A stretch of 64,000 bases of DNA from Candidatus Methylomirabilis sp. Its GTDB lineage: Bacteria; Methylomirabilota; Methylomirabilia; Methylomirabilales; Methylomirabilaceae. The translations under genes and the position numbers were made by a program. The stretch is from positions 1-64,000 of the forward strand of contig NZ_JAQUOY010000005.1 of assembly GCF_028716865.1 (NCBI RefSeq), given 5' to 3'. The notes beneath the pieces are model-generated. The model saw only the letters and a list, made by a program, of their open reading frames with translations. It did no database searches and was not told where the DNA came from. Each line of letters begins with the position of its first letter. Position 1 is the first letter of the stretch. Positions 1 to 64,000 of this stretch are shown here, piece by piece.

Positions 1-1250
1 GCGACCTTTTGCGCGATCGGAATCCGGTGCCGGACCACCTCATCCCGATCGATGCCGAGCAGACGGGCGAGTTCTCCAGGGTGGGGGGTGAGGATCGGCG
101 GGAGTGGAACATCGCGCAGCATTTCCAGGTTCGGTCCAAGGGCATTGATTCCATCGGCATCCACAACGATCTGCGCCTTGGCGGTGTTCACGACTGCCCG
201 GATCAGCTCGGCGGTCTCGGGATGCGTAGACAGGCCGGGACCGATCGCAATAACCCGTTTGCCCTGCATCAGATCCAGGACCCTCTCCAGGGCGGCGTGG
301 GCAATCGTGCGCTCTCTGGTCTCAGGGAGCGGCTCGGTCATCACCTCTGTAAGCTTGGCCTCCATGGCGTCGTTCAGGCTCTCAGGCAACGCCAGCGTCA
401 CTAACCCTGCGCCGATTCGAAGCGCGGAAAGGGCGCACATCGCCGCTGCCCCGGTCTTACCCGGCGAGCCGGCCAGGACCAGGACGTGACCATACGTCCC
501 TTTGTGGGCATTCGGGTCGCGTGGCGGGAGTACACTTGCCAGATCCTCAGCCTGCACGAGCGAGACATCGAGAAGCGGATCGGTGAGCAGTTGCCTTGGC
601 AGGCCGATGTCTACCGTCACGACCCGACCGGCACAGGAGGCCGCCGGATAGAGGATCAGTGCCCGCTTCGGCAGACCGAAGGTGACAGTGAGGACCGCGT
701 TGATGCTCGGTCCGGGGATGATCCCTTCATCACTGTTCAGGCCGGAGGGGATATCGAGGGCCACGATCGGCTTACCGGATCGGTTAAGCAGCTCGATAGC
801 CTCGCCCAAGAGACCCTTGGCAGGCCCAGTCGTCCCAGTTCCCAGGATGGCGTCCACGACGACGTCTGCTCGTTCAATCGTCCCCTGAATGACCTCGATC
901 TCCTGACTGATCGCCGCTTCATGGATCGGTACGCCTAATTTTCGAGTGATCTCGACATTCGTCCGCGCATCCCCCTTGATCTCCGCCTGCCGAGCCAGCA
1001 GAAACACCTCAACCGTGATCCCGCGGTTAAAGAGGTGACGCGCCACGACAAGGCCATCGCCGCCGTTGTTCCCCTTGCCACAGATCACGGCGACGCGGCT
1101 TCGCGTGAGATTCGGGAACGCGCGCTCCAGTTCCAGGACCGCCTGAAGTCCGGCGTTCTCCATCAGCAGCAGCGACGGGATGGCGTACTCCTCGGTCGCC
1201 CGTCGATCAAGCCGACGCATCTGGCTCGCCGTCACAACGCTCACGGCCAT
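1..1250 (-). CDS. nnr: Bifunctional NAD(P)H-hydrate epimerase / ADP-dependent dehydratase, 3'-truncated by window edge
   Basis: This gene runs off the left edge; about 416 codons are present. The enzyme repairs hydrated NAD(P)H: the N-terminal YjeF_N half epimerises R- and S-NAD(P)HX and the C-terminal half dehydrates the S form. I translated the minus strand from the ATG at 1250, preceded by an AGGAGGGG ribosome site. The N-terminal half shows VVTASQMRRLDRRA and the cofactor loop GKGNNGGDGLVVARHL. The C-terminal half begins near residue 230 with NAHKGTYGHVLVLAGSPGKTGAA and continues through a DADGIN stretch to HPGELARLLG, both typical of the dehydratase. It lies 24 bases downstream of acpS on the same strand, a common arrangement. 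Confidence 0.93.
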   Translation of the reverse strand, partial: MAVSVVTASQMRRLDRRATEEYAIPSLLLMENAGLQAVLELERAFPNLTRSRVAVICGKGNNGGDGLVVARHLFNRGITVEVFLLARQAEIKGDARTNVEITRKLGVPIHEAAISQEIEVIQGTIERADVVVDAILGTGTTGPAKGLLGEAIELLNRSGKPIVALDIPSGLNSDEGIIPGPSINAVLTVTFGLPKRALILYPAASCAGRVVTVDIGLPRQLLTDPLLDVSLVQAEDLASVLPPRDPNAHKGTYGHVLVLAGSPGKTGAAAMCALSALRIGAGLVTLALPESLNDAMEAKLTEVMTEPLPETRERTIAHAALERVLDLMQGKRVIAIGPGLSTHPETAELIRAVVNTAKAQIVVDADGINALGPNLEMLRDVPLPPILTPHPGELARLLGIDRDEVVRHRIPIAQKV

Positions 1251-1274
1251 CGTCCCCTCCTCGTCGCGCACTCT

Positions 1275-1661
1275 CTATCTGTCGTCAGTAGCCACAACAC
1301 AGGCCATCGCGTAGTCACCATCGTGCGTGAGACTCACCAGCATCTGCGTGATCCCAAGGCGGGCTGCGACCTCCCGGGCGCAGCCCGACAGGACCACGCT
1401 GGACGGCTCACGCCCGCCGCCCACGATCTGTACATCCTGCCACACCACCCCCTGCCCCCATCCGGTGCGAAGCGCCTTGAAGGCCGCCTCCTTTGCCGCA
1501 AAGCGGGCCGCGAGGTGTCGTCCGGGCGACCGGTGGCCTCTCAAGCGCGCCTGTTCCTCCGCTGTGAAGAGACGATCGAGCAGACGGGTGCCGTGACGCG
1601 CAACGGCACGTTCGAATCGTCCGATCTGCACGGCGTCGATGCCGATCCCGATCACCATCAC
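1275..1661 (-). CDS. acpS: Holo-[acyl-carrier-protein] synthase (AcpS)
   Basis: A 128-residue protein that transfers the 4'-phosphopantetheine arm of coenzyme A to the acyl carrier protein, whose gene is at 26218-26463. The N-terminus [15 protein letters not shown] carries the metal-binding aspartate, and [14 protein letters not shown] is the second signature (WxxKEA region) of the family. Length is normal. The start ATG overlaps the pdxJ stop by four bases (ATGA), so the two genes are probably translationally coupled. Confidence 0.95.
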
Positions 1662-2392
1662 CGTCCCCCCGCACCGTCCTTCTCCATCGCCGCAAGCATC
1701 TCGTGGATCGCTCGCTCCAGCCCCACAAGAACGGCCCTGGCGATGATACTGTGGCCAATACTCAACTCCTCCACCTCCGGGATCGCTGCTACCGGCCCGA
1801 CATTGCGATAGTCCAGGCCGTGCCCGGCATTGATCCGAAGGCTCAACTCTCTTCCCACTGTCGCCGACTGAATGAGGCGAGTCAACTCAACCTGTTGCGC
1901 CTTGTAATCTCGCGCCTCCGCATACGATCCGGTGTGAAGCTCGACGAAGTCGGCGCCGGCGCGCGCAGCGGCCGATAACTGATCGCGTTCCGGGTCGATG
2001 AAGAGACTGACAACAATGCCGTCCTCTCGCAAGCGGCGCACACACCTCCCCACCTCATCGACGTGTCCGTGAACGTCCAGTCCTCCTTCAGTGGTAAGCT
2101 CCTCACGCCGCTCCGGAACGAGCGTCACCATCTCCGGTTTGAGCGCCAGCGCGATTCGGATCATCTCTTCTGTAGCGGCCATCTCCAGGTTCAGCTTCGT
2201 CTTGACCAATCGTCTAAGAAGTTCGACATCCCGATCCTGGATATGCCGGCGGTCTTCACGCAGGTGTACGGTAATCCCGGACGCACCGGCCAGCTCAACC
2301 AGCACGGCCGCCTGGACCGGGTCAGGTTCCTGCCCCCGTCTTGCCTGTCTAATCGTCGCGATATGATCGACGTTCACACATAACCCAACCAT
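1658..2392 (-). CDS. pdxJ: Pyridoxine 5'-phosphate synthase
   Basis: PdxJ condenses 1-deoxyxylulose 5-phosphate with 3-amino-2-oxopropyl phosphate to form pyridoxine 5'-phosphate in vitamin B6 synthesis. The protein (about 244 residues) opens with [23 protein letters not shown], in which NVDH and the ATxRQAR stretch are family hallmarks. It continues with [14 protein letters not shown] (His/Arg active-site segment), and ends with the phosphate-binding [10 protein letters not shown] and [15 protein letters not shown] chose the ATG at 2392, eight bases after a GAGG, over a GTG at 2401. A telomere-like repeat sits just upstream. Confidence 0.95.
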
Positions 2393-2409
2393 CACTCGCA
2401 CCTCACAAC

Positions 2410-2437
2410 CAGGGTATAGGGTCTAGGGTTTAGGGTA
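2410..2437. repeat. Telomere-like intergenic repeat, copy 1
   Basis: A 28-base unit built on AGGGTATAGGGTCTAGGGTT lies between glmM and pdxJ. It is identical over its whole length to 51366-51393 in the gap upstream of ccmC, and a diverged form is found at 57659-57700. Only intergenic copies are seen in this window. Confidence 0.8.
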
Positions 2438-2453
2438 AGGGATAGAACCGGTT

Positions 2454-3803
2454 TTAACCAAGTTCTTTTTCGATCACCAGCGCAATCTCTCGAGCCAGTC
2501 GCTCAACTTTCGCCGGCTCCTCGCCTTCCACCATCACACGAGCCACCGGCTCCGTGCCGGATAAGCGAACCAGGACTCGTCCTCGACCTCCCATACCCGC
2601 CTCCGCCGCTTGAATCGCCTCCTGCACCCGTGGAAGCGCCTCGATGGCGGCTCTGCGCCTGACAGGCACGTTGATCAAGATCTGAGGGTACGAGGTCATG
2701 CATGCCTTGAGTTCCGAAAGCGGCTTCCCACACCTCTGTATGATGGCCAGCACCTGCAGGGCGGTCACGATCCCGTCTCCGGTGGTATGGTGTTCGAGGA
2801 AGATGATATGCCCGGACTGCTCGCCCCCCAGCATGTATCGCTTCGCCAGCATTTCCTCCAGGACGTACCGATCGCCCACCGCGGCGCGAACAACCTTGAT
2901 CCCTGCCTCTTGCATCGCGACATCCAAGCCGATGTTGCTCATGACAGTCGCGACGATCGTATCTTCGCGCAGACGGCCTTCTCGCTTCAGGTCGAGGGCA
3001 CAGAGCGCGAGGATGTGGTCGCCATCTACCACCTCACCCTGTTCGTCCACAAACAGGACTCGGTCCGCGTCCCCGTCATGGGCAAACCCGAGGTGCGCCT
3101 TGTGTTGCACTACCGCCTGCCGCAGTCCTTCCGGATACAACGCGCCGCATCCTTTATTGATGTTGGTCCCGTCAGGCTCGACGTTGAGCGACACCACCTC
3201 GGCACTCAACTCTCTGAGGACTGCGGGCGATACCTTGTAGGCCGCGCCGTTGGCACAATCAACCACTACCCGCATTCCTTTCAGCGTCATTCCCTTGGGA
3301 AGGCTGTTTTTCGCAAATTCGATATAGCGGCCGACGGCATCGCCCACCCGGTAAGCCTTGCCGATCTCACGGGGCGCCGCTCTGATTCCATCAATCTCTC
3401 CGTTGCCGATCAGCTCCTCGATCCGTTGCTCCATCGCATCCGGCAGCTTCAGGCCATCGTGAGAAAAGAACTTGATGCCGTTATCCTCGTACGGGTTATG
3501 GGAGGCCGAAATCGCCACTCCGGCATCGGCTCGGAGGCTTCGCGTCATAAAGGCAATCCCAGGCGTCGGGAGCGGGCCGACTAACAGCACGTCCACGCCC
3601 ATCGAGGTGATTCCCGCTGTCAGCGCCGTCTCCAGCATATAGCCGGTCAGGCGTGTGTCCTTCCCGATGACGATCGCAGGCCGCTCGCTTGTCCCGCGTA
3701 GGAGATGAGCCGTTGCGCGCCCCACCTTGACCATGGTCTCCGGAGTCATCGGCTCCCTGTTGGCTACACCCCGAATCCCGTCGGTGCCGAATAGTTTTCG
3801 CAC
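2454..3803 (-). CDS. glmM: Phosphoglucosamine mutase
   Basis: GlmM interconverts glucosamine 6-phosphate and glucosamine 1-phosphate on the way to UDP-GlcNAc for peptidoglycan and LPS. The 449-residue protein shows [14 protein letters not shown] at the N-terminus, the phosphoserine loop [16 protein letters not shown], the metal loop [14 protein letters not shown], the sugar-binding [10 protein letters not shown] and the C-terminal phosphate site [16 protein letters not shown] chose a GTG start at 3803, five bases after GGAG, because family members begin at this RKLFGTDG. It follows ybbR and cdaA, the conserved cdaA-cdaR-glmM order in which GlmM can modulate c-di-AMP synthesis in some Firmicutes. 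Confidence 0.96.
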
Positions 3804-3846
3804 GATCACTCCTTTCTCCTCAATGCGCCTCGCCCTTGCGGTCACG

Positions 3847-4509
3847 CTACGAAGACGAGGGCCTGGGATTAGCCCTGATCTCAACTGAGACCTGGACGTG
3901 GACGGGCCCTTCCACTTTGACTAATTTCCCGAGAGGTTCAAGAGAGGTCAAGACACCAAAGTCATGAGATCGACCTTCAATACTGATAGTCGAGGTATAG
4001 ACCTTCTCCAGACGATTCACTTCGCTCCTCGGTCCAACCAACCGAACATGATCAGGGTGCGCAGAGGCCCGCTTGAAATAATACCCTGAGGTCGGATTCC
4101 CTTCCACGCGGGCTGCGACCCGCACCGTACGCTCTGTCACTGATTCTACGACGAGGCGAACCCACCTCGGCGAGACCTGGACGACTTCCACTCCGCGAGG
4201 GACATCAACTTGGTCGGACTTCACAGCAATGAGGTTCTCCCCTTCTTTCAGGGTTGAGAGATCCAGATTCACGTCTATCTCGTTGGGTGACAGGCCCGAG
4301 ATCAGACTTTTCGGACCACGCAACTGGACCGTGACGAAGTCTCCCGGAACATTGAGGAGGGCCGTATTTTTCGGAAGCCGTGCGAGCGTGAGCGGAGCAT
4401 TCAACGTACGCTCATCCCTCTGCTCCCCTGCGACCACCATCCATAGGGCAACAGCGAGGCCCAAAGAGGAGAGCTTGAGACCGAGATTATCAAAGAGTCC
4501 TCTGGACAT
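3847..4509 (-). CDS. ybbR: YbbR-domain protein (CdaR-like regulator of c-di-AMP cyclase)
   Basis: A 220-residue protein with one N-terminal membrane segment ([16 protein letters not shown], residues about 13-28), followed by an extracytoplasmic region with YbbR-type beta repeats (for example [14 protein letters not shown] and the [13 protein letters not shown] repeat). YbbR/CdaR proteins bind the membrane cyclase CdaA and tune its activity. The cyclase gene lies immediately upstream and glmM immediately downstream, which supports this role. Two or so YbbR repeats fit in this length, fewer than the four in some CdaR proteins. Confidence 0.85.
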
Positions 4510-4527
4510 GATCCTCTTACAGCTTTC

Positions 4528-4567
4528 CGTCCATGCTTCGACCAGCTCAGCACGAACGGTAATTGTG
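4528..4567. repeat. Dispersed imperfect palindrome (CTTCGACnnGCTCAG family)
   Basis: The core CATGCTTCGACCAGCTCAG followed by CACGAACGGTAAT recurs at 8512-8549 with few changes, and a shorter inverted relative lies at 8468-8494. The ends CGT(C/T)C and GAACG can pair. It sits in the gap between cdaA and ybbR. This class of intergenic palindrome is common in bacterial genomes. Confidence 0.65.
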
Positions 4568-4605
4568 AAATACGACGCCGGCCCTCAGATGCTGATCCCT
4601 CGAGC

Positions 4606-4632
4606 TAGACCAGACAGACCTGATAGACCAGG
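4606..4632. repeat. AGACCA-rich intergenic repeat, copy 1
   Basis: The stretch AGACCAGACAGACC followed by TGATAGACCA is repeated in inverted orientation at 6323-6348 (upstream of folP) with only a few mismatches. Both copies are intergenic, one on each side of the cdaA-folP pair. Confidence 0.6.
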
Positions 4633-4638
4633 GGATGT

Positions 4639-5457
4639 CTAACCGCTGATCGCTGATGGTGCTGCCACTTCTCTCGGCTTAGCGCCGGAACCGCCCCCAC
4701 GAGGCGGTCCCAAACGCTCCACGAGCAGGCGGCGCAGCATCTGAGCATCAAGACCCTTACTGATGGCCCCCGCCTGAACCAGAGACACGCTACCCATCTC
4801 CTCCGAAACGACGATGACGATGGCGTCGGTTTCCTCTGTCAGCCCGATGGCTGCGCGATGGCGCGTCCCGAGCCCCTCGCTGACGTCGCTGGTGAGTGTC
4901 AAAGGCAACAAGCAGGAGGCGGCAGCCAGACGCCCGCCCTGAATCACGACCGCCCCATCGTGGAGCGGCGAACCAGGACAAAAGATCGATTCCAATAACC
5001 GCCTCGACACCCGTGCGTCAAGAGGCGCACCGGAATCGACGTAGTCGGACAGCTTTGTCTCTCGCTCCAGGACAATAATCGCGCCGATCTTTTTCGCGGC
5101 CAATGAGGTTGCAGATCGAACGATCTCGTCAATCATGTACGCCTCTTCGCGCTTGGCAAAGGCGCGAAGCAGGCGGGAACGAAGGCCAACGGTGGCGAGG
5201 GCTCGACGGAGTTCCGGCTGAAAAAGGATGATGATTAGGAGAAACCAGACACCAAGCAGATTCTGCAGGACCCAGTTCACGGTCAGCAGACCGCCCTTGA
5301 GGGCGATTCGCGATGCGAGATAGACAAGTGCGAGACCCAGGATCATTTGCAGCGCCCGCGTCCCCTTGAACATCAGGAGAAGCTGGTAGGCCACGAATGC
5401 CACGATCAGCACGTCTACGGCGTCAACCCACGTGAATTGGGCCATTGTGGTCCACAT
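4639..5457 (-). CDS. cdaA: Membrane diadenylate cyclase (DisA_N/DAC domain)
   Basis: This 272-residue protein makes cyclic di-AMP from two ATP. It has a hydrophobic N-terminal third with about three membrane segments (DVLIVAFVAYQLLLM, LALVYLASRIAL, NLLGVWFLLIIILF) and then the DAC domain, with the catalytic pair of motifs SPLHDGAVVI (DGA) and GTRHRAAIG (RHR). I chose the ATG at 5457 because family members begin just before the first membrane helix. It starts five bases after the folP stop. The last codons (…PSAISG) are encoded by a CAGCGATCAGCGG-type repeat. Downstream ybbR and glmM complete the usual c-di-AMP module. Confidence 0.94.
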   Translation of the reverse strand: MWTTMAQFTWVDAVDVLIVAFVAYQLLLMFKGTRALQMILGLALVYLASRIALKGGLLTVNWVLQNLLGVWFLLIIILFQPELRRALATVGLRSRLLRAFAKREEAYMIDEIVRSATSLAAKKIGAIIVLERETKLSDYVDSGAPLDARVSRRLLESIFCPGSPLHDGAVVIQGGRLAAASCLLPLTLTSDVSEGLGTRHRAAIGLTEETDAIVIVVSEEMGSVSLVQAGAISKGLDAQMLRRLLVERLGPPRGGGSGAKPREVAAPSAISG

Positions 5458-5462
5458 GGCCG

Positions 5463-6305
5463 CTACGCCCTCCTGATCGCGTCCAACATCCTGACCAGAT
5501 GCGCACAGGGCTGGACATCGTGAATCCGGACAAAGGACGCACCGTGCAACACCGCCGCCGCAACACAGGCCGCCGTGCCATGGTGGCGCTGCTCTACCGG
5601 CAACTTCAGCACCTCCCCGACAAGCGATTTGCGCGATGGACCAACCATAATCGGCTTCCCAAGGCAATCAAGCTCCGCGAGATGTTGGAGCAGGGCTAAA
5701 TTGTCCTGCGACCGCTTCCCAAAACCCAGCCCGGGATCTACAACGATTGACTGCGGGTCAACGCCCATACGTTCGGCAAAGGCAACGCGATCGGCCAGGA
5801 AGGCCACGACCTCGCCAACAACATCGTTGTAGCGCGGTTCGATTTGCATATCCTGAGGGGTCCCCTTCATGTGCATAATAACAAGGCCGGCCCGCTTCTC
5901 AGCCACCACCGCCGCCAGACGCCCCTCTCCTCGAACGCCATAGACGTCGTTAATGATATCCGCCCCTTCCTCCAGGACGACCCTCGCCACCTCCGGTTTA
6001 TAGGTGTCTACCGCCACAGGAATCGTAAGCTTGGGCCGCAGGTCGCGCAGAACCGGAAGGATTCGGCGAAGCTCCTCGTCCACAGACACAGGGACGGCGC
6101 CTGGACGGGTTGACTCAGCGCCCATCTCCAGGATATCGGCTCCCTCCTCCACCATCTGCATGGCCTGATCGGTAGCTGCCCCAGGATCCAGGAAGCGACC
6201 GCCATCAGAAAAAGAGTCCGGAGTAATGTTCAATACCCCCACTATCCAGGTCTTTTCCTGAACATCTAACAGATGGTCCCGACAGCGAAAGTGTAATTGA
6301 GTCAT
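5463..6305 (-). CDS. folP: Dihydropteroate synthase
   Basis: FolP condenses p-aminobenzoate with 6-hydroxymethyl-dihydropterin diphosphate in folate synthesis and is the sulfonamide target. The 280-residue sequence carries the two family signatures: GVLNITPDSFSDGGRF near residue 24 and EMGAESTRPGAVPVS near residue 60. It ends with DPGLGFGKR, a SRKSLVG phosphate-binding loop and RIHDVQPCAHLVRM. It follows ftsH on the same strand, an order also seen in many proteobacteria, where folP, glmM and ftsH are neighbours. Confidence 0.96.
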   Translation of the reverse strand: MTQLHFRCRDHLLDVQEKTWIVGVLNITPDSFSDGGRFLDPGAATDQAMQMVEEGADILEMGAESTRPGAVPVSVDEELRRILPVLRDLRPKLTIPVAVDTYKPEVARVVLEEGADIINDVYGVRGEGRLAAVVAEKRAGLVIMHMKGTPQDMQIEPRYNDVVGEVVAFLADRVAFAERMGVDPQSIVVDPGLGFGKRSQDNLALLQHLAELDCLGKPIMVGPSRKSLVGEVLKLPVEQRHHGTAACVAAAVLHGASFVRIHDVQPCAHLVRMLDAIRRA

Positions 6306-6322
6306 TGAGTCAACTTAGTCAG

Positions 6323-6348
6323 TTGGTCTATCTGGTCTGTTTGGTCTT
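6323..6348. repeat. AGACCA-rich intergenic repeat, copy 2 (inverted)
   Basis: Read on the minus strand this is AAGACCAAACAGACCAGATA followed by GACCAA, matching 4606-4632. It lies in the 157-base gap between ftsH and folP, which otherwise shows no gene. Confidence 0.55.
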
Positions 6349-6462
6349 GGGTCGAACCAAATGCCGACAAAGGGGGCAGATAAAAACGATGGGCGATGCT
6401 GCGGAACGAAGAGATCAAATGTCCTCGCCTACAGTCCCGGTCAAGGGGCAGAGGACTTCACC

Positions 6463-8274
6463 TTAGGCGGGTGCCGGGACCGTGGCAGCAGCCCCGTTCA
6501 CGATGGCATCGATCTGAAGGCCGTCGAGCACCTCGGTTTCTAACAGGGCCTTTGCCAAGGCGTGCAGGACACCAATTCGCTCGATGATCAGCGCCTTGGA
6601 CTTGTCGTAGTTCGTCATGACGATCTGTTTGACTTCTCGATCGATCTCCACCGCCGTCTGCTCGCTATAATCCTGATGCTGGGCGATCTCCCGACCCAAA
6701 AAGATCATCTCTTCGCGCTTGCCGAACGTGAGAGGGCCCAGCCTCTCGCTCATGCCCCATTCGCACACCATCTTCCTGGCCAGATCGGTGGCTCGTTCGA
6801 TGTCGTTCCCTGCTCCGGTGGTCATCTGACCGAAGACCAACTCCTCCGCAACGCGTCCGCCCATCATGATGGCGATCTCGTTGAGGAGATACTCCTTCGC
6901 GTAGTTGTGCTTCTCGTCGATGGGTAACTGCTGGGTCATACCGAGCGCTCGGCCCCGCGGGATGATCGTCACTTTGTGAATCGGGTCGGTTCCGGGGAGG
7001 ACCTTCGCCACCAGGGTGTGTCCGGCCTCATGATAGGCGGTCACCTTTCGCTCCTCCTCGCTGATGACGATGCTCCTCCGCTCGACGCCCATCATCACTT
7101 TGTCTTTGGCGTTCTCGAAGTCCGTCATGCCCACGGCTTTCTTATTTTGCCGGGCGCCCAACAGGGCTGCCTCATTCACGAGGTTGGCCAGGTCAGCCCC
7201 GGAAAAGCCGGGGGTCCCCCTAGCCAGAAGCGTGAGGTCAACGTCGGCGTCAAGAGGAATCTTTTTCGTGTGGACGCGCAGGATCCCCTCGCGCCCCCTG
7301 ATGTCAGGTCTTGCCACTACGACCTGGCGATCAAACCGTCCGGGCCGAAGCAGCGCCGGATCCAGGACATCCGGGCGGTTGGTCGCGGCGACCAGGATCA
7401 CCCCGTCGTTTGACTCGAAGCCATCCATCTCGACCAGGAGCTGATTCAAGGTCTGCTCCCGCTCGTCGTGACCGCCACCGAGACCCGCGCCCCTATGCCT
7501 GCCTACGGCGTCGATCTCATCCACGAAGATAATACAAGGGGCCTGCTTTTTGCCCTGTTCAAACAGATCCCGCACTCGCGAGGCGCCGACACCAACGAAC
7601 ATCTCCACAAAGTCCGAGCCGGAGATGCTGAAAAAGGGGGCATTGGCCTCACCGGCGATCGCCCGCGCGAGCAGCGTCTTACCCGTGCCAGGGGGACCCA
7701 TAAGCAACACACCCTTGGGAATCCTCCCGCCGAGTTTCTGAAACCTCGGCGGGTCCTTCAGGAACTCAATAATCTCCCGAAGCTCCTCTTTTGCCTCATC
7801 CGCACCCGCGACATCGGCAAAAGTCACCTTGCTTTGCTTGTCAGATAGCAGGCGCGCTCGACTTTTCCCGAATGAGAGGGCCTTTACGCCACCGCCCTGC
7901 ATCTGTCGCATGAAGAAAATCCATACCCCGATAAACAGCAGCATCGGAAGCCACGACAGCAGCATATTGACATACCAGGGATTCCCGTCAACCGGTTTTG
8001 CAATAATTCGAACCCCCTTCTGCCGCAGCTCTGAAATCATATCCTTATCATCAGGGGTATAGGTCCGAAAGACTTCGCCGCTGGTAAGCTTCCCCTTAAT
8101 ATCCGCCCCCTTCACGATGACCTCCGCAACCTCACCCTTCGTGACCTTGGCCATGAAGTCGCTGAAGATCAACTCCTTCTCCTGTGGCTGGTTCTGATTG
8201 AAAATGTTGAAGACCAGCACCATGATTAATCCGATAACAAGCCACAGGGCAAGATTCTTAAAAAACGGGTTCAA
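6463..8274 (-). CDS. ftsH: ATP-dependent zinc metalloprotease FtsH
   Basis: Membrane-anchored AAA+ protease that degrades unstable membrane and cytosolic proteins. The 603-residue protein has a first membrane helix ([15 protein letters not shown]), a periplasmic loop, a second helix ([18 protein letters not shown]), Walker A GPPGTGKT, Walker [13 protein letters not shown], the second region of homology ending [10 protein letters not shown], and the zinc site HEAGH. I chose a TTG start at 8274: it is preceded by a full AGGAGGG seven bases upstream and gives the usual [10 protein letters not shown] beginning. An ATG at 8301 in frame has no such site. A good sigma-70 promoter lies at 8350-8378. 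Confidence 0.96.
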
Positions 8275-8349
8275 CCTTTTCCCTCCTGTTACCAATCCCA
8301 TTTCCTCACTCAGCAGGTTGATGCATAAGATTTTTTAGCACTATAATCA

Positions 8350-8378
8350 TTTATATCAAAAAGCTTATGGGTTTTCAA
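8350..8378 (-). promoter_or_regulatory. Probable sigma-70 promoter of ftsH
   Basis: On the minus strand TTGAAA (8378-8373) and TATAAA (8355-8350) are separated by exactly 17 bases. Transcription would start about 70 bases upstream of the ftsH TTG codon, in a locally AT-rich stretch. Confidence 0.6.
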
Positions 8379-8467
8379 CGTAATATACCCGCAAACCGTC
8401 TTCCAACGTCTGGAAGGCCAAACCGGCCAAGCTAATGCAGTGTATCCGATGCTTCTTTACACATTCC

Positions 8468-8549
8468 GTTCGCCCTGAGCCTGTCGAAGGGTGAAGCTTG
8501 TTGCGGCGTTCCGTTCATGCTTCGACTGGCTCAGCACGAACGGTAATCG
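8468..8549. repeat. Inverted pair of CTTCGAC/GTCGAAG dispersed repeats
   Basis: The unit at 8512-8549 matches 4528-4567. A second unit at 8468-8494 (CCTGAGCCTGTCGAAGG core) lies in the opposite sense, so the two could fold together. They fill part of the roughly 340-base gap between ftsH and tilS (8275-8615). Apart from these repeats and the ftsH promoter I see nothing in this gap. Confidence 0.6.
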
Positions 8550-8615
8550 TGAGACATGACACTCGCGAGCGGTAATACGATTTCATCTCCCATCAATAAG
8601 AGCGCTATCGATGCG

Positions 8616-10031
8616 TTATCCCGTGTATCCGCCTGTATCGGCTGCACGCAGCCGGAGAATACGCCGCGTCGAATCGGTTACCTTAAACCGTTCGTCCACT
8701 CGAAAGCCAACGACCCATACGATCTGACCACCTGAAACTACCAACGGGATGTTCCCGCGTTGATTGCGCGGCACCTTTGCGTCTACGAAGAAGTCCTGGA
8801 GTTTTTTCCGGCCATCCATCCCGAGGGGAACGAACCGGTCACCCTCCTCCCACCCTCTGACGTGTAGCTCCTTTCCGGTACAATCAGCATCAAGGAGGGC
8901 GGTCCAGGTATCCGGCGGGGGTTCGCTCCGGGACCACTCCTCAAGGAGGTCGCTTCTCAAGATGAGCGGCGAGTCCGGAATGACCGTGAGACCTGGGACA
9001 GCAAGCGGGAAAGATGAAATGCGGCCCCTTACTTGACCCTCCCCCACCGAAAGAACAATGCCGGCGCCTGCCCTTCTTGCGCGCAACCCACCTGACGCCT
9101 GAATAGTGCCCTGCGCGCCCTCCGTCAGCAAGAGTCGATCGATGAGGAGTATCTGCTGAAAGGTCAGGCCTGCTCGGCTATCTCGCAGGTATTCGGCGGA
9201 TCGCCGAATGATCCGCCATCTCAGAGCGGTGGGAAGAGTAGCCATGCGGGGAATAGACAGTACCAACTCCTCACGCGATCGCGAGAGCAGGACAGTCCCC
9301 AGCTCTTGCTCGACTATCGCGTTCAGTAGTGTGTCCTCAGCCTCAAGGATTCTGGCTGTATTCGCCAGAGCATGGACGATGCGGGGGTTATACCGCTTCG
9401 CCAGTCTCGGTAGGAGTTCCAGGCGAATCCGGTTCCGGCCGTACGAGAGGCTCCGGTTCGAGGAGTCCTCGACGTACGGGATCCTCTCCTTTCGCGCGTA
9501 CCGTTCGATCTCCTCCCGTGAGCAGTCGATCAACGGGCGAATGATCCGGCCTCTCACGGGCGGGATCCCTCCAAGCCCCCTGACCCCTGATCCCCGGAGC
9601 AGATTCATCAAGACAGTCTCCGCCTGGTCGTCACGGTGATGGCCTACGGCGATGCTGTCGGCGCCTCGCTCGTTCGCCACCTGTTCCAGGAATCGGTAGC
9701 GGAGATCACGGGCGGCGGCCTGAAGCGAGCCCACCCCCCGTTCCCGCAACGCCCTCCCGTCGGCCGTCGTAATGGTCACAGGAATCTGATAGGCCTCGCA
9801 TTGGCGACGCACAAAGTCGGCCGCCTCAGCCGACTCCGCCCCTCGGAGATCGTGGTTCAGATGGGCGACATGGAGAGAGATGTGATAGCGGATTCGGAGA
9901 CGCAGCAGAAGGTTAAGCATCACCATCGAATCAACACCGCCCGATACGGCGAGAACAACCATCTCTCCCGCTACCAGCATCCGATGCCGATCGATTGTCT
10001 CTTGAGCCCTATGAAGCAGCGCGTCCCTCAT
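8616..10031 (-). CDS. tilS: tRNA(Ile)-lysidine synthase
   Basis: TilS converts C34 of the tRNA-Ile(CAU) anticodon to lysidine, using ATP and lysine, so that AUA is read as isoleucine. The 471-residue protein has the PP-loop LAVSGGVDSMVML near residue 30, the VAHLNHDLRG and VGHHRDDQAETVLMNLLRGSG motifs, and a C-terminal substrate-binding domain (LHVRGWEEGDRFVPLGMDGRKKLQDFFVD). It heads the minus-strand block that continues with ftsH and folP; the tilS-ftsH pairing is common. Confidence 0.95.
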   Translation of the reverse strand: MRDALLHRAQETIDRHRMLVAGEMVVLAVSGGVDSMVMLNLLLRLRIRYHISLHVAHLNHDLRGAESAEAADFVRRQCEAYQIPVTITTADGRALRERGVGSLQAAARDLRYRFLEQVANERGADSIAVGHHRDDQAETVLMNLLRGSGVRGLGGIPPVRGRIIRPLIDCSREEIERYARKERIPYVEDSSNRSLSYGRNRIRLELLPRLAKRYNPRIVHALANTARILEAEDTLLNAIVEQELGTVLLSRSREELVLSIPRMATLPTALRWRIIRRSAEYLRDSRAGLTFQQILLIDRLLLTEGAQGTIQASGGLRARRAGAGIVLSVGEGQVRGRISSFPLAVPGLTVIPDSPLILRSDLLEEWSRSEPPPDTWTALLDADCTGKELHVRGWEEGDRFVPLGMDGRKKLQDFFVDAKVPRNQRGNIPLVVSGGQIVWVVGFRVDERFKVTDSTRRILRLRAADTGGYTG

Positions 10032-10306
10032 CGAGTGGAAACTGCAAAGCAGCCTCTAGCGGCCATCTCCCGCTGATCGTCTGTACGTCTACTCTAATGA
10101 GCCTCCTACCTGCTGTCAATACAAATTGCGCGCACAACAACGGGCTTACGTCATTGATTCGATCATCCATAAGAGAAGGTAGCGAAAGGCCTTGAAGAAG
10201 ACGCCTATCCATACTGGATGCCCGTTATCCTCATCGGCACTGACTACCGAAGAGCGAAAAGTCTTGGAACGCAGGCTGGGTGTGAAATTGTGACCTCATT
10301 TTCTTC
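10032..10306. other. Intergenic stretch, no gene seen
   Basis: This is the first part of the gap between divergent tilS (minus) and the radical SAM cassette (plus). Short open frames on both strands have no ribosome site and no recognisable sequence. It presumably holds the tilS promoter, but I could not pick one with confidence. Confidence 0.4.
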
Positions 10307-10335
10307 TTGACAGCCAGGAAAGTAACTGCTAAACA
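10307..10335 (+). promoter_or_regulatory. Candidate promoter upstream of the short peptide/hairpin
   Basis: A perfect -35 box TTGACA (10307-10312) is followed after 17 bases by TAAACA (10330-10335), a weak -10. A transcript from about 10342 would run through a ribosome site, a short reading frame and a strong hairpin with a T-tract ending at 10497. Confidence 0.4.
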
Positions 10336-10452
10336 AAGATTGCTCAGTATGATCTGTTTATGCTTAATACCTATGAAGAAGATGTAAAAATGGCGATAAG
10401 TGGGAAAATGCAACCGCGCCAGATCAGTAGTAAGTTAAAGGAGAAGATCTAT

Positions 10453-10497
10453 ATGGCCCTTTGGGGTACGGGAGCCCCAAAGGGCCATTCTGTTTTT
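10453..10497 (+). terminator. Strong terminator- or attenuator-like hairpin
   Basis: ATGGCCCTTTGGGG (10453-10466) and CCCCAAAGGGCCAT (10475-10488) are perfect 14-base complements around an eight-base loop, followed by TCTGTTTTT. It has the T-tract only on the plus strand. The start codon of the candidate peptide is the base of the stem. It could end a short RNA started at about 10342, or act as an attenuator in front of the radical SAM genes. Confidence 0.7.
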
Positions 10498-10521
10498 AGG
10501 AGAGCTCTGCCTTGCCACTAG
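10453..10521 (+). CDS. Candidate 22-residue precursor peptide of the radical SAM cassette (hypothetical)
   Basis: The reading frame starts at an ATG nine bases after AAAGGAG (10437-10443), the best ribosome site in this gap. It encodes MALWGTGAPKGHS followed by VFRRALPCH. The same frame is open further upstream from an ATG at 10360, which would give 53 residues with a hydrophilic leader (ending …ISSKLKEKIY) before this sequence, but that ATG lacks a ribosome site. Short peptides just upstream of PqqD-like and radical SAM/SPASM genes are typical substrates (PqqA, MftA). Against it: codons 1-12 coincide with a perfect terminator-like hairpin, so the region may be only an RNA signal. I do not recognise a family. 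Confidence 0.4.
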   Translation: MALWGTGAPKGHSVFRRALPCH

Positions 10522-10760
10522 AAGGGGCCGGTGGGACGACCAATTGGGTCAATGATGCTGTACATGCATGGTCTCAATCGAGGCGGATCCGGGGTCTATA
10601 CCCATGCGGATCGGTTGTGACCGCGGAGACCGATCCATATAGGTAGCTGGATGACAGCGGACCGGTAGCGGGACAGGGGCTGATATCTCCAGCGTTTGTG
10701 AGGTAAATAGTCTTTCCTGCTGAGGCTAATATCACCACAATGAAAAAAACAGGGGAACAG
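10522..10760. other. Leader region of the radical SAM cassette
   Basis: This gap of about 240 bases separates the hairpin from the ABM-fold gene. It contains a promoter/operator-like element at 10608-10643 and a second 22-codon open frame at 10552-10620 (begins MMLYMHGLNRGG) without a ribosome site. Nothing else is recognised. Confidence 0.5.
10608..10643 (+). promoter_or_regulatory. Candidate promoter with an overlapping palindromic operator
   Basis: TTGTGA (10615-10620) and TATAGG (10638-10643) are spaced by 17 bases. Perfect inverted arms GGATCGGT (10608-10615) and ACCGATCC (10629-10636) straddle the space between the two boxes, the usual place for a repressor site. It would drive the cassette starting at 10761. 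Confidence 0.4.
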
Positions 10761-11090
10761 ATGAGTTACCCGGTAGTTCTTCACTTGGCGATCCGGACTC
10801 CTGCGGAGGGACGCCAGAAATTGCTAGATTTCCTACGGGAGGTCGTTCCCTTTTATGAACAACCCGGTGGAATCCGGATCCGCTTGTTCCAGTCCCTAGA
10901 TGATCCTAATAGTTTCACTGAAGTCGTCGAGTATGTAGACCGTGCTACTTACGATCGTGACAACATTCGTGTTCGATCCGACCGAGAAATGAAGAGCTCC
11001 CTTGATCGTTGGAGATCTCTGCTAGAGGGTTCGGTTGAGACGGCAGTTTATCAGGACTTGAGTAGCGAAATCCACGGAGGGCCAAAGTGA
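10761..11090 (+). CDS. Small ABM-fold (antibiotic biosynthesis monooxygenase-like) protein
   Basis: A 109-residue protein resembling the dimeric alpha+beta barrel ABM/NIPSNAP group: a first strand VVLHLAIRT, a helix GRQKLLDFLREVVPFYEQPGGIRIRLFQS, then SFTEVVEYVDRATYDRDN. I chose the ATG at 10761 because AGGGGA lies just before it; an in-frame ATG at 10740 gives seven more residues. The family includes cofactor-free oxygenases and haem-binding proteins, so the activity here cannot be named. Its stop overlaps the next start (TGATG), showing that it belongs to the radical SAM cassette. Confidence 0.65.
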   Translation: MSYPVVLHLAIRTPAEGRQKLLDFLREVVPFYEQPGGIRIRLFQSLDDPNSFTEVVEYVDRATYDRDNIRVRSDREMKSSLDRWRSLLEGSVETAVYQDLSSEIHGGPK

Positions 11091-12169
11091 TGATAGAGGA
11101 GTTTGCGCCGGTAACTGCCTTCAAGGCACCACTCTATGTTGCCTGGGAAATCACCCATCTATGCAATGCCAAATGCCTGCATTGCTATTCCAATTCAGGA
11201 CCGGAAGCTGACTGCGCACAGGAACTCTCGACGAGCGAGGCACTTTCGGTCATCGACCAACTTGCGGACGCAGGGCTGCTAGTACTGGCGTTTTCCGGCG
11301 GGGAGCCGATGCTGCGGAAGGACTGGAAGGTACTGGTCGGACATGCCGTAGCTCGGGGGCTCAACGTCACTATGGGTACAAACGGCTCTGTCATCAACGA
11401 CCTCACCGCTTCTGAGTTGCAGCAACTCGGCGTGCGGAGCGTCACCATCAGCTTGGATAGTCACAAGTCCGAGACTCACGACTATTTCCGCCAATGTCCA
11501 GGATTGTATAAGCGGGCGGTCAACGCGGTTCGCTCCCTGGTGAAGCGGCACATGCGGGTAGTGGTCGGCTTCACACCCACCCGAATCAACTGGTTGGACG
11601 GCCCAGAGCTGGTGAAGCTCGCCGAGGAATTGGGCGCCCACGCGGTCAACTTGTCGGAATACGTTCCCGCTGGGCGTGGCGCGCTCAACCTAGCCCTTCC
11701 GCCCGAAGACTTAAGAAAGACACTCCTGGAATGGATCGAGATGCGCGAGCGCTTTCGCGGCCGGATCGATATCATCTGGCACGATTGTCGCGTCGGCATG
11801 CTGGTACCCGACAACGAAAAGAGACATTACGTTGGCTGTGGCGCCGGCCGGCTCGTAGGTCGGATCTGCCCGGATGGTACGATGACGCCTTGCGTTTTCC
11901 TTCCGACACCTATCGGCTCATTTCGCCAGAGTACCTTCAGAGAGATGTGGAATCGCTCCGATCTCCTCTTTCGGTTCCGCAAACGACTGGGGCAATTTAC
12001 GGGAAATTGCGGAACCTGCGAGTATCTCTCCACTTGCGGAGGATGTCGGGCTGTGGCGTATGCATACAGTAGCGGAAATCCACTCGCTGGAGATCCGCAC
12101 TGCTGGGTGAAGCTCCAGCCCGATCCGAGGTTGGAATTGCTCCCCTGCGGCGAGGCTCTTCCCGTCTAA
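11090..12169 (+). CDS. Radical SAM/SPASM peptide-maturase-like enzyme 1
   Basis: A 359-residue radical SAM protein. The SAM-binding cluster motif is C25-x3-C29-x2-C32 (HLCNAKCLHCY), followed by SGGEP at 69-73. The C-terminal third is a SPASM domain with eight cysteines (GCGAG, RICPDG, MTPC, NCGTC, STCGGCRAVAYAY, DPHCW), enough for two auxiliary 4Fe-4S clusters. This layout is shared by PqqE, MftC, NirJ and AhbD. The start ATG at 11090 overlaps the upstream stop and lies nine bases after GGAGG. A PqqD-like gene follows 14 bases downstream, which favours a peptide substrate over a tetrapyrrole, although both remain possible. Confidence 0.85.
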   Translation: MIEEFAPVTAFKAPLYVAWEITHLCNAKCLHCYSNSGPEADCAQELSTSEALSVIDQLADAGLLVLAFSGGEPMLRKDWKVLVGHAVARGLNVTMGTNGSVINDLTASELQQLGVRSVTISLDSHKSETHDYFRQCPGLYKRAVNAVRSLVKRHMRVVVGFTPTRINWLDGPELVKLAEELGAHAVNLSEYVPAGRGALNLALPPEDLRKTLLEWIEMRERFRGRIDIIWHDCRVGMLVPDNEKRHYVGCGAGRLVGRICPDGTMTPCVFLPTPIGSFRQSTFREMWNRSDLLFRFRKRLGQFTGNCGTCEYLSTCGGCRAVAYAYSSGNPLAGDPHCWVKLQPDPRLELLPCGEALPV

Positions 12170-12183
12170 ACTCGGAACGATCA

Positions 12184-12471
12184 GTGGCCACTGCGTTAAC
12201 GACTGAGACCGTCCTCAAACTGACATCTTGGTGCGTCATTCGCGAGCAGGAGGAGCAGTACCTGATTTACAATTCTCAGACCGATGAATTGCACCTCCTG
12301 CCTCTAACCGGATTCTACGCGTACCAGCTCTGCAATGGCTGGAGCACAGTGGGTGAGATCGAGCAATCTCTGTCCATGGCAATGCAGGTGGACAGCAGGA
12401 TTTTGCGACCCCAGCTTCAGAAATTTTTCAGCAATCTGGTGGCCAGAGGCATTCTAGAAGTCGAGTGGTGA
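12184..12471 (+). CDS. PqqD-like peptide chaperone (RiPP recognition element)
   Basis: A 95-residue protein of PqqD type. PqqD-like proteins adopt a winged-helix fold that binds the leader of a ribosomal peptide and delivers it to the radical SAM enzyme. Visible signs are the LTSWCVIREQEEQYLIYNSQTDELHLLP beta region followed by LTGFYAYQLCNGWSTVGEIEQSLS, matching the family pattern of a conserved hydrophobic segment, then [DN]G and T-x-x-E-I. It begins at a GTG and its end overlaps the second radical SAM gene by seven bases, so it sits between the two enzymes and may serve both. Confidence 0.75.
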   Translation: MATALTTETVLKLTSWCVIREQEEQYLIYNSQTDELHLLPLTGFYAYQLCNGWSTVGEIEQSLSMAMQVDSRILRPQLQKFFSNLVARGILEVEW

Positions 12472-13508
12472 TTCAAGTGTTGCAGGCTGGCAGCTTTCGT
12501 CCTCGAACTCCCTTCCACATGGTGTGGCTGGCAACCACCGCGTGCAACGCGCGCTGCCTGCACTGCTCTTCGAATGCGAGCGTTCGATCGCCTGATGAAT
12601 TGCGGACGAATGAGGCTATTGACCTTCTGAGTCAGCTTGCCGAAGCGGGGGTTGTCGATCTGGCCATATCTGGTGGCGAGCCTCTGCTGCGCCCCGATCT
12701 TCTGGAGATCATCGCGGAAGCGAGACGCCTTGGGTTGGCTGTGGGAGTGGGCTCGAACGGCGCCGTACTGAGCGAGCGCAAGGCGGCGCTTTTGGCAGCA
12801 TCAGGCATCAATCGTTTTCAGGTCAGCCTGGATGGATTTCACACCGCTCACGACACCATTCGACGTTGGCCCGGCTTGTTTGATCGCGCGCTTCGAACCA
12901 TCGAGGTGGCGGCCTGCGCTGGCCTGCGGGTCACCGTTTGTTGCACCATCAACCGCCTCAACGCGGCTGAACTGGAACCCTTCACGGAATTTATTTCTAG
13001 CACTAAGATCATCCGGCTGAACTTCTCACGCTACGTACCGACCGGCCGTGGGACCGACGAATTGGACCTCACGGACGAGGAGTGGCGCTTGGTGATCACC
13101 TTATCGGCGGAACTCCGAATCCGCTACCGGGGCAAAGTCGACATCGTCAATCACCTGGCGCAACAGATTTTCGTCGATCATGAACTTGAGGGAATGCCGG
13201 GCTTCATAGGCTGCCAGGCAGGTATAGGCCAGGGATGCGTGACCGCCAACGGCACCGTGTTGCCTTGCGTGCTGTTGCCGATCCCGCTCGGCAACATCCG
13301 TGAAGGAACCTTCCGTCAGATCTGGCTTAACTCTCCCGTCATTCGAGTCCTGCAATCTAGAGAGTATCTAAAGGGTGAGTGCGCCGCTTGCCAGGTCAGA
13401 AACCGGTGTGGGGGCTGTCGTGCTGTGGCTTATGCAAAAACCGGGGATTATCTCGCCACTGATCCACGTTGCTGGTTGGTGAACCACTGTCAGGCCCAAG
13501 TCGCCTAA
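12465..13508 (+). CDS. Radical SAM/SPASM peptide-maturase-like enzyme 2
   Basis: A 347-residue paralogue of the enzyme at 11090-12169. It has the cluster motif TACNARCLHCSS near residues 28-35, SGGEP near residue 74, and a SPASM domain with eight cysteines (GCQAG, GCVTANG, LPC, GECAAC, NRCGGCRAVAYAK, DPRCW). The shared GGCRAVAYA and DP-x-CW blocks show a common origin with enzyme 1, but the middle of each protein differs, so they probably carry out different steps or form a heterodimer. It starts at a GTG inside the end of the PqqD-like gene. Confidence 0.85.
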   Translation: MVIQVLQAGSFRPRTPFHMVWLATTACNARCLHCSSNASVRSPDELRTNEAIDLLSQLAEAGVVDLAISGGEPLLRPDLLEIIAEARRLGLAVGVGSNGAVLSERKAALLAASGINRFQVSLDGFHTAHDTIRRWPGLFDRALRTIEVAACAGLRVTVCCTINRLNAAELEPFTEFISSTKIIRLNFSRYVPTGRGTDELDLTDEEWRLVITLSAELRIRYRGKVDIVNHLAQQIFVDHELEGMPGFIGCQAGIGQGCVTANGTVLPCVLLPIPLGNIREGTFRQIWLNSPVIRVLQSREYLKGECAACQVRNRCGGCRAVAYAKTGDYLATDPRCWLVNHCQAQVA

Positions 13509-13529
13509 ATACTTCAAGGAGGATAAGAA

Positions 13530-14078
13530 ATGGCAAACGAACGCGTCGAAAAACAACATGAACAAATCGTGGAGGCCTACTTCCGACACATTCGGGACCT
13601 GCGTACCGGAAAGACCGGTTCGGTGGAAGCGTTGCTGAATCTCTGGGATGCAGACGGCACCTTTGAGTTTGCCGGTTCTCCTCCAGTCACCGGAACCTTT
13701 CAAGGCCGCAATGCAATTCATACGCTCTACAAGAACCGGTTTCACTCCAACCGCATGCCCTTGAAACTGGAGGGTACGGGGAAGAAGCCGGCGCCTATGC
13801 AGGAGACTGCCCTCGGCGTGGTGGATACCGAGGTCCATCGGATCAAAGTGATGGACGAGAAAATCGTGGCCGGTTGGATCACTAAGATCGGCACCCAGGA
13901 CGAGCGTGGCTTCCAAGTCGCTGGAAGCCATACTTTCACCTTCAAGAATGGAAAAATTAGCAGCCTCAAGGTGGTTGTCTCACCCCGGCCGGAGGCAGCA
14001 CCACACCTCAATCTTGAGGGCCTGACGGTAGATGACATCGGAAGGCTCTCTCTGGCTGCGTGGCCGGTTGTTGTTTGA
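13530..14078 (+). CDS. SnoaL-like (NTF2 superfamily) protein
   Basis: A 182-residue protein with the SnoaL/NTF2-like pattern: helix HEQIVEAYFRHIRDL, then ALLNLWDADGTFEFAG, GTFQGRNAIHTLYKNRF, and C-terminal beta strands GSHTFTFKNGKISSLKVVVS. The family includes polyketide cyclases, isomerases and small-molecule-binding proteins. An AAGGAGG lies seven bases before the ATG, stronger than at the other cassette genes, suggesting high expression. It is the last gene of the cassette. No function can be assigned beyond the fold. Confidence 0.65.
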   Translation: MANERVEKQHEQIVEAYFRHIRDLRTGKTGSVEALLNLWDADGTFEFAGSPPVTGTFQGRNAIHTLYKNRFHSNRMPLKLEGTGKKPAPMQETALGVVDTEVHRIKVMDEKIVAGWITKIGTQDERGFQVAGSHTFTFKNGKISSLKVVVSPRPEAAPHLNLEGLTVDDIGRLSLAAWPVVV

Positions 14079-14415
14079 GTGTGGCGGGCGTCTCTGCCTG
14101 ACAGACAAGATTACTACTGGTTTGGAGGAATGAGCTCGAAATCCATTAGGACAAAAAAGGTCAAGTCTACCCTTGACTCAGGTGAGTAAGGCAGAGCTAG
14201 GGTGAAAAAGCGCCGAGAGTCTTTTAACGATCGGGGTCAAGGCTTGAAGTGTGAATCCTGCCAGTCGTCGCTTTCTGAACGTGATCTACCCTTGGGCGAA
14301 CGTGTATGACATGGATGCGGTCGATACAGATATGATTTAAGACTCGACCCCAGCCAGGTACAGGTAGGGTGTCACGTCTAGTCGTTACCGCGACTTCACC
14401 CGTGATCATTCCTGG
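14079..14415. other. Intergenic stretch between cassette and vapBC, no gene supported
   Basis: Short frames at 14130 (GGAGG only one base from the ATG) and 14202 (GTG start, contains CESC) were inspected and neither is convincing. A minus-strand frame of 61 codons at 14224-14409 resembles no family I know. Confidence 0.4.
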
Positions 14416-14826
14416 CTATCCCTTCGACGGGTCGAGAACCCGAAGGCGGGAAAAGTAGGTCCGGTAGAATCCACGATCTCTAGTCAGCAGCCGATCGGCT
14501 TGGGAAAGGGCATGGGCACCGATCAAGAAATCCGCCACCATGCGTTCTCGCTGGCCTCCTCTGCTGCGATAGGTCTTCCAAACCCGACTGGCCAGAAGCG
14601 CCGTTTTCAGTTCTATGGGGTTGAATTCTACCTCGAGGCGGCTCAGAACGTCTTGCGCGACATTGGTGGACGGAAAGAAGCTCGCTATCTCTGCCCATAC
14701 CACCTCACAAGCGACAAGGCTACCTTCGGCCAGACAGACACGAATAGCCTTCCCTGACCGGAGTCCGAAAATCGGGTCTGGCCCGAACACATCCAACAAG
14801 ACGCTGGTATCGACCGCTGTGATCAC
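14416..14826 (-). CDS. vapC: PIN-domain toxin (VapC family)
   Basis: A 136-residue PIN-domain ribonuclease. Acidic metal-binding residues are visible in AVDTSVLLDVF (Asp5), CEVVWAEIAS (Glu), RMVADFLIGAHAL (Asp) and LLTRDRGFYRTYF (Asp). VapC toxins cut RNA, often initiator tRNA or 23S rRNA, when not bound by their antitoxin. The start overlaps the upstream AbrB-type antitoxin gene by four bases, the usual arrangement. Confidence 0.85.
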   Translation of the reverse strand: MITAVDTSVLLDVFGPDPIFGLRSGKAIRVCLAEGSLVACEVVWAEIASFFPSTNVAQDVLSRLEVEFNPIELKTALLASRVWKTYRSRGGQRERMVADFLIGAHALSQADRLLTRDRGFYRTYFSRLRVLDPSKG

Positions 14827-15053
14827 ACCGCGTCCGCTTTGCCTCGTAGAGAAGTGATCAGATCGTCCGTTGGATGCTTCAACCCGAGGATCCCGTACAC
14901 GCTCTCTACGGCATCTTGCGCAGTCGCCTTGGTGGCCACCAGACGGCCCTTCTCTTCACTGAAGTCCAGGGCGTTTCCAGGGCGAATTCCCAGGCGTTTC
15001 CGGAGAGGCTTTGGGATCGTGACCTGGCCCTTTTCCGACACAATGGTTTTCAT
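14823..15053 (-). CDS. vapB: AbrB/SpoVT-type antitoxin (VapB family)
   Basis: A 76-residue DNA-binding antitoxin. The swapped-hairpin AbrB domain is obvious in MKTIVSEKGQVTIPKPLRKR followed by LGIRPGNALDF. The C-terminal part should wrap the PIN-domain toxin encoded next. Such pairs autorepress through the AbrB domain binding their promoter; the AT-rich 15054-15090 stretch just upstream would be the site, but I cannot define an operator. Confidence 0.85.
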   Translation of the reverse strand: MKTIVSEKGQVTIPKPLRKRLGIRPGNALDFSEEKGRLVATKATAQDAVESVYGILGLKHPTDDLITSLRGKADAV

Positions 15054-15193
15054 ACTAAAAATGTATGAATTCTTACCATAAATGTCAAGTGAGAAATCAC
15101 GGATGGACAGGCCCCTCTAGTCAGTCAAGAGGGATCAAGCACTGGACGTGAAGCTGTGTTGACGGGACGCTACAAGTATGTTATCCGTAACGC

Positions 15194-15922
15194 ATGACGA
15201 CATCTTTACAGGCGGCCACACCATCCCCTCCTCTCTCCTTCTGCGGCTATCAATTCCAAAATATCGAGCTTCTTGAAGCAGCCTTGACTCACCCCTCTTC
15301 GACCGACACGGCGCAGGCAGATGTGCGTCTTCGCTACCAACGGCTCGAATTTCTGGGAGATGCGGTCTGGAGCCTCTATGTAAGCGACGCACTCGTCTCC
15401 CTGCTTCCGACAGCCTCGGAGGGCGAACTCACCCTGCGTCGCGCGAGCCTCGTGAGTGCTGCCGCGCTGGCCGAAATGGCGAAAATCCACGGCCTTGCGC
15501 CGTTGCTCTTACTGAGCAAGGGAGAAGAATCAACGGGGGGTAGAGATAAGGCCAAGGTTCTCTCAAGTGCCTTCGAAGCGGTAATAGCGGCGATCTACCT
15601 GGACGGTGGCGTCGCGAAGATCCGCGAGCTGGCGCGTGAGGCGTGTGTCAACGCCCTCAGCGGAGAAGGACTGACCCACGATCCGAAAACCGCCTTACAA
15701 CAGCTCGCTCAATTGCACCTTCGCTCGACCCCCCGTTATCGTCTTGTCCGCCGATCCGGACCTCCTCACGCTCCGACGTTCGAGGTCGAGGTGGTAGTCG
15801 GACGGTCACCGATGGCAAAGGGAAAGGGGCGAAATAGGCAGGAGGCCGAACGGGAGGCTGCTCGAGCCGCACTCAGATCACTGCCAGACCTCATATCTAC
15901 AACATCTAGTAGCCAAGTATAA
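15194..15922 (+). CDS. rnc: Ribonuclease III
   Basis: A 242-residue double-strand-specific ribonuclease that processes rRNA and structured mRNAs. The catalytic signature RLEFLGDAVWSLY lies near residues 49-61 and a double-stranded-RNA-binding domain near 155-232 (DPKTALQQLAQ … AKGKGRNRQEAEREAARAAL). The second catalytic segment reads KVLSSAFEAVIAAIYLDGG, so the usual aspartate before FEA (D114 in E. coli, in LAD-x-x-E) is serine while the following glutamate is kept. It precedes smc and ftsY, a widespread order. Confidence 0.93.
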   Translation: MTTSLQAATPSPPLSFCGYQFQNIELLEAALTHPSSTDTAQADVRLRYQRLEFLGDAVWSLYVSDALVSLLPTASEGELTLRRASLVSAAALAEMAKIHGLAPLLLLSKGEESTGGRDKAKVLSSAFEAVIAAIYLDGGVAKIRELAREACVNALSGEGLTHDPKTALQQLAQLHLRSTPRYRLVRRSGPPHAPTFEVEVVVGRSPMAKGKGRNRQEAEREAARAALRSLPDLISTTSSSQV

Positions 15923-15949
15923 GTTGACCACTGAAAGTTGTATTTATTC

Positions 15950-15979
15950 TTGACAAAAGGGGAACGGGGTTGGTAATGT
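15950..15979 (+). promoter_or_regulatory. Candidate promoter of smc-ftsY
   Basis: TTGACA (15950-15955) is separated by 18 bases from TAATGT (15974-15979). It lies in the 154-base gap between rnc and smc, in front of a ribosome site and short leader frame at 16027. Confidence 0.4.
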
Positions 15980-16026
15980 GTGCCAACATAGGGTCATTTC
16001 TACAATCAGTTCTTGGAGGTCTCACC

Positions 16027-16095
16027 ATGAATCACGGTAGAGCGGTGCTAAGAGCTGCCGGCGGTCAGCGTAGGCGATGCGGCTTCTGCGACTAA
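16027..16095 (+). CDS. Short leader reading frame overlapping the smc start (hypothetical)
   Basis: A 22-codon frame starts at an ATG eight bases after TTGGAGG, by far the best ribosome site before smc, and ends 19 bases inside smc in another frame. The peptide (MNHGRAVLRAAGGQRRRC then GFCD) has no recognisable family. The smc ATG at 16077 has only a weak site, so translation of this leader could deliver ribosomes to smc. Confidence 0.35.
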   Translation: MNHGRAVLRAAGGQRRRCGFCD

Positions 16096-19000
16096 CCGCG
16101 TTCGGCTTCAAAACGTTCGCCGAGAAGGTCGAGGTGGCCTTCGAGCCTGGCGTGACGGCCATTGTCGGCCCGAACGGCTGCGGCAAGAGCAACCTCTCCG
16201 ACGCGATCCGTTGGGCCCTCGGCGAGCAGAGCGCAAAGCTGCTGCGCGGCGATCGAATGGACGACCTGATCTTTGCCGGCAACAGCGCCAGGAAACCGCT
16301 TGGCATGGCAGAGGTCTCTCTGATCTTCACTGATAACTATGGCAACATCCCGACGGAATTTCATGAGGTGACGGTCACCCGTCGATTGTATCGTTCCGGT
16401 GAGAGCGAGTACCTCCTGAATCACGTTCCCTGCCGGCTGCGCGATATTACCGATCTGTTCCTGGATACCGGGTTAGGGAGTGAACCGTATGCCCTGATCG
16501 AACAAGGGCACGTCGGCGACATTATCAGCGCCAAGCCATCCGAGCGGCGAGTCCTGATTGAGGAAGCTGCCGGCATCATGACCTACAAGGTCCGGAAGAA
16601 ATCTGCGCTTGTTAAGCTGGAGGCGGCGGAGCAAAACCTGCTCCGGGTGAGTGATATCATCCGGGAGGTGGAGCGGCAAAAGAACTCCCTCAAACGACAG
16701 GCGACCAAGGCGGAGCGTTATCGCACCTACCAGGACCGGGCGCTTGAGCTCAAAGGTTTTCTCAAATTTTCCGAATTACAACAGTTGGGGCAACAACTCT
16801 CACTGCTCCAGGACTGCACGACGGCAGCACAGGGCGAGGTGGATGCGGTGCAGGCCGCAGTGGTTACCGTAGAGGCCGAACAGGAGGCCGTACGAATCCG
16901 CGAGTTGGAGCAGGAACAGGTCAGGGCTGCCTCGCAGGAGCGCCTACACGAACTGAGAAGTCAACTGTCTCGCGATGAAGCCGAGCTCAACCATCTGCGA
17001 CAGATGCTGAATGAATCAGCGCTTCGGAAAAAGGAGCGACAGGACCGCTCGGCACACCTGCAGAGTCGACGCGTAGCCTTGGCACAACAGGAGGCTGAAG
17101 CCGGAGCGCAGGAACAGCTTCTGGCCAGCGAGCTACAGGCCAGCCGCGCGCAACTCGACCTTAAGTCTTCGGAATTACATGCGCTGGAGGAGATGATCGC
17201 GGAGATGGCGCGAGCGCTTGAGGCCAAACGACGGCGTCTCGTCCAGGATACGGCAGTTCTGGCAGACCGTCGTAACCACCTGACCGGCCTCCGAGAGCGA
17301 CAACGCCTCTACGGCACACAGCATGATCTGGCCGTCGAGCGCAAGGCTCGGATCGAGCAGCAGGATCGCGACCTCGTCCCCCTGGAGGAGGCACAGCACG
17401 CCGTCATCGAACGCGCGGTCGAACAACTGACCTTACTGCAGGCAGAGCGGCAGGAACTCGCCAGACAGACGGCGGAGGAGGAAACTGCACGGGAGGCCAG
17501 TAAGCCTCAACTGGACGCGATCCGGGAGGAGTCAGCCAAGCTGCGCAGCCGCTTGACTTCGCTCATCGAACTCAGTCAAAGCTTCGAAGGGTATGTCGAT
17601 GGCCACCGGTACCTGCTCCAGCAAAAAACCCAGGGCGAGACAAGACTCGAGGGGTTGCGGAATTCACTGGCTGAGTTGCTTGAGGTGCCTGCTCAGTACG
17701 AGCGCGCTATCGAAGCACTGCTCGGCGATGCCTTGCAGGGTCTGGTGATGCAACGGCCGGAAGACGTCAAAGAGGCCATTCGATTGCTCACCGAGCGAGG
17801 ACAGGGTCGCGCAACCTTCCTTCTTCTCCCCGAAGCGATCGGCGATCGGCGATCGGCGGTCCGCGCTCAGGACGGGACGGCCGCAGCCCGGCTGCGTGAG
17901 ATGCTTCCTTCCTCAGGCGCTTCGGTCGAGGGTCTTGCGCTTGATCTGATCCGCTGCGCCGAATGCGATCGGCCGCTGGTGGAAGCCCTGCTCGCCGACG
18001 GGGTCATCGTCCGAGAGCTGTCCGATGCGCTCGCTCTCAGCGCCTCTCTCCCCTCCCCGTTTGCGATAGCCACGCTCACCGGCGAGGTCGTCACCAGTCG
18101 GGGAATCATCGCCGGTGGTCCTGGAGGAGGTTCCGGTATCCTTCCACGACGACGGGAAATCGCCCGACTTCAGGGTCGCGTCCGGGAGTTGCACGATAAC
18201 CTTCAGGCGGTCGAAGCCTCATGGGAAGCGTCCTGTCGCCGCTCAGCACATTTTGCGGAATCGTTGGAGTTACTGAACCAGCGCCTCCACGAACTGGAGA
18301 TTGATCGTCTCAAGGGGGAGGCGTCGTTCTCTCATACGAGTGCGGAACGGCGCCGTCTCTTACAGCAGATCGAGGTGCTGACCTATGAAGTCAAGAGTCA
18401 TGAGGAGGACGCTCGTGTACTCGCCGAGGAGATCCACACGCTCGAGGACGCCCTTTTGGCGCTCCAGGGACGAGACCAAGCTGCTCAAATCGAAATCTCT
18501 CAGCTCGAAACCGAGGCAGTCGCCCGACAACAGGAACGGGACGGTCTCATTCGGGAGGTGGGGGAATGCCGCGTCCATCTTACGGCGCTGCAAGGCCAGC
18601 GAGAGATCTTGACTCGTGGCCTTGCCAGAACGGTCGAAGAGCTGGGACAGGTGAGGGGCGAGCTGGAGTCGCTCGAAGGCGAGCTCGCCGAACAACAGCT
18701 TCGAGAAACGAAGATGGAGGCCGCCGTGATACAGCTTCAGGAACGGCTGACTTCCCTGGTTGAGGAGGAGCAGGCGGCGCATCGGCTTGTCGTTGCACAG
18801 GACGAGGCGCGCCGAGAATTGAGCGAGAGACGCCAGTCCATTGACGAACGCCTTCGGGGGCTGAAGCAGTCGCTCGCAGAAAAGCAACAGGCCTGGAGTG
18901 ACGCGGCGATCCGTCTCGCCGAACTGCGAAACACCATCTCGCTCCTTGAGGAGGCGCTGAAGGAAGAAGGACCTCACGAGGTGGAGGCTATTGCGCTGCG

Positions 19001-19679
19001 ACTCTCCAGCAGCGGCCTTGATGTCGAAGCGGCCAACAGTGAACTCGCGGATCTTACGGCCAAGATTGCTGAGCTGGGCGCGGTCAACATGGCTGCCTTG
19101 GAGGAATATCAGGAACTGGCTGAGCGGCACCGCTTCCTCTCCGCTCAGGTCGAAGACCTCTCATCATCTGCTCACTCACTCCGAACAGCCATTTCGGAGA
19201 TCAACCACACCATTCAACAGCGGTTCAGCGAGACACTCAAGACCGTAGCCGGCCATTTGGATCGATTGTGGAGTTGCCTCATCCCGGGAGGCCAGGCGTC
19301 TCTCACCTTAGTCGAACCCGCTCCTGGGGAGCAGGAGGAGCCAGGCGTCGAGATGGTCGTTCGGATTCCAGGTAAGCGCGCCACCCTCAATCTGCTGTCC
19401 GGAGGCGAGAAAGCGCTGGCCGCGCTGGCGCTCCTGCTGGCGCTGTTTCACACGCGCCCCAGCCCATTCTGCCTACTTGACGAGGTTGATGCCCCCCTCG
19501 ATGATGCGAATGCCGAGCGTTTTGCCTCGCTCCTGAAGGAAATGGCTGCAAGCGCCCAGTTCCTCCTCATCACTCACAACAAGCGGACGATGGCGACCGC
19601 CGACCTCCTGTACGGAGTCACTATGGAAGAGCACGGCGTTTCGAAACTCCTCTCTCTTCACATGGGCCGAGCCGCCTGA
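16077..19679 (+). CDS. smc: Chromosome segregation protein SMC
   Basis: A 1200-residue structural-maintenance-of-chromosomes ATPase that compacts and segregates DNA with ScpA and ScpB. Walker A GPNGCGKSNLSDAIRWALGE is near residue 32. Two long coiled-coil arms rich in Glu, Gln, Leu and Arg flank a hinge around residues 510-680 (LEVPAQYERAIEALLGDALQG … GGPGGGSG). The C-terminal head has the signature LLSGGEKALAALALL and Walker B CLLDEVDAPLDDAN. Length is normal. ftsY follows after ten bases. Confidence 0.97.
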   Translation: MRLLRLTAFGFKTFAEKVEVAFEPGVTAIVGPNGCGKSNLSDAIRWALGEQSAKLLRGDRMDDLIFAGNSARKPLGMAEVSLIFTDNYGNIPTEFHEVTVTRRLYRSGESEYLLNHVPCRLRDITDLFLDTGLGSEPYALIEQGHVGDIISAKPSERRVLIEEAAGIMTYKVRKKSALVKLEAAEQNLLRVSDIIREVERQKNSLKRQATKAERYRTYQDRALELKGFLKFSELQQLGQQLSLLQDCTTAAQGEVDAVQAAVVTVEAEQEAVRIRELEQEQVRAASQERLHELRSQLSRDEAELNHLRQMLNESALRKKERQDRSAHLQSRRVALAQQEAEAGAQEQLLASELQASRAQLDLKSSELHALEEMIAEMARALEAKRRRLVQDTAVLADRRNHLTGLRERQRLYGTQHDLAVERKARIEQQDRDLVPLEEAQHAVIERAVEQLTLLQAERQELARQTAEEETAREASKPQLDAIREESAKLRSRLTSLIELSQSFEGYVDGHRYLLQQKTQGETRLEGLRNSLAELLEVPAQYERAIEALLGDALQGLVMQRPEDVKEAIRLLTERGQGRATFLLLPEAIGDRRSAVRAQDGTAAARLREMLPSSGASVEGLALDLIRCAECDRPLVEALLADGVIVRELSDALALSASLPSPFAIATLTGEVVTSRGIIAGGPGGGSGILPRRREIARLQGRVRELHDNLQAVEASWEASCRRSAHFAESLELLNQRLHELEIDRLKGEASFSHTSAERRRLLQQIEVLTYEVKSHEEDARVLAEEIHTLEDALLALQGRDQAAQIEISQLETEAVARQQERDGLIREVGECRVHLTALQGQREILTRGLARTVEELGQVRGELESLEGELAEQQLRETKMEAAVIQLQERLTSLVEEEQAAHRLVVAQDEARRELSERRQSIDERLRGLKQSLAEKQQAWSDAAIRLAELRNTISLLEEALKEEGPHEVEAIALRLSSSGLDVEAANSELADLTAKIAELGAVNMAALEEYQELAERHRFLSAQVEDLSSSAHSLRTAISEINHTIQQRFSETLKTVAGHLDRLWSCLIPGGQASLTLVEPAPGEQEEPGVEMVVRIPGKRATLNLLSGGEKALAALALLLALFHTRPSPFCLLDEVDAPLDDANAERFASLLKEMAASAQFLLITHNKRTMATADLLYGVTMEEHGVSKLLSLHMGRAA

Positions 19680-19689
19680 GAGAAGAAGA

Positions 19690-20640
19690 TTGACTCTGCT
19701 GACGAACGACTCCCCACGCCAGGGCCTGTTTAAACGACTTGTATCCGGACTCGCTCGAACCCGCCAAGGATTGGTGGGGCAGATTGAACGGCTATTCGGC
19801 ACCAGTGCCCCCAGTGCCGAGCATCTGGAGACGCTGGAAGAGCTCCTGATCGCCGCCGATTTTGGCCCTGCACTGGCGCAACAACTCATAACGCCCCTTC
19901 AGGAGCGTCTCAGCCGCCGTGATCTCAGCAACATGGACCAAGTAGAAGCCGCCCTCAAGCGTGGTATCCTTGCTGTCCTCAACGAAACCGCACCGCCCTC
20001 TTTATCCAAGGACCCTCAGACGAAACCGCAGGTCCTGCTTTTTCTCGGAATCAACGGGTCCGGGAAGACCACCACCATCGGGAAGTTTGCGAACCGCCTC
20101 ATCAGTAACGGCGGACTCGTGGTGTTAGCCGGAGCCGACACCTTTCGGGCGGCGGCTATCGAGCAGCTTCAACTGTGGGGCCGACGTGTGGGCGCCGATG
20201 TCATCTGCCACCAGGCCGGGGCCGATCCCTCTGCGGTGGTGTTCGATGCCGTCCAGGCCGCCTGCGCACGCGGCGCCAGCCACCTGCTTATCGATACGGC
20301 CGGCCGCCTGCACACCAAACGGAACCTGATGGAGGAGTTGAAGAAGATCCAGCGAGTCATCTCGCGTCAGATGCCGGACGCGCCTCACGAACGGATCCTG
20401 GTACTCGATAGCACCTCCGGCCTGAACGCACTGGTCCAGGCGAAGCACTTTCACGAGGCTGTGGGACTGACGGGTCTGATCCTGACCAAGCTGGACGGTA
20501 CCGCAAAAGGGGGCGTCGTGGTCGCGATCGCCGATCAGTTGAAACTCCCGATCACCTTCGTCGGCCTGGGCGAGGGCGTTGACGATCTGCAGCCGTTTGT
20601 CCCGGAAACCTTCACGGACGCCCTGTTCGCACGGTCCTAA
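19690..20640 (+). CDS. ftsY: Signal recognition particle receptor FtsY
   Basis: A 316-residue SRP GTPase that docks ribosome-nascent-chain-SRP complexes at the membrane. The N domain (about 1-100) lacks the long acidic extension of E. coli FtsY. The G domain shows GINGSGKTTTIGKFANRL, GADTFRAAAIEQLQLW, LIDTAGRLHTKRNLMEEL, TKLDGTAKGGVVVAI and GLGEGVDDLQPF. It begins at a TTG ten bases after the smc stop with an AGAAGAAG upstream; no ATG is nearby that would keep the N domain. Confidence 0.95.
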   Translation: MTLLTNDSPRQGLFKRLVSGLARTRQGLVGQIERLFGTSAPSAEHLETLEELLIAADFGPALAQQLITPLQERLSRRDLSNMDQVEAALKRGILAVLNETAPPSLSKDPQTKPQVLLFLGINGSGKTTTIGKFANRLISNGGLVVLAGADTFRAAAIEQLQLWGRRVGADVICHQAGADPSAVVFDAVQAACARGASHLLIDTAGRLHTKRNLMEELKKIQRVISRQMPDAPHERILVLDSTSGLNALVQAKHFHEAVGLTGLILTKLDGTAKGGVVVAIADQLKLPITFVGLGEGVDDLQPFVPETFTDALFARS

Positions 20641-20664
20641 TCCCCCACCCGTTCCGTTTTCGGC

Positions 20665-20694
20665 TTGACACCCACCTTGACCCAATGCTAGGGT
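20665..20694 (+). promoter_or_regulatory. Candidate promoter of the riboflavin operon
   Basis: TTGACA (20665-20670) is followed after 18 bases by TAGGGT (20689-20694). It lies in the gap before ribD. I looked for an FMN riboswitch in this gap; the space is too short and its conserved boxes are absent. Confidence 0.3.
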
Positions 20695-20742
20695 AACTGC
20701 ATGTAATTCCTCAGAAAGTCCGCTTTCCCTCATTGAGGCCAG

Positions 20743-21858
20743 ATGTTCAGTCCTGACGACGAGCTATTCATGCGGCGTGCCCTTTCTCTTGCGGCAAAGG
20801 GGTACGGACGCACAAGTCCCAACCCAATGGTGGGTGCGGTGGTGATGCGGGACGGCTGCATCATTTCCGAGGGATACCATGCGCGAGCCGGCGAGCCACA
20901 CGCAGAGGTGATGGCGTTGGAGAGCGCGGCCGGGGCGGCGAACGACGCCGACCTCTATGTCACGCTTGAGCCGTGCTGCCATCACGGTCGAACCCCACCA
21001 TGCACCGATCGGATTATTCAAGCCGGCATTCGTCGGGTCGTTATTCCAACCCTTGATCCTAATCCGCTCGTCTCCGGCAGAGGCGCGCAAATGCTGCGCG
21101 CGGCAGGGATTATCGTCGAGCTTGGGCTGTTGTCAGAAGAAGCGGCGAGCCTCAACGAAGCCTTTGTAAAATTTATCAAACGTCGCATCCCGTTTGTGCT
21201 CCTCAAGGCCGCAATCAGCCTGGACGGTAAGATTGCCACCCGGACCGGAGACGCTCGGTGGATCTCCGGGGAACGCTCGCGCGAGCATGTGCACGCGATG
21301 CGGGATCAGGTGGACGCGATCATCGTCGGGATCGGGACGGTCCGGCGCGACAATCCCAGGCTTACAACCAGGCTCCAAGAGGGCGGGCGCGACCCGATCC
21401 GGGTCATCGTAGATGGACTCGGTACGCTGCCGCTGGATGCGCAGGTCTTTCAAGCCGGTGCCGCCTCGCGAACCTGGGTCGCCGTCGCCTCCGATGCGCC
21501 CGCTGAGCGAATTAGAGCCCTGCTTCGCCGTGGACTAACGGTACTCGAAGCTGGCGACTCCCATGGACGGGTTCGCCTTACACACCTCCTGAAACTCCTC
21601 GGCGAGCGCGAGGTGACAAGTGTGATGATTGAGGGCGGAGAGGGTATCTTCACCTCTGCCATTGAAGAGGAGATCGTCGATAAGTTCCGTCTCTTTGTGG
21701 CCCCCCTGCTGGTGGGAGGGAAGACCGCCCCAAGCCTTTTCGGGGGAGCAGGCGTTGAAGAGATCAGCCATGCCTTCCGGCTGCATCGCTTGCGCATGGA
21801 ACAACTGGAAGACGACCTGTTGATTGAAGGATACCGCTCGAGGCATGAAGAAACCTAA
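20743..21858 (+). CDS. ribD: Bifunctional riboflavin deaminase/reductase RibD
   Basis: RibD deaminates the pyrimidine product of GTP cyclohydrolase II and then reduces its ribosyl side chain. The 371-residue protein has the N-terminal zinc deaminase domain (HAEVMALE, then LEPCCHHGRTPPCTD) and a C-terminal reductase domain from about residue 145 (LKAAISLDGKIATRTGDARWISG, DAIIVGIGTVRRDNPRLTTR, MIEGGEGIFTSAIEEEIVDKF). It opens the operon ribD-ribE-ribBA-ribH-nusB, with gaps of only 12-36 bases. Confidence 0.96.
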   Translation: MFSPDDELFMRRALSLAAKGYGRTSPNPMVGAVVMRDGCIISEGYHARAGEPHAEVMALESAAGAANDADLYVTLEPCCHHGRTPPCTDRIIQAGIRRVVIPTLDPNPLVSGRGAQMLRAAGIIVELGLLSEEAASLNEAFVKFIKRRIPFVLLKAAISLDGKIATRTGDARWISGERSREHVHAMRDQVDAIIVGIGTVRRDNPRLTTRLQEGGRDPIRVIVDGLGTLPLDAQVFQAGAASRTWVAVASDAPAERIRALLRRGLTVLEAGDSHGRVRLTHLLKLLGEREVTSVMIEGGEGIFTSAIEEEIVDKFRLFVAPLLVGGKTAPSLFGGAGVEEISHAFRLHRLRMEQLEDDLLIEGYRSRHEET

Positions 21859-21870
21859 TAAGCCAACGGG

Positions 21871-22521
21871 ATGTTTACCGGACTGATCGAAGAGGTAGGC
21901 CAAGTCCAGCGAGTGCGCCGGGAAGGCGCCATCGCGAAGCTTGCCATTACAGGGCAACAGATCGCCTCTTCCCTCGCCATCGGGGACAGCATTGCGGTCG
22001 ATGGGGCCTGCCTCACGGCTACAAGAACGACGCCTCCCCTGTTCGAGGCTGATCTGTCCGAGGAGACCTTGGCGCGTACAACCCTAGGAGAGCTCCGGAT
22101 CGGCGATCCCGTGAACCTGGAACGGCCCTGCCGACCGACGGATCGACTCGGAGGTCACTTCGTCACCGGCCATATCGACGGGGTCGGAACCATCCGCGAG
22201 ATACGCCAGACCGGGGGGATGTGGTGGTTCTCAATCGCGTACCCTGAGGCGCTGCGGCCTCTGCTTGTGGAAAAGGGATCTGTCGCGGTGGGTGGAATCA
22301 GCCTGACGGTAGCCGATCTGGACAATCGCTCTTTTGGGGTAGCCATCATTCCCCATACCTATTATCGTACCACGCTGGAGAGGAAGCAGGTCGGGCGGCG
22401 GGTCAACCTGGAAGCGGACCTGCTTGGAAAATACGTCGTCCGATATCTTGAGGGACTCGGACCCCTCACGAGGAAGGCGGGGCTCACCGAATCGCGACTC
22501 CGGGATCTGGGGTTCGTTTGA
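21871..22521 (+). CDS. ribE: Riboflavin synthase alpha chain
   Basis: Riboflavin synthase dismutates two 6,7-dimethyl-8-ribityllumazine molecules to riboflavin. The 216-residue protein begins with the diagnostic [12 protein letters not shown]. It contains two lumazine-binding repeats: [11 protein letters not shown] in the first, and [13 protein letters not shown] with [13 protein letters not shown] in the second. It lies between ribD and ribBA. Confidence 0.96.
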
Positions 22522-22541
22522 GCCGTGCCCACGGAGTAGCC

Positions 22542-23756
22542 ATGGAGAAAGCGATCCATTTTCATACCATCGAAGAAGCGATACGAGACCTGCGCGACGG
22601 CAAGATGATACTCGTCGTCGACGACGACGATCGGGAGAACGAGGGCGACCTCACGATGGCCGCGGAGAAGGTGACGCCGGAGGCGATCAACTTCATGGCC
22701 ACGCAGGGGCGAGGGTTGATCTGTATGCCCGTCATCGGCGAGCGGTTGGATCAGCTCGGCATCTCGCCGATGGTCACGGACAACACCTCCCCCCACGAGA
22801 CTGCTTTCTGCGTGTCCGTCGATGCCAGACATAAGGTGACAACTGGAATTTCAGCCTACGACCGGGCGATCACGATCCAAACCATCATCGACCCCAAGGC
22901 GACAGCCGACGATCTCACCAGCCCGGGGCACACTTTTCCACTCCGCGGACGAGATGGAGGGGTGCTGACGCGCGCAGGGCATTCCGAGGCCGCTATTGAC
23001 CTCACCAGACTGGCCGGCTTGTACCCTGCCGGGGTAATCTGCGAGGTCATGCACGACGATGGAACGATGGCCCGCACACCGGAACTGCATCGTTTCGCCC
23101 GCAAGCATGATTTGAAGTTAATCACCGTGAAAAGCCTGATCGAATTTCGATTGAAGCGGGAGCGATTCGTCAGTCGCATTGCCACGACTACGCTGCCGAC
23201 CCCATACGGCCGATTTACCGCGATCCTGTATAACAGTCAGATTGAGAATAAACACCATCTGGCCTTGGTCATGGGGGAGATCAATGCGGTTGAAGAGACG
23301 CTGGTGCGGGTCCACTCCGAGTGCCTCACCGGCGACGTCTTCGGCTCCCTTCGATGCGATTGCGGACCGCAGATGGATAAGTCGCTCGAGCTGATTGCCA
23401 ACGAGGGAAAGGGGGTCTTTCTGTATATTCGACAGGAAGGTCGGGGCATCGGCCTCGAGAACAAGCTGCGCGCGTATGAGTTACAGGATAATGGCCTGGA
23501 CACGGTAGAGGCCAATGTGAAACTGGGGTTCCAACCCGATCTCAGAGAGTATGGGATCGGCGCTCAGATCCTGTCTGACCTTGGATTGTGCAATATCCGG
23601 CTACTGACCAACAATCCACGAAAGATCGTCGGGCTCGAGGCGTACGGTCTCCATGTGGTGCAGCGGGTCCCTATCGAGATTCACCCTAACATTGAGAACC
23701 GTGCGTACCTGCGAACCAAGCGCGAGAAGCTCGGCCACCTGCTCGAAACGGTATAA
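22542..23756 (+). CDS. ribBA: Bifunctional DHBP synthase / GTP cyclohydrolase II
   Basis: The N-terminal half makes 3,4-dihydroxy-2-butanone 4-phosphate from ribulose 5-phosphate; the C-terminal half opens GTP. In this 404-residue protein the RibB half shows [18 protein letters not shown], a TGISAYDRA segment and TSPGHTFPL. The RibA half shows [18 protein letters not shown] (zinc cysteines) and [22 protein letters not shown] chose the ATG at 22542, five bases after GGAG, rather than a TTG at 22518 overlapping ribE. Confidence 0.96.
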
Positions 23757-23778
23757 TAGTCAGCATGGGAGGGGTGCG

Positions 23779-24243
23779 GTGAAGACGACCGAAGGGATAT
23801 ACCAAGCCAGAGGATTTCGATTCGCCCTTGTGGTGAGTCGGGTGAACGAGTTGATCGCCAACCGGTTGCTGGAGGGGGCGCTTGACTGCCTGCTCCGCCA
23901 TGGCGCGGAGGATGGCGACCTGCACCTGGTGAAGGTACCGGGCGCCTTTGAGCTGCCGTACGCAGCCAAGCGCCTGGCTGTCTCGAACCGTTACGACGCG
24001 ATCATCGCGCTGGGCGCCGTCATCCGAGGCGCCACCGCACACTTCGAATACGTCGCGGGGGAGGCCGCGAAGGGAATTGCGGCGGCCAGTCTCGACACGG
24101 GGGTGCCTATTATCTTTGGCGTTATCACCGCCAACACGCTGGATGAAGCGATCGAACGGGCCGGGACCAAGGGCGGCAATAAAGGGTTCGAGGCGGCGCT
24201 CTCAGCGATTGAAATGGCCAACCTCTTCGCCCAACTCAAATAG
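23779..24243 (+). CDS. ribH: 6,7-Dimethyl-8-ribityllumazine synthase
   Basis: RibH joins the products of RibD and RibB to form the lumazine precursor of riboflavin and assembles into icosahedral or pentameric shells. The 154-residue protein contains [48 protein letters not shown] (catalytic His) and [17 protein letters not shown]. It starts at a GTG about six bases after GGGAGG. Confidence 0.95.
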
Positions 24244-24279
24244 TGTACAAGCGAGAGGGTTGTACCTACAACACCGACA

Positions 24280-24717
24280 ATGGGTAAACGTCACCGCGCC
24301 CGGGAACTCGCGCTCTCGCTCCTGTATCAGCTTGAATTTTACCCACTGGAGGCCTTTGAGGAGCAGTATCAGGCCTTCTGGGGAGAGCACCCCGTTAAAC
24401 CAGAAACCCAATCGCTGGCTGAGGAGTTGGTCAGAGGCACCCTCGACCACCGAAAGTCGATCGATGAACTGCTCTCCTCGCATGTCGAACACTGGATCCT
24501 CTCGCGGCTGGCGCTCGTGGATCTTTGCATCCTTCGATTAGCCGCGTTTGAGCTGCTCTTTTACGGAAAGACGCCCTGGAAGGTCGCGATCGACGAAGCG
24601 ATCGAGTTGGCGAAGGCATTTGGGGGAAAAGACTCTGGCGCCTTTGTCAACGGGGTCCTGGACAAGCTCTCCGCCTTCGCCAAGGACCGCTCCACCGCCC
24701 CCCTGATGGAAACGTAG
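24280..24717 (+). CDS. nusB: Transcription antitermination factor NusB
   Basis: A 145-residue all-helical protein that binds boxA RNA with ribosomal protein S10 during rRNA antitermination. It has the opening KRHRARELALSLLYQLEF, the ILRLAAFELLF segment, the FYGKTPWKVAIDEAIELAKAFGG block and the final FVNGVLDKL. The ribH-nusB order is very common. The gene ends convergently with fabF; no clear terminator was found in the 144-base gap. Confidence 0.95.
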   Translation: MGKRHRARELALSLLYQLEFYPLEAFEEQYQAFWGEHPVKPETQSLAEELVRGTLDHRKSIDELLSSHVEHWILSRLALVDLCILRLAAFELLFYGKTPWKVAIDEAIELAKAFGGKDSGAFVNGVLDKLSAFAKDRSTAPLMET

Positions 24718-24861
24718 GCGCTCGCCCCTCACACCCATCAACAGTCAATAGGATAGGAAATGCGGTATGACTATACGCCTGTCCTGGGACTAATCGGCTG
24801 GTTCTGACGTCCTGGTTCTGTCAAAAGCGATGTAGTGGAGGCTTAGCAGGAAAGATGCTCG

Positions 24862-26097
24862 CTACGGATACTGCTTGAAGACTAGGGTAGCATTGGTTCC
24901 GCCAAATCCGAACGAGTTGCTGACGGCGACCCGCACCTCAGCGTGGCGTGCTCTGTTTGGGACGTAGTCAAGATCACATTCAGGGTCCGGCTCATCGTAG
25001 TTGATGGTCGGCGGGATCACGCCATGGTGGAGGGTCAGCACGGTGGCCACCGATTCGATACCCCCAGCGGCGCCCAAGGGGTGTCCGGTCATCGATTTGA
25101 TGGAGCTCACCGCCAGTCGATAGGCGTGATCTCCAAATACCTTCTTGATCGCCTTAGTCTCGGCGGCATCGCCTGCTGGCGTTGATGTTCCGTGGGCATT
25201 GATGTAATCCACCTCTTCCGGCTGGAGCCGAGCAGACTCCAGCGCGAGGACCATCGAGGCGATCGCGCCGGCCCCTTCCGGCTCTGGTGCAGTCATGTGA
25301 TAGGCATCAGCCGACATCCCGTAGCCGGCTAACTCGGCATAAATCCTGGCGCCGCGCTCCAGCGCATGATCCAACTCCTCAAGAATCAGGACGCCCGCGC
25401 CCTCCCCCATCACGAAGCCATCGCGTCCCTTATCGAACGGTCGGCTGGCGCGCTGCGGCGCATCATTTCTGGTGGACAGAGCCTTCATGGCGGCGAATCC
25501 TCCGATCGTCAGCGGAGTGATGACGGCCTCTGTTCCACCCGCAAACATCACATCGGCCATCCCTCGCCTGATCAGTTCGAACGAGTCACCAATCGCATGA
25601 TTCCCTGTCGCGCAGGCAGTCGAGACGCATGAATTAGGTCCGCGGAGTCCGAAGCGTATGGCGATATGACCGGAGGCCAGGTTCGTGATAATCGAGGGAA
25701 TGAAGAAGGGACTGATCCGGCCAGGTCCTTTTTCCAGCAACGTCTTATGCGTTTCCTCCAGGGCGGGGATTCCGCCCATGCCGGTGCCGATAAGGACACC
25801 AATGCGACTTCGTTCAACATCCTTTACCGTGAGCTGGGCGTCACCCACCGCCATAATGGCGCCGGCCAAGGCGTAGTGGATAAACCGGTCCATCTTCTTG
25901 ACCTCTTTCTTCTCCATATAGAGAAGCGGGTCAAATCCCTTGACCTCTGCAGCGATCTTCGTATCGTGGCAACCGGCGTCGAATCGAGTGATATGGTCGA
26001 TCCCTGAGACCCCGTTGACCAGGTTATCCCAGAAGGTTTCGACACCGATGCCGTTTGGCGCTACTACGCCCAACCCTGTCGCGACGACTCGCCTCAT
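24862..26097 (-). CDS. fabF: 3-Oxoacyl-[acyl-carrier-protein] synthase II
   Basis: Elongating ketoacyl-ACP synthase of type II fatty-acid synthesis. The 411-residue protein carries the Cys-His-His triad in [29 protein letters not shown] and [16 protein letters not shown], and ends with [15 protein letters not shown] chose the ATG at 26097, giving the usual [12 protein letters not shown]; an ATG at 26112 adds five residues. It is the last gene of the plsX-fabHDG-acpP-fabF cluster. Confidence 0.96.
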
Positions 26098-26149
26098 AGC
26101 CTCATGTCCCAAGCGCCCACCAATGGCTTACGCATACAGATTGCCGATT

Positions 26150-26210
26150 TTCGATTAACGGATTAAAATCCCCGATCACCAATCCGCAATCAACAATGAA
26201 CAGGTAGGCC
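26150..26210. repeat. AT-rich low-complexity intergenic repeat
   Basis: Short variants of GATTGGTGATCGGGGATTTT and GATTAACGGATTAAAATC are strung together between acpP and fabF. The stretch reads like the simple dispersed repeats in other gaps of this window and is not coding. Confidence 0.35.
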
Positions 26211-26217
26211 AGCCATG

Positions 26218-26463
26218 TCACGCGGGATGCGCCTTGATATGTGCGATAGCGTCTTTCACGGTCACGATCTTCTCAGCCTCCTCGTCAGGGATCTCGATAC
26301 CAAACTCCTCCTCCAGGGCCATTACCAACTCCACCGTATCAAGCGAGTCGGCGCCCAGATCTTCGACGAAAGAAGCCTCCGGCGTCACCTCGGTCGCATT
26401 AACGCCCAATTGGTCCACGATAATCTTCTTGACCCTCTCCTCGATCTCCATCACGTCAGCCAT
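26218..26463 (-). CDS. acpP: Acyl carrier protein
   Basis: An 81-residue acidic carrier that holds fatty-acyl intermediates on a phosphopantetheine arm. The attachment serine lies in the hallmark [20 protein letters not shown]. Helix 1 ([15 protein letters not shown]) and the C-terminal [11 protein letters not shown] are typical. It lies between fabG and fabF; AcpS for its activation is encoded at 1275-1661. Confidence 0.97.
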
Positions 26464-26536
26464 CGTCCCCCCTCTCTCCCCGGTCCCTGTCTGCCGCCAG
26501 GCAGGTCAGTACCGCCTTATAGATTACGCTCGCATC

Positions 26537-27289
26537 TTACGTTCGCAACCCGCCATCGATCGTAATTATCTGACCTGTAATATAGCTTGCCGCTTTTGAA
26601 ACCAGAAACGAAACCAGGGCAGCCACCTCCGCCGGATCCCCGAACCGACCCATAGGGATCTGGCTGAGGTAGGTCCTCCTGCGATCCTCAGACAGGACCG
26701 CGGTCATCTCGGTTTCGATGAATCCTGGAGCCACCGCATTCACCGTGATCGACCTGGAGGCAACCTCCCTGGCGACAGCCTTGGTGAAACCGATCAGGCC
26801 CGCCTTCGCTGCGGAGTAGTTAGCCTGTCCAGGAATCCCCATCGTCCCTGCAACCGAGCTGATATTCACGATTCGACCGCTCTGTGCCCTGAGCATTGGT
26901 CGAAGTGCCGCTCGGGTCGTAAAAAATGCTCCCTTCAGGTTGACGTCCAGGACCGTATCCCAGTCCTCCTCCTTCATCCGGATCAGGAGCCCGTCCCTGG
27001 TGATGCCGGCGTTATTGACCAGAATATCAAGACGACCGAAACGCTTGATGCTGGCCTGAATCAACCCCTCAGCGTCCGACTCCCGCGAAATGTCCGCGGC
27101 CACTGCCGCCCCGGTCGCCCCGACCGCCTCGATCTCGGCAACTACCCCCTCGGCTGTCTCCAGGTTTCTCCCGCAGATGGCCACATTTGCACCCTCCGCC
27201 GCAAGCTTCAGCGCAATTGCCCGCCCAATCCCACGCGAGCCACCGGTGACGATAGCTACCTTCCCTTTAAGTTCGATCGTTGTTCCCAT
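26537..27289 (-). CDS. fabG: 3-Oxoacyl-[acyl-carrier-protein] reductase
   Basis: NADPH-dependent short-chain dehydrogenase of fatty-acid elongation. The 250-residue protein shows the nucleotide loop VTGGSRGIGRAIA, LVNNAGITRDGLL, the catalytic Ser-Tyr-Lys in NISSVAGTMGIPGQANYSAAKAG, and the C-terminal SYITGQIITIDGG. It starts five bases after the fabD stop. Confidence 0.96.
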   Translation of the reverse strand: MGTTIELKGKVAIVTGGSRGIGRAIALKLAAEGANVAICGRNLETAEGVVAEIEAVGATGAAVAADISRESDAEGLIQASIKRFGRLDILVNNAGITRDGLLIRMKEEDWDTVLDVNLKGAFFTTRAALRPMLRAQSGRIVNISSVAGTMGIPGQANYSAAKAGLIGFTKAVAREVASRSITVNAVAPGFIETEMTAVLSEDRRRTYLSQIPMGRFGDPAEVAALVSFLVSKAASYITGQIITIDGGLRT

Positions 27290-27294
27290 CGGGA

Positions 27295-28236
27295 TTAGAA
27301 AAGTGCCTTCGCCTGATTGATCGCAACCTGCAACGAACTCAGATCCTCTGCATAGAGCGCGGTCACCTCAGGGGCAATCCGCTTGATCAGCCCGGTAAGC
27401 ACCTTTCCCGGACCAAGCTCCAGGAAAAGGGTGACGCCTTCTTTCACCAGCTTTCGCACCACATCCTCCCACCGCACCGGACTGGTGACCTGGCGGACGA
27501 GACTTCCGGCGATCTCTTCCCTGCTCATCAGGAACTCGGCGTCGACATTGTTGACCAACGGGACCAACGGGTCGGCAATCGGAACCGCTTGAAGCACAGC
27601 GGCCAATCGCTTGCCTGCCGGCCCCATCAAGGAACAGTGAAAGGGTGCACTCACCTGCAAGCGCACGGCTCGCTTGGCGCCACGTTGTTTGGCCAACTCG
27701 ATGGCATGCTCGACCGCCTTCGTCTCTCCTGCAATCACTACCTGACCGGGGCCATTGAGATTAGCAACCTCGACGACCCCATGGCTGGCAGCCTCGCCAC
27801 ACACCGTATAGACGCTCTCCTTGTCGAGACCTAAAATGGCCGCCATAGCGCCGGCGCCAGGGACCACCGCCTCCTGCATGAACTCGCCTCTCTTTCTCAC
27901 CACGCGAATCGCATCTTCAAATGCGAGGCTACCGGCCGCCACGAGTGCCGAATATTCACCAAGCGAATGACCGGCCACATAGTCAAACTTAACTCCCTCA
28001 CACTGAAGCGCAGCAAAGGCGGCCATACTGACCGCCATGATCGCCGGCTGTGCATTCGCAGTAAGCGTGAGCAACTCATCGGGGCCCTCGAAGCAGAGGC
28101 GAGCCAAGTCGATTCCCAGAGACTCGCTCCCCTTTTCGAAAAACCGACGGGCTTCAGGGACCTGCGCCCAAAAATCTCGCCCCATGCCAATCCGTTGCGA
28201 ACCCTGACCGGGAAAAACCAGCGCGAGCGCATTCAT
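27295..28236 (-). CDS. fabD: Malonyl-CoA:acyl-carrier-protein transacylase
   Basis: FabD moves malonyl groups from coenzyme A to ACP. The 313-residue protein begins ALVFPGQGSQRIGMG and has the nucleophile serine in VAGHSLGEYSALVAAG, an arginine-containing RKRGEFMQEAV segment and the catalytic histidine in SAPFHCSLMGPA. It lies between fabH and fabG. Confidence 0.96.
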   Translation of the reverse strand: MNALALVFPGQGSQRIGMGRDFWAQVPEARRFFEKGSESLGIDLARLCFEGPDELLTLTANAQPAIMAVSMAAFAALQCEGVKFDYVAGHSLGEYSALVAAGSLAFEDAIRVVRKRGEFMQEAVVPGAGAMAAILGLDKESVYTVCGEAASHGVVEVANLNGPGQVVIAGETKAVEHAIELAKQRGAKRAVRLQVSAPFHCSLMGPAGKRLAAVLQAVPIADPLVPLVNNVDAEFLMSREEIAGSLVRQVTSPVRWEDVVRKLVKEGVTLFLELGPGKVLTGLIKRIAPEVTALYAEDLSSLQVAINQAKALF

Positions 28237-28256
28237 CAGGCGTCAGACGCGCACGC

Positions 28257-29243
28257 TCACCATCGGATGAGCGCCGATCCCCAGGTGATCCCGCCCCCGA
28301 AGGCCGTCAGCAACAGCAAATCACCACATTTGAGTCGTCCTGTCCGGACGGCTTCATCCATGGCAATGGGGATAGAAGCGGCAGAGGTATTCCCATAGCG
28401 GTCAATATTCATGAAGATCCGCTCCCGCGGAAGACCCAGCCGCTCAGCCACCGCATAGATGATTCTGGCGTTGGCCTGATGCGAAATAAAGAGATCAATG
28501 TCAGAAACTTCTGCCCCGTTGGCCTTCAGCGCGGCTATAGCGGCATCTTCCATCGACCGGACTGCCGTCTTGAACACCTCGTTTCCGTTGGGCATCCGGA
28601 TCGTAATCAGCTTCTCGTCAATGACCTTTTGGCAAGCAGGCAGTCGTGATCCCCCCCCCGGAATAATCAGATGTTTCCCCTTTGATCCGTCTGAATAGAG
28701 ATGCGTGGAGAGGATGCAGGGATCAGCGGTTGTTCGCTGGAGGAGCACCGCTCCCGCCCCATCGCCAAAGAGAACACAGGTACCTCGATCGCTCCAGTCA
28801 ACTACCTTGGAGAGGGTGTCGGCCCCTATCACCAGGATGTTTCGCATGAGACCTGCCCGCAAATAGGCATCGGCGACTGACAGGCCGTAAATAAAGCCGG
28901 TACACGCAGCCAACAGATCGAAGGCCGCCGCGCGCGACGCACCAAGTCGCTCCTGCAGCACACATGCGGTAGAGGGGAAAAACATGTCTGGGGTCACCGT
29001 ATTCACGAGGATCAGGTCCAGGTCATGGGGCTCAACCGCAGCGGCCTCTAGGGCGCGTCGAGCCGCCCCCTCGGCCAGATCCGAGGTTGCCTGGTCGTCG
29101 GAGGCGATTCGCCGCTCCGAGATCCCCGTCCGGGTGACAATCCACTCATCGCTGGTGCTAACCATCTGCTCCAATTCGGCATTGGTGAGGATCCGATCCG
29201 GAACCGAGGCCCCTGTGCCAGCGATCTTGCTACCGTACATCAC
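28257..29243 (-). CDS. fabH: 3-Oxoacyl-[acyl-carrier-protein] synthase III
   Basis: FabH starts fatty-acid synthesis by condensing acetyl-CoA with malonyl-ACP. The 328-residue protein shows the catalytic cysteine in FDLLAACTGFIYGL, histidine in DLFISHQANARI and asparagine in IDRYGNTSAASIP. It follows plsX by 13 bases, as in many bacteria. Confidence 0.96.
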   Translation of the reverse strand: MMYGSKIAGTGASVPDRILTNAELEQMVSTSDEWIVTRTGISERRIASDDQATSDLAEGAARRALEAAAVEPHDLDLILVNTVTPDMFFPSTACVLQERLGASRAAAFDLLAACTGFIYGLSVADAYLRAGLMRNILVIGADTLSKVVDWSDRGTCVLFGDGAGAVLLQRTTADPCILSTHLYSDGSKGKHLIIPGGGSRLPACQKVIDEKLITIRMPNGNEVFKTAVRSMEDAAIAALKANGAEVSDIDLFISHQANARIIYAVAERLGLPRERIFMNIDRYGNTSAASIPIAMDEAVRTGRLKCGDLLLLTAFGGGITWGSALIRW

Positions 29244-29256
29244 ATGCGTCCTCTCG

Positions 29257-30255
29257 CTAACTGACGGCGATCCCTTCTATGATATGTTCGATCACCCTGT
29301 TCTCGACGCATTCGGCGGCCGCCCGGATCGCATTCTTGATGGCCTTGGCGGTCGAGCGGCCGTGGCCGATGATACAGACCCCTCGGACCCCAAGCAGTGG
29401 CGCGCCACCGTACTCCGTGTAGTCAACCAGCTTCTTAAAACGCTTAAATGCGCCTCGAGCCAATAAGGCGCCGGCCATCCCCGCTAACCCCTTCCCCAGT
29501 TCCTCCTTGAGTAAGAGCGTAAAAAACTCCCCGGCGCCTTCAATAATCTTCAAGGCAATGTTTCCGGTGAAGCCATCGCAGACGATGACATCGGCAGTCC
29601 CCATGAGGACCTCACGACCCTCGACGTTCCCGATGAAGTTCAGAGACTGCTCCTCTTCAAGCCCCCTGAAGGCCTCTCGAGTCAGTTCGTTCCCCTTGCT
29701 CTCCTCCTCCCCGATACTCAGGAGACCGACGGTAGGCGATAGCTTCCCCATGATTTGACGCGCATAGACATCCCCCATAATAGCAAACTGCAGGAGATGC
29801 CGCGCTTTACAATCAGCATTAGCGCCGACATCCAACACGAGCGACTGACCTTTGAGCGTTGGAACGATGAGAGCGATGGCAGGACGCTCAACGCCGGGAA
29901 GCGGACCCAAGGTGATCAGCGCGGTGGCCATTACTGCCCCCGTATTCCCGGCGCTGATAAAGGCATCGGCCTCCCCACTCTTCACCAACTCCAGGCCGAC
30001 CCGGATTGACGACTGCTTCTTCTTTCGCAAGGCGGCAGAGGGGGACTCTTGCATCCCGACCGTCTCGGGGGCGTGTCGGATCGCAATGCTAAGACCGTTC
30101 GTGGCGTGCTGCTTCAGTCTCTGACTGATTTCATCTTCGTTCCCGACCAGCAGCACGGAAAGGTTAAACTCACGGGCGGCAGCTACTGCGCCCTCAACGG
30201 TGACGATGGGGCCTTGGTCGCCGCCCATTGCGTCAAGGGCTATACGAGTTCCCAT
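29257..30255 (-). CDS. plsX: Phosphate acyltransferase PlsX
   Basis: PlsX makes acyl-phosphate from acyl-ACP for phospholipid synthesis. The 332-residue protein begins RIALDAMGGDQGP and contains SAGNTGAVMATALITLG, LVLDVGANADCKARHLLQFA, SIGEEESKGNELT and VCDGFTGNIALKIIEG. The rpmF-plsX-fabH order is conserved widely. Confidence 0.96.
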   Translation of the reverse strand: MGTRIALDAMGGDQGPIVTVEGAVAAAREFNLSVLLVGNEDEISQRLKQHATNGLSIAIRHAPETVGMQESPSAALRKKKQSSIRVGLELVKSGEADAFISAGNTGAVMATALITLGPLPGVERPAIALIVPTLKGQSLVLDVGANADCKARHLLQFAIMGDVYARQIMGKLSPTVGLLSIGEEESKGNELTREAFRGLEEEQSLNFIGNVEGREVLMGTADVIVCDGFTGNIALKIIEGAGEFFTLLLKEELGKGLAGMAGALLARGAFKRFKKLVDYTEYGGAPLLGVRGVCIIGHGRSTAKAIKNAIRAAAECVENRVIEHIIEGIAVS

Positions 30256-30282
30256 ACCTGTTTGCCCATCGGGAGCGGGAGG

Positions 30283-30465
30283 CTAGACTTCCTCCCGCTT
30301 CACAACCTCCCGGCCCCGATAATAGCCACAAGCGGAACAGGCACGATGAGGCAACTTCCGCTCATGGCAGTTGGGGCACTCACTAAGCGCAGGCGTGGAG
30401 AGGGCGTCATGGGAGCGCCGTTTTCGTGTCCGGGCATTGCTGTGACGACGTTTCGGAAGGGGCAT
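30283..30465 (-). CDS. rpmF: 50S ribosomal protein L32
   Basis: A 60-residue ribosomal protein. It has the basic start PLPKRRHSNARTRKRRSHDAL and a four-cysteine zinc ribbon (CPNC then CSACGYYRGREV). The gene lies between yceD (DUF177) and plsX. Confidence 0.96.
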   Translation of the reverse strand: MPLPKRRHSNARTRKRRSHDALSTPALSECPNCHERKLPHRACSACGYYRGREVVKREEV

Positions 30466-30490
30466 CGTTCATCCTCCTGGAGTTCAGTGG

Positions 30491-31000
30491 CTAGGATAAA
30501 TGTTGAAGGGGAAGAAGCCTTGGATCGTTTTCCTGAACGCGGCACTGGCACGAGCTCTCGTTCAGGTTGATTCCACAACGGGGACATAGGCCGCGGCACT
30601 CAGCCCGGCACAGAGGCTGAAGCGGCAGGTTCAGCAAGACATTCTCGCGCAACAGCCGAGACAGATCAAGACGATCACCTTGCATCACATCGACATCCAT
30701 CTCAGCAGCGCTGAGTTCGCTCTCCTCGGCGCGAAAGGCTTCGCTGGCTCCGGCATACAGAATCGTAAACTGATCAGAGACGGGAACAGAAACCGGCTCG
30801 GAGCATCGGCTGCACATCACGACTGCCGTTGTCGTGAAGGTGCCGTTCGCGAGGACGCCGTTGCCCTTTCGCTCCAGATGGAATACGGCCTCAACCGGGG
30901 CGAGTGAAAGCCATAATCCTTCAACTCCCTCCCAGCGAGGTTCTTCATGCACTTCAAGATCTAACCCTTCTGGAGGAATCTGTGATCGATCCACCAGCAT
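30491..31000 (-). CDS. yceD: DUF177 (YceD) family protein
   Basis: A 169-residue protein of the family that nearly always precedes rpmF. In plants and bacteria relatives have been linked to 23S rRNA maturation. Recognisable parts are VMCSRCSEPVSVPV in the middle and LCRAECRGLCPRCGINLN near the C-terminus, which may form a zinc site. Spacing to rpmF is 25 bases. Confidence 0.9.
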   Translation of the reverse strand: MLVDRSQIPPEGLDLEVHEEPRWEGVEGLWLSLAPVEAVFHLERKGNGVLANGTFTTTAVVMCSRCSEPVSVPVSDQFTILYAGASEAFRAEESELSAAEMDVDVMQGDRLDLSRLLRENVLLNLPLQPLCRAECRGLCPRCGINLNESSCQCRVQENDPRLLPLQHLS

Positions 31001-31090
31001 GGCAAATACTCCCTCAAAGCCAGTCGCATTTTACAAGGGGAGCACTTCCAAGTCAAGGAATTTCCCGACAGAATAGCCGTCGATTCCAGT

Positions 31091-31537
31091 TCACGCCAAC
31101 AATGTTTCCCCCCTCCCGACCACGGGAAGAATCTCCAATCGACAGAAAAAGTACGGGATTTCAACGGCCGCTGATGCCGCCGAGTCGGAGCCGTGCACAA
31201 CGTTCTTCTCAATGCTGGCGGCAAAGTTTCGCCGCAATGTCCCCTCGGCGGCTTTGAGCGGATCAGTAGCGCCCATCAGCGTCCGAACGCGTCGTATCGC
31301 CTCTTCCCCCTCGAGGACCATCGCCACACAAGGACCAGAAGTCATGAAACGCGTCAGGCTGTCAAAGAATGGCTGGTGCTGATGCACCTGATAGAACCCC
31401 TCAGCCTCTTTCTGCTCCAGCCATACCATCTTCAGCCCACAGACCACCAGCCCTTCCGCCTCAAATCGTCGGATCACCTCACCGATAAGACCCCTCGCTA
31501 CAGCATCCGGTTTTACAATAGCTAAGGTCTGTTCCAT
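31091..31537 (-). CDS. ndk: Nucleoside diphosphate kinase
   Basis: Ndk balances nucleoside triphosphates through a phosphohistidine intermediate. The 148-residue protein begins QTLAIVKPDAVARGLIGEV and has GATDPLKAAEGTLRRNF with the active histidine in NVVHGSDSAASA. It lies downstream of sucC-sucD and upstream of yceD. Confidence 0.96.
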   Translation of the reverse strand: MEQTLAIVKPDAVARGLIGEVIRRFEAEGLVVCGLKMVWLEQKEAEGFYQVHQHQPFFDSLTRFMTSGPCVAMVLEGEEAIRRVRTLMGATDPLKAAEGTLRRNFAASIEKNVVHGSDSAASAAVEIPYFFCRLEILPVVGRGETLLA

Positions 31538-31555
31538 GCTTTCACTCCTTGGTTA

Positions 31556-31575
31556 AAAGCTGTCAGCCATCAGCT
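31556..31575. repeat. CTGACAGCT-type repeat at the sucD end
   Basis: Plus-strand AGCTGTCAGCCATCAGCT occurs here and again at the end of sucC (32450-32470). The sucD stop codon lies inside the repeat (AGC TGA TGG on the minus strand). Confidence 0.7.
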
Positions 31576-32439
31576 GAGGGCTTCTTTTACAGCGACTCCG
31601 ATCTCCGCCGGGCTTTGCACCATTGCGATACCGGCGCGCCGCATGGCAGAGATCTTCTCTGTTGCCGTTCCTTTCCCGCCAGAGATGATCGCCCCCGCAT
31701 GGCCCATGCGTCGCTCGGCAGGGGCGGCAAGCCCAGCGATGTACCCGATAACCGGTTTAGACACGTGACGCTCAACGAATGCTGCCGCCTCCTCTTCAGC
31801 AATACCCCCGATTTCGCCGATTATAAGAATCGCCTCGGTCGCCGCATCGCTTTCAAACAGCGCCAGGCAATCGACGAAGGTGGTACCGATAATCGGATCC
31901 CCACCGATCCCGATGCAGGTGGACTGGCCAAGATCCAGACGCGTAAGCTGATTCACCGCCTCATAGGTCAGCGTACCACTCCTTGAGATCACACCGATCT
32001 GCCCACGCTTGTGGATGTGTCCGGGCATGATCCCGACCTTGGCCTTGCCAGGAGAGATAATCCCTGGACAGTTCGGGCCAATCAAGCGAGTTCGAGACCC
32101 ATGGAGGACGCGGGCCACCCGCACCATATCCAAGATCGGGATCCCCTCCGTAATACACACTACCAGCGGGACCTCCCCATCGATCGCCTCCAGAATAGCA
32201 TCGGCGGCAAAGGCAGCCGGGACAAAGATCAAGGCGGTATTGGCACCCTCCTTATCTACGGCCTCTCGCACTGTGTCAAAAACTGGAATCCCCTCGTGAC
32301 GTACCCCTCCTTTACCTGGGGTGACACCTGCAACCACGCTGGTTCCGTAGTCACGGCACGCCAGGGCGTGAAAGGTGCCTTCCTTCCCGGTAATGCCCTG
32401 CACCACCACGCGAGTATTCTTATCTACCAGAATGCTCAT
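31570..32439 (-). CDS. sucD: Succinate-CoA ligase, alpha subunit
   Basis: SucD binds coenzyme A and carries the phosphohistidine of succinyl-CoA synthetase in the TCA cycle. The 289-residue protein shows [23 protein letters not shown]-like [41 protein letters not shown] and the active-site [14 protein letters not shown]. It follows sucC by 21 bases, a gap filled by a dispersed repeat, and its own stop codon lies in another copy. Confidence 0.96.
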
Positions 32440-32449
32440 GGTTTTTAAA

Positions 32450-32472
32450 GCTGTCAGCCATCAGCTTTCAGC
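32450..32472. repeat. CTGACAGCT-type repeat at the sucC end
   Basis: AGCTGTCAGCCATCAGCT matches the copy at 31556-31575. The sucC stop codon is the TGA inside it, so the repeat supplies the last codons of sucC. Confidence 0.7.
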
Positions 32473-33636
32473 CTTTTGTTGTCTGGCGGCCTTTACCGCC
32501 TTTTCCGCCGCTTCCTGCATCCCATCCGCCGTAATGAACTTTAAGCCGGACTCAACAAGCATGCGCTTGCCTTGGTCCACATTGGTCCCTTCCATCCGGA
32601 CCACGATCGGCAATGTCACCTGGAGGGAACGAACCGCATGAATTACTCCCTCCGCTAACCGGTCACACCTGAGGATCCCCCCGAAGATGTTGATAAGCAC
32701 TACGTTCACAGACTGATCCGAGATCAGGATGCGAAACGCATGCTGGATCTGCTCGGCGCTGGCGCCTCCGCCGACGTCGAGAAAGTTGGCCGGCTCACCG
32801 CCGACCAGCTTGACCAAATCCATAGTCGCCATGGCCAAGCCGGCACCGTTGACCATGCATCCCACGGTACCATCCAGCTTGATGTAGTTCAGCCCGAACC
32901 TTGAGGCCTCAACTTCGAGAGGTAACTCCTCGTCCAGATCGCGGAGTTCCGCCAGATCAGAGTGACGAAAAAGGGCATTGTCATCGATATTCAGCTTGGC
33001 ATCCAGGGCCAAGAGACGACCCTCAGCAGTGACCACCAGGGGATTGATCTCGACCAACGAACAGTCTTTCTCCTGAAAGAGTCGATACATGGCCGGAAAT
33101 AGCTTGGCGGCTAAATTCTTCACCGGCTGCTGCAGCGCGAACGCCAAAGCAAGCCGACGGATGTGGAAGGGCTGAAGCTGCGTGGCCGGATCCACTGCAA
33201 CCCGAACAATCCTCTCCGGATAGTTCGCCGCGATCTCCTCAATCTCAACTCCGCCGGTTCCGCTGGCCATGATCACGGGCCCTGCCGCCCTGCGATCCAG
33301 GACGATCCCAGCATAGAGCTCGCGACCGACGGTTACCTGTTCCTCCACCAGAATCCTCTTGACCACCCTCCCTTCAGGGCCGGTCTGATGAGTAACCAGA
33401 CGGGAGCCAATGAGCCGCTTCGCCGCAGCCTCTGCCTCCTGCGGTGAAGATACCGGCACGACCCCACCAGCCTTGCCACGACCGCCTGCGTGAATCTGGG
33501 CCTTCAGCACAGCGGTACCGCCAAGCCGCTCGACAGCACGCCCCGCCTCTACGGGCGTCGTGACCACCTCCCCCTTTGGAACGGGCACCCCGTAGACGCC
33601 AAGAATCGCCTTCGCCTGAAACTCATGGATCTTCAT
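32461..33636 (-). CDS. sucC: Succinate-CoA ligase, beta subunit
   Basis: ATP-grasp subunit that binds nucleotide and succinate. The 391-residue protein begins MKIHEFQAKAILGVYGVPVP and has KAQIHAGGRGKAGGV, LVEINPLVVTAEG, DAKLNIDDNALFRH, DGTVGCMVNGAGLAMATMD and FLDVGGGASAEQI. The last residues KAES come from an inserted repeat. Confidence 0.96.
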   Translation of the reverse strand: MKIHEFQAKAILGVYGVPVPKGEVVTTPVEAGRAVERLGGTAVLKAQIHAGGRGKAGGVVPVSSPQEAEAAAKRLIGSRLVTHQTGPEGRVVKRILVEEQVTVGRELYAGIVLDRRAAGPVIMASGTGGVEIEEIAANYPERIVRVAVDPATQLQPFHIRRLALAFALQQPVKNLAAKLFPAMYRLFQEKDCSLVEINPLVVTAEGRLLALDAKLNIDDNALFRHSDLAELRDLDEELPLEVEASRFGLNYIKLDGTVGCMVNGAGLAMATMDLVKLVGGEPANFLDVGGGASAEQIQHAFRILISDQSVNVVLINIFGGILRCDRLAEGVIHAVRSLQVTLPIVVRMEGTNVDQGKRMLVESGLKFITADGMQEAAEKAVKAARQQKAES

Positions 33637-34061
33637 GGTTTAGCTTCGATGCAACCCCTTGAGGTGGGGATCGGATTCCTTTCTCGAATATGGAAAGCCC
33701 TGAATCTTAACCTTCTATTGGTCTGGTGGGATCGCTGGCGCAGCTCCCCATCCCACAAGACAAAAAAGTGAGCAGGTTGTCCTTTGAGAGGCTGAATCGG
33801 TATCATGGTATCAACACCCTTGTCAAGCCCAAATAGATTCTCGGAAGTAACTGAAGATTCCGCCTCAACCTCCCGTCGTGAAAATCGCAACGCCACCCAC
33901 GCAGACGGCTCCTTGGGAGTAATTCCATAGCTACGCACAGTTCTTGGCGTGTTGGCAGAGTGTCAGTAGATTCTGTCAAAGTCGGATTCCACCCGACAGA
34001 GGTCAAAAGGATCGCTCCGAGAGGGACAGAAGTGGCGGCAGACTGAGCTTGAAGATGCGCT
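33637..34061. other. Intergenic stretch upstream of sucC, no gene supported
   Basis: About 425 bases without a convincing gene. A minus-strand frame of 101 codons (33633-33938) lacks a recognisable pattern and overlaps sucC's start. A TTGACA on the minus strand at 33826-33821 could be a -35 box for sucCD, but the matching -10 is poor. Confidence 0.4.
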
Positions 34062-34712
34062 TCAGACGCCTCGACTGAGTGGCGTGGTGCGCGAATACAT
34101 ATCGAGAGGATTCGAAACCTGAATCACTTCACGTGAGGGGAGGATCAGGCAGGTCAGCTTGTTACCATAGACACAGGCTGTATCGATACCGATCCGGTCG
34201 TCGTCCATTAGAACTTCTCGCATTGGCGTATGGCCGAAAACAACTGTTTTAGGGTACCGACCTGAATACGCGTAGAACTCCTCGCGAATCCAGAGGAGGT
34301 CGCTTTCGTCTTGCTCCTGCACCGGAATTCCAGGCCTGATGCCGGCATGGACAAAGAGATAGTCCTGCGTCTCATGGTACGGTCTTAAGCGTTCCAGGAA
34401 TGCCAGGTGGGCGGCAGGGATCCGGCTGAGCCCACCGTAGCTCTCTACCGTCGCAATCCCGCCGTTATATAGAAACAGCGCCCGCTCTTTTCCCTGAAGA
34501 AAATCAAGAAACATACGCTCATGATTGCCCATGAGGAAGGTGTACCGTCCACGAAGGGTCAGCAGATAATCAATGACCCCCTTTGAATCCGGTCCCCGAT
34601 CAACGTAATCTCCCAGGAAGACCAGTTCGTCCGCCTCGGACAGACGGAGCTGAGCGATGAGGCGGCGCAACGGCTCCAGACACCCGTGAATATCGCCGAT
34701 GACATAGATCAT
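34062..34712 (-). CDS. Calcineurin-type serine/threonine protein phosphatase or related metallophosphoesterase
   Basis: A 216-residue PPP-family metallophosphoesterase. All metal and phosphate motifs are present: GDIHGC near residue 6, GDYVDRGPDSKGVID, GNHERMFL, FVHAGIRPG and VFGHTPM. Similar proteins are PrpA/PphA phosphatases and the short ApaH relatives, so the substrate may be phosphoprotein or a dinucleotide. It stands alone between sucC and a MITE-like element. Confidence 0.9.
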   Translation of the reverse strand: MIYVIGDIHGCLEPLRRLIAQLRLSEADELVFLGDYVDRGPDSKGVIDYLLTLRGRYTFLMGNHERMFLDFLQGKERALFLYNGGIATVESYGGLSRIPAAHLAFLERLRPYHETQDYLFVHAGIRPGIPVQEQDESDLLWIREEFYAYSGRYPKTVVFGHTPMREVLMDDDRIGIDTACVYGNKLTCLILPSREVIQVSNPLDMYSRTTPLSRGV

Positions 34713-34714
34713 GT

Positions 34715-34967
34715 GTAACTACTGTAGAGAGATTAAAAACTGAAGGCTTTTAGAGGTAAGGCAGTGATCATGCAAAACTTCTGGCATTTGAGTTGGCGCT
34801 GATGAAGTCGCAATTTGTCGAAGCGTTTGGGCTTCTTGCCCACTGAGAAGTCCTCTCTGGTAGAGCCAAAGATCGTCGAAACCAAAAAGGTCTTGAATAG
34901 CTTGATTCGTTCCTTGCAAGATAATGTATAGCCTTCAGTCTTCAGTCTAAACGCCTAGGGTAGTTAC
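34715..34967. mobile_element. MITE-like element, long copy (about 253 bp)
   Basis: The left end reads GTAACTAC … AAACTGAAGGCT and the right end, read inward on the other strand, GTAACTACCC … GACTGAAGACTGAAGGCT. These inverted ends match those of elements at 39253-39414 and 54785-54946. A 66-codon minus frame inside (34719-34919) has no known relatives that I recognise. It starts three bases after the phosphatase gene. Confidence 0.5.
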
Positions 34968-35065
34968 GATCATGTCTCAACGCCTACCAGTGAACAGTCT
35001 CCGAGTGGCATTCTGTTGAATCTGGGGCTGAGTGGCTGATTGCTGATCGCTGAGGGCTGGGTACA
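34968..35065. other. Short gap with simple repeats
   Basis: About 100 bases with a GCTGATTGCTGATCGCTGAG run near 35037 that resembles the repeat at the cdaA end. No gene is seen. Confidence 0.4.
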
Positions 35066-35311
35066 CTATTTATGGCCGATGGTGTCCAGGACGCGAGCAA
35101 TCTCTTCCTTGACGTGAGTGTTGATCTTGAGCCGCGCGAGAATATCCGGATGGTGTTCAGCCAGGTATTGAATCATGGCGATTCCGTCGAGCGAGGAGCC
35201 GTGTGGCTGGCTGTCGAGAATCCAGTCGCTGAGGGCATCCTTATGCGACCGGCGTGTACTCGGATCAGAATACAAGATATCTAAGATGTCCTGAGCCAAT
35301 GACTTGCGCAT
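35066..35311 (-). CDS. Hypothetical protein (81 aa)
   Basis: An 81-residue soluble, mostly helical protein (RKSLAQDILDILYSDPSTRR, then MIQYLAEHHPDILARLKI). I do not recognise a family. The composition looks like real coding sequence and the start is followed by a normal reading frame, but there is no operon partner within 100 bases on either side. Confidence 0.5.
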   Translation of the reverse strand: MRKSLAQDILDILYSDPSTRRSHKDALSDWILDSQPHGSSLDGIAMIQYLAEHHPDILARLKINTHVKEEIARVLDTIGHK

Positions 35312-35416
35312 TACGCCACCTTTATTTTATCCTGAATACTAATTGTAATATAACACCTCCTCATCCACTTCACAAGCAAGAAACCTCACTGGGGCCAGAG
35401 AAAAGATCGCGCCGTA

Positions 35417-36193
35417 TTACAATGGGATGAGCGTCGAATACCAGAGGAATCGCCCCAGAAACTCCCCAATTGCGCCGGTGACAATCGCGATGTAAAAGAA
35501 ACCGGTTGCAGACTGGACGTTTGGGATACGTAAGGTGTCCCAGATGACACACGCTACAACGAACGAGCCAAGAATCCCGACAACCACACGACCAAGAAAC
35601 ACCGCCAGGTATGAGGTCGAGAGAAGCTCGATCCTGGCCACGGCATCGGCCCCGCCAAACAGGTAGAGCGATCCAAGAGTCACGAGCAACAACAGGCCCT
35701 GCAGCGCGGTGGATAGTATAAAGAGAATGGCCAGGCGGCGGATCAACGCCACTGGTAGCTTAGGGTCTCTGAGATAGTGGTGCCCGAGTAACATGCCGAT
35801 CAAGGCTGAGCCCAGGAGAAGAGCTGACGCAAGGGTGGTGACGATCTGGGCGGCTATCTCAGGCAAGGTTGGCAATTCTTTTGTAAGTAATAGTGGTAGG
35901 ATAGAGATCTCTCCCGCTCCAACCAGCAGGCTCAACCACAGCATCCGCCTCGGCCATCGCCCATCCGGAATCCAGAGTGATCCCGTATAGAACAGGAGCA
36001 GAATGAAAAAGATCATTGAAGCCGGTGTTGGGCCGATCCAGATCTCCACGCCAAACACGCTCACCAAGGTCAGGGCGCAGGTCTGAAGAAAGCTCCGCCT
36101 GATCATGGGTGAATGCAGGAGACTCAGGCAGAACAGGCTTCCGACTGCCAGTTCTTGTACCGCCTGAAAGGCTGGGAGGGCAAGATGCGCCAT
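35417..36193 (-). CDS. Polytopic membrane protein of unknown function
   Basis: A 258-residue protein with about seven or eight hydrophobic segments, for example LTLVSVFGVEIWIG, MIFFILLLFYTGSLWI, LLLGSALIGMLLGHHYL, LAILFILSTALQGLLLLV and VVGILGSFVVACVIW. The layout recalls small quinone-reactive membrane anchors such as DmsC or NrfD, but no motif proves this. Its start overlaps the stop of the M24 peptidase gene (TGATG), so the two are probably co-translated. Confidence 0.6.
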   Translation of the reverse strand: MAHLALPAFQAVQELAVGSLFCLSLLHSPMIRRSFLQTCALTLVSVFGVEIWIGPTPASMIFFILLLFYTGSLWIPDGRWPRRMLWLSLLVGAGEISILPLLLTKELPTLPEIAAQIVTTLASALLLGSALIGMLLGHHYLRDPKLPVALIRRLAILFILSTALQGLLLLVTLGSLYLFGGADAVARIELLSTSYLAVFLGRVVVGILGSFVVACVIWDTLRIPNVQSATGFFYIAIVTGAIGEFLGRFLWYSTLIPL

Positions 36194-37344
36194 CAGTCGA
36201 TCTCAAACTCGCTAATCTCTTTTGGGAAGTTGGTCAGGTTTCGGCATCCAGCCTTCGTGACGACCACGAGGTCTTCAATTCGAATGGCCCCGACATCGGA
36301 ATAATAGAGCCCGGGCTCAACTGTGACCACATAGCCGCTTCTCAGGACTTCACCTGTCTTGCTGATACGAGGGGGTTCATGGATATCGAGGCCAACCCCG
36401 TGACCGGTGCCGTGGAAAAACCCTTGCATCCGACCGCCTACCATACCGGTAGTGAAGCCGTCTTTTTCCAGCACCGCATTCACTTCAGCGTGAATGGTCT
36501 TTCCGTCGGCTCCATCCCTAATTAACTCTATCCCGCGTTCCTGGGCATTGAGGACCGCCCTGTACATCGCCAGAAGTTTCGGCGATGCCTTCCCCTTCAC
36601 GACGGTGCGGCTCATGTCGGCAAAGTAGCGGCTACGCTCAGACCTCGGAAAGACGTCGATCACGATCGACTCGTTGGCCCTGATGGGCCCATTTCCATGA
36701 TGGTGGGGATCGACTCCCTGCAGGCCGGGCGCCACAATCGTATGTTGGGCCACGCACTCGTGTTCCATCAACTTCACATGCATGATCTTCCTGAGCCCTT
36801 CGGCGGTCAACTGCTCGCCATCGAGGTACAGGAGCCCGTCACCCTCCACCTTGGCTGCCCGAACCGCTGAGATCGCCGCGCCTACGGCCTCTTCGGTGAC
36901 GCGCTGGGTCTGGGCAATCGCCTTAATCTCTTCTTCACTCTTTACCAGCCGCGCCTCAAAGAACGGCTCACGTTTTACGGCGAGCGTGTAGCCCTTCGCC
37001 CGCAGACCATCGGCGTGCGCGACGCCGAAGTTGCCGGGAACCAGCAGATGACGCGCGCCTCGCTCCCGCAGCACGAGGTCCAGGACATCCAGTAAGAATG
37101 GTGCGTCGGCGCCCTTTTCCCTCGCCCTGCGCTCATACGCGCTATAGGATAAGACTGTATCTACCCTCGCCTGGCTTCTGGCCCGGTCCATCTCCAGGTC
37201 GCTCATTACGACGATCTTTTCTGCGCCTGCCTGGACGAAGATAAATGGGTCCGGTGCGGCAAAGCGGGTCGCATAGTACAGGTTCGCATCGATCTCGCTA
37301 ACTGCGATCATGACCGTCGCGTCACATCCGGTCAGCTCTTCCAT
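36193..37344 (-). CDS. M24-family Xaa-Pro aminopeptidase-like metallopeptidase
   Basis: A 383-residue pita-bread peptidase with an N-terminal creatinase-like domain and a C-terminal M24 domain. The five metal ligands are visible: IVIDVFPR (Asp), FADMSRTV (Asp), GTGHGVGLDIHEPP (His), TVEPGLYY (Glu) and GAIRIEDLVVV (Glu). It probably removes N-terminal residues before proline or cleaves dipeptides such as PepQ substrates. A membrane protein is coupled downstream. Confidence 0.9.
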   Translation of the reverse strand: MEELTGCDATVMIAVSEIDANLYYATRFAAPDPFIFVQAGAEKIVVMSDLEMDRARSQARVDTVLSYSAYERRAREKGADAPFLLDVLDLVLRERGARHLLVPGNFGVAHADGLRAKGYTLAVKREPFFEARLVKSEEEIKAIAQTQRVTEEAVGAAISAVRAAKVEGDGLLYLDGEQLTAEGLRKIMHVKLMEHECVAQHTIVAPGLQGVDPHHHGNGPIRANESIVIDVFPRSERSRYFADMSRTVVKGKASPKLLAMYRAVLNAQERGIELIRDGADGKTIHAEVNAVLEKDGFTTGMVGGRMQGFFHGTGHGVGLDIHEPPRISKTGEVLRSGYVVTVEPGLYYSDVGAIRIEDLVVVTKAGCRNLTNFPKEISEFEID

Positions 37345-37357
37345 CGCACACGTCCCT

Positions 37358-37630
37358 TCAATCAGCCAGGATCACCTTACCCATTCCAATCGCGGCCAGC
37401 AGCCCCACCGTCCACACCCAGGGGAACGCGCCGGTATGGTACCAGGCCACGACCGGATAGGCCAGGGTCGAGATCGGCAGCAACGCGATGGCCCCGAGCA
37501 TGCCCCTGACCCCCCACACATCTTCGTAACCCGTCAGCATGAAAGCAAAGAGGATAAGCAGCAGCGCCACCCAGGCGAAGCCATAGCAGCCCCCCCAGAA
37601 GGTTGGACCCCTCGATTTTGCGCTCGTCAT
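37358..37630 (-). CDS. Small membrane protein, hypothetical (90 aa)
   Basis: A 90-residue protein with about three membrane helices (GFAWVALLLILFAFMLTGY, GMLGAIALLPISTLAYPVVAWY, WTVGLLAAIGMGKVIL). No family is recognised. It lies 13 bases before the M24 peptidase gene and after thiC. Confidence 0.5.
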   Translation of the reverse strand: MTSAKSRGPTFWGGCYGFAWVALLLILFAFMLTGYEDVWGVRGMLGAIALLPISTLAYPVVAWYHTGAFPWVWTVGLLAAIGMGKVILAD

Positions 37631-37664
37631 GTCAGCGATGATGCCTCCCTCCCGTCAGGATGGC

Positions 37665-39050
<1,386 letters not shown>

Positions 39051-39061
39051 TCAACCTTTTC

Positions 39062-39155
39062 AGGACGCTCCCTACGCTGGCATGACCCAGATCAGGTCCG
39101 ACGGTCGGCGACGGTTTCAGTCGCCCTCTCAGCCTGCTTGCCGCAGACTCCCGTA
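39062..39155 (-). promoter_or_regulatory. TPP (THI box) riboswitch
   Basis: On the minus strand the conserved boxes appear in order: CTGAGA, then ACCTGATCTGGGTCATGCC followed by AGCGTAGGGA. The outer arm begins with ACGGGAGTC. Between the boxes lies a GCGACTGAAACCGTCGC hairpin, the variable P3 arm. Bound thiamine pyrophosphate should favour the downstream terminator and switch thiC off. Confidence 0.92.
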
Positions 39156-39252
39156 CTCGCTTCCTATTATGTTTTAATCTACCCCCAATCCACAGGGGTG
39201 TCAAGAATACGACACACACCCGTAAGAGTGTGAACGGAGTCACGCCGTCTCA

Positions 39253-39414
39253 GTAACCATTCAGGTGTTTAGGCTGAAGACTAAAGGCTGAAGGCTCTGA
39301 ACAATTTCGCAAGGTACGAGGCGCGCTCTTCAAGACTTTTTCGGATTTGGTATGATCATGTACGACTTACTCCTAAAAGTCTTCAGCCTTCAGTCTATCT
39401 ACCTGAGTAGTTAT
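39253..39414. mobile_element. MITE-like element overlapping the rmuC end (about 162 bp)
   Basis: The left end GTAACCATTCAGGT … AGGCTGAAGACT and the inverted right end ATAACTACTCAGGT … AGACTGAAGGCTGAAGACT match each other and the element at 54785-54946. The right end encodes the final residues DNYSGR and the stop of RmuC. No transposase is inside. Confidence 0.55.
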
Positions 39415-40798
39415 CTGTCTCATCACTATCGAATGTCGCCAGGGTGCGGGGCTTCTGATCAACCGGCTGCAGTTCCTGAATCTCCTTCTTGCCGCCGGCT
39501 CCCAGCGTCTGGAACTTTCGAGCGGTGGGGAGGACGCGACTCTCGAATGAGGCCACCGCGGCGTTATATGAATCTACGGCCTTGCCAATGGCCCCACCAA
39601 CCTTGATGAGGTGTTCGGCCAGCGTCCCCATCCGGTCGGCGAGTTCCTGGCCCAGGGCACAGATGCGCTGGGCGCTCTCCGCCACAAGCTCCTGTCGCCA
39701 TCCATAGGCGATGGCCCGGAGCAGGGCGATAAAGGTCGTGGGCGTGGCAATCACCACCTTCTTCGAGAGGGCAGATTCAACCAGAACCGGATCCTTCTCG
39801 GCGGCTGCGGCGAGAAAGGAATCGTTCGGGATGAAGAGTACGACGAACTCCGGAGCGGCCGCGAACTGATCCCAGTACTCTTTCGAGGCCAGCTTCACGA
39901 CATGCTGGTTCACTTGGGCGGCATGCTTCAGGAGAGCCACTTCGCGATCCTCATCTGTTTTGGCTTCCAGCGCCTCGAGGAATCCGCCGAGTGGGACCTT
40001 GGAATCCACCACCACCTCGCGCCCGGCCGGTAGCTTGACGACCATATCGGGGCGGACGCGCCCTTCTTCGGTTGTTACGCTCTCCTGTTCCACAAAATCG
40101 CAGTGCGGCGACATCCCGGCAAGCTCGGCCGTTTTCCGAAGCGCAATCTCTCCCCACCGGCCGCGAACCTGTGGGGACCGCAGCGCGTTGACCAGCTTGG
40201 CGGTCTCACTCTGAAGGGTTGTCTGACCCAGCGCGACTGCGCGCAGTTGTTCCCCCACCGTACTGTACTCTCTGAGGCGTTTGTCTTCGAGCGCTTTTGT
40301 CTCTTGCTGATAGACGGAGAGGGTTGCGCTGAGGGGCTGAATGATCGCCTCGATCGCTTTTCTGCGCGTCTCCAGGTCAACAGTTGCTTCATCCTTCAGC
40401 GCCTTGAACTTCTCCTCGGCGAGAATGAGGAACCCCGTGTTGTTGCCGGCCAGCGCTTCGGCTGCAAGCGATTTGAATGTATCAGTCAACCTGGTCTTTG
40501 CATCTTCCAGGATGGCTTTCTGCTCCGCAAGGTTCTTTTCGGTCTCAACAACTCGGGTTTCGGCGGCGGTCCTGGTCGTCTCGGCCTGTCGTAAATCCTC
40601 CCGGAGGATCTCGAAGTCCTCTTTAGCCGAAGCGAGCTGACTGCGAATCTCCTCGACCCGCGCCTCTGCAGCAGCGGTTCGCGCCTCCTGATCTCGGAGG
40701 ATAGAGCCTACTCCAGCCTTGGCCCGGGCCGCACTTATCACCCATCCAAGGACGGCTCCGATCACGAGCCCTAACAGCAGGGTCATCCATTCTGTCAT
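39395..40798 (-). CDS. rmuC: DNA recombination protein RmuC
   Basis: A 467-residue RmuC-family protein; relatives limit recombination at inverted repeats and have a nuclease-like fold. It has an N-terminal membrane helix (LLLGLVIGAVLGWVISAA), a long coiled coil (about 35-180) and the conserved RmuC domain with RSPQVRGRWGEIALRK, FVEQES, RPDMVVKLPAGREVVVDSKVPL and LFIPNDSFLAAA. The C-terminal few residues and stop come from a MITE-like repeat end, so the ancestral tail was probably different. Confidence 0.92.
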   Translation of the reverse strand: MTEWMTLLLGLVIGAVLGWVISAARAKAGVGSILRDQEARTAAAEARVEEIRSQLASAKEDFEILREDLRQAETTRTAAETRVVETEKNLAEQKAILEDAKTRLTDTFKSLAAEALAGNNTGFLILAEEKFKALKDEATVDLETRRKAIEAIIQPLSATLSVYQQETKALEDKRLREYSTVGEQLRAVALGQTTLQSETAKLVNALRSPQVRGRWGEIALRKTAELAGMSPHCDFVEQESVTTEEGRVRPDMVVKLPAGREVVVDSKVPLGGFLEALEAKTDEDREVALLKHAAQVNQHVVKLASKEYWDQFAAAPEFVVLFIPNDSFLAAAAEKDPVLVESALSKKVVIATPTTFIALLRAIAYGWRQELVAESAQRICALGQELADRMGTLAEHLIKVGGAIGKAVDSYNAAVASFESRVLPTARKFQTLGAGGKKEIQELQPVDQKPRTLATFDSDETDNYSGR

Positions 40799-40879
40799 GT
40801 TGAGTTCCTCAGAAAATGTCTATTACGTCTGTTGCGTTCATTGTGTCGAATGTCGAATGGACCGTTCTGATCGCGGTCC

Positions 40880-42322
40880 TTACCCTTTAATAACGCCCAT
40901 GGGACATAGGCGGGCGACCATCTTGGAGAGACCGGCGCGGTGCACAACCCTCACCACTTGGGTCACATCCTTATACGCCTCTGGCATCTCCTCGGCCAGC
41001 GACTCCCGGCCCGATGCCTTGACGATGATCCCCTGATCTTCCAGCTCCCTGTGGATGGCGCGACCCTTGGCGACCCTGATGGCGGCATGTCGGCTCATGA
41101 CCCTGCCGGCCCCATGGCAGGTACTCCCGAAGGTCTGCTCCATCGCGCCTGTGCCCACCAGCACAAATGAGGCGCGGCCCATGTCGCCTGGAATCAGCAC
41201 AGGTTGGCCGATGGCCAGGTAGTGAGCCGGCAACTCCGGGTGCCTTGGTGGAAAGGCGCGTGTGGCGCCCTTGCGGTGGACCGCCAGCTTGAGCCGTCTG
41301 CCCTCGACCTCGTGTTCTTCGACCTTGACGATGTTGTGGGCGACATCATAGACCGTTGAGAGTCCCAATGTCCTGGGCGAGATACTCAAGACCTTCAGAA
41401 GCACCTCCTTCGCCCAGTGGGCCAGACACTGGCGATTATTCCAGGCAAAGTTGGCGGCGGCCCGCATCGCGCCCAGGTACGCCTTGGCCTCCCGCGACTT
41501 CCAAGGTGTGCAGGCGAGTTGCCGGTCTGGAAGCTCGATCCCATACTTGATGACCGCCCGTTCCATCTCGACCAGAGAATCTGTGCAAACCTGATGCCCA
41601 AGCCCTCTGGAGCCGGTGTGAATCATCACGGTCACTTGGCCCTCGAACAGACCGAGGACCTCGGCGGCCTGGGGATCGTAGATCTCGGCGACCGTCTGGA
41701 CCTCAAGGAAATGATTGCCCGAGCCCAATGTCCCGAGCTGGCTACTCCCACGCTCAAACGCCTTATGGCTCACGGCATCCGGGTCAGCGTCCGGAAGACA
41801 GCCGCCCGATTCGATACAGGCAAGGTCCGCCGATTCTCCGTACCCCTGCTTGACGGCCCAGGCTGCGCCCTCGAGCAGCGGCGCCTCCATCTCCTTCCTG
41901 CTCAAGCGGATCCGGCCTCGCGAGCCGACCCCCGTCGGGATCTCATGAAAGAGGGCAAGGACTAACTCCTTCAGCCTTGGCCGCACCTGCTCCTTTGTCA
42001 GCTCCGTCCGAAGCAATCGGACCCCGCAGTTGATGTCATAGCCGACGGCACCGGGAGATACGACGCCATCCGTGATGTCGGTGGCCACCACCCCGCCAAC
42101 CGGCAGGCCGTACCCCTGATGGATGTCAGGCATGGCGAAGGAGGCCTTAACGATCCCCGGCAGGAAGGCGCCGTTCGCCACCTGCTCCAGGGAGAGGTCT
42201 TTCATAATCGCCTCCATCAGGGCCTCATCGGCATAGATAATCCCTGGAACCCGCATCCCAGGCTTGTAGTCTCGCGGGAGCAGCCACCGATAGTCATCGA
42301 GCTTTTGTACAACCTTGCTCAT
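40880..42322 (-). CDS. rtcB: RNA-splicing ligase RtcB
   Basis: RtcB joins RNA ends with 2',3'-cyclic phosphate or 3'-phosphate to 5'-hydroxyl using GTP and manganese. The 480-residue protein shows GYGLPVGGVVATD, GYDINCGVRLLRT, the metal and guanylate site GSGNHFLEVQ, MIHTGSRGLGHQV, HNIVKVEEHE and TCHGAGRVMSRH (His that takes GMP). I chose the ATG at 42322, seven bases after AAGGA. No RtcA-like gene is adjacent. Confidence 0.95.
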   Translation of the reverse strand: MSKVVQKLDDYRWLLPRDYKPGMRVPGIIYADEALMEAIMKDLSLEQVANGAFLPGIVKASFAMPDIHQGYGLPVGGVVATDITDGVVSPGAVGYDINCGVRLLRTELTKEQVRPRLKELVLALFHEIPTGVGSRGRIRLSRKEMEAPLLEGAAWAVKQGYGESADLACIESGGCLPDADPDAVSHKAFERGSSQLGTLGSGNHFLEVQTVAEIYDPQAAEVLGLFEGQVTVMIHTGSRGLGHQVCTDSLVEMERAVIKYGIELPDRQLACTPWKSREAKAYLGAMRAAANFAWNNRQCLAHWAKEVLLKVLSISPRTLGLSTVYDVAHNIVKVEEHEVEGRRLKLAVHRKGATRAFPPRHPELPAHYLAIGQPVLIPGDMGRASFVLVGTGAMEQTFGSTCHGAGRVMSRHAAIRVAKGRAIHRELEDQGIIVKASGRESLAEEMPEAYKDVTQVVRVVHRAGLSKMVARLCPMGVIKG

Positions 42323-42417
42323 ATCCAATTCCTTGGGGTCTATCGGATCTATCGCGTCCGGTGAACAGGATGACACCTCGTCGCAGAAGAACCAGCGCGA
42401 GATTCGTGGACAGGGGA

Positions 42418-43491
42418 TTACTCCAAAAGCTCATACCGTGTATTTCGACGTTTCGGAACGAAACCGGCATCGCGGATGTTTCGTCGGATCTCCTCAAGAG
42501 GCATGATCTGCCGCGTAACGGCCGTCTTCACGACATTCTCCTCAAGGACACTGCTCCCGAAATCATTCACGCCATACTGCAGCGAAAGCTGACCGATCTT
42601 CGGACCCATCGTCAGCCAGGCGGCCTGAATATGCTCCACATTGTCCAGCATGACCCTGGAGACGGCTACGGTTCGAAGATAACTATAGCCACTACCCGCG
42701 GTCCCCCCGAGCGCATCGCCATTCGGTTGATAGCTCCAGGGAATGAAGGCCGTAAAACCGCCGGTTCGATCTTGCAGCTCTCGAATCCTGACCAAATGCT
42801 CAACGCGCTGGGCCGACGTTTCGCCTACCCCATACATCATCGTGGCTGAGCTGGGTATTCCAAGACCGTGGGCGATCTGCATGAGGTTCAGCCAATCGGA
42901 TGCGCTCTCCTTCAATGGCGAGACCCGCTGTCTCACCTCATCAACCAACAATTCGGCTCCCGCTCCCGGGATCGAGTCGAGGCCGGCTGCTTTGAGTCGC
43001 TTCAACGTTTCCTTGAGAGATAGCTTGGAACTATTCGATATATAACTGATTTCCACAGTGGAGAGTGCATGAAGATGAACCGGAAAACGGGCCTTGATTG
43101 AGGTGAGCAGATCCTCATAATAATCGATCTTCAGGCTGGGGTTCAGCCCCCCTTGCAGCAGAACCTCTGTCCCGCCAAGCTCGATCAGCTCCTCGATTTT
43201 CTGAAAGATCTCCTCCTTGGACAGGAGATACGCTTCCGGAGAGGTCGGCAGTCGATAGAAGGCGCAGAATGAACATTGGACCCAGCAGATGTTGGTATAG
43301 TTGACAGTGCGGCCGATGACATAGGTCACAACCGGCTCGGGATGCAAGCGCCAGCGCACGCAGTCAGCCATGGCGGACAGCTCCAGCAGCGTCGCCCGAT
43401 CGAAGAGATCGACTCCATCATCGAAGCTGAGCCGCTCCCCCGTCTCGACCTTCTCGGCAATTGCTTCGATCCTACCGTTCGATTCAGCCAC
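42418..43491 (-). CDS. mqnC: Cyclic dehypoxanthine futalosine synthase
   Basis: MqnC is the radical SAM enzyme that cyclises dehypoxanthine futalosine in the futalosine route to menaquinone. The 357-residue protein has NYTNICWVQCSFCAFYR (CxxxCxxC), LLQGGLNPSLKIDYYEDLL, SIPGAGAELLVDEVR and the C-terminal INxT-less VNDFGSSVLEENVV. The companion enzyme mqnE lies about 2 kb away (45603-46742); the patch between them looks accessory. mqnA, mqnB and mqnD are not in the window. Confidence 0.92.
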   Translation of the reverse strand: MAESNGRIEAIAEKVETGERLSFDDGVDLFDRATLLELSAMADCVRWRLHPEPVVTYVIGRTVNYTNICWVQCSFCAFYRLPTSPEAYLLSKEEIFQKIEELIELGGTEVLLQGGLNPSLKIDYYEDLLTSIKARFPVHLHALSTVEISYISNSSKLSLKETLKRLKAAGLDSIPGAGAELLVDEVRQRVSPLKESASDWLNLMQIAHGLGIPSSATMMYGVGETSAQRVEHLVRIRELQDRTGGFTAFIPWSYQPNGDALGGTAGSGYSYLRTVAVSRVMLDNVEHIQAAWLTMGPKIGQLSLQYGVNDFGSSVLEENVVKTAVTRQIMPLEEIRRNIRDAGFVPKRRNTRYELLE

Positions 43492-43583
43492 GTCTAAGAT
43501 TCCTCAACCTCACTATGATCTAGTGTTTCATTACGAAAGTCCGTGCACATAGGATCGGGGCGGCGGTCGGATGTAGCGTGCAG

Positions 43584-43904
43584 TCAGGCCCCGACGTGTA
43601 CGACCTGACCAGGTCGGATCGTATCGAGAACACGCAGCACATCGGGCATCTTTGGCCGCAGGTCGTTAATGTCGCTGCTCGGCGCCCTGACAATCACCAG
43701 CGCCAGATCAAGCCCCTGAAAGTTCTGTTGATGCGGGATGCTTTGGTCTACGGTCAGAAGTACGTCGAATGCACCAGCCGCAAGACTGAGGAGGGCACCA
43801 TTTCTCGTGCCGGACCAACCCATCTCAGCCACCGTCTTTACATCGTGCCCGACTAACTCGCTTCGAAGCTTGCGGGGGACACACTCGTCAAGCAGCACGC
43901 GCAC
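43584..43904 (-). CDS. DUF5615 PIN-like toxin
   Basis: A 106-residue Mut7-C/PIN-like protein. It begins RVLLDECVPRKLRSEL, continues GHDVKTVAEMGWSGTRNGALLSLA and has the acidic VLLTVDQSIPHQQN. These proteins are the likely toxins paired with DUF433 antitoxins. The gene overlaps the DUF433 gene by 17 bases. Confidence 0.85.
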   Translation of the reverse strand: MRVLLDECVPRKLRSELVGHDVKTVAEMGWSGTRNGALLSLAAGAFDVLLTVDQSIPHQQNFQGLDLALVIVRAPSSDINDLRPKMPDVLRVLDTIRPGQVVHVGA

Positions 43905-44115
43905 TGGAACCTACCACCGACTGGATGCCCTCTTCCAGCACAGCCACCGCTTGCTCTCGAGTCACCGTCGGGAAGTCGTCGAGAAAGTCGTCCAGTCGAT
44001 GTCCGCCCTCCAGGTAGTCCAGAAGCGCTTTCACAGGCACGCGAGTTCCAACGAAGACGGGCGTCCCTCCGAGTATCTCAGGATCACTGTGAACAACGGT
44101 ACGTCTCTGCGGCAT
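43888..44115 (-). CDS. DUF433 antitoxin-like protein
   Basis: A 75-residue DUF433 protein with the typical VVHSDPEILGGTPVFVGTRV and DFPTVTREQAVAVLEE blocks. It forms a two-gene toxin-antitoxin-like pair with the DUF5615 gene that follows. Helix-turn-helix DNA binding and autoregulation are known for relatives. Confidence 0.85.
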   Translation of the reverse strand: MPQRRTVVHSDPEILGGTPVFVGTRVPVKALLDYLEGGHRLDDFLDDFPTVTREQAVAVLEEGIQSVVGSSARAA

Positions 44116-44271
44116 GATATATCCTCCAATTATTCACAACGAACTTACTCGTAATCTCCCACGTATGGCCCAATTTGACACCTTTCCCTCGAATCGTCAA
44201 GTCGGCAAGCCGTGGGGAAGGAACTCTATTGGGAATGAACAACCTTGCAGCAAGCTGCGGGGTATCGTCTT

Positions 44272-44460
44272 CTATTCCGACCCGTCATTCCGTGCTTGAC
44301 ACGGAATCCAGTCTGACCCTTGTATCTTTACAGTAACGTCATGAACAGGTATAGAGTCATGGCGCGCCTCCTGTCGAAGTGGTTCAATCTTCTGAGGTGG
44401 GTTACGCTCGTCGAAGAAGCTTGCGATGATTATTCCGAAGAATCGCGAAATCTCCGGCAT
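44272..44460 (-). pseudogene. Broken DUF4160 gene
   Basis: From an ATG at 44460, with AGGAAAGGA upstream, the frame reads MPEISRFFGIIIASFFDERN followed by PP, a clear DUF4160 start. The expected continuation (PPHFHA…) is missing: the frame changes to unrelated sequence and then runs into a dispersed REP-like palindrome (44285-44305). So the gene is truncated after about 22 residues. Confidence 0.65.
44285..44305. repeat. REP-like palindrome
   Basis: ATTCCGTG and CACGGAAT are perfect inverted arms around five bases, within the GTCATTCC … GGAATCCAG context typical of dispersed intergenic palindromes. It lies where the DUF4160 gene is broken. Confidence 0.65.
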
Positions 44461-44553
44461 CTTTGATGATTTCCTTTCCTCCCTCTTAGAGTCGAACGTG
44501 AGCGATGAGCCGCGGCGCTTCACGGCGATAGGCACCGACGGCTCCATCGCGTG

Positions 44554-45243
44554 TTAGGTGCCGTGTTGAGCTAAATGTTTCCAAATCTCGTCGATCGACA
44601 CCACAAATGTCTCGGTCTTGACCTCGGAGTCTTGCGGCAGTCCAATCGATAACATTCCAAGCACCTGACCAGTCCGGTTGTCGACGACGGGACCACCAGA
44701 CATTCCGACCCGGCTTCCGAAGCCCAATTCAAACCCTCGGACTCCGCGCAACTTGATATCGTTCGCGTTCACGTTAAAAGTGACTGATCGCTTCACGAGG
44801 CCCTTTACGTCCGTCATCGCCCCCGTCAGATTCGCGGATCGAATTACCAGTTCAGATCCCTGCCAGTCCGCCTGAACGGAAGGCATAGAGTTACCAACGT
44901 GACCGACCCCTAAGACCTCCATTCCGTTAACAACGGCTCCCAGTAGCGGCTCGTACGTTTGAGCTTGTGGCACTCGATCTCGAAACCTGATTATGGTGGA
45001 ATCAATCTCTGGATGTAGTGAGGCAGAATCTTCTCGAATCTTCAGGATTGATCCACTCCTGCAGAGAAGCCACACTGACGCATACCGAAAGCCGCCATTC
45101 GGTCTGAACGTTTCATTATTCAGAACATGATACGCGGTGACGGCCGTCTGGCCGTTGACGAAGAATCCTGTGCCACAGATTCCGCCGATGAGCGAGGAGT
45201 CGCCCGGCGCGTTGTACGAGAGTTTGAGTATTGCGAACGCCAT
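44554..45243 (-). CDS. Trypsin-fold serine peptidase, no signal peptide
   Basis: A chymotrypsin-like peptidase of about 229 residues. The triad can be read: His in GTGFFVNGQTAVTAYHVLN, Asp in HPEIDSTIIRFRD, Ser in GSRVGMSGGPVVDNRTGQ. No signal peptide or PDZ domain is present, so it is probably cytosolic and differs from DegP/HtrA. I chose the ATG at 45243 because the catalytic domain starts right after it; an ATG at 45306 adds 21 residues. It stands next to toxin-antitoxin and broken genes, suggesting a mobile neighbourhood. Confidence 0.75.
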   Translation of the reverse strand: MAFAILKLSYNAPGDSSLIGGICGTGFFVNGQTAVTAYHVLNNETFRPNGGFRYASVWLLCRSGSILKIREDSASLHPEIDSTIIRFRDRVPQAQTYEPLLGAVVNGMEVLGVGHVGNSMPSVQADWQGSELVIRSANLTGAMTDVKGLVKRSVTFNVNANDIKLRGVRGFELGFGSRVGMSGGPVVDNRTGQVLGMLSIGLPQDSEVKTETFVVSIDEIWKHLAQHGT

Positions 45244-45349
45244 TGACTCGCTCAGGCACCTAACAGTGGTTATATGGATCCGCGTAACACCCTCAACATC
45301 TTTCAAGTGCCGTATAAGACGCCTGTGAAAAAGACTTCACTTCAGTATC

Positions 45350-45380
45350 GTAGGTCGGGTTAGCGCAGCGTAACCCGACA
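45350..45380. repeat. REP copy flanking the transposase remnant (left)
   Basis: TAGGTCGGGTTAGCGCAGCG followed by TAACCCGAC is an internal palindrome and is repeated in inverted orientation at 45560-45590 with two differences. Confidence 0.8.
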
Positions 45381-45390
45381 ATCCGATTCA

Positions 45391-45551
45391 TCACTCATGC
45401 CCCACTTCCTCGAAATCAACCGCACCCTGTCCCCACTCTGAGGGATACATCCCAGCCGTAACATACCGACGAAGGCTGGAATACGGCCACTCTATCGCCG
45501 ATGACGCCAGCCCGTGTTTGACCGGGTTGAAATGAATGCTCGCCGGTATCG
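45391..45551 (-). pseudogene. C-terminal remnant of a REP-associated tyrosine transposase (RAYT)
   Basis: The minus strand reads SIHFNPVKHGLASSAIEWPY followed by SSLRRYV and ends PSEWGQGAVDFEEVGHE before a TGA at 45393-45391. The HFNPVKHGL … W-x-x-SS-x-x-RYV pattern is the typical end of Y1-type REP-associated transposases. The catalytic N-terminal part is absent. REP copies lie on both sides. Confidence 0.75.
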
Positions 45552-45559
45552 CAATGCTT

Positions 45560-45590
45560 CGTCGGGTTACGCTACGCTAACCCGACCTAC
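45560..45590. repeat. REP copy flanking the transposase remnant (right)
   Basis: GTCGGGTTACGCTACGCTAA followed by CCCGACCTAC is the inverted counterpart of 45350-45380. The pair encloses the transposase fragment. Confidence 0.8.
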
Positions 45591-45602
45591 TCGACTACCC
45601 CC

Positions 45603-46742
45603 TCACCTTGTTTCAATTTCCGAAGTGGCGAGAGGAATATGAGTAACGGGGTTGTAGAGCGCGTCGCGTTCGATGGGCTGGCGGCCGGTCTCGCGGATCA
45701 TGGCGAGAAGCTGGTCATGACGGAGTTCCTGATGATGGGAGTTATCGCCCAGGGCGTGCGTAATTTCATAATGCGTGACTGTCCCGTCGAGGTCGTCGGC
45801 CCCGTACCAGAGCGCCAACTGCGCCACCGCCGGCGTGGTCATGATCCAGAACGCCTTGATGTGAGGCATATTATCGAGGAGCAGACGGGCGATGGCGATC
45901 TCGCGCAGATCGGCATACCCGGTCGTGATCGGCAGGTGACTGAGATCGGTGCCGGCCGGATCGAATGCCAGCGGGACAAAGCACATGAAGCCGCCCGTTT
46001 CGTCCTGCAACTCGCGAATATGAAGTAGGTGCGTGACCTTTTCCTCTACTGTCTCAATGTGACCGTAGAGCATCGTGACGTTTGAGCGGATGCCAGCCCG
46101 ATGCACGGCCCTGGTCACGTCGAACCAACCTTCATTGTCCAGTTTGGCCCTGAACAGCTCCTCGTGGACGCGGTCGCTGAACACCTCTGCTCCACCGCCA
46201 GGACAACAATCCAGCCCTGCCGCCCTCAGGTCAGCCAGCACCTCCTCCAACGGCTTATCGGCTACCCGCTGGATCTGTGCCAGCTCGATCATGGTGAACG
46301 CCTTGACCTGGACGCCGGGTCTGGCATCCTTCACTGCCCTAACGACGTCCAGATAGTACTGGTATGGCAGCTTCGGATTGATCCCGGCGACAATGTGGAT
46401 CTCACGGATGGGAACCTCGTCATGCATGCGGGCCCGATCCTGGATATCCTGGATGCTCAGCACATATCCTCGTGGGTCGCTGGGCGGGGCATAAAACGAG
46501 CAAAACTTGCAGCCCTTGTTGCAGATGTTTGTGTAGTTAATGTGCAGGTTGCGAACGAAATAGGTCAGGTTCCCGTTCATGCGCTCCCGGACCAGGTTGG
46601 CGAGGAACGCTACCGAGGTCAGGTCGCGCGTCTGATAGAGCGCTAGCCCGTCACAGAAGTCCAAGCGGATGCCGTGCAGTATCTTTTGATACACCTTGTC
46701 CAAGCCCGAAACTGCCAACCTGGACTCCATCAGGCGGCTCAT
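45603..46742 (-). CDS. mqnE: Aminofutalosine synthase
   Basis: MqnE is the radical SAM enzyme that joins chorismate-derived enolpyruvyl-benzoate and SAM to form aminofutalosine in menaquinone synthesis. The 379-residue protein has the cluster motif NYTNICNKGCKFCSFYA, then EIHIVAGINPKLPYQYYLD, LDCCPGGGAEVFSDRVH, MLYGHIETVEEKV and the C-terminal MIRETGRQPIERDALYN. Its ATG overlaps the stop of the upstream ccmI-like gene (ATGA), so it appears to be the last gene of the ccm operon. Confidence 0.92.
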   Translation of the reverse strand: MSRLMESRLAVSGLDKVYQKILHGIRLDFCDGLALYQTRDLTSVAFLANLVRERMNGNLTYFVRNLHINYTNICNKGCKFCSFYAPPSDPRGYVLSIQDIQDRARMHDEVPIREIHIVAGINPKLPYQYYLDVVRAVKDARPGVQVKAFTMIELAQIQRVADKPLEEVLADLRAAGLDCCPGGGAEVFSDRVHEELFRAKLDNEGWFDVTRAVHRAGIRSNVTMLYGHIETVEEKVTHLLHIRELQDETGGFMCFVPLAFDPAGTDLSHLPITTGYADLREIAIARLLLDNMPHIKAFWIMTTPAVAQLALWYGADDLDGTVTHYEITHALGDNSHHQELRHDQLLAMIRETGRQPIERDALYNPVTHIPLATSEIETR

Positions 46743-47059
46743 CGGCTCGGTTTCTCTCTGGACCCTACGCCCCCACTTGCCTGCTGCGCATCCAGGGCGT
46801 CGATCTGTTTGAGGATGGCAATAGCTCTCAGTTCATAACTATGGCGGGCTTGCTGATAATCGTCTAGAGCCAGATTACCGGCCTGGTGATCGAATTCGAG
46901 TTCCTTGATTGCGGCATATACCATCTCCTTCTCGGCCAGGAGTTCCTGCAACTCGGTCTGTTCTGACCTCGATGGAGATCCTTCAGATGATCTGAAGAAT
47001 GGAATGAGCACCGGCAAGAGGGCGAGAAAAACAAGCAGGATGGCAATCAGAATTTCCAC
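46739..47059 (-). CDS. Short CcmI-like cytochrome c biogenesis protein
   Basis: A protein of about 106 residues with one N-terminal membrane segment (ILIAILLVFLALLPVLIPFF) and a coiled region LQELLAEKEMVYAAIKELEF followed by DHQAGNLALDDYQQ. This matches the membrane-proximal part of CcmI, which helps present apocytochrome to the CcmF/H haem ligase, but lacks the TPR domain of full-length CcmI. I chose a GTG at 47059, four bases beyond the ccmH stop, because only this keeps the membrane segment at the N-terminus. Confidence 0.75.
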   Translation of the reverse strand: MEILIAILLVFLALLPVLIPFFRSSEGSPSRSEQTELQELLAEKEMVYAAIKELEFDHQAGNLALDDYQQARHSYELRAIAILKQIDALDAQQASGGVGSREKPSR

Positions 47060-47063
47060 GTCG

Positions 47064-47558
47064 TCAGCGTTCCGATTCCTTAAGTTCCGCTTCGAGCCGA
47101 CTGGCGTAGCGGGGATCAAGGGGGCGCGAGGCATCCGCATTTGGCCCGTGACCCCTCTTAATCGCGCGACGAATCGTGAGAACGATGATGCCAGCTCCGC
47201 CCAGGATGGCGACGAATGGCAGCAGCCACGCCAGCCAGTTGAACCCCCGGCGCGTGGGCGCGAGCAAAATCCACTCGCCATAGCGACTGACGAAGTAGCC
47301 TCGGACCTGCTCCGGGCTCTCACCGTTCTTGAGTTTCTCGATGATTATCTCGCGCATCTGGATCGCCATCTCTGAGGGCGAGTCGGCTACCGAGAGATTC
47401 TGGCACACCGGGCAGCGCAGCTCTGCGGCTAACTCGTGGGTTTGCTTTTCGAGACTGCCGGCGAGTATGGCGGATGGCCACGTCCCCGGCAGGACCATCA
47501 GTAACAGTAGGCACACTACCAGGGGCCGCTTTCCACTACTCATATTCTGCATGTGCAA
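47064..47558 (-). CDS. ccmH: Cytochrome c maturation thiol reductase CcmH
   Basis: CcmH keeps the apocytochrome CXXCH cysteines reduced for haem attachment. The 164-residue protein has a signal-like N-terminal segment (LVVCLLLLMVLPGTWPSAILAG), the diagnostic LRCPVCQNLSVADSPSEMA motif, and a C-terminal membrane helix (WLAWLLPFVAILGGAGIIVLTI). It corresponds to the short CcmH (CcmL) form. Confidence 0.93.
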   Translation of the reverse strand: MHMQNMSSGKRPLVVCLLLLMVLPGTWPSAILAGSLEKQTHELAAELRCPVCQNLSVADSPSEMAIQMREIIIEKLKNGESPEQVRGYFVSRYGEWILLAPTRRGFNWLAWLLPFVAILGGAGIIVLTIRRAIKRGHGPNADASRPLDPRYASRLEAELKESER

Positions 47559-47575
47559 CCCTACACCCTGTGCTT

Positions 47576-48094
47576 TCAGAGCATCTCCTCGATCTTCGCC
47601 TTCAGTAACTTCGCGTCGAGAGCTCCGACGTGCTTGTAATGAATCGTGCCGTCCTTCCTGATGAAGAAGGTTTCCGGCACGCCATAGACGCCATAGTCAA
47701 TGGTGATCTTTCCCTGCAGATCAGGACCGTTTGGAAAGCTGAGTTTGTGCCGCTCGATGAACGCCTTCGCATCGGTATCCCGGTCCTGGATATCCACCCC
47801 GATGACCGTTACCCCTTGATCCCGGTAGATTTGCCAGGCGGCCTCCAGGTGTGGCGCTTCTTCGTAGCACGCTGGGAAGCACCAGGAGGCCCAAAAGTTC
47901 AGGACTACAGGTTTCCCACGGAGCGCCTCCAGGCTTTTACTGCTCCCATCAAACATGGACAGGGCGAATGGGGGAGCTTGGCGCCCCACCAGCGGCGATG
48001 GCACCTCCCTCGGGTTGGTCTTGAAGCCGTAAGCCAGGAGCAGGAGGAGCGGGATAATACTGAGCAGCAGGCTTAGCTTCTTCCAGGTTGCCAT
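47576..48094 (-). CDS. ccmG: Thioredoxin-like CcmG/DsbE protein
   Basis: Membrane-anchored periplasmic thioredoxin that reduces CcmH or apocytochrome. The 172-residue protein has an N-terminal anchor (LSLLLSIIPLLLLLAYGF) and the fold motifs GKPVVLNFWASWC and YGVYGVPETFFIRKDG. The active site reads WCFPACYEE, with three residues between cysteines instead of the usual two (CxxC). I checked this codon by codon on the minus strand. The ATG at 48094 overlaps the ccmF end by 22 bases and has GGAG eight bases upstream. Confidence 0.92.
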   Translation of the reverse strand: MATWKKLSLLLSIIPLLLLLAYGFKTNPREVPSPLVGRQAPPFALSMFDGSSKSLEALRGKPVVLNFWASWCFPACYEEAPHLEAAWQIYRDQGVTVIGVDIQDRDTDAKAFIERHKLSFPNGPDLQGKITIDYGVYGVPETFFIRKDGTIHYKHVGALDAKLLKAKIEEML

Positions 48095-50073
48095 GCCATA
48101 TGCTCCCTCGCCTGATCTGTCGCAACAGCCCGTCGTCGGTCGGGCCAGATCGCGATCAGCGAACCCAGGACCATCACCCAGCCGCCAAACCAGATCCACA
48201 TCACCAGCGGGCGAACCAACGCCTTCACGGTGGCAGTGGTTCCATCCTGCGCAAACGACGAGAGAACCAGATAGAGATCCTCTCGTAGCGTCGAGCGAAC
48301 ATCGACCGTGCCGATCGGCTGCTGCTCAGCCGGATAGAACCGCTTGGCAGGCCGCATCTCGGCCACCTTGTGGTTCGAGTTGAAGATCGTAAAGTTCCCC
48401 TGCACCACAAAGCGTTGCGGTTCTTGCCAGGCGCTGAGGTCGTCGAATCGGACCTGGTACCGACCAAGCTGGAGCGATTCGCCTTGCCTCAGGGTGACCT
48501 CCTGCTCCAGCTTGAAGACCGACGAGGCGGTAATACCGATCACGACGAAGGTGACTCCCAGATGGACGATGAAGCCGCCATAGCGCCGTCGGTTCCGGCT
48601 GGTGAGTTTCGAGAGCGCGGTCAGATACCCCTCTCCTGTGTTTCGGCGCCGTGTCCTGGCGCCACGGACAAACTCCTGCATCACGGTGATGGCGGCAAAC
48701 AGACTGAGACCAAAGGCCAGAAGTGGATACAGCCCCCGTACTCCAAGCAACCAGCAGATGCCCGCGCCCAGGATGGCGAGACACAAGGGACCGGCAAAGG
48801 TCCGGCGCAGGCTTTCGAGCGAGGCGTGTCGCCAGGCGATCAGCGGCCCGACGGCCATCAGGAAGATCAGGCCCAAGCCGATGGGGACGTTCACCGTGTT
48901 GAAGAACGGCTCGCCCACGCTGACCTTGACCCCGCGAACCGCCTCGGACAGGAGGGGAAACAGGGTGCCAAGCAGGACCGCAAACGCAAACCCCAGGAGC
49001 AACAGATTGTTCACCAGGAAGGTGCTCTCACGCGACACCAACGAGTCGAGATCACCCTCTGCCTGTAACTTATCGCTTCGATACACCAGGAGACTGAAGG
49101 AGGTCAATAGGATCAGACCAATGAAGGCCAGGAACAACGGCCCGACGGCCGAGTCAGAGAAGGCATGAACAGACGAGAGGATGCCGCTTCGCGTGAGAAA
49201 GGTGCCGAAGATGGTCAGCGCAAAGGTGATGATGATCAGCGCCACGTTCCAGAACTTCAGCATCTTTCGTCGCTCCTGGACCATGATCGAATGGAGAAAT
49301 GCCGTGCCGGTAAGCCAGGGCAGCAGTGAGGCGTTCTCTACCGGATCCCAGGCCCAGTAGCCGCCCCATCCCAACACCTCATAGGACCACCGTCCCCCGA
49401 CGATGATGCCGACCGTCAGGAAGGCCCAGGCCACGATCGACCAGCGGCGCACGGTTCTGATCCATGCCTCACCGAGCCGACCGGTGATCAGGGCGGCCAT
49501 ACCGAAGGCATACGGAATGGACCAGCCAACATAGCCGGCGTACAGGCCGGGCGGGTGCACCGCCATCAAGGGATGGTTTTGCAGGAGCGGATTCGGTCCG
49601 CGCCCGTCAGCCGGCGCCGGCAGCACCGTAGTAAAGGGATCGGCCGGAAAGGCTACCAGCAGGAGGAAAAACGCCGAGATGCACAGCAGGATAGCCGTCA
49701 CGTACGGGGTCAATTCACCCTGCCGCTTTCTCTCGATGATCACCGTGAGCAGGCTCATCAGGGCCAACAGCCAGACCCAGAGTAAAATTGAGCCCTCGAG
49801 CGCTCCCCACAGCGCAATGATCGTGTAGAACAGCGGTGTATCGAGGCTGGCATTCCTGGCAACGTATTGAAGGCTGAAATCGTGGCCGACCAGCCCAGCC
49901 TCCATCAGCAGGACGGCGAAGGTGCAGAGGCCAAATACCGAGACAACCGCCCCTTGTCCGCTCTCGATCAGGGCCGGCCGACGTCGCCGCGCTCCCAGGA
50001 CGGACACGAACACGCCGTAGACCGTGATGGCGAGGGCCAACCAAATACTAAACCGGCCAAGCGTAGAAATCAT
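48073..50073 (-). CDS. ccmF: Haem lyase subunit CcmF
   Basis: CcmF takes haem from CcmE and attaches it to apocytochrome c. The 666-residue protein has about 14-15 membrane helices and the periplasmic tryptophan-rich segment GGRWSYEVLGWGGYWAWDPVENASLLPWL, plus HPPGLYAGYVGWSIPYAFGMA and the haem-ligand histidines in this region. I chose the ATG at 50073, which overlaps the ccmE stop as ATGA. Length matches the family. Confidence 0.95.
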   Translation of the reverse strand: MISTLGRFSIWLALAITVYGVFVSVLGARRRRPALIESGQGAVVSVFGLCTFAVLLMEAGLVGHDFSLQYVARNASLDTPLFYTIIALWGALEGSILLWVWLLALMSLLTVIIERKRQGELTPYVTAILLCISAFFLLLVAFPADPFTTVLPAPADGRGPNPLLQNHPLMAVHPPGLYAGYVGWSIPYAFGMAALITGRLGEAWIRTVRRWSIVAWAFLTVGIIVGGRWSYEVLGWGGYWAWDPVENASLLPWLTGTAFLHSIMVQERRKMLKFWNVALIIITFALTIFGTFLTRSGILSSVHAFSDSAVGPLFLAFIGLILLTSFSLLVYRSDKLQAEGDLDSLVSRESTFLVNNLLLLGFAFAVLLGTLFPLLSEAVRGVKVSVGEPFFNTVNVPIGLGLIFLMAVGPLIAWRHASLESLRRTFAGPLCLAILGAGICWLLGVRGLYPLLAFGLSLFAAITVMQEFVRGARTRRRNTGEGYLTALSKLTSRNRRRYGGFIVHLGVTFVVIGITASSVFKLEQEVTLRQGESLQLGRYQVRFDDLSAWQEPQRFVVQGNFTIFNSNHKVAEMRPAKRFYPAEQQPIGTVDVRSTLREDLYLVLSSFAQDGTTATVKALVRPLVMWIWFGGWVMVLGSLIAIWPDRRRAVATDQAREHMAWQPGRS

Positions 50074-50522
50074 GGTTGTGTGCCCTGTGGTTGCACTAAT
50101 GTTCGGTGGATATGCTCGGTCGGAGTCTGCCCCTTCTCCGGGGGCTTGTACTCCTCGGAATGCTTCGCCATAATCATGCTTGACTGAAACGGACCACCCT
50201 TCACGCACTTCCCCTCGACAACCGCGCCCGCGCCCTCTTTAAAGAGGTCGGGTGGGGAGCCCGTGTGCTCGACCGGCACCTCTTCCTTCCCGTCGGTCAG
50301 ACGAAACGTGAGCTTCAGTGTCTGCGGCTCCCAGTGGAGCGAGCCGGGCACCACCATCCCGCCGAGGCGGAACGATCGATCAGAGACCGCCCCGCCTTTC
50401 GCCTTGAGCTCCGACGGCGTGATGTAATAGACGGTGGCCTCCTGAATCCCGCTGTTGATTAAGTATGCGAGGGCTGCCACCACGATACCTCCGCCCAACA
50501 GCAGTTTGGTCTTCTTCGTCAT
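50070..50522 (-). CDS. ccmE: Haem chaperone CcmE
   Basis: CcmE binds haem covalently through a histidine and carries it to CcmF. The 150-residue protein has an N-terminal anchor (LLLGGGIVVAALAYLI), an OB-fold with FRLGGMVVPGSLHWEPQTLKL-type strands, and the haem-binding MAKHSEEYKPPE motif with His and Tyr. It is followed directly by ccmF. Confidence 0.95.
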   Translation of the reverse strand: MTKKTKLLLGGGIVVAALAYLINSGIQEATVYYITPSELKAKGGAVSDRSFRLGGMVVPGSLHWEPQTLKLTFRLTDGKEEVPVEHTGSPPDLFKEGAGAVVEGKCVKGGPFQSSMIMAKHSEEYKPPEKGQTPTEHIHRTLVQPQGTQP

Positions 50523-50665
50523 CGTGTCGTATCCTTCCGCTGCCGTCTGAGGGCATCACTCTGAGCGCTCACCGCCTTCTTGCGCCAGTGCAGCGATACG
50601 AGATAGACGAGTACACTGACAGCGGTGAGCAGATACCCGGCCAGAATATAAGACCATGGATTCAC
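50519..50665 (-). CDS. ccmD: CcmD-like small membrane protein
   Basis: A 48-residue protein with a single membrane helix (YILAGYLLTAVSVLVYLVSLHW) and a basic C-terminus (RKKAVSAQSDALRRQRK). CcmD stabilises the CcmABC-CcmE complex. I chose a GTG at 50665 that overlaps the ccmC stop by two bases. The stop overlaps the ccmE start. Confidence 0.85.
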   Translation of the reverse strand: MNPWSYILAGYLLTAVSVLVYLVSLHWRKKAVSAQSDALRRQRKDTTR

Positions 50666-51357
50666 CCGAGTAATTCCATCTGCAGCCTGAACAGTTCCCG
50701 CCTCGCCCCCTCGACCTGAAGTCGCTTGACCAGCAGATAGCCATACAACAGCACGAAGGCGGCCAGGTTTGTATAGAGCGCCACCTGCATGTCCGGGGCC
50801 ACCGTTGAGGGGCCGGGCCTGAGGATCGACGCGGGCTGGTGTAAGGTGCGCCACCACACGACCGACATGTGGATGATCGGAACATCGAGAAAGCCGATAA
50901 TCCCAAGGACTGCGCAGAAGGTGGCCCCTCGTGACGGATCATCGACCAGCGCGCGAAGCATCAGATAGCCCAGGAACATCAAGAGCAGGATGGCGGTCGT
51001 GGTCAGCCGTGCGTCCCACGTCCACCAGGCCCCCCAGGTTGGTCGTCCCCATATTGAGCCGACCGCGATTGTCAGCGCAGTGAAGAGCACTCCGATCTCG
51101 GCGGACGAATGCGCGATGGCATCATGCTGCAGGCGACGTCGCCACAGATACAGGATACTCGCAATGAACACGACAAAGAAGGCCAGGTAGCTGACAAGGA
51201 TCAGGGGGACATGCAGGTACATCAGCCGTTGCACGTCTCCCTGCACCGCATCAGCCGGTGCATAGACGAACGCAATGTAGAGCCCGATCACGAGGCCAAT
51301 GACCGTCACGATGCCCAATGCCCGCTCACAACTCCGTCCGATCATCGCACCTTGCAC
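50662..51357 (-). CDS. ccmC: Haem exporter/handling protein CcmC
   Basis: CcmC delivers haem to CcmE. The 231-residue protein has six membrane helices and the periplasmic WGRPTWGAWWTWDARLT motif of the haem-handling family, with flanking histidines in LHVPLI and IIHMSVVWW. It ends overlapping ccmD. Confidence 0.95.
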   Translation of the reverse strand: MQGAMIGRSCERALGIVTVIGLVIGLYIAFVYAPADAVQGDVQRLMYLHVPLILVSYLAFFVVFIASILYLWRRRLQHDAIAHSSAEIGVLFTALTIAVGSIWGRPTWGAWWTWDARLTTTAILLLMFLGYLMLRALVDDPSRGATFCAVLGIIGFLDVPIIHMSVVWWRTLHQPASILRPGPSTVAPDMQVALYTNLAAFVLLYGYLLVKRLQVEGARRELFRLQMELLG

Positions 51358-51365
51358 CTTAAAAA

Positions 51366-51393
51366 CAGGGTATAGGGTCTAGGGTTTAGGGTA
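51366..51393. repeat. Telomere-like intergenic repeat, copy 2
   Basis: Identical over 28 bases to 2410-2437. It lies in the 43-base gap between ccmB and ccmC, interrupting the otherwise overlapping ccm genes. Confidence 0.8.
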
Positions 51394-51400
51394 TGAACCA

Positions 51401-52078
51401 TTATTCCTCAACCAGCAATTCGAATGTCAACAACGACCCCACAAGAAACAGCACATCAAACGCCGCCATCAGCTTGAGCCAGGGCATGGCGAGTTCGAAT
51501 GCCTCACGTCGCAGCACGACCTCCGTTCCTCGTACAGCAGATAAAATCAAGGGAATCGTCATGGGGAACAGGAGGAACGGCAGCATGGCCTCCCGCGCCC
51601 TCAGGCCCGCCGTCATGGTGGACATCAGCGTTCCCGCTGCGGCGAATCCGAGCGTTGCAGGCACCGTGATCAACAAGAGCTTAGGGAGTTGCGACCAGAT
51701 GTCCATGTTGTACAGGACTGCAAAGAGGGGAAAGCTTATCAGCTCCACAAGGAGGATCACGCTGAAGCTGCCTAACAGTTTCCCCAGATAAATCGCTTCC
51801 CGCTCGGCAGGATACAGAAGCAGGCCGTCTAAACAGTCATTCACCAGTTCGCTCTGAACCGATCGAGCCAGGCCAAGCACACCGGTAAATGCAAAGGCCA
51901 ACCACAACAGGCCGGATGAGGCTTGCCGGATAAGCGCCTGATCCCCGCCGAGGGCGAAGTTGAAGAGGAACAAGACCAGAAACGCGAAAAAACACATAGC
52001 GGTGAGGCTTTCCCGATCACGCCACTCCGCTATGAGATCCTTCCACGCGATCGCCAGGACCCTTCGGGTAAAGATCAT
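51401..52078 (-). CDS. ccmB: Haem exporter permease CcmB
   Basis: Membrane subunit of the CcmAB ABC transporter that releases holo-CcmE. The 225-residue protein has about six hydrophobic segments and the family start RRVLAIAWKDLIAEWRDRES, LARSVQSELVNDCLDGLLL and TVPATLGFAAAGTLMSTMTA. Its start overlaps the ccmA stop by four bases. Confidence 0.94.
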   Translation of the reverse strand: MIFTRRVLAIAWKDLIAEWRDRESLTAMCFFAFLVLFLFNFALGGDQALIRQASSGLLWLAFAFTGVLGLARSVQSELVNDCLDGLLLYPAEREAIYLGKLLGSFSVILLVELISFPLFAVLYNMDIWSQLPKLLLITVPATLGFAAAGTLMSTMTAGLRAREAMLPFLLFPMTIPLILSAVRGTEVVLRREAFELAMPWLKLMAAFDVLFLVGSLLTFELLVEE

Positions 52079-52863
52079 TCACCCCCCCACAACTCCCCAT
52101 GGAGCGCAAAAAAGGAGCGTAACGATTCCAGGCTCACCTCGTCCCGTCCGGCGTCAAAGACCAGCCGCCCCTGTTGCAAGATGGCCATCCGGTCTGCCAG
52201 GGCAAACCCGATCGACAGGTTATGAGTAGCCAGTAATGTCGTGGTACCCGCTATTTTTGAGGCCATGAGGAATTCCTCCAGCAGCTTCGACGCCTGGAGG
52301 TCAAGGTTTGTGAAGGGCTCGTCAAGCAGCAGGATCTTCGGCTCACGCAGCATCAGTTTTGCGAGCGCAAGACGCCGCTTCATCCCGCTGGAGAAAGTCC
52401 TGACCCGAGTTGCCGCCGCTCCCTCCAGTCCAACCTTCGTCAGAACCTCCGATATGCGTTCGGCGGGACGATCCAGTCCCAGCATGGTCGCCGCAAACAG
52501 GAGGTTTTCACGCCCGGTGAGAGCCTCATACAGTTGGTGACCGTGAGCAAGAACACCGACAACCCGCCTTACGCCGTCGCCATTCCTATTTACATCGAAC
52601 CCAGCGACCTGCGCTGATCCGGCAGTAGGCCGCACCAGCCCGGCCAGGATTCTCAGCAGGGTGCTCTTCCCCGCTCCGTTCGGGCCAAACAGAGCCAGGA
52701 TCTCCCCTCTGGCAACGCGAAGATCAATGCCACGCAGGGCCGGATACGCGCCAAACCACTTGACCAAACCCCTGGTCTCGACGGCAGCCGTCACCTCAGG
52801 GAGCCCCCCTACTCCGTCAGTTCTCGCCATTCGAGACCCTGAGAATGGGAGGCCAAGCGCCAT
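52075..52863 (-). CDS. ccmA: Haem exporter ATP-binding protein CcmA
   Basis: ATPase of the CcmAB transporter. In the 262-residue protein, Walker A is LFGPNGAGKSTLLRILAG, the signature FSSGMKRRLALAKLM and Walker B KILLLDEPFTNLD, followed by LLATHNLSIG. I chose the ATG at 52863, six bases after GGAG; a downstream ATG at 52830 and an upstream one at 52890 are possible. It opens the operon ccmABCDEFG-H-I-mqnE. Confidence 0.93.
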   Translation of the reverse strand: MALGLPFSGSRMARTDGVGGLPEVTAAVETRGLVKWFGAYPALRGIDLRVARGEILALFGPNGAGKSTLLRILAGLVRPTAGSAQVAGFDVNRNGDGVRRVVGVLAHGHQLYEALTGRENLLFAATMLGLDRPAERISEVLTKVGLEGAAATRVRTFSSGMKRRLALAKLMLREPKILLLDEPFTNLDLQASKLLEEFLMASKIAGTTTLLATHNLSIGFALADRMAILQQGRLVFDAGRDEVSLESLRSFFALHGELWGGE

Positions 52864-53022
52864 CGCGAGCTCCGCTACCCAAGACGCCACATCCCAACCA
52901 CGGATTCGCGCAGATGGCGAGTATACAGTCGAATAGACGTGCGCACCCTGTTCTCAAAACGCATTTAGTCTAGCAGAGATTGCATAGAGGAACAACCCAA
53001 AAGGGGACGAGCAGGGGGCCGC

Positions 53023-54030
53023 CTATAGTCGCCTTGGCCTCATCCTCTCCAGACCTACGAGGGTCTTACCAGACTGCAACAGGCTGATAAACTGCTCCAC
53101 CAACCTGGGGTCGCATGAGCCTTTCTCCGATGCCAACTGCATAATCGAAAAGGCTTGGTGGGTGTCGAGTGAGGGCTTATAGGGTCGGGCCGTCATCAGT
53201 GCGTCGTAGATATCAACAACGCGAATGATTCTGGCCGCAAGGGGAATCTTCTGTCCCTTCAAGCCATCGGGGTATCCACTGCCGTCCCATCGTTCATGGT
53301 GATGGCGAATGATGGGAAGGACCAATTTCAGCGACTTAAGCGGCTTGCATATCCGCTCCCCGATAATCGGGTGTTCTCGCACGATGCGCCATTCTTCATC
53401 GGTCAATCCCGTCTTTTTATTCAGGATCGATTCCGATACAGCAATCTTGCCGACGTCGTGCAGGTAGCCTCCACGGTGTAACGCCTTCAACTGCTCTTGG
53501 GGAAGACCCATGCTTCGGCCAAGGGCGACCGAGTACAGGGCCAAACGCTCGCAATGCCCGTCGGTGTACGCATCCTTGGCCTCAACGCTCAGGGCCAACG
53601 TACACACCACGTCCTCCGCATCTTCTAACTCATCGGTAAACTGCTTGAGCTTCAGAAGAGACCGGACTCGCGCGCTCAACTCCGCCGGGTGGAAGGGTTT
53701 AGTCAAAAAGTCGTCTGCCCCGACCTCGATCCCGCGGATTCTGTCTTGCAGATCGCTGAGAGAGGTCACCATCACGATGGGAATCAGTCGGGTGCGCTCG
53801 TCCCCCTTAAGCCGAGCACAGACATCGAACCCATCCAGACCTGGCATAATGATATCAAGCAGGATAAGATCCGGCGGCTGGGCTGCTACAAGTTCGAGGG
53901 CCTGTTCCCCATTTGATGCCGAGAGAATTTCATAACCCTGTGGGGCCAGGATCGTCTCGACCAATAATGTATTGACTTCCTGGTCATCGACGACCAAAAT
54001 CGCCGGGCGAGGTGGGCGCTCTGAGTCCAT
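53023..54030 (-). CDS. Response regulator with HD-GYP phosphodiesterase domain (RpfG type)
   Basis: The 335-residue protein has a receiver domain (VVDDQEVNTLLV, LLDIIMPGLDGFDV with the phospho-aspartate, TSLSDLQD, FLTKPFHP) and an HD-GYP domain (HRGGYLHDVGKIA, IRHHHERWDGSGYPDGLKG) that hydrolyses cyclic di-GMP. The start ATG overlaps the lipB stop (TAATG), so it is probably translated with lipB. No sensor kinase is adjacent. Confidence 0.94.
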   Translation of the reverse strand: MDSERPPRPAILVVDDQEVNTLLVETILAPQGYEILSASNGEQALELVAAQPPDLILLDIIMPGLDGFDVCARLKGDERTRLIPIVMVTSLSDLQDRIRGIEVGADDFLTKPFHPAELSARVRSLLKLKQFTDELEDAEDVVCTLALSVEAKDAYTDGHCERLALYSVALGRSMGLPQEQLKALHRGGYLHDVGKIAVSESILNKKTGLTDEEWRIVREHPIIGERICKPLKSLKLVLPIIRHHHERWDGSGYPDGLKGQKIPLAARIIRVVDIYDALMTARPYKPSLDTHQAFSIMQLASEKGSCDPRLVEQFISLLQSGKTLVGLERMRPRRL

Positions 54031-54761
54031 TAACTCATGCCTCGAACGATAGCCGGTCTATCCCTATTGATTATGCTCGCCCTGCTTCTCGAACTGAAAA
54101 GCTCGGACAGCGATGTAGGCAGAAGAGATACCCCGAACTCAACCTCGAAACGTTCGATAAGAGCCGCCATCACCTCACGAACTGAGATTAGGCGAGACAA
54201 CTCCTGCGCCACGCTTGTCGCCTTGGCGCCCTGGATCCCGCAAGGAACGATCAACTCAAACGGCGCCAAATCCATATTGACGTTCAGCGCGAAGCCATGA
54301 CGAGTGATCCAACGGCTGACGTGAATGCCTAACGAGGCAATTTTGCTTTCACCGATCCACACGCCCGTTCGACCAAGCGAGCGACCAGCAGCGATTCCGA
54401 AGTCCGATAGGGTCACGATCAGTACCTCTTCGAGTTGCCGAAGGTATCGATGCAGGTCACAACCATGTTCGGTCAGATTGAGGATCGGATATCCTACTAA
54501 CTGGCCTGGACCGTGATAGGTTATGTCGCCACCGCGCTCTACTTCGAAAAACTCGATCCCCAGCGCGGTCAGGGAGGATTCCGGTACGTGGAGGTGAGCC
54601 TTCTGCCCTGCTCGCCCGAGGGTGATAACCGGCGGATGCTCGACAAGGAGCAGGACGTCCTCCAGGCGGTCCTCAGCCCGAAGAGTCGCCAGCCGTCGTT
54701 GCAGTATTAACGACTCGTCGTATGGCGTGAGCCCAAGATCGATCAGGCTACACGTCCGCAT
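54030..54761 (-). CDS. lipB: Octanoyl-[acyl-carrier-protein]:protein N-octanoyltransferase
   Basis: LipB moves octanoate from ACP to lipoyl domains. The 243-residue protein shows RGGDITYHGPGQLVGYPIL, SKIASLGIHVSRWITRHGFALNVN (catalytic Lys) and the active-site cysteine in IVPCGIQGAKATSV. The partner lipA is at 59741-60685 and the likely substrate PdhC at 56383-57639. Confidence 0.95.
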   Translation of the reverse strand: MRTCSLIDLGLTPYDESLILQRRLATLRAEDRLEDVLLLVEHPPVITLGRAGQKAHLHVPESSLTALGIEFFEVERGGDITYHGPGQLVGYPILNLTEHGCDLHRYLRQLEEVLIVTLSDFGIAAGRSLGRTGVWIGESKIASLGIHVSRWITRHGFALNVNMDLAPFELIVPCGIQGAKATSVAQELSRLISVREVMAALIERFEVEFGVSLLPTSLSELFSSRSRASIINRDRPAIVRGMS

Positions 54762-54784
54762 CGGTACTGAAGGGGTTTAGGGGC

Positions 54785-54946
54785 ATAACTGCTCAGGTGG
54801 TTAGGCTGAAGACTGAAGGCTGAAGTAATTATGTCAAGCATCGTGAAAAGCTCGCATCAAAGTACAGAAGAGCTTAGCAGCGTTTTATACGATCACGCAT
54901 AATTCATCCCTAAAAAACCTTCAGCCTTCGGTCTATCCACCTACCT
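54785..54946. mobile_element. MITE-like element between lipB and lpdA (about 162 bp)
   Basis: The left end ATAACTGCTCAGGTGGTTAG followed by GCTGAAGACTGAAGGCTGAAG faces an inverted end GGTGGATAGACCGAAGGCTG. The ends match those of 39253-39414. The core is unrelated to coding sequence. The right terminus is eroded. Confidence 0.5.
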
Positions 54947-54961
54947 CTTCCCTACACCCTC

Positions 54962-56371
54962 TCATACGTGAATAGGGCGGCCCAGGGCGGCAAGGGCAGC
55001 CTCCGCAACCGCCTCGGAAATAGTTGGATGGGCATGAATCGACTTGGCAATCTCTTCAGGAGTGGCCTCCAATGCGATCGCCAAGCCGGCCTCGGCGATC
55101 AGTTCGGTGGCATGGGCGCCCATGATGTGCACACCCAGGATCTCTCCATGTGTCGCATCGGCGATCACCTTGACCATCCCCTCGGCCTCGCCGAGGGTGA
55201 TCGCCATCCCGCTCGCACTGAACGGGAATCGGCCGACGCGTATCGTATACCCTTCAGCCTTCGCCTTCGCCTCCGTCAAACCGATGCTGGCGACCTGCGG
55301 GTGACAGTAGGTGCAACTCGGGATCCGTCTGGGATCTACCGGTGTCACATCATCCAGTTTGGCCATCTTTTCGACCGCAACGATTCCCTCGTGCGAAGCC
55401 TTGTGAGCCAAGAGCGGCGCGCCAACAAGATCGCCGATGGCATAGATGCCGGCGATACTGGATTCCATCCACTCGTTGACCGCGACATATCCATTCTTTG
55501 TCGCGACACCCAACTCCTTCAAGCCGCCTACCTCAGAATTTGCTACCCTACCTACCGCCACCAAGACCGTTTCGCCAGACAGCTCCTTGTTGCCGTCGTT
55601 GTTCGATACCCTGACCTTAGCTTTACCGGCCTCAACAATCACCTGCTCAACCTTTGTCCCGGTGAGGATCTTGATCCCCTTTTTAGTCAAAGAACGGTGG
55701 AGGAGCGCCGTGATCTCCTCGTCCTCATAGGGAAGGATCGTCGGCAGCAGCTCAACGATTGTCACAGCCGTTCCATAGGCTTGATAGATGTCGGCAAACT
55801 CTACACCGATCGCTCCTCCCCCGATGATGATCATGGAGGCGGGAGCCCGGTTCAGCAGCATGGCCTCAGTGCTGGTCAGTATGACCTGACCATCGACCGT
55901 CAGGTTCGGCAGCAGCCTGGGTCGCGACCCGGTTGCCAAGAGGATGCGTTCAGCGCGGATTGACCCCTTCGTCTTTCCGTCCGCACCTCCAACCTCAAGT
56001 TCCTTGGCTGAAGTGAAGCGGGCCTCCCCCGAGAAGACAGCGACTTTATGCTTACGCATCAGGTACTCAATACCCTTGGATAATCGCTGCGCTTTTTCGC
56101 GACTCCGCTTGACGGCAACGCCGAAGTCCGCCCGGAGATTATCCGCGTGAATCCCAAACTCTTCCGCTCGGCGCATAAGAGAAAGAATATGCGCGCTCTG
56201 AAGTAATGCCTTCGTCGGGATACAGCCCCAGTTGAGGCAGATCCCGCCCAAGCGATCTCTCTCGATGAGAGCCACACGCATCCCGAGCTGCGCGGCGCGG
56301 ATCGATGCCACGTAGCCGCCAGGGCCCGCCCCAATCACTGCCAAATCAAATGGTTGAGTGTCCGATCCCAT
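54962..56371 (-). CDS. lpdA: Dihydrolipoyl dehydrogenase (E3)
   Basis: E3 reoxidises the dihydrolipoyl groups of PDH-type complexes with NAD. The 469-residue flavoprotein has AVIGAGPGGYVASIRAAQLG, the redox disulfide in GGICLNWGCIPTKALL, GGGAIGVEFADIY, YAIGDLVGAPLLAHKA and the C-terminal HAHPTISEAVAEAALAA with the catalytic His-Glu. It is downstream of pdhC by 11 bases. Confidence 0.96.
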   Translation of the reverse strand: MGSDTQPFDLAVIGAGPGGYVASIRAAQLGMRVALIERDRLGGICLNWGCIPTKALLQSAHILSLMRRAEEFGIHADNLRADFGVAVKRSREKAQRLSKGIEYLMRKHKVAVFSGEARFTSAKELEVGGADGKTKGSIRAERILLATGSRPRLLPNLTVDGQVILTSTEAMLLNRAPASMIIIGGGAIGVEFADIYQAYGTAVTIVELLPTILPYEDEEITALLHRSLTKKGIKILTGTKVEQVIVEAGKAKVRVSNNDGNKELSGETVLVAVGRVANSEVGGLKELGVATKNGYVAVNEWMESSIAGIYAIGDLVGAPLLAHKASHEGIVAVEKMAKLDDVTPVDPRRIPSCTYCHPQVASIGLTEAKAKAEGYTIRVGRFPFSASGMAITLGEAEGMVKVIADATHGEILGVHIMGAHATELIAEAGLAIALEATPEEIAKSIHAHPTISEAVAEAALAALGRPIHV

Positions 56372-56382
56372 TGCCTCTTCTG

Positions 56383-57639
56383 CTACAGAACGAGCTCAAG
56401 TGGATGCTCAAGCAGCCGCTTCACCTCTTGGAGGAATGTCGCCCCGGTCAAGCCATCCACCGCCCGATGATCGCACGACAGCGTCATCCGCATTCGCTGT
56501 CCGACCCGCACCCTCCCATCCACGATGACCGGCTTGCTCTGGATTGAGCCGATTGCCAGGATGGCGGCTTCGGGAGGATTGATGATCGCGGTGAACTCTT
56601 CTATCTCATACATTCCTAAGTTCGAAACGGTAAAGGTGCCTCCGGAATACTCTTCAGGCCTCAGCTTCTGGATCCTGGCTCGCTCGATCAGACTCTTCGT
56701 CTCCTTCGCAATCTGCGCCAGACTTTTCCCACCGCAGTCACGCAACACCGGGGTCATCAATCCTACTTCAAGCGCCACTGCGATGCCGATATTGACCTGG
56801 GAGTAGACGCGAATCCGCTCCCCCGTAAATGATGCATTGACTGCCGGATGCCTCCCAAGCGCAATGGCCACGGCCCTGATGATGATGTCGGTAAAGGTGA
56901 CCTTGAGGTCCGGCATCCTGGCCTGCATCGCCTCGCGCAACTCCGTGGCCTTATCCATGGCCACCTCAACCGTGAGGTAGAAGTGCGGCACGGTCGCCAT
57001 GCTCTGCGCTACGCGTTTGGCAATCGCCCTACGCATCGGGGAAAGTTCCCGATCCTCAAACCCGGTCGATGGCATGGGTGGGGCAACCGCGGCGACTCGC
57101 TCTGCAATCGGTGGCGTCAACGAGATCGATGGCGTACGCTCATCGACGGCTGCAGCCGATGGTGTCAAGGCAACCACGTCCCGACGGATAACCCTTCCGC
57201 CAGGACCTGACCCTCTTACCATCGATAGGTCGATCCCCTGCGCTCGCGCGAACTTCTTCGCCAGGGGTGAGGCCTTGACACGCCCGGGAGCGACCGCCTG
57301 AAGAGTTGGAGGGGCCGGCGCAGGAGCGTCTGGCCGAGCCGGCGCCGCGGCTTGCGCAGCCACGCCCATAGCAGGAGGCAGCAACGCCGAAATATTCTCA
57401 TCCTCCTCGGCGATCACCCCGATCAGGTGGCCGACCGGCGCTGACCCACCCGCCCCAATGAGAATCTTTCGAAGGGTGCCAGATCCAAAGGCTTCCATCT
57501 CAATGTCAGCCTTATCGGTTTGGATCTCGGCAATGATGTCGCCCCCCTCTACCCGATCTCCCTCTTGCTTCAGCCACCGAAGGATCTTTCCCTCCTCCAT
57601 GGTGTCGCTCAACCGAGGCATGACCACAGAAATGGCCAT
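56383..57639 (-). CDS. pdhC: Pyruvate dehydrogenase dihydrolipoyl acetyltransferase (E2)
   Basis: The 418-residue protein has one lipoyl domain (IQTDKADIEMEAFGSG), a flexible Ala/Pro linker (APARPDAPAPAPP), a peripheral-subunit-binding domain (VKASPLAKKFARAQGIDLS) and the catalytic domain ending in LSCDHRAVDGLTGATFL. It transfers acetyl groups to coenzyme A. pdhB and pdhA precede it and lpdA follows. Confidence 0.95.
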   Translation of the reverse strand: MAISVVMPRLSDTMEEGKILRWLKQEGDRVEGGDIIAEIQTDKADIEMEAFGSGTLRKILIGAGGSAPVGHLIGVIAEEDENISALLPPAMGVAAQAAAPARPDAPAPAPPTLQAVAPGRVKASPLAKKFARAQGIDLSMVRGSGPGGRVIRRDVVALTPSAAAVDERTPSISLTPPIAERVAAVAPPMPSTGFEDRELSPMRRAIAKRVAQSMATVPHFYLTVEVAMDKATELREAMQARMPDLKVTFTDIIIRAVAIALGRHPAVNASFTGERIRVYSQVNIGIAVALEVGLMTPVLRDCGGKSLAQIAKETKSLIERARIQKLRPEEYSGGTFTVSNLGMYEIEEFTAIINPPEAAILAIGSIQSKPVIVDGRVRVGQRMRMTLSCDHRAVDGLTGATFLQEVKRLLEHPLELVL

Positions 57640-57658
57640 CGTCTTGTCCTTTCGTAAA

Positions 57659-57787
57659 GACAGGGTGTAGGGTAAAGGTCTAAGGTTTAGGGTATGAAGA
57701 AAAGCTCAGGAGGGGCCAGCAATGAAAGAGCGGACCAGAACCTCTGGCTCTTGAGACTATACCCTATACCCTATTTCTCTACCCTTC
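57659..57787. repeat. Telomere-like repeat variants in inverted orientation (pdhB-pdhC gap)
   Basis: A diverged GGGTGTAGGGTAAAGGTCTA copy at 57662-57697 faces an inverted TATACCCTATACCCTATTT copy at 57755-57775. They are related to 2410-2437. The gap has no gene. Confidence 0.6.
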
Positions 57788-58765
57788 CTAAATAGCCAGG
57801 ACCTTCTTTACCGCCGCAACGACCCGTTCTTTGCTCGGGACCTTGGCACGCTCAAGATTCTTCGCATATGGCGTCGGGGCGTTGGCGCCCGTTACCCGCT
57901 CCACCGGGGCGTCGAGATAATCAAAAGCTTGCTCGGAAATGATCTCTCCGATTACCGTCCCAATCCCGCCGAACCCTGCGCCGGACTCCATGACCACAGC
58001 CCGGTTGGTCTTCTTGATCGACCCGATGATGAGCTCGGTATCCAGCGGGCGGAGTGTACGTGGATCCACCACCTCCGCGAAGATTCCCTCCTTCTCCAAC
58101 TCTTCTGCCGCCTGCAAGGCCAGCAAGAGCATCGTGGAGTAGGCCACGATGGTGACGTCGCGCCCTTCTCGTTTAATGTCGGCGACTCCAAGTGGGATGG
58201 TATACTCACCATCCGGCACCTCGCCCTTGGTCCCGTACAGCAGCTCCGACTCGATGAAGATGACCGGATCATCGTCCCGGATCGCGCTTTTGAGGAGTCC
58301 CTTGGCATCCTTGGGCGTCCCTGGACGCACGATCTTGAGACCGGGAACATGATAGAAGTACGACTCCATGCTCTGGGAGTGCTGAGCCGCCAATTGATGC
58401 GCCGGACCGCCAGGGCCGCGAATGACCATTGGGACATTGTACTGGCCGCCGGACATATATAGGATCTTGGCCGCCTGATTGACGATCTGATCGACCGCCA
58501 CCAGCGCAAAGTTAAAGGTCATCATCTCCACAATCGGTCGCAAGCCGACCATCGCCGCTCCAATGCCGACGCCGGTGAACCCGGCCTCGCTGATCGGGGT
58601 ATCGATAATCCGTTTCGGGCCAAACTCTTCAAGCAGACCTTGACTGACCTTATAGGCCCCCTGGTAGAGGCCTACCTCCTCCCCCATAAGAAACACACGA
58701 GGATCCCGGCGCATCTCTTCGCGGAGTGCCTGATTCAGGGCCTCTCGATAGGTAATGATCGCCAT
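57788..58765 (-). CDS. pdhB: Pyruvate dehydrogenase E1 beta subunit
   Basis: The 325-residue thiamine-diphosphate subunit shows REALNQALREEMRRDPRVFLMGE, GLLEEFGPKRIIDTPISEAGF, GGQYNVPMVIRGPGGPAHQLAAQHSQS and ESGAGFGGIGTVIGE. I chose the ATG at 58765. The relatively large gap to pdhC holds repeats, so the two may be less tightly linked than pdhA-pdhB. Confidence 0.95.
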   Translation of the reverse strand: MAIITYREALNQALREEMRRDPRVFLMGEEVGLYQGAYKVSQGLLEEFGPKRIIDTPISEAGFTGVGIGAAMVGLRPIVEMMTFNFALVAVDQIVNQAAKILYMSGGQYNVPMVIRGPGGPAHQLAAQHSQSMESYFYHVPGLKIVRPGTPKDAKGLLKSAIRDDDPVIFIESELLYGTKGEVPDGEYTIPLGVADIKREGRDVTIVAYSTMLLLALQAAEELEKEGIFAEVVDPRTLRPLDTELIIGSIKKTNRAVVMESGAGFGGIGTVIGEIISEQAFDYLDAPVERVTGANAPTPYAKNLERAKVPSKERVVAAVKKVLAI

Positions 58766-58781
58766 GTTCTCGCTCCCTCCC

Positions 58782-59753
58782 TCAGCGCTCTGAGACGTAG
58801 ACGTCGGTATGCAGCCACTCCACCGGCGGCTCCGGGGAGGCATCGGCGTAGCGAACCGCCTCCTCCACTGTGGCTCGGACCTCCTTCTCCAACGCCTTCC
58901 AATCTGACTCCTTGACTACCGCCTCCGCCATGAGGTGATTCCGGAACAGCAAAAGGGGGTCCCGTTGCTTTTCCTGTTCGACCTCCTCTTTCGTTCGGTA
59001 GGTCCCCGGATCCGCCATCGAGTGCCCCCGGAATCGATACGTCTTGGCCTCGATGAAGGATGGGATGCGCTCTCGTCGCGCCCGTTCTACGGCCAATCCG
59101 ACACACTCTCGAACGGCCAGGACGTCCATCCCGTCTACCGCCTCGCCGGGCATCCCATACGCCTCGGCCCTCCGGTACAGATCCTTGACCGAGGTGGCGC
59201 GCGCCACGGCGGTCCCCATGCCGTACCGATTGTTTTCGCAAATATAGACGATCGGCAGGTGCCACAGGGCTGCGAGATTGAGCGCCTCGTGGAACACCCC
59301 CTGGTTGACGGCAGCGTCCCCAAAGAAGCAGAGCGTGACCTGATCCTTCCCCTCGTACTGGCTCGCGAAGGCGGCCCCGGTCCCGATTGGAATTTGCCCC
59401 GCCACGATCGCGTGGCCTCCCAGGAAGTGATGGGTCTTGTCGAACAGGTGCATCGAGCCGCCCTTCCCTTTACAGAGGCCATCCGCCCGACCGAACAGCT
59501 CCGCCATCACCTTCCGTGGATCGGAACCCTTGGCCAGCGCGTGGCCGTGTTCCCGGTAGCTGGCAATGACATAGTCGTCGGGCCGCAACACAGAGATGGC
59601 GCCTGTCGCCACTGCCTCCTGACCGATATACAGGTGCAGGAAGCCGCCGATCTTGCCTAAGGCGTACATCTCCGCGCACTTCTCCTCGAACCGCCGCATC
59701 AGGAGCATCTGCCGGAGCAGATCTACCAGCTCCTTGTGCTCTAGCTTCTGCAT
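58782..59753 (-). CDS. pdhA: Pyruvate dehydrogenase E1 alpha subunit
   Basis: The 323-residue subunit has [12 protein letters not shown], the thiamine-diphosphate motif [20 protein letters not shown] then [12 protein letters not shown], and the phospho-loop region [15 protein letters not shown]. It decarboxylates pyruvate together with PdhB. Its start overlaps the lipA end by 13 bases. Confidence 0.95.
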
Positions 59754-60685
59754 AGCTCAGTCCTCTCGCCCTCGCGCTTCCGGCTGACTTCCTCAGCTTG
59801 CCCGCGAGCATGGTACGAACTCCGAACCAGAGGTCCGGACTCCACGTGTTGAAACCCCATCCCCTCCCCGATCACCTTCAACTCCTTAAACTCCTCCGGG
59901 GTATAGTATTTCATAATCGGCAGGTGCGCATGGCTTGGTCGCAAGTACTGTCCCAGTGTCAGGATATCGCAATCGACCGCCCTGAGGTCCGCCATTGTCT
60001 GGAGCAGTTCCTGCCACTCCTCCCCGAACCCTACCATGATCCCCGACTTGGTCACCAATTCGGGAGCCATCCCTCGCGCCATGGCCAGAAGATCGAGTGA
60101 CCGCTCATAGCGCGATCCAGGGCGGACCTCCCGGTACAACCGGGGAATCGTTTCTATGTTGTGATTCAGGATAGCGGGTCCGGCCTCAACCACCGTTCTC
60201 AGGGCGGCCTCGCTACCACGAAAATCAGGAATCAGGACCTCAACGCTACAGCCTGGAGCAAGCGCCCTCACTCTACGAATCACGGCCGCAAAGATACTCG
60301 CCCCCCCGTCGATCAGGTCATCGCGATTGGCGGAGGTCACCACCGCATGGTGAAGCCCCAGCGCGCCAATCGCCCCGGCCACTCGCTCCGGCTCCGTCAG
60401 ATCGAGTTCTGTCGGCTTACCCTGTTTGACCGCACAGAAACTGCAATGACGGGTACAGGTATCGCCCAGGATGAGAAAGGTTGCGGTAAGCTCCTCCCAG
60501 CACTCGCCGATGTTGGGGCAATGGGCCTCTTCACAGATGGTCTGAAGCTGACGCTCTCGGAGGAGTCGTTGCAGACGAAGGTAGTTAGGTGCGCCTGGCG
60601 CCTTAACCTTCAGCCAGGGTGGCTTGGGCGAGCCATAAATCTCGGGACGCGAAATCAGCGGCGTTGCCGTAGCCGATTGGAGCAC
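59741..60685 (-). CDS. lipA: Lipoyl synthase
   Basis: LipA inserts two sulfurs into octanoyl chains by radical SAM chemistry. The 314-residue protein has the auxiliary-cluster motif [13 protein letters not shown] and the SAM cluster [10 protein letters not shown], and ends with the conserved [10 protein letters not shown] (serine ligand). With lipB at 54030 and the PDH genes between, it forms a self-sufficient lipoylation and PDH locus. Confidence 0.96.
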
Positions 60686-60812
60686 AAATGCCTCGTTTGA
60701 GTCCGCATACGTGATTGGTCAGGTTACTATTCTGGAAGGCGGAATATGGGCACGTTACATGTCTTTTTATCATGTCTTAATCTGTCTGTCAATACTCCAA
60801 GGGCGCACTCAT

Positions 60813-61205
60813 TCACCTGATCTGGACGATCACCCGCCGCTCACGCGGACCGTCAAACTCCACAAGCATGATACTCTGCCAGGTTCCCAGCACCAGCCTC
60901 CTGTCCTTCACCGGTACCATTTCGCTTGGACCGATAATGGTCGCCTTGATGTGGGCCGCTGCGTTGTCGTCGATCCGATCGTGGCGCCAGACCCCCTCAG
61001 GGACCAGTTTCGTCAGTGCATCCTGGAGATCTTCGCCGATATTGGGGTCGGCATTCTCGTTGATGGTGACAGCCGCGGTCGCATGCGGCACAAAGACGCA
61101 GCACAGTCCGTCTGTCGATCCGTCCTGCGCCACGATTGTCTGGACTCTCGGCGTGATGTCAATTACCTGGCACTTTCGTTCCGTCTTGACGAAGAATTCT
61201 TTCAT
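60813..61205 (-). CDS. YjbQ (UPF0047) family protein, copy 1
   Basis: A 130-residue YjbQ-family protein with VFVPHATAAVTINENADPNIGEDL, WRHDRIDDNAAAHIKATIIGP and LVLGTWQSIMLVEFDGPRERRV. Relatives have weak thiamine phosphate synthase activity, but the physiological role is unclear. The gene overlaps the PHP phosphoesterase by four bases. A second copy begins at the right edge of the window. Confidence 0.9.
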   Translation of the reverse strand: MKEFFVKTERKCQVIDITPRVQTIVAQDGSTDGLCCVFVPHATAAVTINENADPNIGEDLQDALTKLVPEGVWRHDRIDDNAAAHIKATIIGPSEMVPVKDRRLVLGTWQSIMLVEFDGPRERRVIVQIR

Positions 61206-62071
61206 CTGCTGCTCTGTTCGGTCCGGGCTCCGGCAGTAGAAGTGCGGAAGACAGACGCCGTGGCGACCAACTGTTCAAACCTCTCCTCCGGCAAGGCCGG
61301 CTTCCCAAGTCCGATTGAGCGAAGGCCTTCAGTGCCGTGGTAGTCAGAGCCGCCGACGGCCAATAGACCATATTCCAAGCGCATTCGCTCATAACGGAAT
61401 AATGATTCCGTATCGTGCTCCGGGTGATACACCTCCAGTCCCATAAGTCCCTGCTGCACGAGGGATGGAATGATCTCGTCGCGGCCATACTGCCCTGGGT
61501 GCGCGAGGGATGGCACACCTCCAACCTCCTTGATGGCATGAATCACTTCGATCGCAGGAATTCTGGAGCGTTCCACGTAGCCTGGCTTGCCGGGAGTCAG
61601 GTACCGGTCAAATGCCTCTTTCAGCGACGCCACATATCCGCGCCTGATCATCGCCTGTGCCACATGGGGGCGCCCAACTGAGGGGCCTCGCGCCAGGCTC
61701 AAGACCTCATCGGCGTCCAGCGGGAGACCAAGCGCCCAGAGCTTCTCGATCATCCGACGAGCCCTCTCGATCCGGTCGTTCCGGGAGGAGGCAAGAAATT
61801 CGGCAAGTCGGTTATCGTCCGAATCAATGAAATGTCCCAGAATATGAACCTCCAGGTCCCCTACATGCGCGGTGATCTCGACGCCTGCGACGACCTGCAG
61901 CCCCGCCTGTATGGCCTCCGCCATCGCCACGGGGACACCCGCCAGGGTGTCATGATCGGTGACGGCCAATACCGAGATATTACAAGTCTTGGCAAAGCGA
62001 ATTAATTGTTGCGGAGAGAGGACGCCATCGGAAGCAGTCGTGTGGGTATGCAGATCAATAAGGCGCATCAC
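61202..62071 (-). CDS. PHP-domain phosphoesterase (YciV/RNase AM-like)
   Basis: The 289-residue protein has the PHP metal motifs DLHTHTTASDG, VTDHDTLAGV, GVEITAH, GRPHVAQAMI, LAHPGQYG and GSDYHG. Close relatives are 3',5'-nucleoside bisphosphate phosphatases and 5'-3' RNases that trim rRNA ends. It sits between yjbQ and fdhD on the same strand. Confidence 0.9.
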   Translation of the reverse strand: MMRLIDLHTHTTASDGVLSPQQLIRFAKTCNISVLAVTDHDTLAGVPVAMAEAIQAGLQVVAGVEITAHVGDLEVHILGHFIDSDDNRLAEFLASSRNDRIERARRMIEKLWALGLPLDADEVLSLARGPSVGRPHVAQAMIRRGYVASLKEAFDRYLTPGKPGYVERSRIPAIEVIHAIKEVGGVPSLAHPGQYGRDEIIPSLVQQGLMGLEVYHPEHDTESLFRYERMRLEYGLLAVGGSDYHGTEGLRSIGLGKPALPEERFEQLVATASVFRTSTAGARTEQSSR

Positions 62072-62074
62072 GTA

Positions 62075-62106
62075 AACTATCAGCGATCAGCTATTAGCTG
62101 TCAGCT
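62075..62106. repeat. CTGACAGCT-type repeat at the fdhD end
   Basis: ATCAGCGATCAGCTATTAGC followed by TGTCAGCTG belongs to the family at 31556 and 32450. The fdhD stop (AGC TGA on the minus strand) lies within it. Confidence 0.6.
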
Positions 62107-62896
62107 GTTGGATGTGGGAAAGGCTGCTGATCGCCACCCGCTCTGAAAGCAGACGCTCTGGGTGGCTATAGACATTGAACCCTTCGCCTCGGCAGTAGCC
62201 GATCACGGTGATGCCGAAGCGCTTGGCCGCGGCGACGGCGAGACTGGTGGGTGAGGTTCGAGAGATGACAAATGGGGTCCGCATGTGGGCTCCCTTGCGC
62301 AGCATCTCGGATGAGATGCGACCAGTAGAAAGGAGAATATTCCCGGCGGTTGCCATCCCCCGCAGAAGCGCTTCGCCGTGGATTTTATCCAGGGCGTTAT
62401 GTCGGCCGACGTCCTCAGCGACGAGCAGCAGGCTCTTGCCGTCGCTCAGGGCGGCGGCGTGAATGCCACGCGACTCCCGGTAGAGATACGCCTCGGCATA
62501 CAACTGTTTCATGAGATCGAACGGTTGCTCCGGGCGCAGGGTCGCCTCCTCGGGGAATGCTTTAAACCCCTCCATCGGCATGCCGAATGTGATGCCTCCG
62601 GTGCACCCGGAGGTCAAGATGCGGCGACGCGGGGGGGTAAATGCCTTGGTCAGTCTGACGTCCGCCACCGCCTCCTCGTGGAAGACCTCCAGCGACCCCA
62701 CCTCGTCGAGCGCCTGGATGATCCCCTCAAAACTCAAAAAGCCCAGGACCAGGCAATCGAGCTTCACCGGCGTGCACAGCAACGTAGCCAGCTCACACCC
62801 GTTGACAAAGATCGTGAGAGGCAGCTCCTCCACCACTGGGATCTCCACCATCTCGCACGATCCGCTGCGGTACCGGACGATTCGATGCATGGACAT
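62087..62896 (-). CDS. fdhD: Formate dehydrogenase accessory sulfurtransferase FdhD
   Basis: FdhD passes sulfur to the molybdenum or tungsten cofactor of formate dehydrogenase. The 269-residue protein shows VVEELPLTIFVNGCELATLLCTP, ILTSGCTGGITFG, LLVAEDVGRHNALDKIHGEAL, STGRISSEMLRKG and VISRTSPTSLAV. The second cysteine of the E. coli CxxC pair is replaced by glycine (CTGG). I chose the ATG at 62896; a GTG at 62920 is also possible and would overlap the VIT1 gene. No formate dehydrogenase is in the window. Confidence 0.92.
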   Translation of the reverse strand: MSMHRIVRYRSGSCEMVEIPVVEELPLTIFVNGCELATLLCTPVKLDCLVLGFLSFEGIIQALDEVGSLEVFHEEAVADVRLTKAFTPPRRRILTSGCTGGITFGMPMEGFKAFPEEATLRPEQPFDLMKQLYAEAYLYRESRGIHAAALSDGKSLLLVAEDVGRHNALDKIHGEALLRGMATAGNILLSTGRISSEMLRKGAHMRTPFVISRTSPTSLAVAAAKRFGITVIGYCRGEGFNVYSHPERLLSERVAISSLSHIQQLTANS

Positions 62897-62903
62897 CGTA
62901 ATC

Positions 62904-63659
62904 TTAGCGCCAGAGGGCACTCAGGAAGTACCCGATGCCGTACCCTGCAACCGAGACCAACAACCCGATCCCCATCATCTCGAGCCCGCTACTCCACCAG
63001 ACTTTCTTTGTCAGGAACGTTTTGCCCGCGCCGGTTGCAAAGAGGGCCGACACGGCCAGGGCGACCGAAGCCGTGAACGCCCACCTGGGCTCGAAGAAGA
63101 AATAAGGAAGGATCGGGAGAAAGGCTCCAACAAAGGACGAAGCCCCTATCAGCAGACCCACCTTGAGTGGGTTGTCGAATCGCTCTTCAATCAGCCCCAG
63201 TTCCTCCATCATCATCGTCTTGAGCCACAGTTCGTTGTTCGCAGTCATGCGTGTGACCACCATCTCGACTTCATCTGCAGTAAAGCCCTTGCTCCGGTAG
63301 ATCTGGCGCATCTCATCGCGTTCCTTCTCCGGCGTTGTCTGGATTTCCAACCGTTCTCGAACAATCTCTCGCTGGTAGAACTCACGCTCCGATTTTGTCG
63401 AGAGATAGGCCCCAAATCCCATCGAAAGAGTCTGGGCAAAGGCCTCCGCCAAGCCAGCAATAACGATCACGCGTAAGCTGGCGCTGGCGGCATTGACCCC
63501 GGACAGAAAACCAATCGTCGTGATGAGGCCATCGTGCATCCCAAAGACGACCTCGCGAATAGCCCGTCCCTTCGGAGAATGCCAGCCCTCTTCAAGTGCA
63601 GCAATCCCGGCGCCAGCCTCGTTCATTCGCTTGCCGCTTGCGCGGGGTTCCGCCACCAA
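62904..63659 (-). CDS. VIT1/CCC1-family iron/manganese transporter
   Basis: A 251-residue membrane protein with VVFGMHDGLITTIGFLSGVN in the first helix, a hydrophilic loop with a Glu-rich metal-binding stretch (KSEREFYQREIVRERLEIQT … ERDEMRQIYRSKGF), then GASSFVGAFLPILPYFFF and a final helix pair. The fold exports Fe2+ or Mn2+ from the cytosol. It starts at a GTG five bases after the second yjbQ gene ends. Confidence 0.88.
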   Translation of the reverse strand: MVAEPRASGKRMNEAGAGIAALEEGWHSPKGRAIREVVFGMHDGLITTIGFLSGVNAASASLRVIVIAGLAEAFAQTLSMGFGAYLSTKSEREFYQREIVRERLEIQTTPEKERDEMRQIYRSKGFTADEVEMVVTRMTANNELWLKTMMMEELGLIEERFDNPLKVGLLIGASSFVGAFLPILPYFFFEPRWAFTASVALAVSALFATGAGKTFLTKKVWWSSGLEMMGIGLLVSVAGYGIGYFLSALWR

Positions 63660-63664
63660 CCCCC

Positions 63665-64000
63665 TTATTCGGCCAGTATCTGGAGTTGGATCTGCCGCTC
63701 TCTCGGCCCATCCAACTCGGCGAAGATGATCGACTCAAAGGTGCCGAGACTCATCTCCCCATCCACCATCGGAACCACGAGTTGCCGACCGAGCAGGAGG
63801 GAGCGAAGGTGCGAGTCGGCGTTGCTCCGATCACAATCAGAGTAACACGGATCGTTGTGACGATAGCCGTCCTGCTTATTGACCAGGCGGTCCAGCAGGA
63901 TCTGAATGTCATGGAGCAAGGCCTCCTGCCACTCATTGATAAATAGTGCAGTCGTCGTATGAAGGGAGTTGAGGATGACCAACCCCTGCTTGATCTCATA
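63665..64000 (-). CDS. YjbQ (UPF0047) family protein, copy 2, 5' end beyond window
   Basis: The minus-strand frame continues past the right edge (the first visible residues are YEIKQGLVILNSLHTTTALF). At least 111 residues are seen, including TTTALFINEWQEALLHDI, DSHLRSLLLGRQLVVP and GTFESIIFAELDGPRERQI. It is a diverged paralogue of the gene at 60813-61205, with a longer loop between the His and Asp segments. Confidence 0.88.
   Translation of the reverse strand, partial: YEIKQGLVILNSLHTTTALFINEWQEALLHDIQILLDRLVNKQDGYRHNDPCYSDCDRSNADSHLRSLLLGRQLVVPMVDGEMSLGTFESIIFAELDGPRERQIQLQILAE

Follow-up and report, generated by a model that had tools for sequence, protein, structure and literature searches.

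Five closely packed open reading frames at positions 10740–14078 on the + strand of the window (i.e. the whole stretch of 64,000 nucleotides analyzed here) form a real, conserved gene module. They encode, in order, an ABM protein, a radical SAM/SPASM enzyme (rSAM1), a PqqD-like protein, a second radical SAM/SPASM enzyme (rSAM2) and a SnoaL-like protein. The C-terminal tail of the SnoaL-like protein is strikingly conserved, and this makes the protein a candidate substrate of the radical SAM enzymes. The reading favored here, to which a probability of about 0.45 is given, is that both SPASM enzymes act on the tail, with the PqqD-like protein presenting it and the ABM protein, or a tautomerase, finishing the chemistry. 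Cofactors such as PQQ and mycofactocin, and many unusual peptides, are products of radical SAM/SPASM enzymes working with RRE partners, and genome mining for such systems usually seeks short precursor open reading frames. If the substrate is instead the tail of a folded NTF2 protein, such a search would miss the system.

The stop codon of the ABM gene and the start codon of rSAM1 share the sequence TGATG (11088–11092), a 14-base gap separates rSAM1 from the PqqD-like gene, the latter overlaps rSAM2 by 7 bases, and rSAM2 is followed by a 21-base gap before the SnoaL-like gene. The first-pass annotation had described these same-strand genes with the same overlaps and gaps, and all are present in the sequence. 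It had also placed the beginning of the cassette at 10307, however nothing coding was found from 10307 to about 10740. A comparable locus in G1157, a genome from the order of Afifella, has all five genes in identical order and with equally tight spacing. From the sequence, the ABM start is probably at 10761 rather than 10740, as a Shine-Dalgarno-like AGGGGA is found upstream and the position agrees with the ABM start in G1157.

Table 1. Features of the cassette and its upstream region (positions in the window).
Feature	Position	Strand	Basis or remark
ABM-fold protein (PF03992), 116 aa	10740..11090	+	Pfam; ortholog in G1157 at matching position
rSAM1, radical SAM/SPASM enzyme, 360 aa	11087..12169	+	Pfam; start GTG 11087 or ATG 11090
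PqqD-like protein (discrete RRE), 95 aa	12184..12471	+	Pfam PqqD in orthologs; structural model
rSAM2, radical SAM/SPASM enzyme, 347 aa	12465..13508	+	Pfam; invariant cysteines; tree
SnoaL-like (NTF2-fold) protein, 182 aa	13530..14078	+	Pfam SnoaL_2; structure search; linkage; proposed substrate and carrier
SnoaL C-terminal tail GLTVDDIGRLSLAAWPVVV, residues 164–182	14019..14075	+	Conservation; proposed core
Terminator-like element: perfect 15-bp hairpin, then T-run	10453..10488	+	Upstream of cassette; no precursor gene

The ABM protein matches PF03992 (29.6 bits), the SnoaL-like protein matches SnoaL_2, PF12680 (35.7 bits), and rSAM1 and rSAM2 each display Radical_SAM and SPASM matches. All of these are above the Pfam cut-offs, and the identities initially given to the four proteins are upheld. 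The PqqD-like identity also stands, by way of orthologs: the window protein itself scores 19.3 bits with Pfam PqqD, which is below the cut-off of 23.4, but three orthologs are above it (G1157 40.1, Afifella 43.3 and Indioceanicola 24.3 bits). A low confidence structural model of the protein resembles TbiB1, the CteB RRE and PqqD, and its best PDB matches are RREs with a bound leader peptide (E-value 0.01 or weaker). In the rSAM1 and rSAM2 orthologs the radical SAM CX3CX2C cysteines and the seven SPASM cysteines are invariant (10/10) across ten sequences; the complete set is a feature of peptide-modifying SPASM enzymes. The SnoaL-like protein has an NTF2 fold by structure search, where its neighbors include PhzA/B and TerC. 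The SnoaL profile matched no PDB sequence and found no relative in viral contigs.

Five loci were compared. Type A consists of the window, G1157 and Afifella pfennigii, and type B of an Indioceanicola plasmid and one more genome. The SnoaL-like, rSAM1, PqqD-like and rSAM2 genes are linked in all five, i.e. in two phyla and two subtypes, and at each locus the PqqD-like gene sits between the two SPASM genes, the arrangement that had been considered the hallmark of ribosomal peptide or peptide-derived cofactor synthesis. The type B set is composed of SnoaL, rSAM-1, PqqD, a B12-radical SAM gene, rSAM-2 and a previously unannotated tautomerase, and a VOC protein is sometimes present. The best NCBIfam model for the B12-radical SAM protein is the RiPP enzyme ApyD (87.7 bits, cut-off 750). 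The ABM gene is an optional accessory gene of subtype A. It is present in two of the three type A loci and in no type B locus; the G1157 ortholog is 41% identical and has the same place in the locus, the Afifella pfennigii locus has the other four genes only, and neither the Afifella genome nor the Indioceanicola plasmid has an ABM homolog.

Recurrence of the five-gene order and spacing in G1157, and of the four-gene core in three further loci, is not attributable to chance. The rSAM1 orthologs form one clade (support 99/97), as do the rSAM2 orthologs (87/92); the two trees have matching branching orders and the SnoaL identities agree with them. The cassette was found in none of 94 other searched genomes of the host's phylum. 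It is rare, and because of this rarity and absence the host probably gained it by horizontal transfer. No peptidase or exporter linked to the cassettes was found.

The conserved tail extends past the NTF2 domain of the SnoaL-like protein. In the structural model its pLDDT is below 50, which fits a flexible segment. Its motif, L-x-[VI]-[DE]-D-[ILM]-G-x-L-[SA]-x-x-A-W-x-V, is the most conserved segment of the protein, and Trp178 and Val180 are invariant. Tail identity is 93% among type A proteins (56% for the rest of the chain), 61% among type B (40%) and 42% between the types (24%). Seven of the 19 tail residues are invariant, and of the other 163 residues 18 are (Fisher p = 0.007, five loci, relatedness ignored); with just five known loci, few sequences underlie these statistics. 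Between the window and G1157, the last 20 aligned codons contain 13 synonymous changes and one nonsynonymous change. At the nucleotide sequence level the tail is under strong purifying selection. A second tail-bearing protein was not found in the cassette genomes. The ABM and SnoaL-like proteins had been regarded as added proteins of the oxygenation or cyclization type. That view is modified on both counts: the ABM protein is optional, and the hyper-conserved tail suggests that the SnoaL-like protein is a substrate rather than, or besides, a tailoring enzyme.

Gene content, co-inheritance, cysteine motifs, the RRE-type fold (from a low-confidence model) and the conservation and purifying selection of the tail are observed; the tail as substrate, the residues that would react, and the product are inferred. 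The cassette would be a horizontally spread maturation system, in which the PqqD-like protein would be a trans-acting recognition element that delivers the SnoaL-like protein to both SPASM enzymes. rSAM1 and rSAM2 would then install at least one radical modification in the flexible tail, plausibly in the region of Trp178 and Val180; a C–C cross-link and an oxidative change are examples. The NTF2 fold would serve as a large leader or carrier. The modified tail would be finished by the ABM protein in subtype A, and in subtype B by the tautomerase, sometimes the VOC protein, and the B12-radical SAM protein (likely by methylation). The product may stay attached and act as a built-in cofactor, or a general protease may release it. 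A broader proposal, put forward more tentatively, is that the NTF2/SnoaL protein is the carrier of an encoded C-terminal peptide from which two SPASM enzymes and a trans-acting RRE make a new peptide-derived cofactor or small molecule. As an ABM protein and a tautomerase accompany the cassette, the product is possibly quinone-like, although this is speculation; a product of the Trp-containing tail may act in place, within the pocket of the same protein.

Two known systems would work in a similar manner. Proteusins have a large nitrile-hydratase-like leader and a C-terminal core that is modified by radical SAM enzymes (PMC8326336). A big enzyme-derived leader with a C-terminal core is what is proposed for the SnoaL cassette, however the fold here is NTF2/SnoaL, the tail is about 19 residues long and its modification is a proposal. 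In the 3-thiaglutamate pathway, a carrier polypeptide (the TglA scaffold) is modified at its C-terminal residue, which is later released (PMC9016710). The likeness is in the chemistry at the C-terminus of a carrier; the proposed carrier in the cassette differs in being a folded protein, and its chemistry would be SPASM-driven. If the substrate assignment is true, the cassette would represent an undescribed route to a peptide-derived cofactor or small molecule. Its precursor architecture and type of carrier protein would be new, and so, probably, would the cofactor. It would also offer a testable 19-residue tail substrate with one invariant Trp, and a redox or tailoring product common to the host and several alphaproteobacteria of another phylum.

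Several observations speak against the tail as substrate. It could serve in docking or oligomerization; invariant residues occur in the NTF2 domain too (e.g. W39, Y67, H134, F136), as expected of an enzyme; the SnoaL gene is last in type A, and precursor genes are often first; free small molecules are the usual substrates of ABM, VOC and tautomerase proteins; and a linked protease or exporter is lacking. An alternative close to the view in the first-pass annotation is a RiPP or peptide-cofactor pathway with a precursor that is encoded elsewhere or was missed, with the SnoaL-like and ABM proteins tailoring the product (cyclization, oxygenation) and the tail being a docking helix for the SPASM or PqqD-like proteins. 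The invariant domain residues, the tautomerase and VOC proteins of type B, and the occurrence of SnoaL-type folds in small-molecule enzymes, PhzA/B and TerC being structural neighbors, are in keeping with it. It is considered less likely than the favored reading, since a docking tail so much more conserved than the rest of the protein and with a nearly fixed end would be unusual, and since no conserved short open reading frame is found in or near the cassettes: the type A loci share none besides the cassette genes, and the tautomerase is the sole additional one conserved in type B.

Less probable again is a small-molecule pathway in which the radical SAM, ABM and SnoaL-like proteins and the type B tautomerase and VOC proteins are all enzymes, and the PqqD-like protein has been co-opted as an accessory. 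Every accessory fold is typical of small-molecule chemistry, and the curated models nearest to the radical SAM proteins include the tetrapyrrole-acting NirJ2 and AhbD in addition to TIGR04053. Retention of the PqqD-like RRE at all five loci argues against such a pathway, which also leaves the conservation of the tail without an explanation.

A pathway of the heme d1 or alternative heme type (NirJ, AhbC, AhbD), or of the TIGR04053 type, is very improbable. NirJ2, AhbD and TIGR04053 are the best NCBIfam models for both rSAM1 and rSAM2, but the scores are 192–212 bits with cut-offs of 395–500. In the tree, rSAM1 and rSAM2 fall outside the clade that unites the NirJ, AhbC, AhbD and TIGR04053 proteins (support 98/95), and no further tetrapyrrole gene turned up at the loci. 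A 53-aa open reading frame upstream of the operon (10360–10521, + strand, ...MALWGTGAPKGHSVF..., with MALWGTGAPKG) can be dismissed as a RiPP precursor despite being short and on the same strand: its supposed core is the overlapping perfect terminator-like hairpin of Table 1, copies of this repeat (79%–85% identical) are dispersed in the host genome and in cassette-free genomes of the same genus, no ribosome-binding site is seen by eye, and the other cassette loci have no counterpart. A short upstream peptide co-occurring with the five genes, which had been suggested for checking, was not found.

The initial statement that the cassette matches no named system is borne out: none of the window proteins reaches a curated NCBIfam cut-off, the radical SAM proteins are outside the heme-type clade, and the literature gave no relevant paper that combines the component types. 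Neither a named pathway nor relatives lacking an adjacent PqqD-like gene, which were named beforehand as arguments against novelty, were encountered, with one minor exception. The Afifella PqqD-like ortholog scores 40.7 with PqqD_rel_X, TIGR04353 (HPr-rel-A), and passes the low cut-off (35) of this short model; the G1157 ortholog scores 32.1 and the window protein has no match. In the broad sense the cassette resembles radical SAM/SPASM peptide-maturation systems with a discrete RRE: both enzymes have the full cysteine set, and the RRE gene adjoins them at all five loci. The SnoaL tail is the candidate for the encoded polypeptide substrate of such a system. The PQQ system (PqqA/PqqD/PqqE) is similar in having a discrete PqqD-type RRE, which acts in trans for PqqE (PMC8326336), a SPASM radical enzyme and a peptide-derived product. 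The cassette has a second SPASM enzyme and shows no short precursor, and rSAM1 and rSAM2 (116 and 130 bits with the PqqE model, cut-off 381) are not PqqE equivalogs. Mycofactocin (MftA/B/C) likewise uses a SPASM enzyme and a PqqD-type chaperone, and its chemistry is at a C-terminal Val-Tyr (PMC8326336), comparable to the A-W-x-V end of the tail. Again the cassette has two SPASM enzymes, no MftA-like peptide was seen in it, and scores of 157 and 145 bits with the MftC model (cut-off 265) show that rSAM1 and rSAM2 are not equivalogs. By NCBIfam model names, the GeoRSP and SynChlorMet cassettes also pair SPASM proteins with a PqqD-family protein. The scores here are well below those models: 189 and 169 bits for the radical SAM proteins with GeoRSP (cut-off 400), 16.7 for the window PqqD-like protein with geo_PqqD (100), 82–120 for the radical SAM proteins with ScmE/ScmF (400) and 26.8 for the G1157 PqqD ortholog with ScmD (100).

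Rfam gave sub-threshold chance matches only. With PADLOC the radical SAM domains showed just a general likeness to viperin, which is no evidence of a defense system. Two distant rSAM1 relatives belong to other systems: one adjoins hemB and, from its neighbors, is probably part of an AhbC/AhbD locus (L010), and the other is in an rSAM/B12-rSAM/ABC cluster (L011).

The five genes of the cassette, which encode an ABM protein, two radical SAM/SPASM enzymes (rSAM1 and rSAM2) flanking a PqqD-like protein, and a SnoaL-like protein, are present where the first-pass annotation placed them, however no coding sequence is found from 10307, where it began the cassette, to approximately 10740. Its spacings (TGATG overlap, 14-base gap, 7-base overlap, 21-base gap) are confirmed, and the ABM (PF03992), Radical_SAM and SPASM (twice) and SnoaL_2 domains all score above the Pfam cut-offs. 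The PqqD-like assignment holds for the orthologs, which pass in Pfam (40.1, 43.3 and 24.3 bits), but the window protein itself is sub-threshold (19.3 vs 23.4 bits). The ABM coding sequence more likely starts at 10761, because AGGGGA lies upstream and the ABM protein of G1157, a genome from the order of Afifella, begins MSATRGPV....

Two types are seen among the five loci. Type A is ABM-rSAM1-PqqD-rSAM2-SnoaL; the window and G1157 are alike in order and tight spacing, and their ABM proteins are 41% identical. The Afifella pfennigii locus has rSAM1-PqqD-rSAM2-SnoaL only, and an ABM homolog was not found anywhere in that genome. Type B, in G1244 and on an Indioceanicola profundi plasmid, is SnoaL-rSAM1-PqqD-B12-radical SAM-rSAM2-tautomerase, with a VOC/glyoxalase gene immediately before SnoaL in G1244. 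For Indioceanicola, the PLSDB gene table does not list the tautomerase gene. Genes of the kind present in anti-phage defence islands adjoin the Indioceanicola cassette (see table).

Positions of features at the cassette loci and at L043
Feature	Locus	Position	Observation
Tautomerase	L012 (Indioceanicola plasmid)	11020-11250	Overlaps rSAM2 3′ end; PF01361 above cut-off; Met-Pro start
Tautomerase	L058 (G1244)	7139-7369	Overlaps rSAM2 3′ end; PF01361 above cut-off; Met-Pro start
TIR-domain and SIR2-family genes	L012	11409-14506	
Rejected precursor ORF	Window	10360-10521	
Hairpin repeat	Window	10453-10503	Several copies in this genome; present in most same-genus genomes searched
rSAM1 C-terminal tail	Window	12149-12166	Also in L055 and L009, the other type A loci
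Packed radical SAM gene set	L043 (Deinococcus radiodurans plasmid pCP1)	2986-7113	Radical SAM, 113-aa hypothetical protein, second radical SAM protein, carbamoyltransferase
Synteny break	Window	10031-15194	
PIN-domain and AbrB-like pair	Window	14416-15053 (-)	Just downstream, facing the cassette

Both rSAMs keep CX3CX2C and the seven SPASM cysteines at all five loci. No named NCBIfam family fits either; the best matches are NirJ2, AhbD and TIGR04053 (192-212 bits vs cut-offs of 395-500). Membership in the haem type (NirJ, AhbC, AhbD) or the TIGR04053 type is disfavoured by the tree, where the clade of those proteins (support 98/95) leaves out rSAM1 and rSAM2. Each enzyme forms one clade (rSAM1 99/97, rSAM2 87/92) with identical internal branching, so the module has been passed on as a unit; support of 48/28 speaks neither for nor against a joint clade of the two. 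Type A rSAM1 carries a short conserved C-terminal tail, GE(A/G)LP(V/I), beyond the SPASM domain. The type B B12-radical SAM scores best with ApyD, a RiPP enzyme (87.7 bits vs a cut-off of 750). The L043 set is apparently a separate biosynthetic cluster built on radical SAM enzymes.

The PqqD-like protein has a predicted β-β-β-α-α-α order (mean pLDDT 56), and among PDB entries the model best matches TbiB1 with its leader peptide bound, followed by CteB and PqqD, at E-values of 0.01 or weaker. PqqD is the trans-acting leader-peptide recognition element (RRE) for PqqE (PMC8326336). By their definitions of membership, the PQQ, mycofactocin, GeoRSP, SynChlorMet and haem pathways do not include the cassette, and it is placed here as a novel variation on radical SAM/SPASM plus RRE systems. 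The picture of the whole cassette draws on five loci, sequence comparison and low-confidence structure models.

The short upstream peptide proposed earlier for a co-occurrence check was not recovered: when short ORFs outside the genes were compared among all five loci, the type B tautomerase was the sole strongly conserved one. Other matches are weak, mostly low-complexity GC-rich frames pairing with each other. One window ORF (...MALWGTGAPKGHSVF...) was rejected as precursor. What would be its core is a perfect 15-bp hairpin with a T-run behind it, and copies 79-85% identical turn up at other places in this genome as well as in cassette-free genomes of the genus. It is a dispersed terminator-like element.

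The SnoaL-like protein displays a predicted NTF2 fold to about residue 152 followed by a tail (pLDDT below 50 for 155-182). In a protein of this kind, a C-terminal segment beyond the fold usually ranks with the least conserved regions. Here the tail (residues 164-182) is the most conserved stretch across the five loci, in shallow alignments, with the consensus L-x-[VI]-[DE]-D-[ILM]-G-x-L-[SA]-x-x-A-W-x-V-[VA] and a nearly fixed end; a single additional Val is present in the window. Identity of tail vs rest is 93% vs 56% in type A, 61% vs 40% in type B and 42% vs 24% between types. Invariant residues number 7 of 19 in the tail and 18 of 163 in the rest of the protein (Fisher p = 0.007, relatedness not corrected for). 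The last 20 aligned codons of the window and G1157 differ by 13 synonymous changes and 1 nonsynonymous change, so it is the peptide that is under selection. No second occurrence of the tail was found in the cassette-bearing genomes.

The best reading, with a probability of roughly 0.45, is that the cassette enzymes have the SnoaL-like protein as their substrate. In this reading the NTF2/SnoaL fold would serve as leader or carrier and the tail as core; the PqqD-like protein would present it, the two SPASM enzymes would modify the tail, and finishing would fall to ABM in type A and to the tautomerase, VOC and B12-radical SAM proteins in type B. The large, enzyme-derived leader of proteusins, which is nitrile-hydratase-like, is a precedent (PMC8326336) for a leader of this kind. 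The main rival, a less probable one, takes the same conserved tail as a docking element, with the true substrate unlinked to the cassette. Neither a peptidase nor an exporter was seen in linkage with the cassettes, as would suit a product remaining on the SnoaL-like protein; release would suit the usual action of ABM, VOC and tautomerase proteins on free small molecules. Nothing relevant on SnoaL or NTF2 together with radical SAM, SPASM, PqqD or RiPP was found in the open-access literature, and neither is mentioned in a 2025 RRE survey (PMC12710340).

The cassette was not found in 14 same-genus genomes and is missing from every other searched member of the host's phylum (95 genomes with the host counted). 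One scan of a collection of 84,980 species, which used exact peptide patterns and hence reaches close relatives only, found Afifella pfennigii (rSAM1 62% identical), and a search of plasmids found Indioceanicola profundi. Afifella is the sole carrier among 385 sampled genomes of its class and among 399 of its phylum; with G1157 it accounts for the carriers among 398 of its order. Two of 28 genomes in the family of G1157 carry the cassette (G1157 and G1244). This rare and patchy occurrence over two phyla, among the genomes searched, suggests horizontal spread. Same-genus genomes have rnc-smc in common with the window, and tilS, ftsH and the cassette, to the left of rnc, are not shared, which makes the cassette site a point of rearrangement as well. 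By sequence, the PIN-domain and AbrB-like pair has the look of a VapBC-type toxin-antitoxin system.
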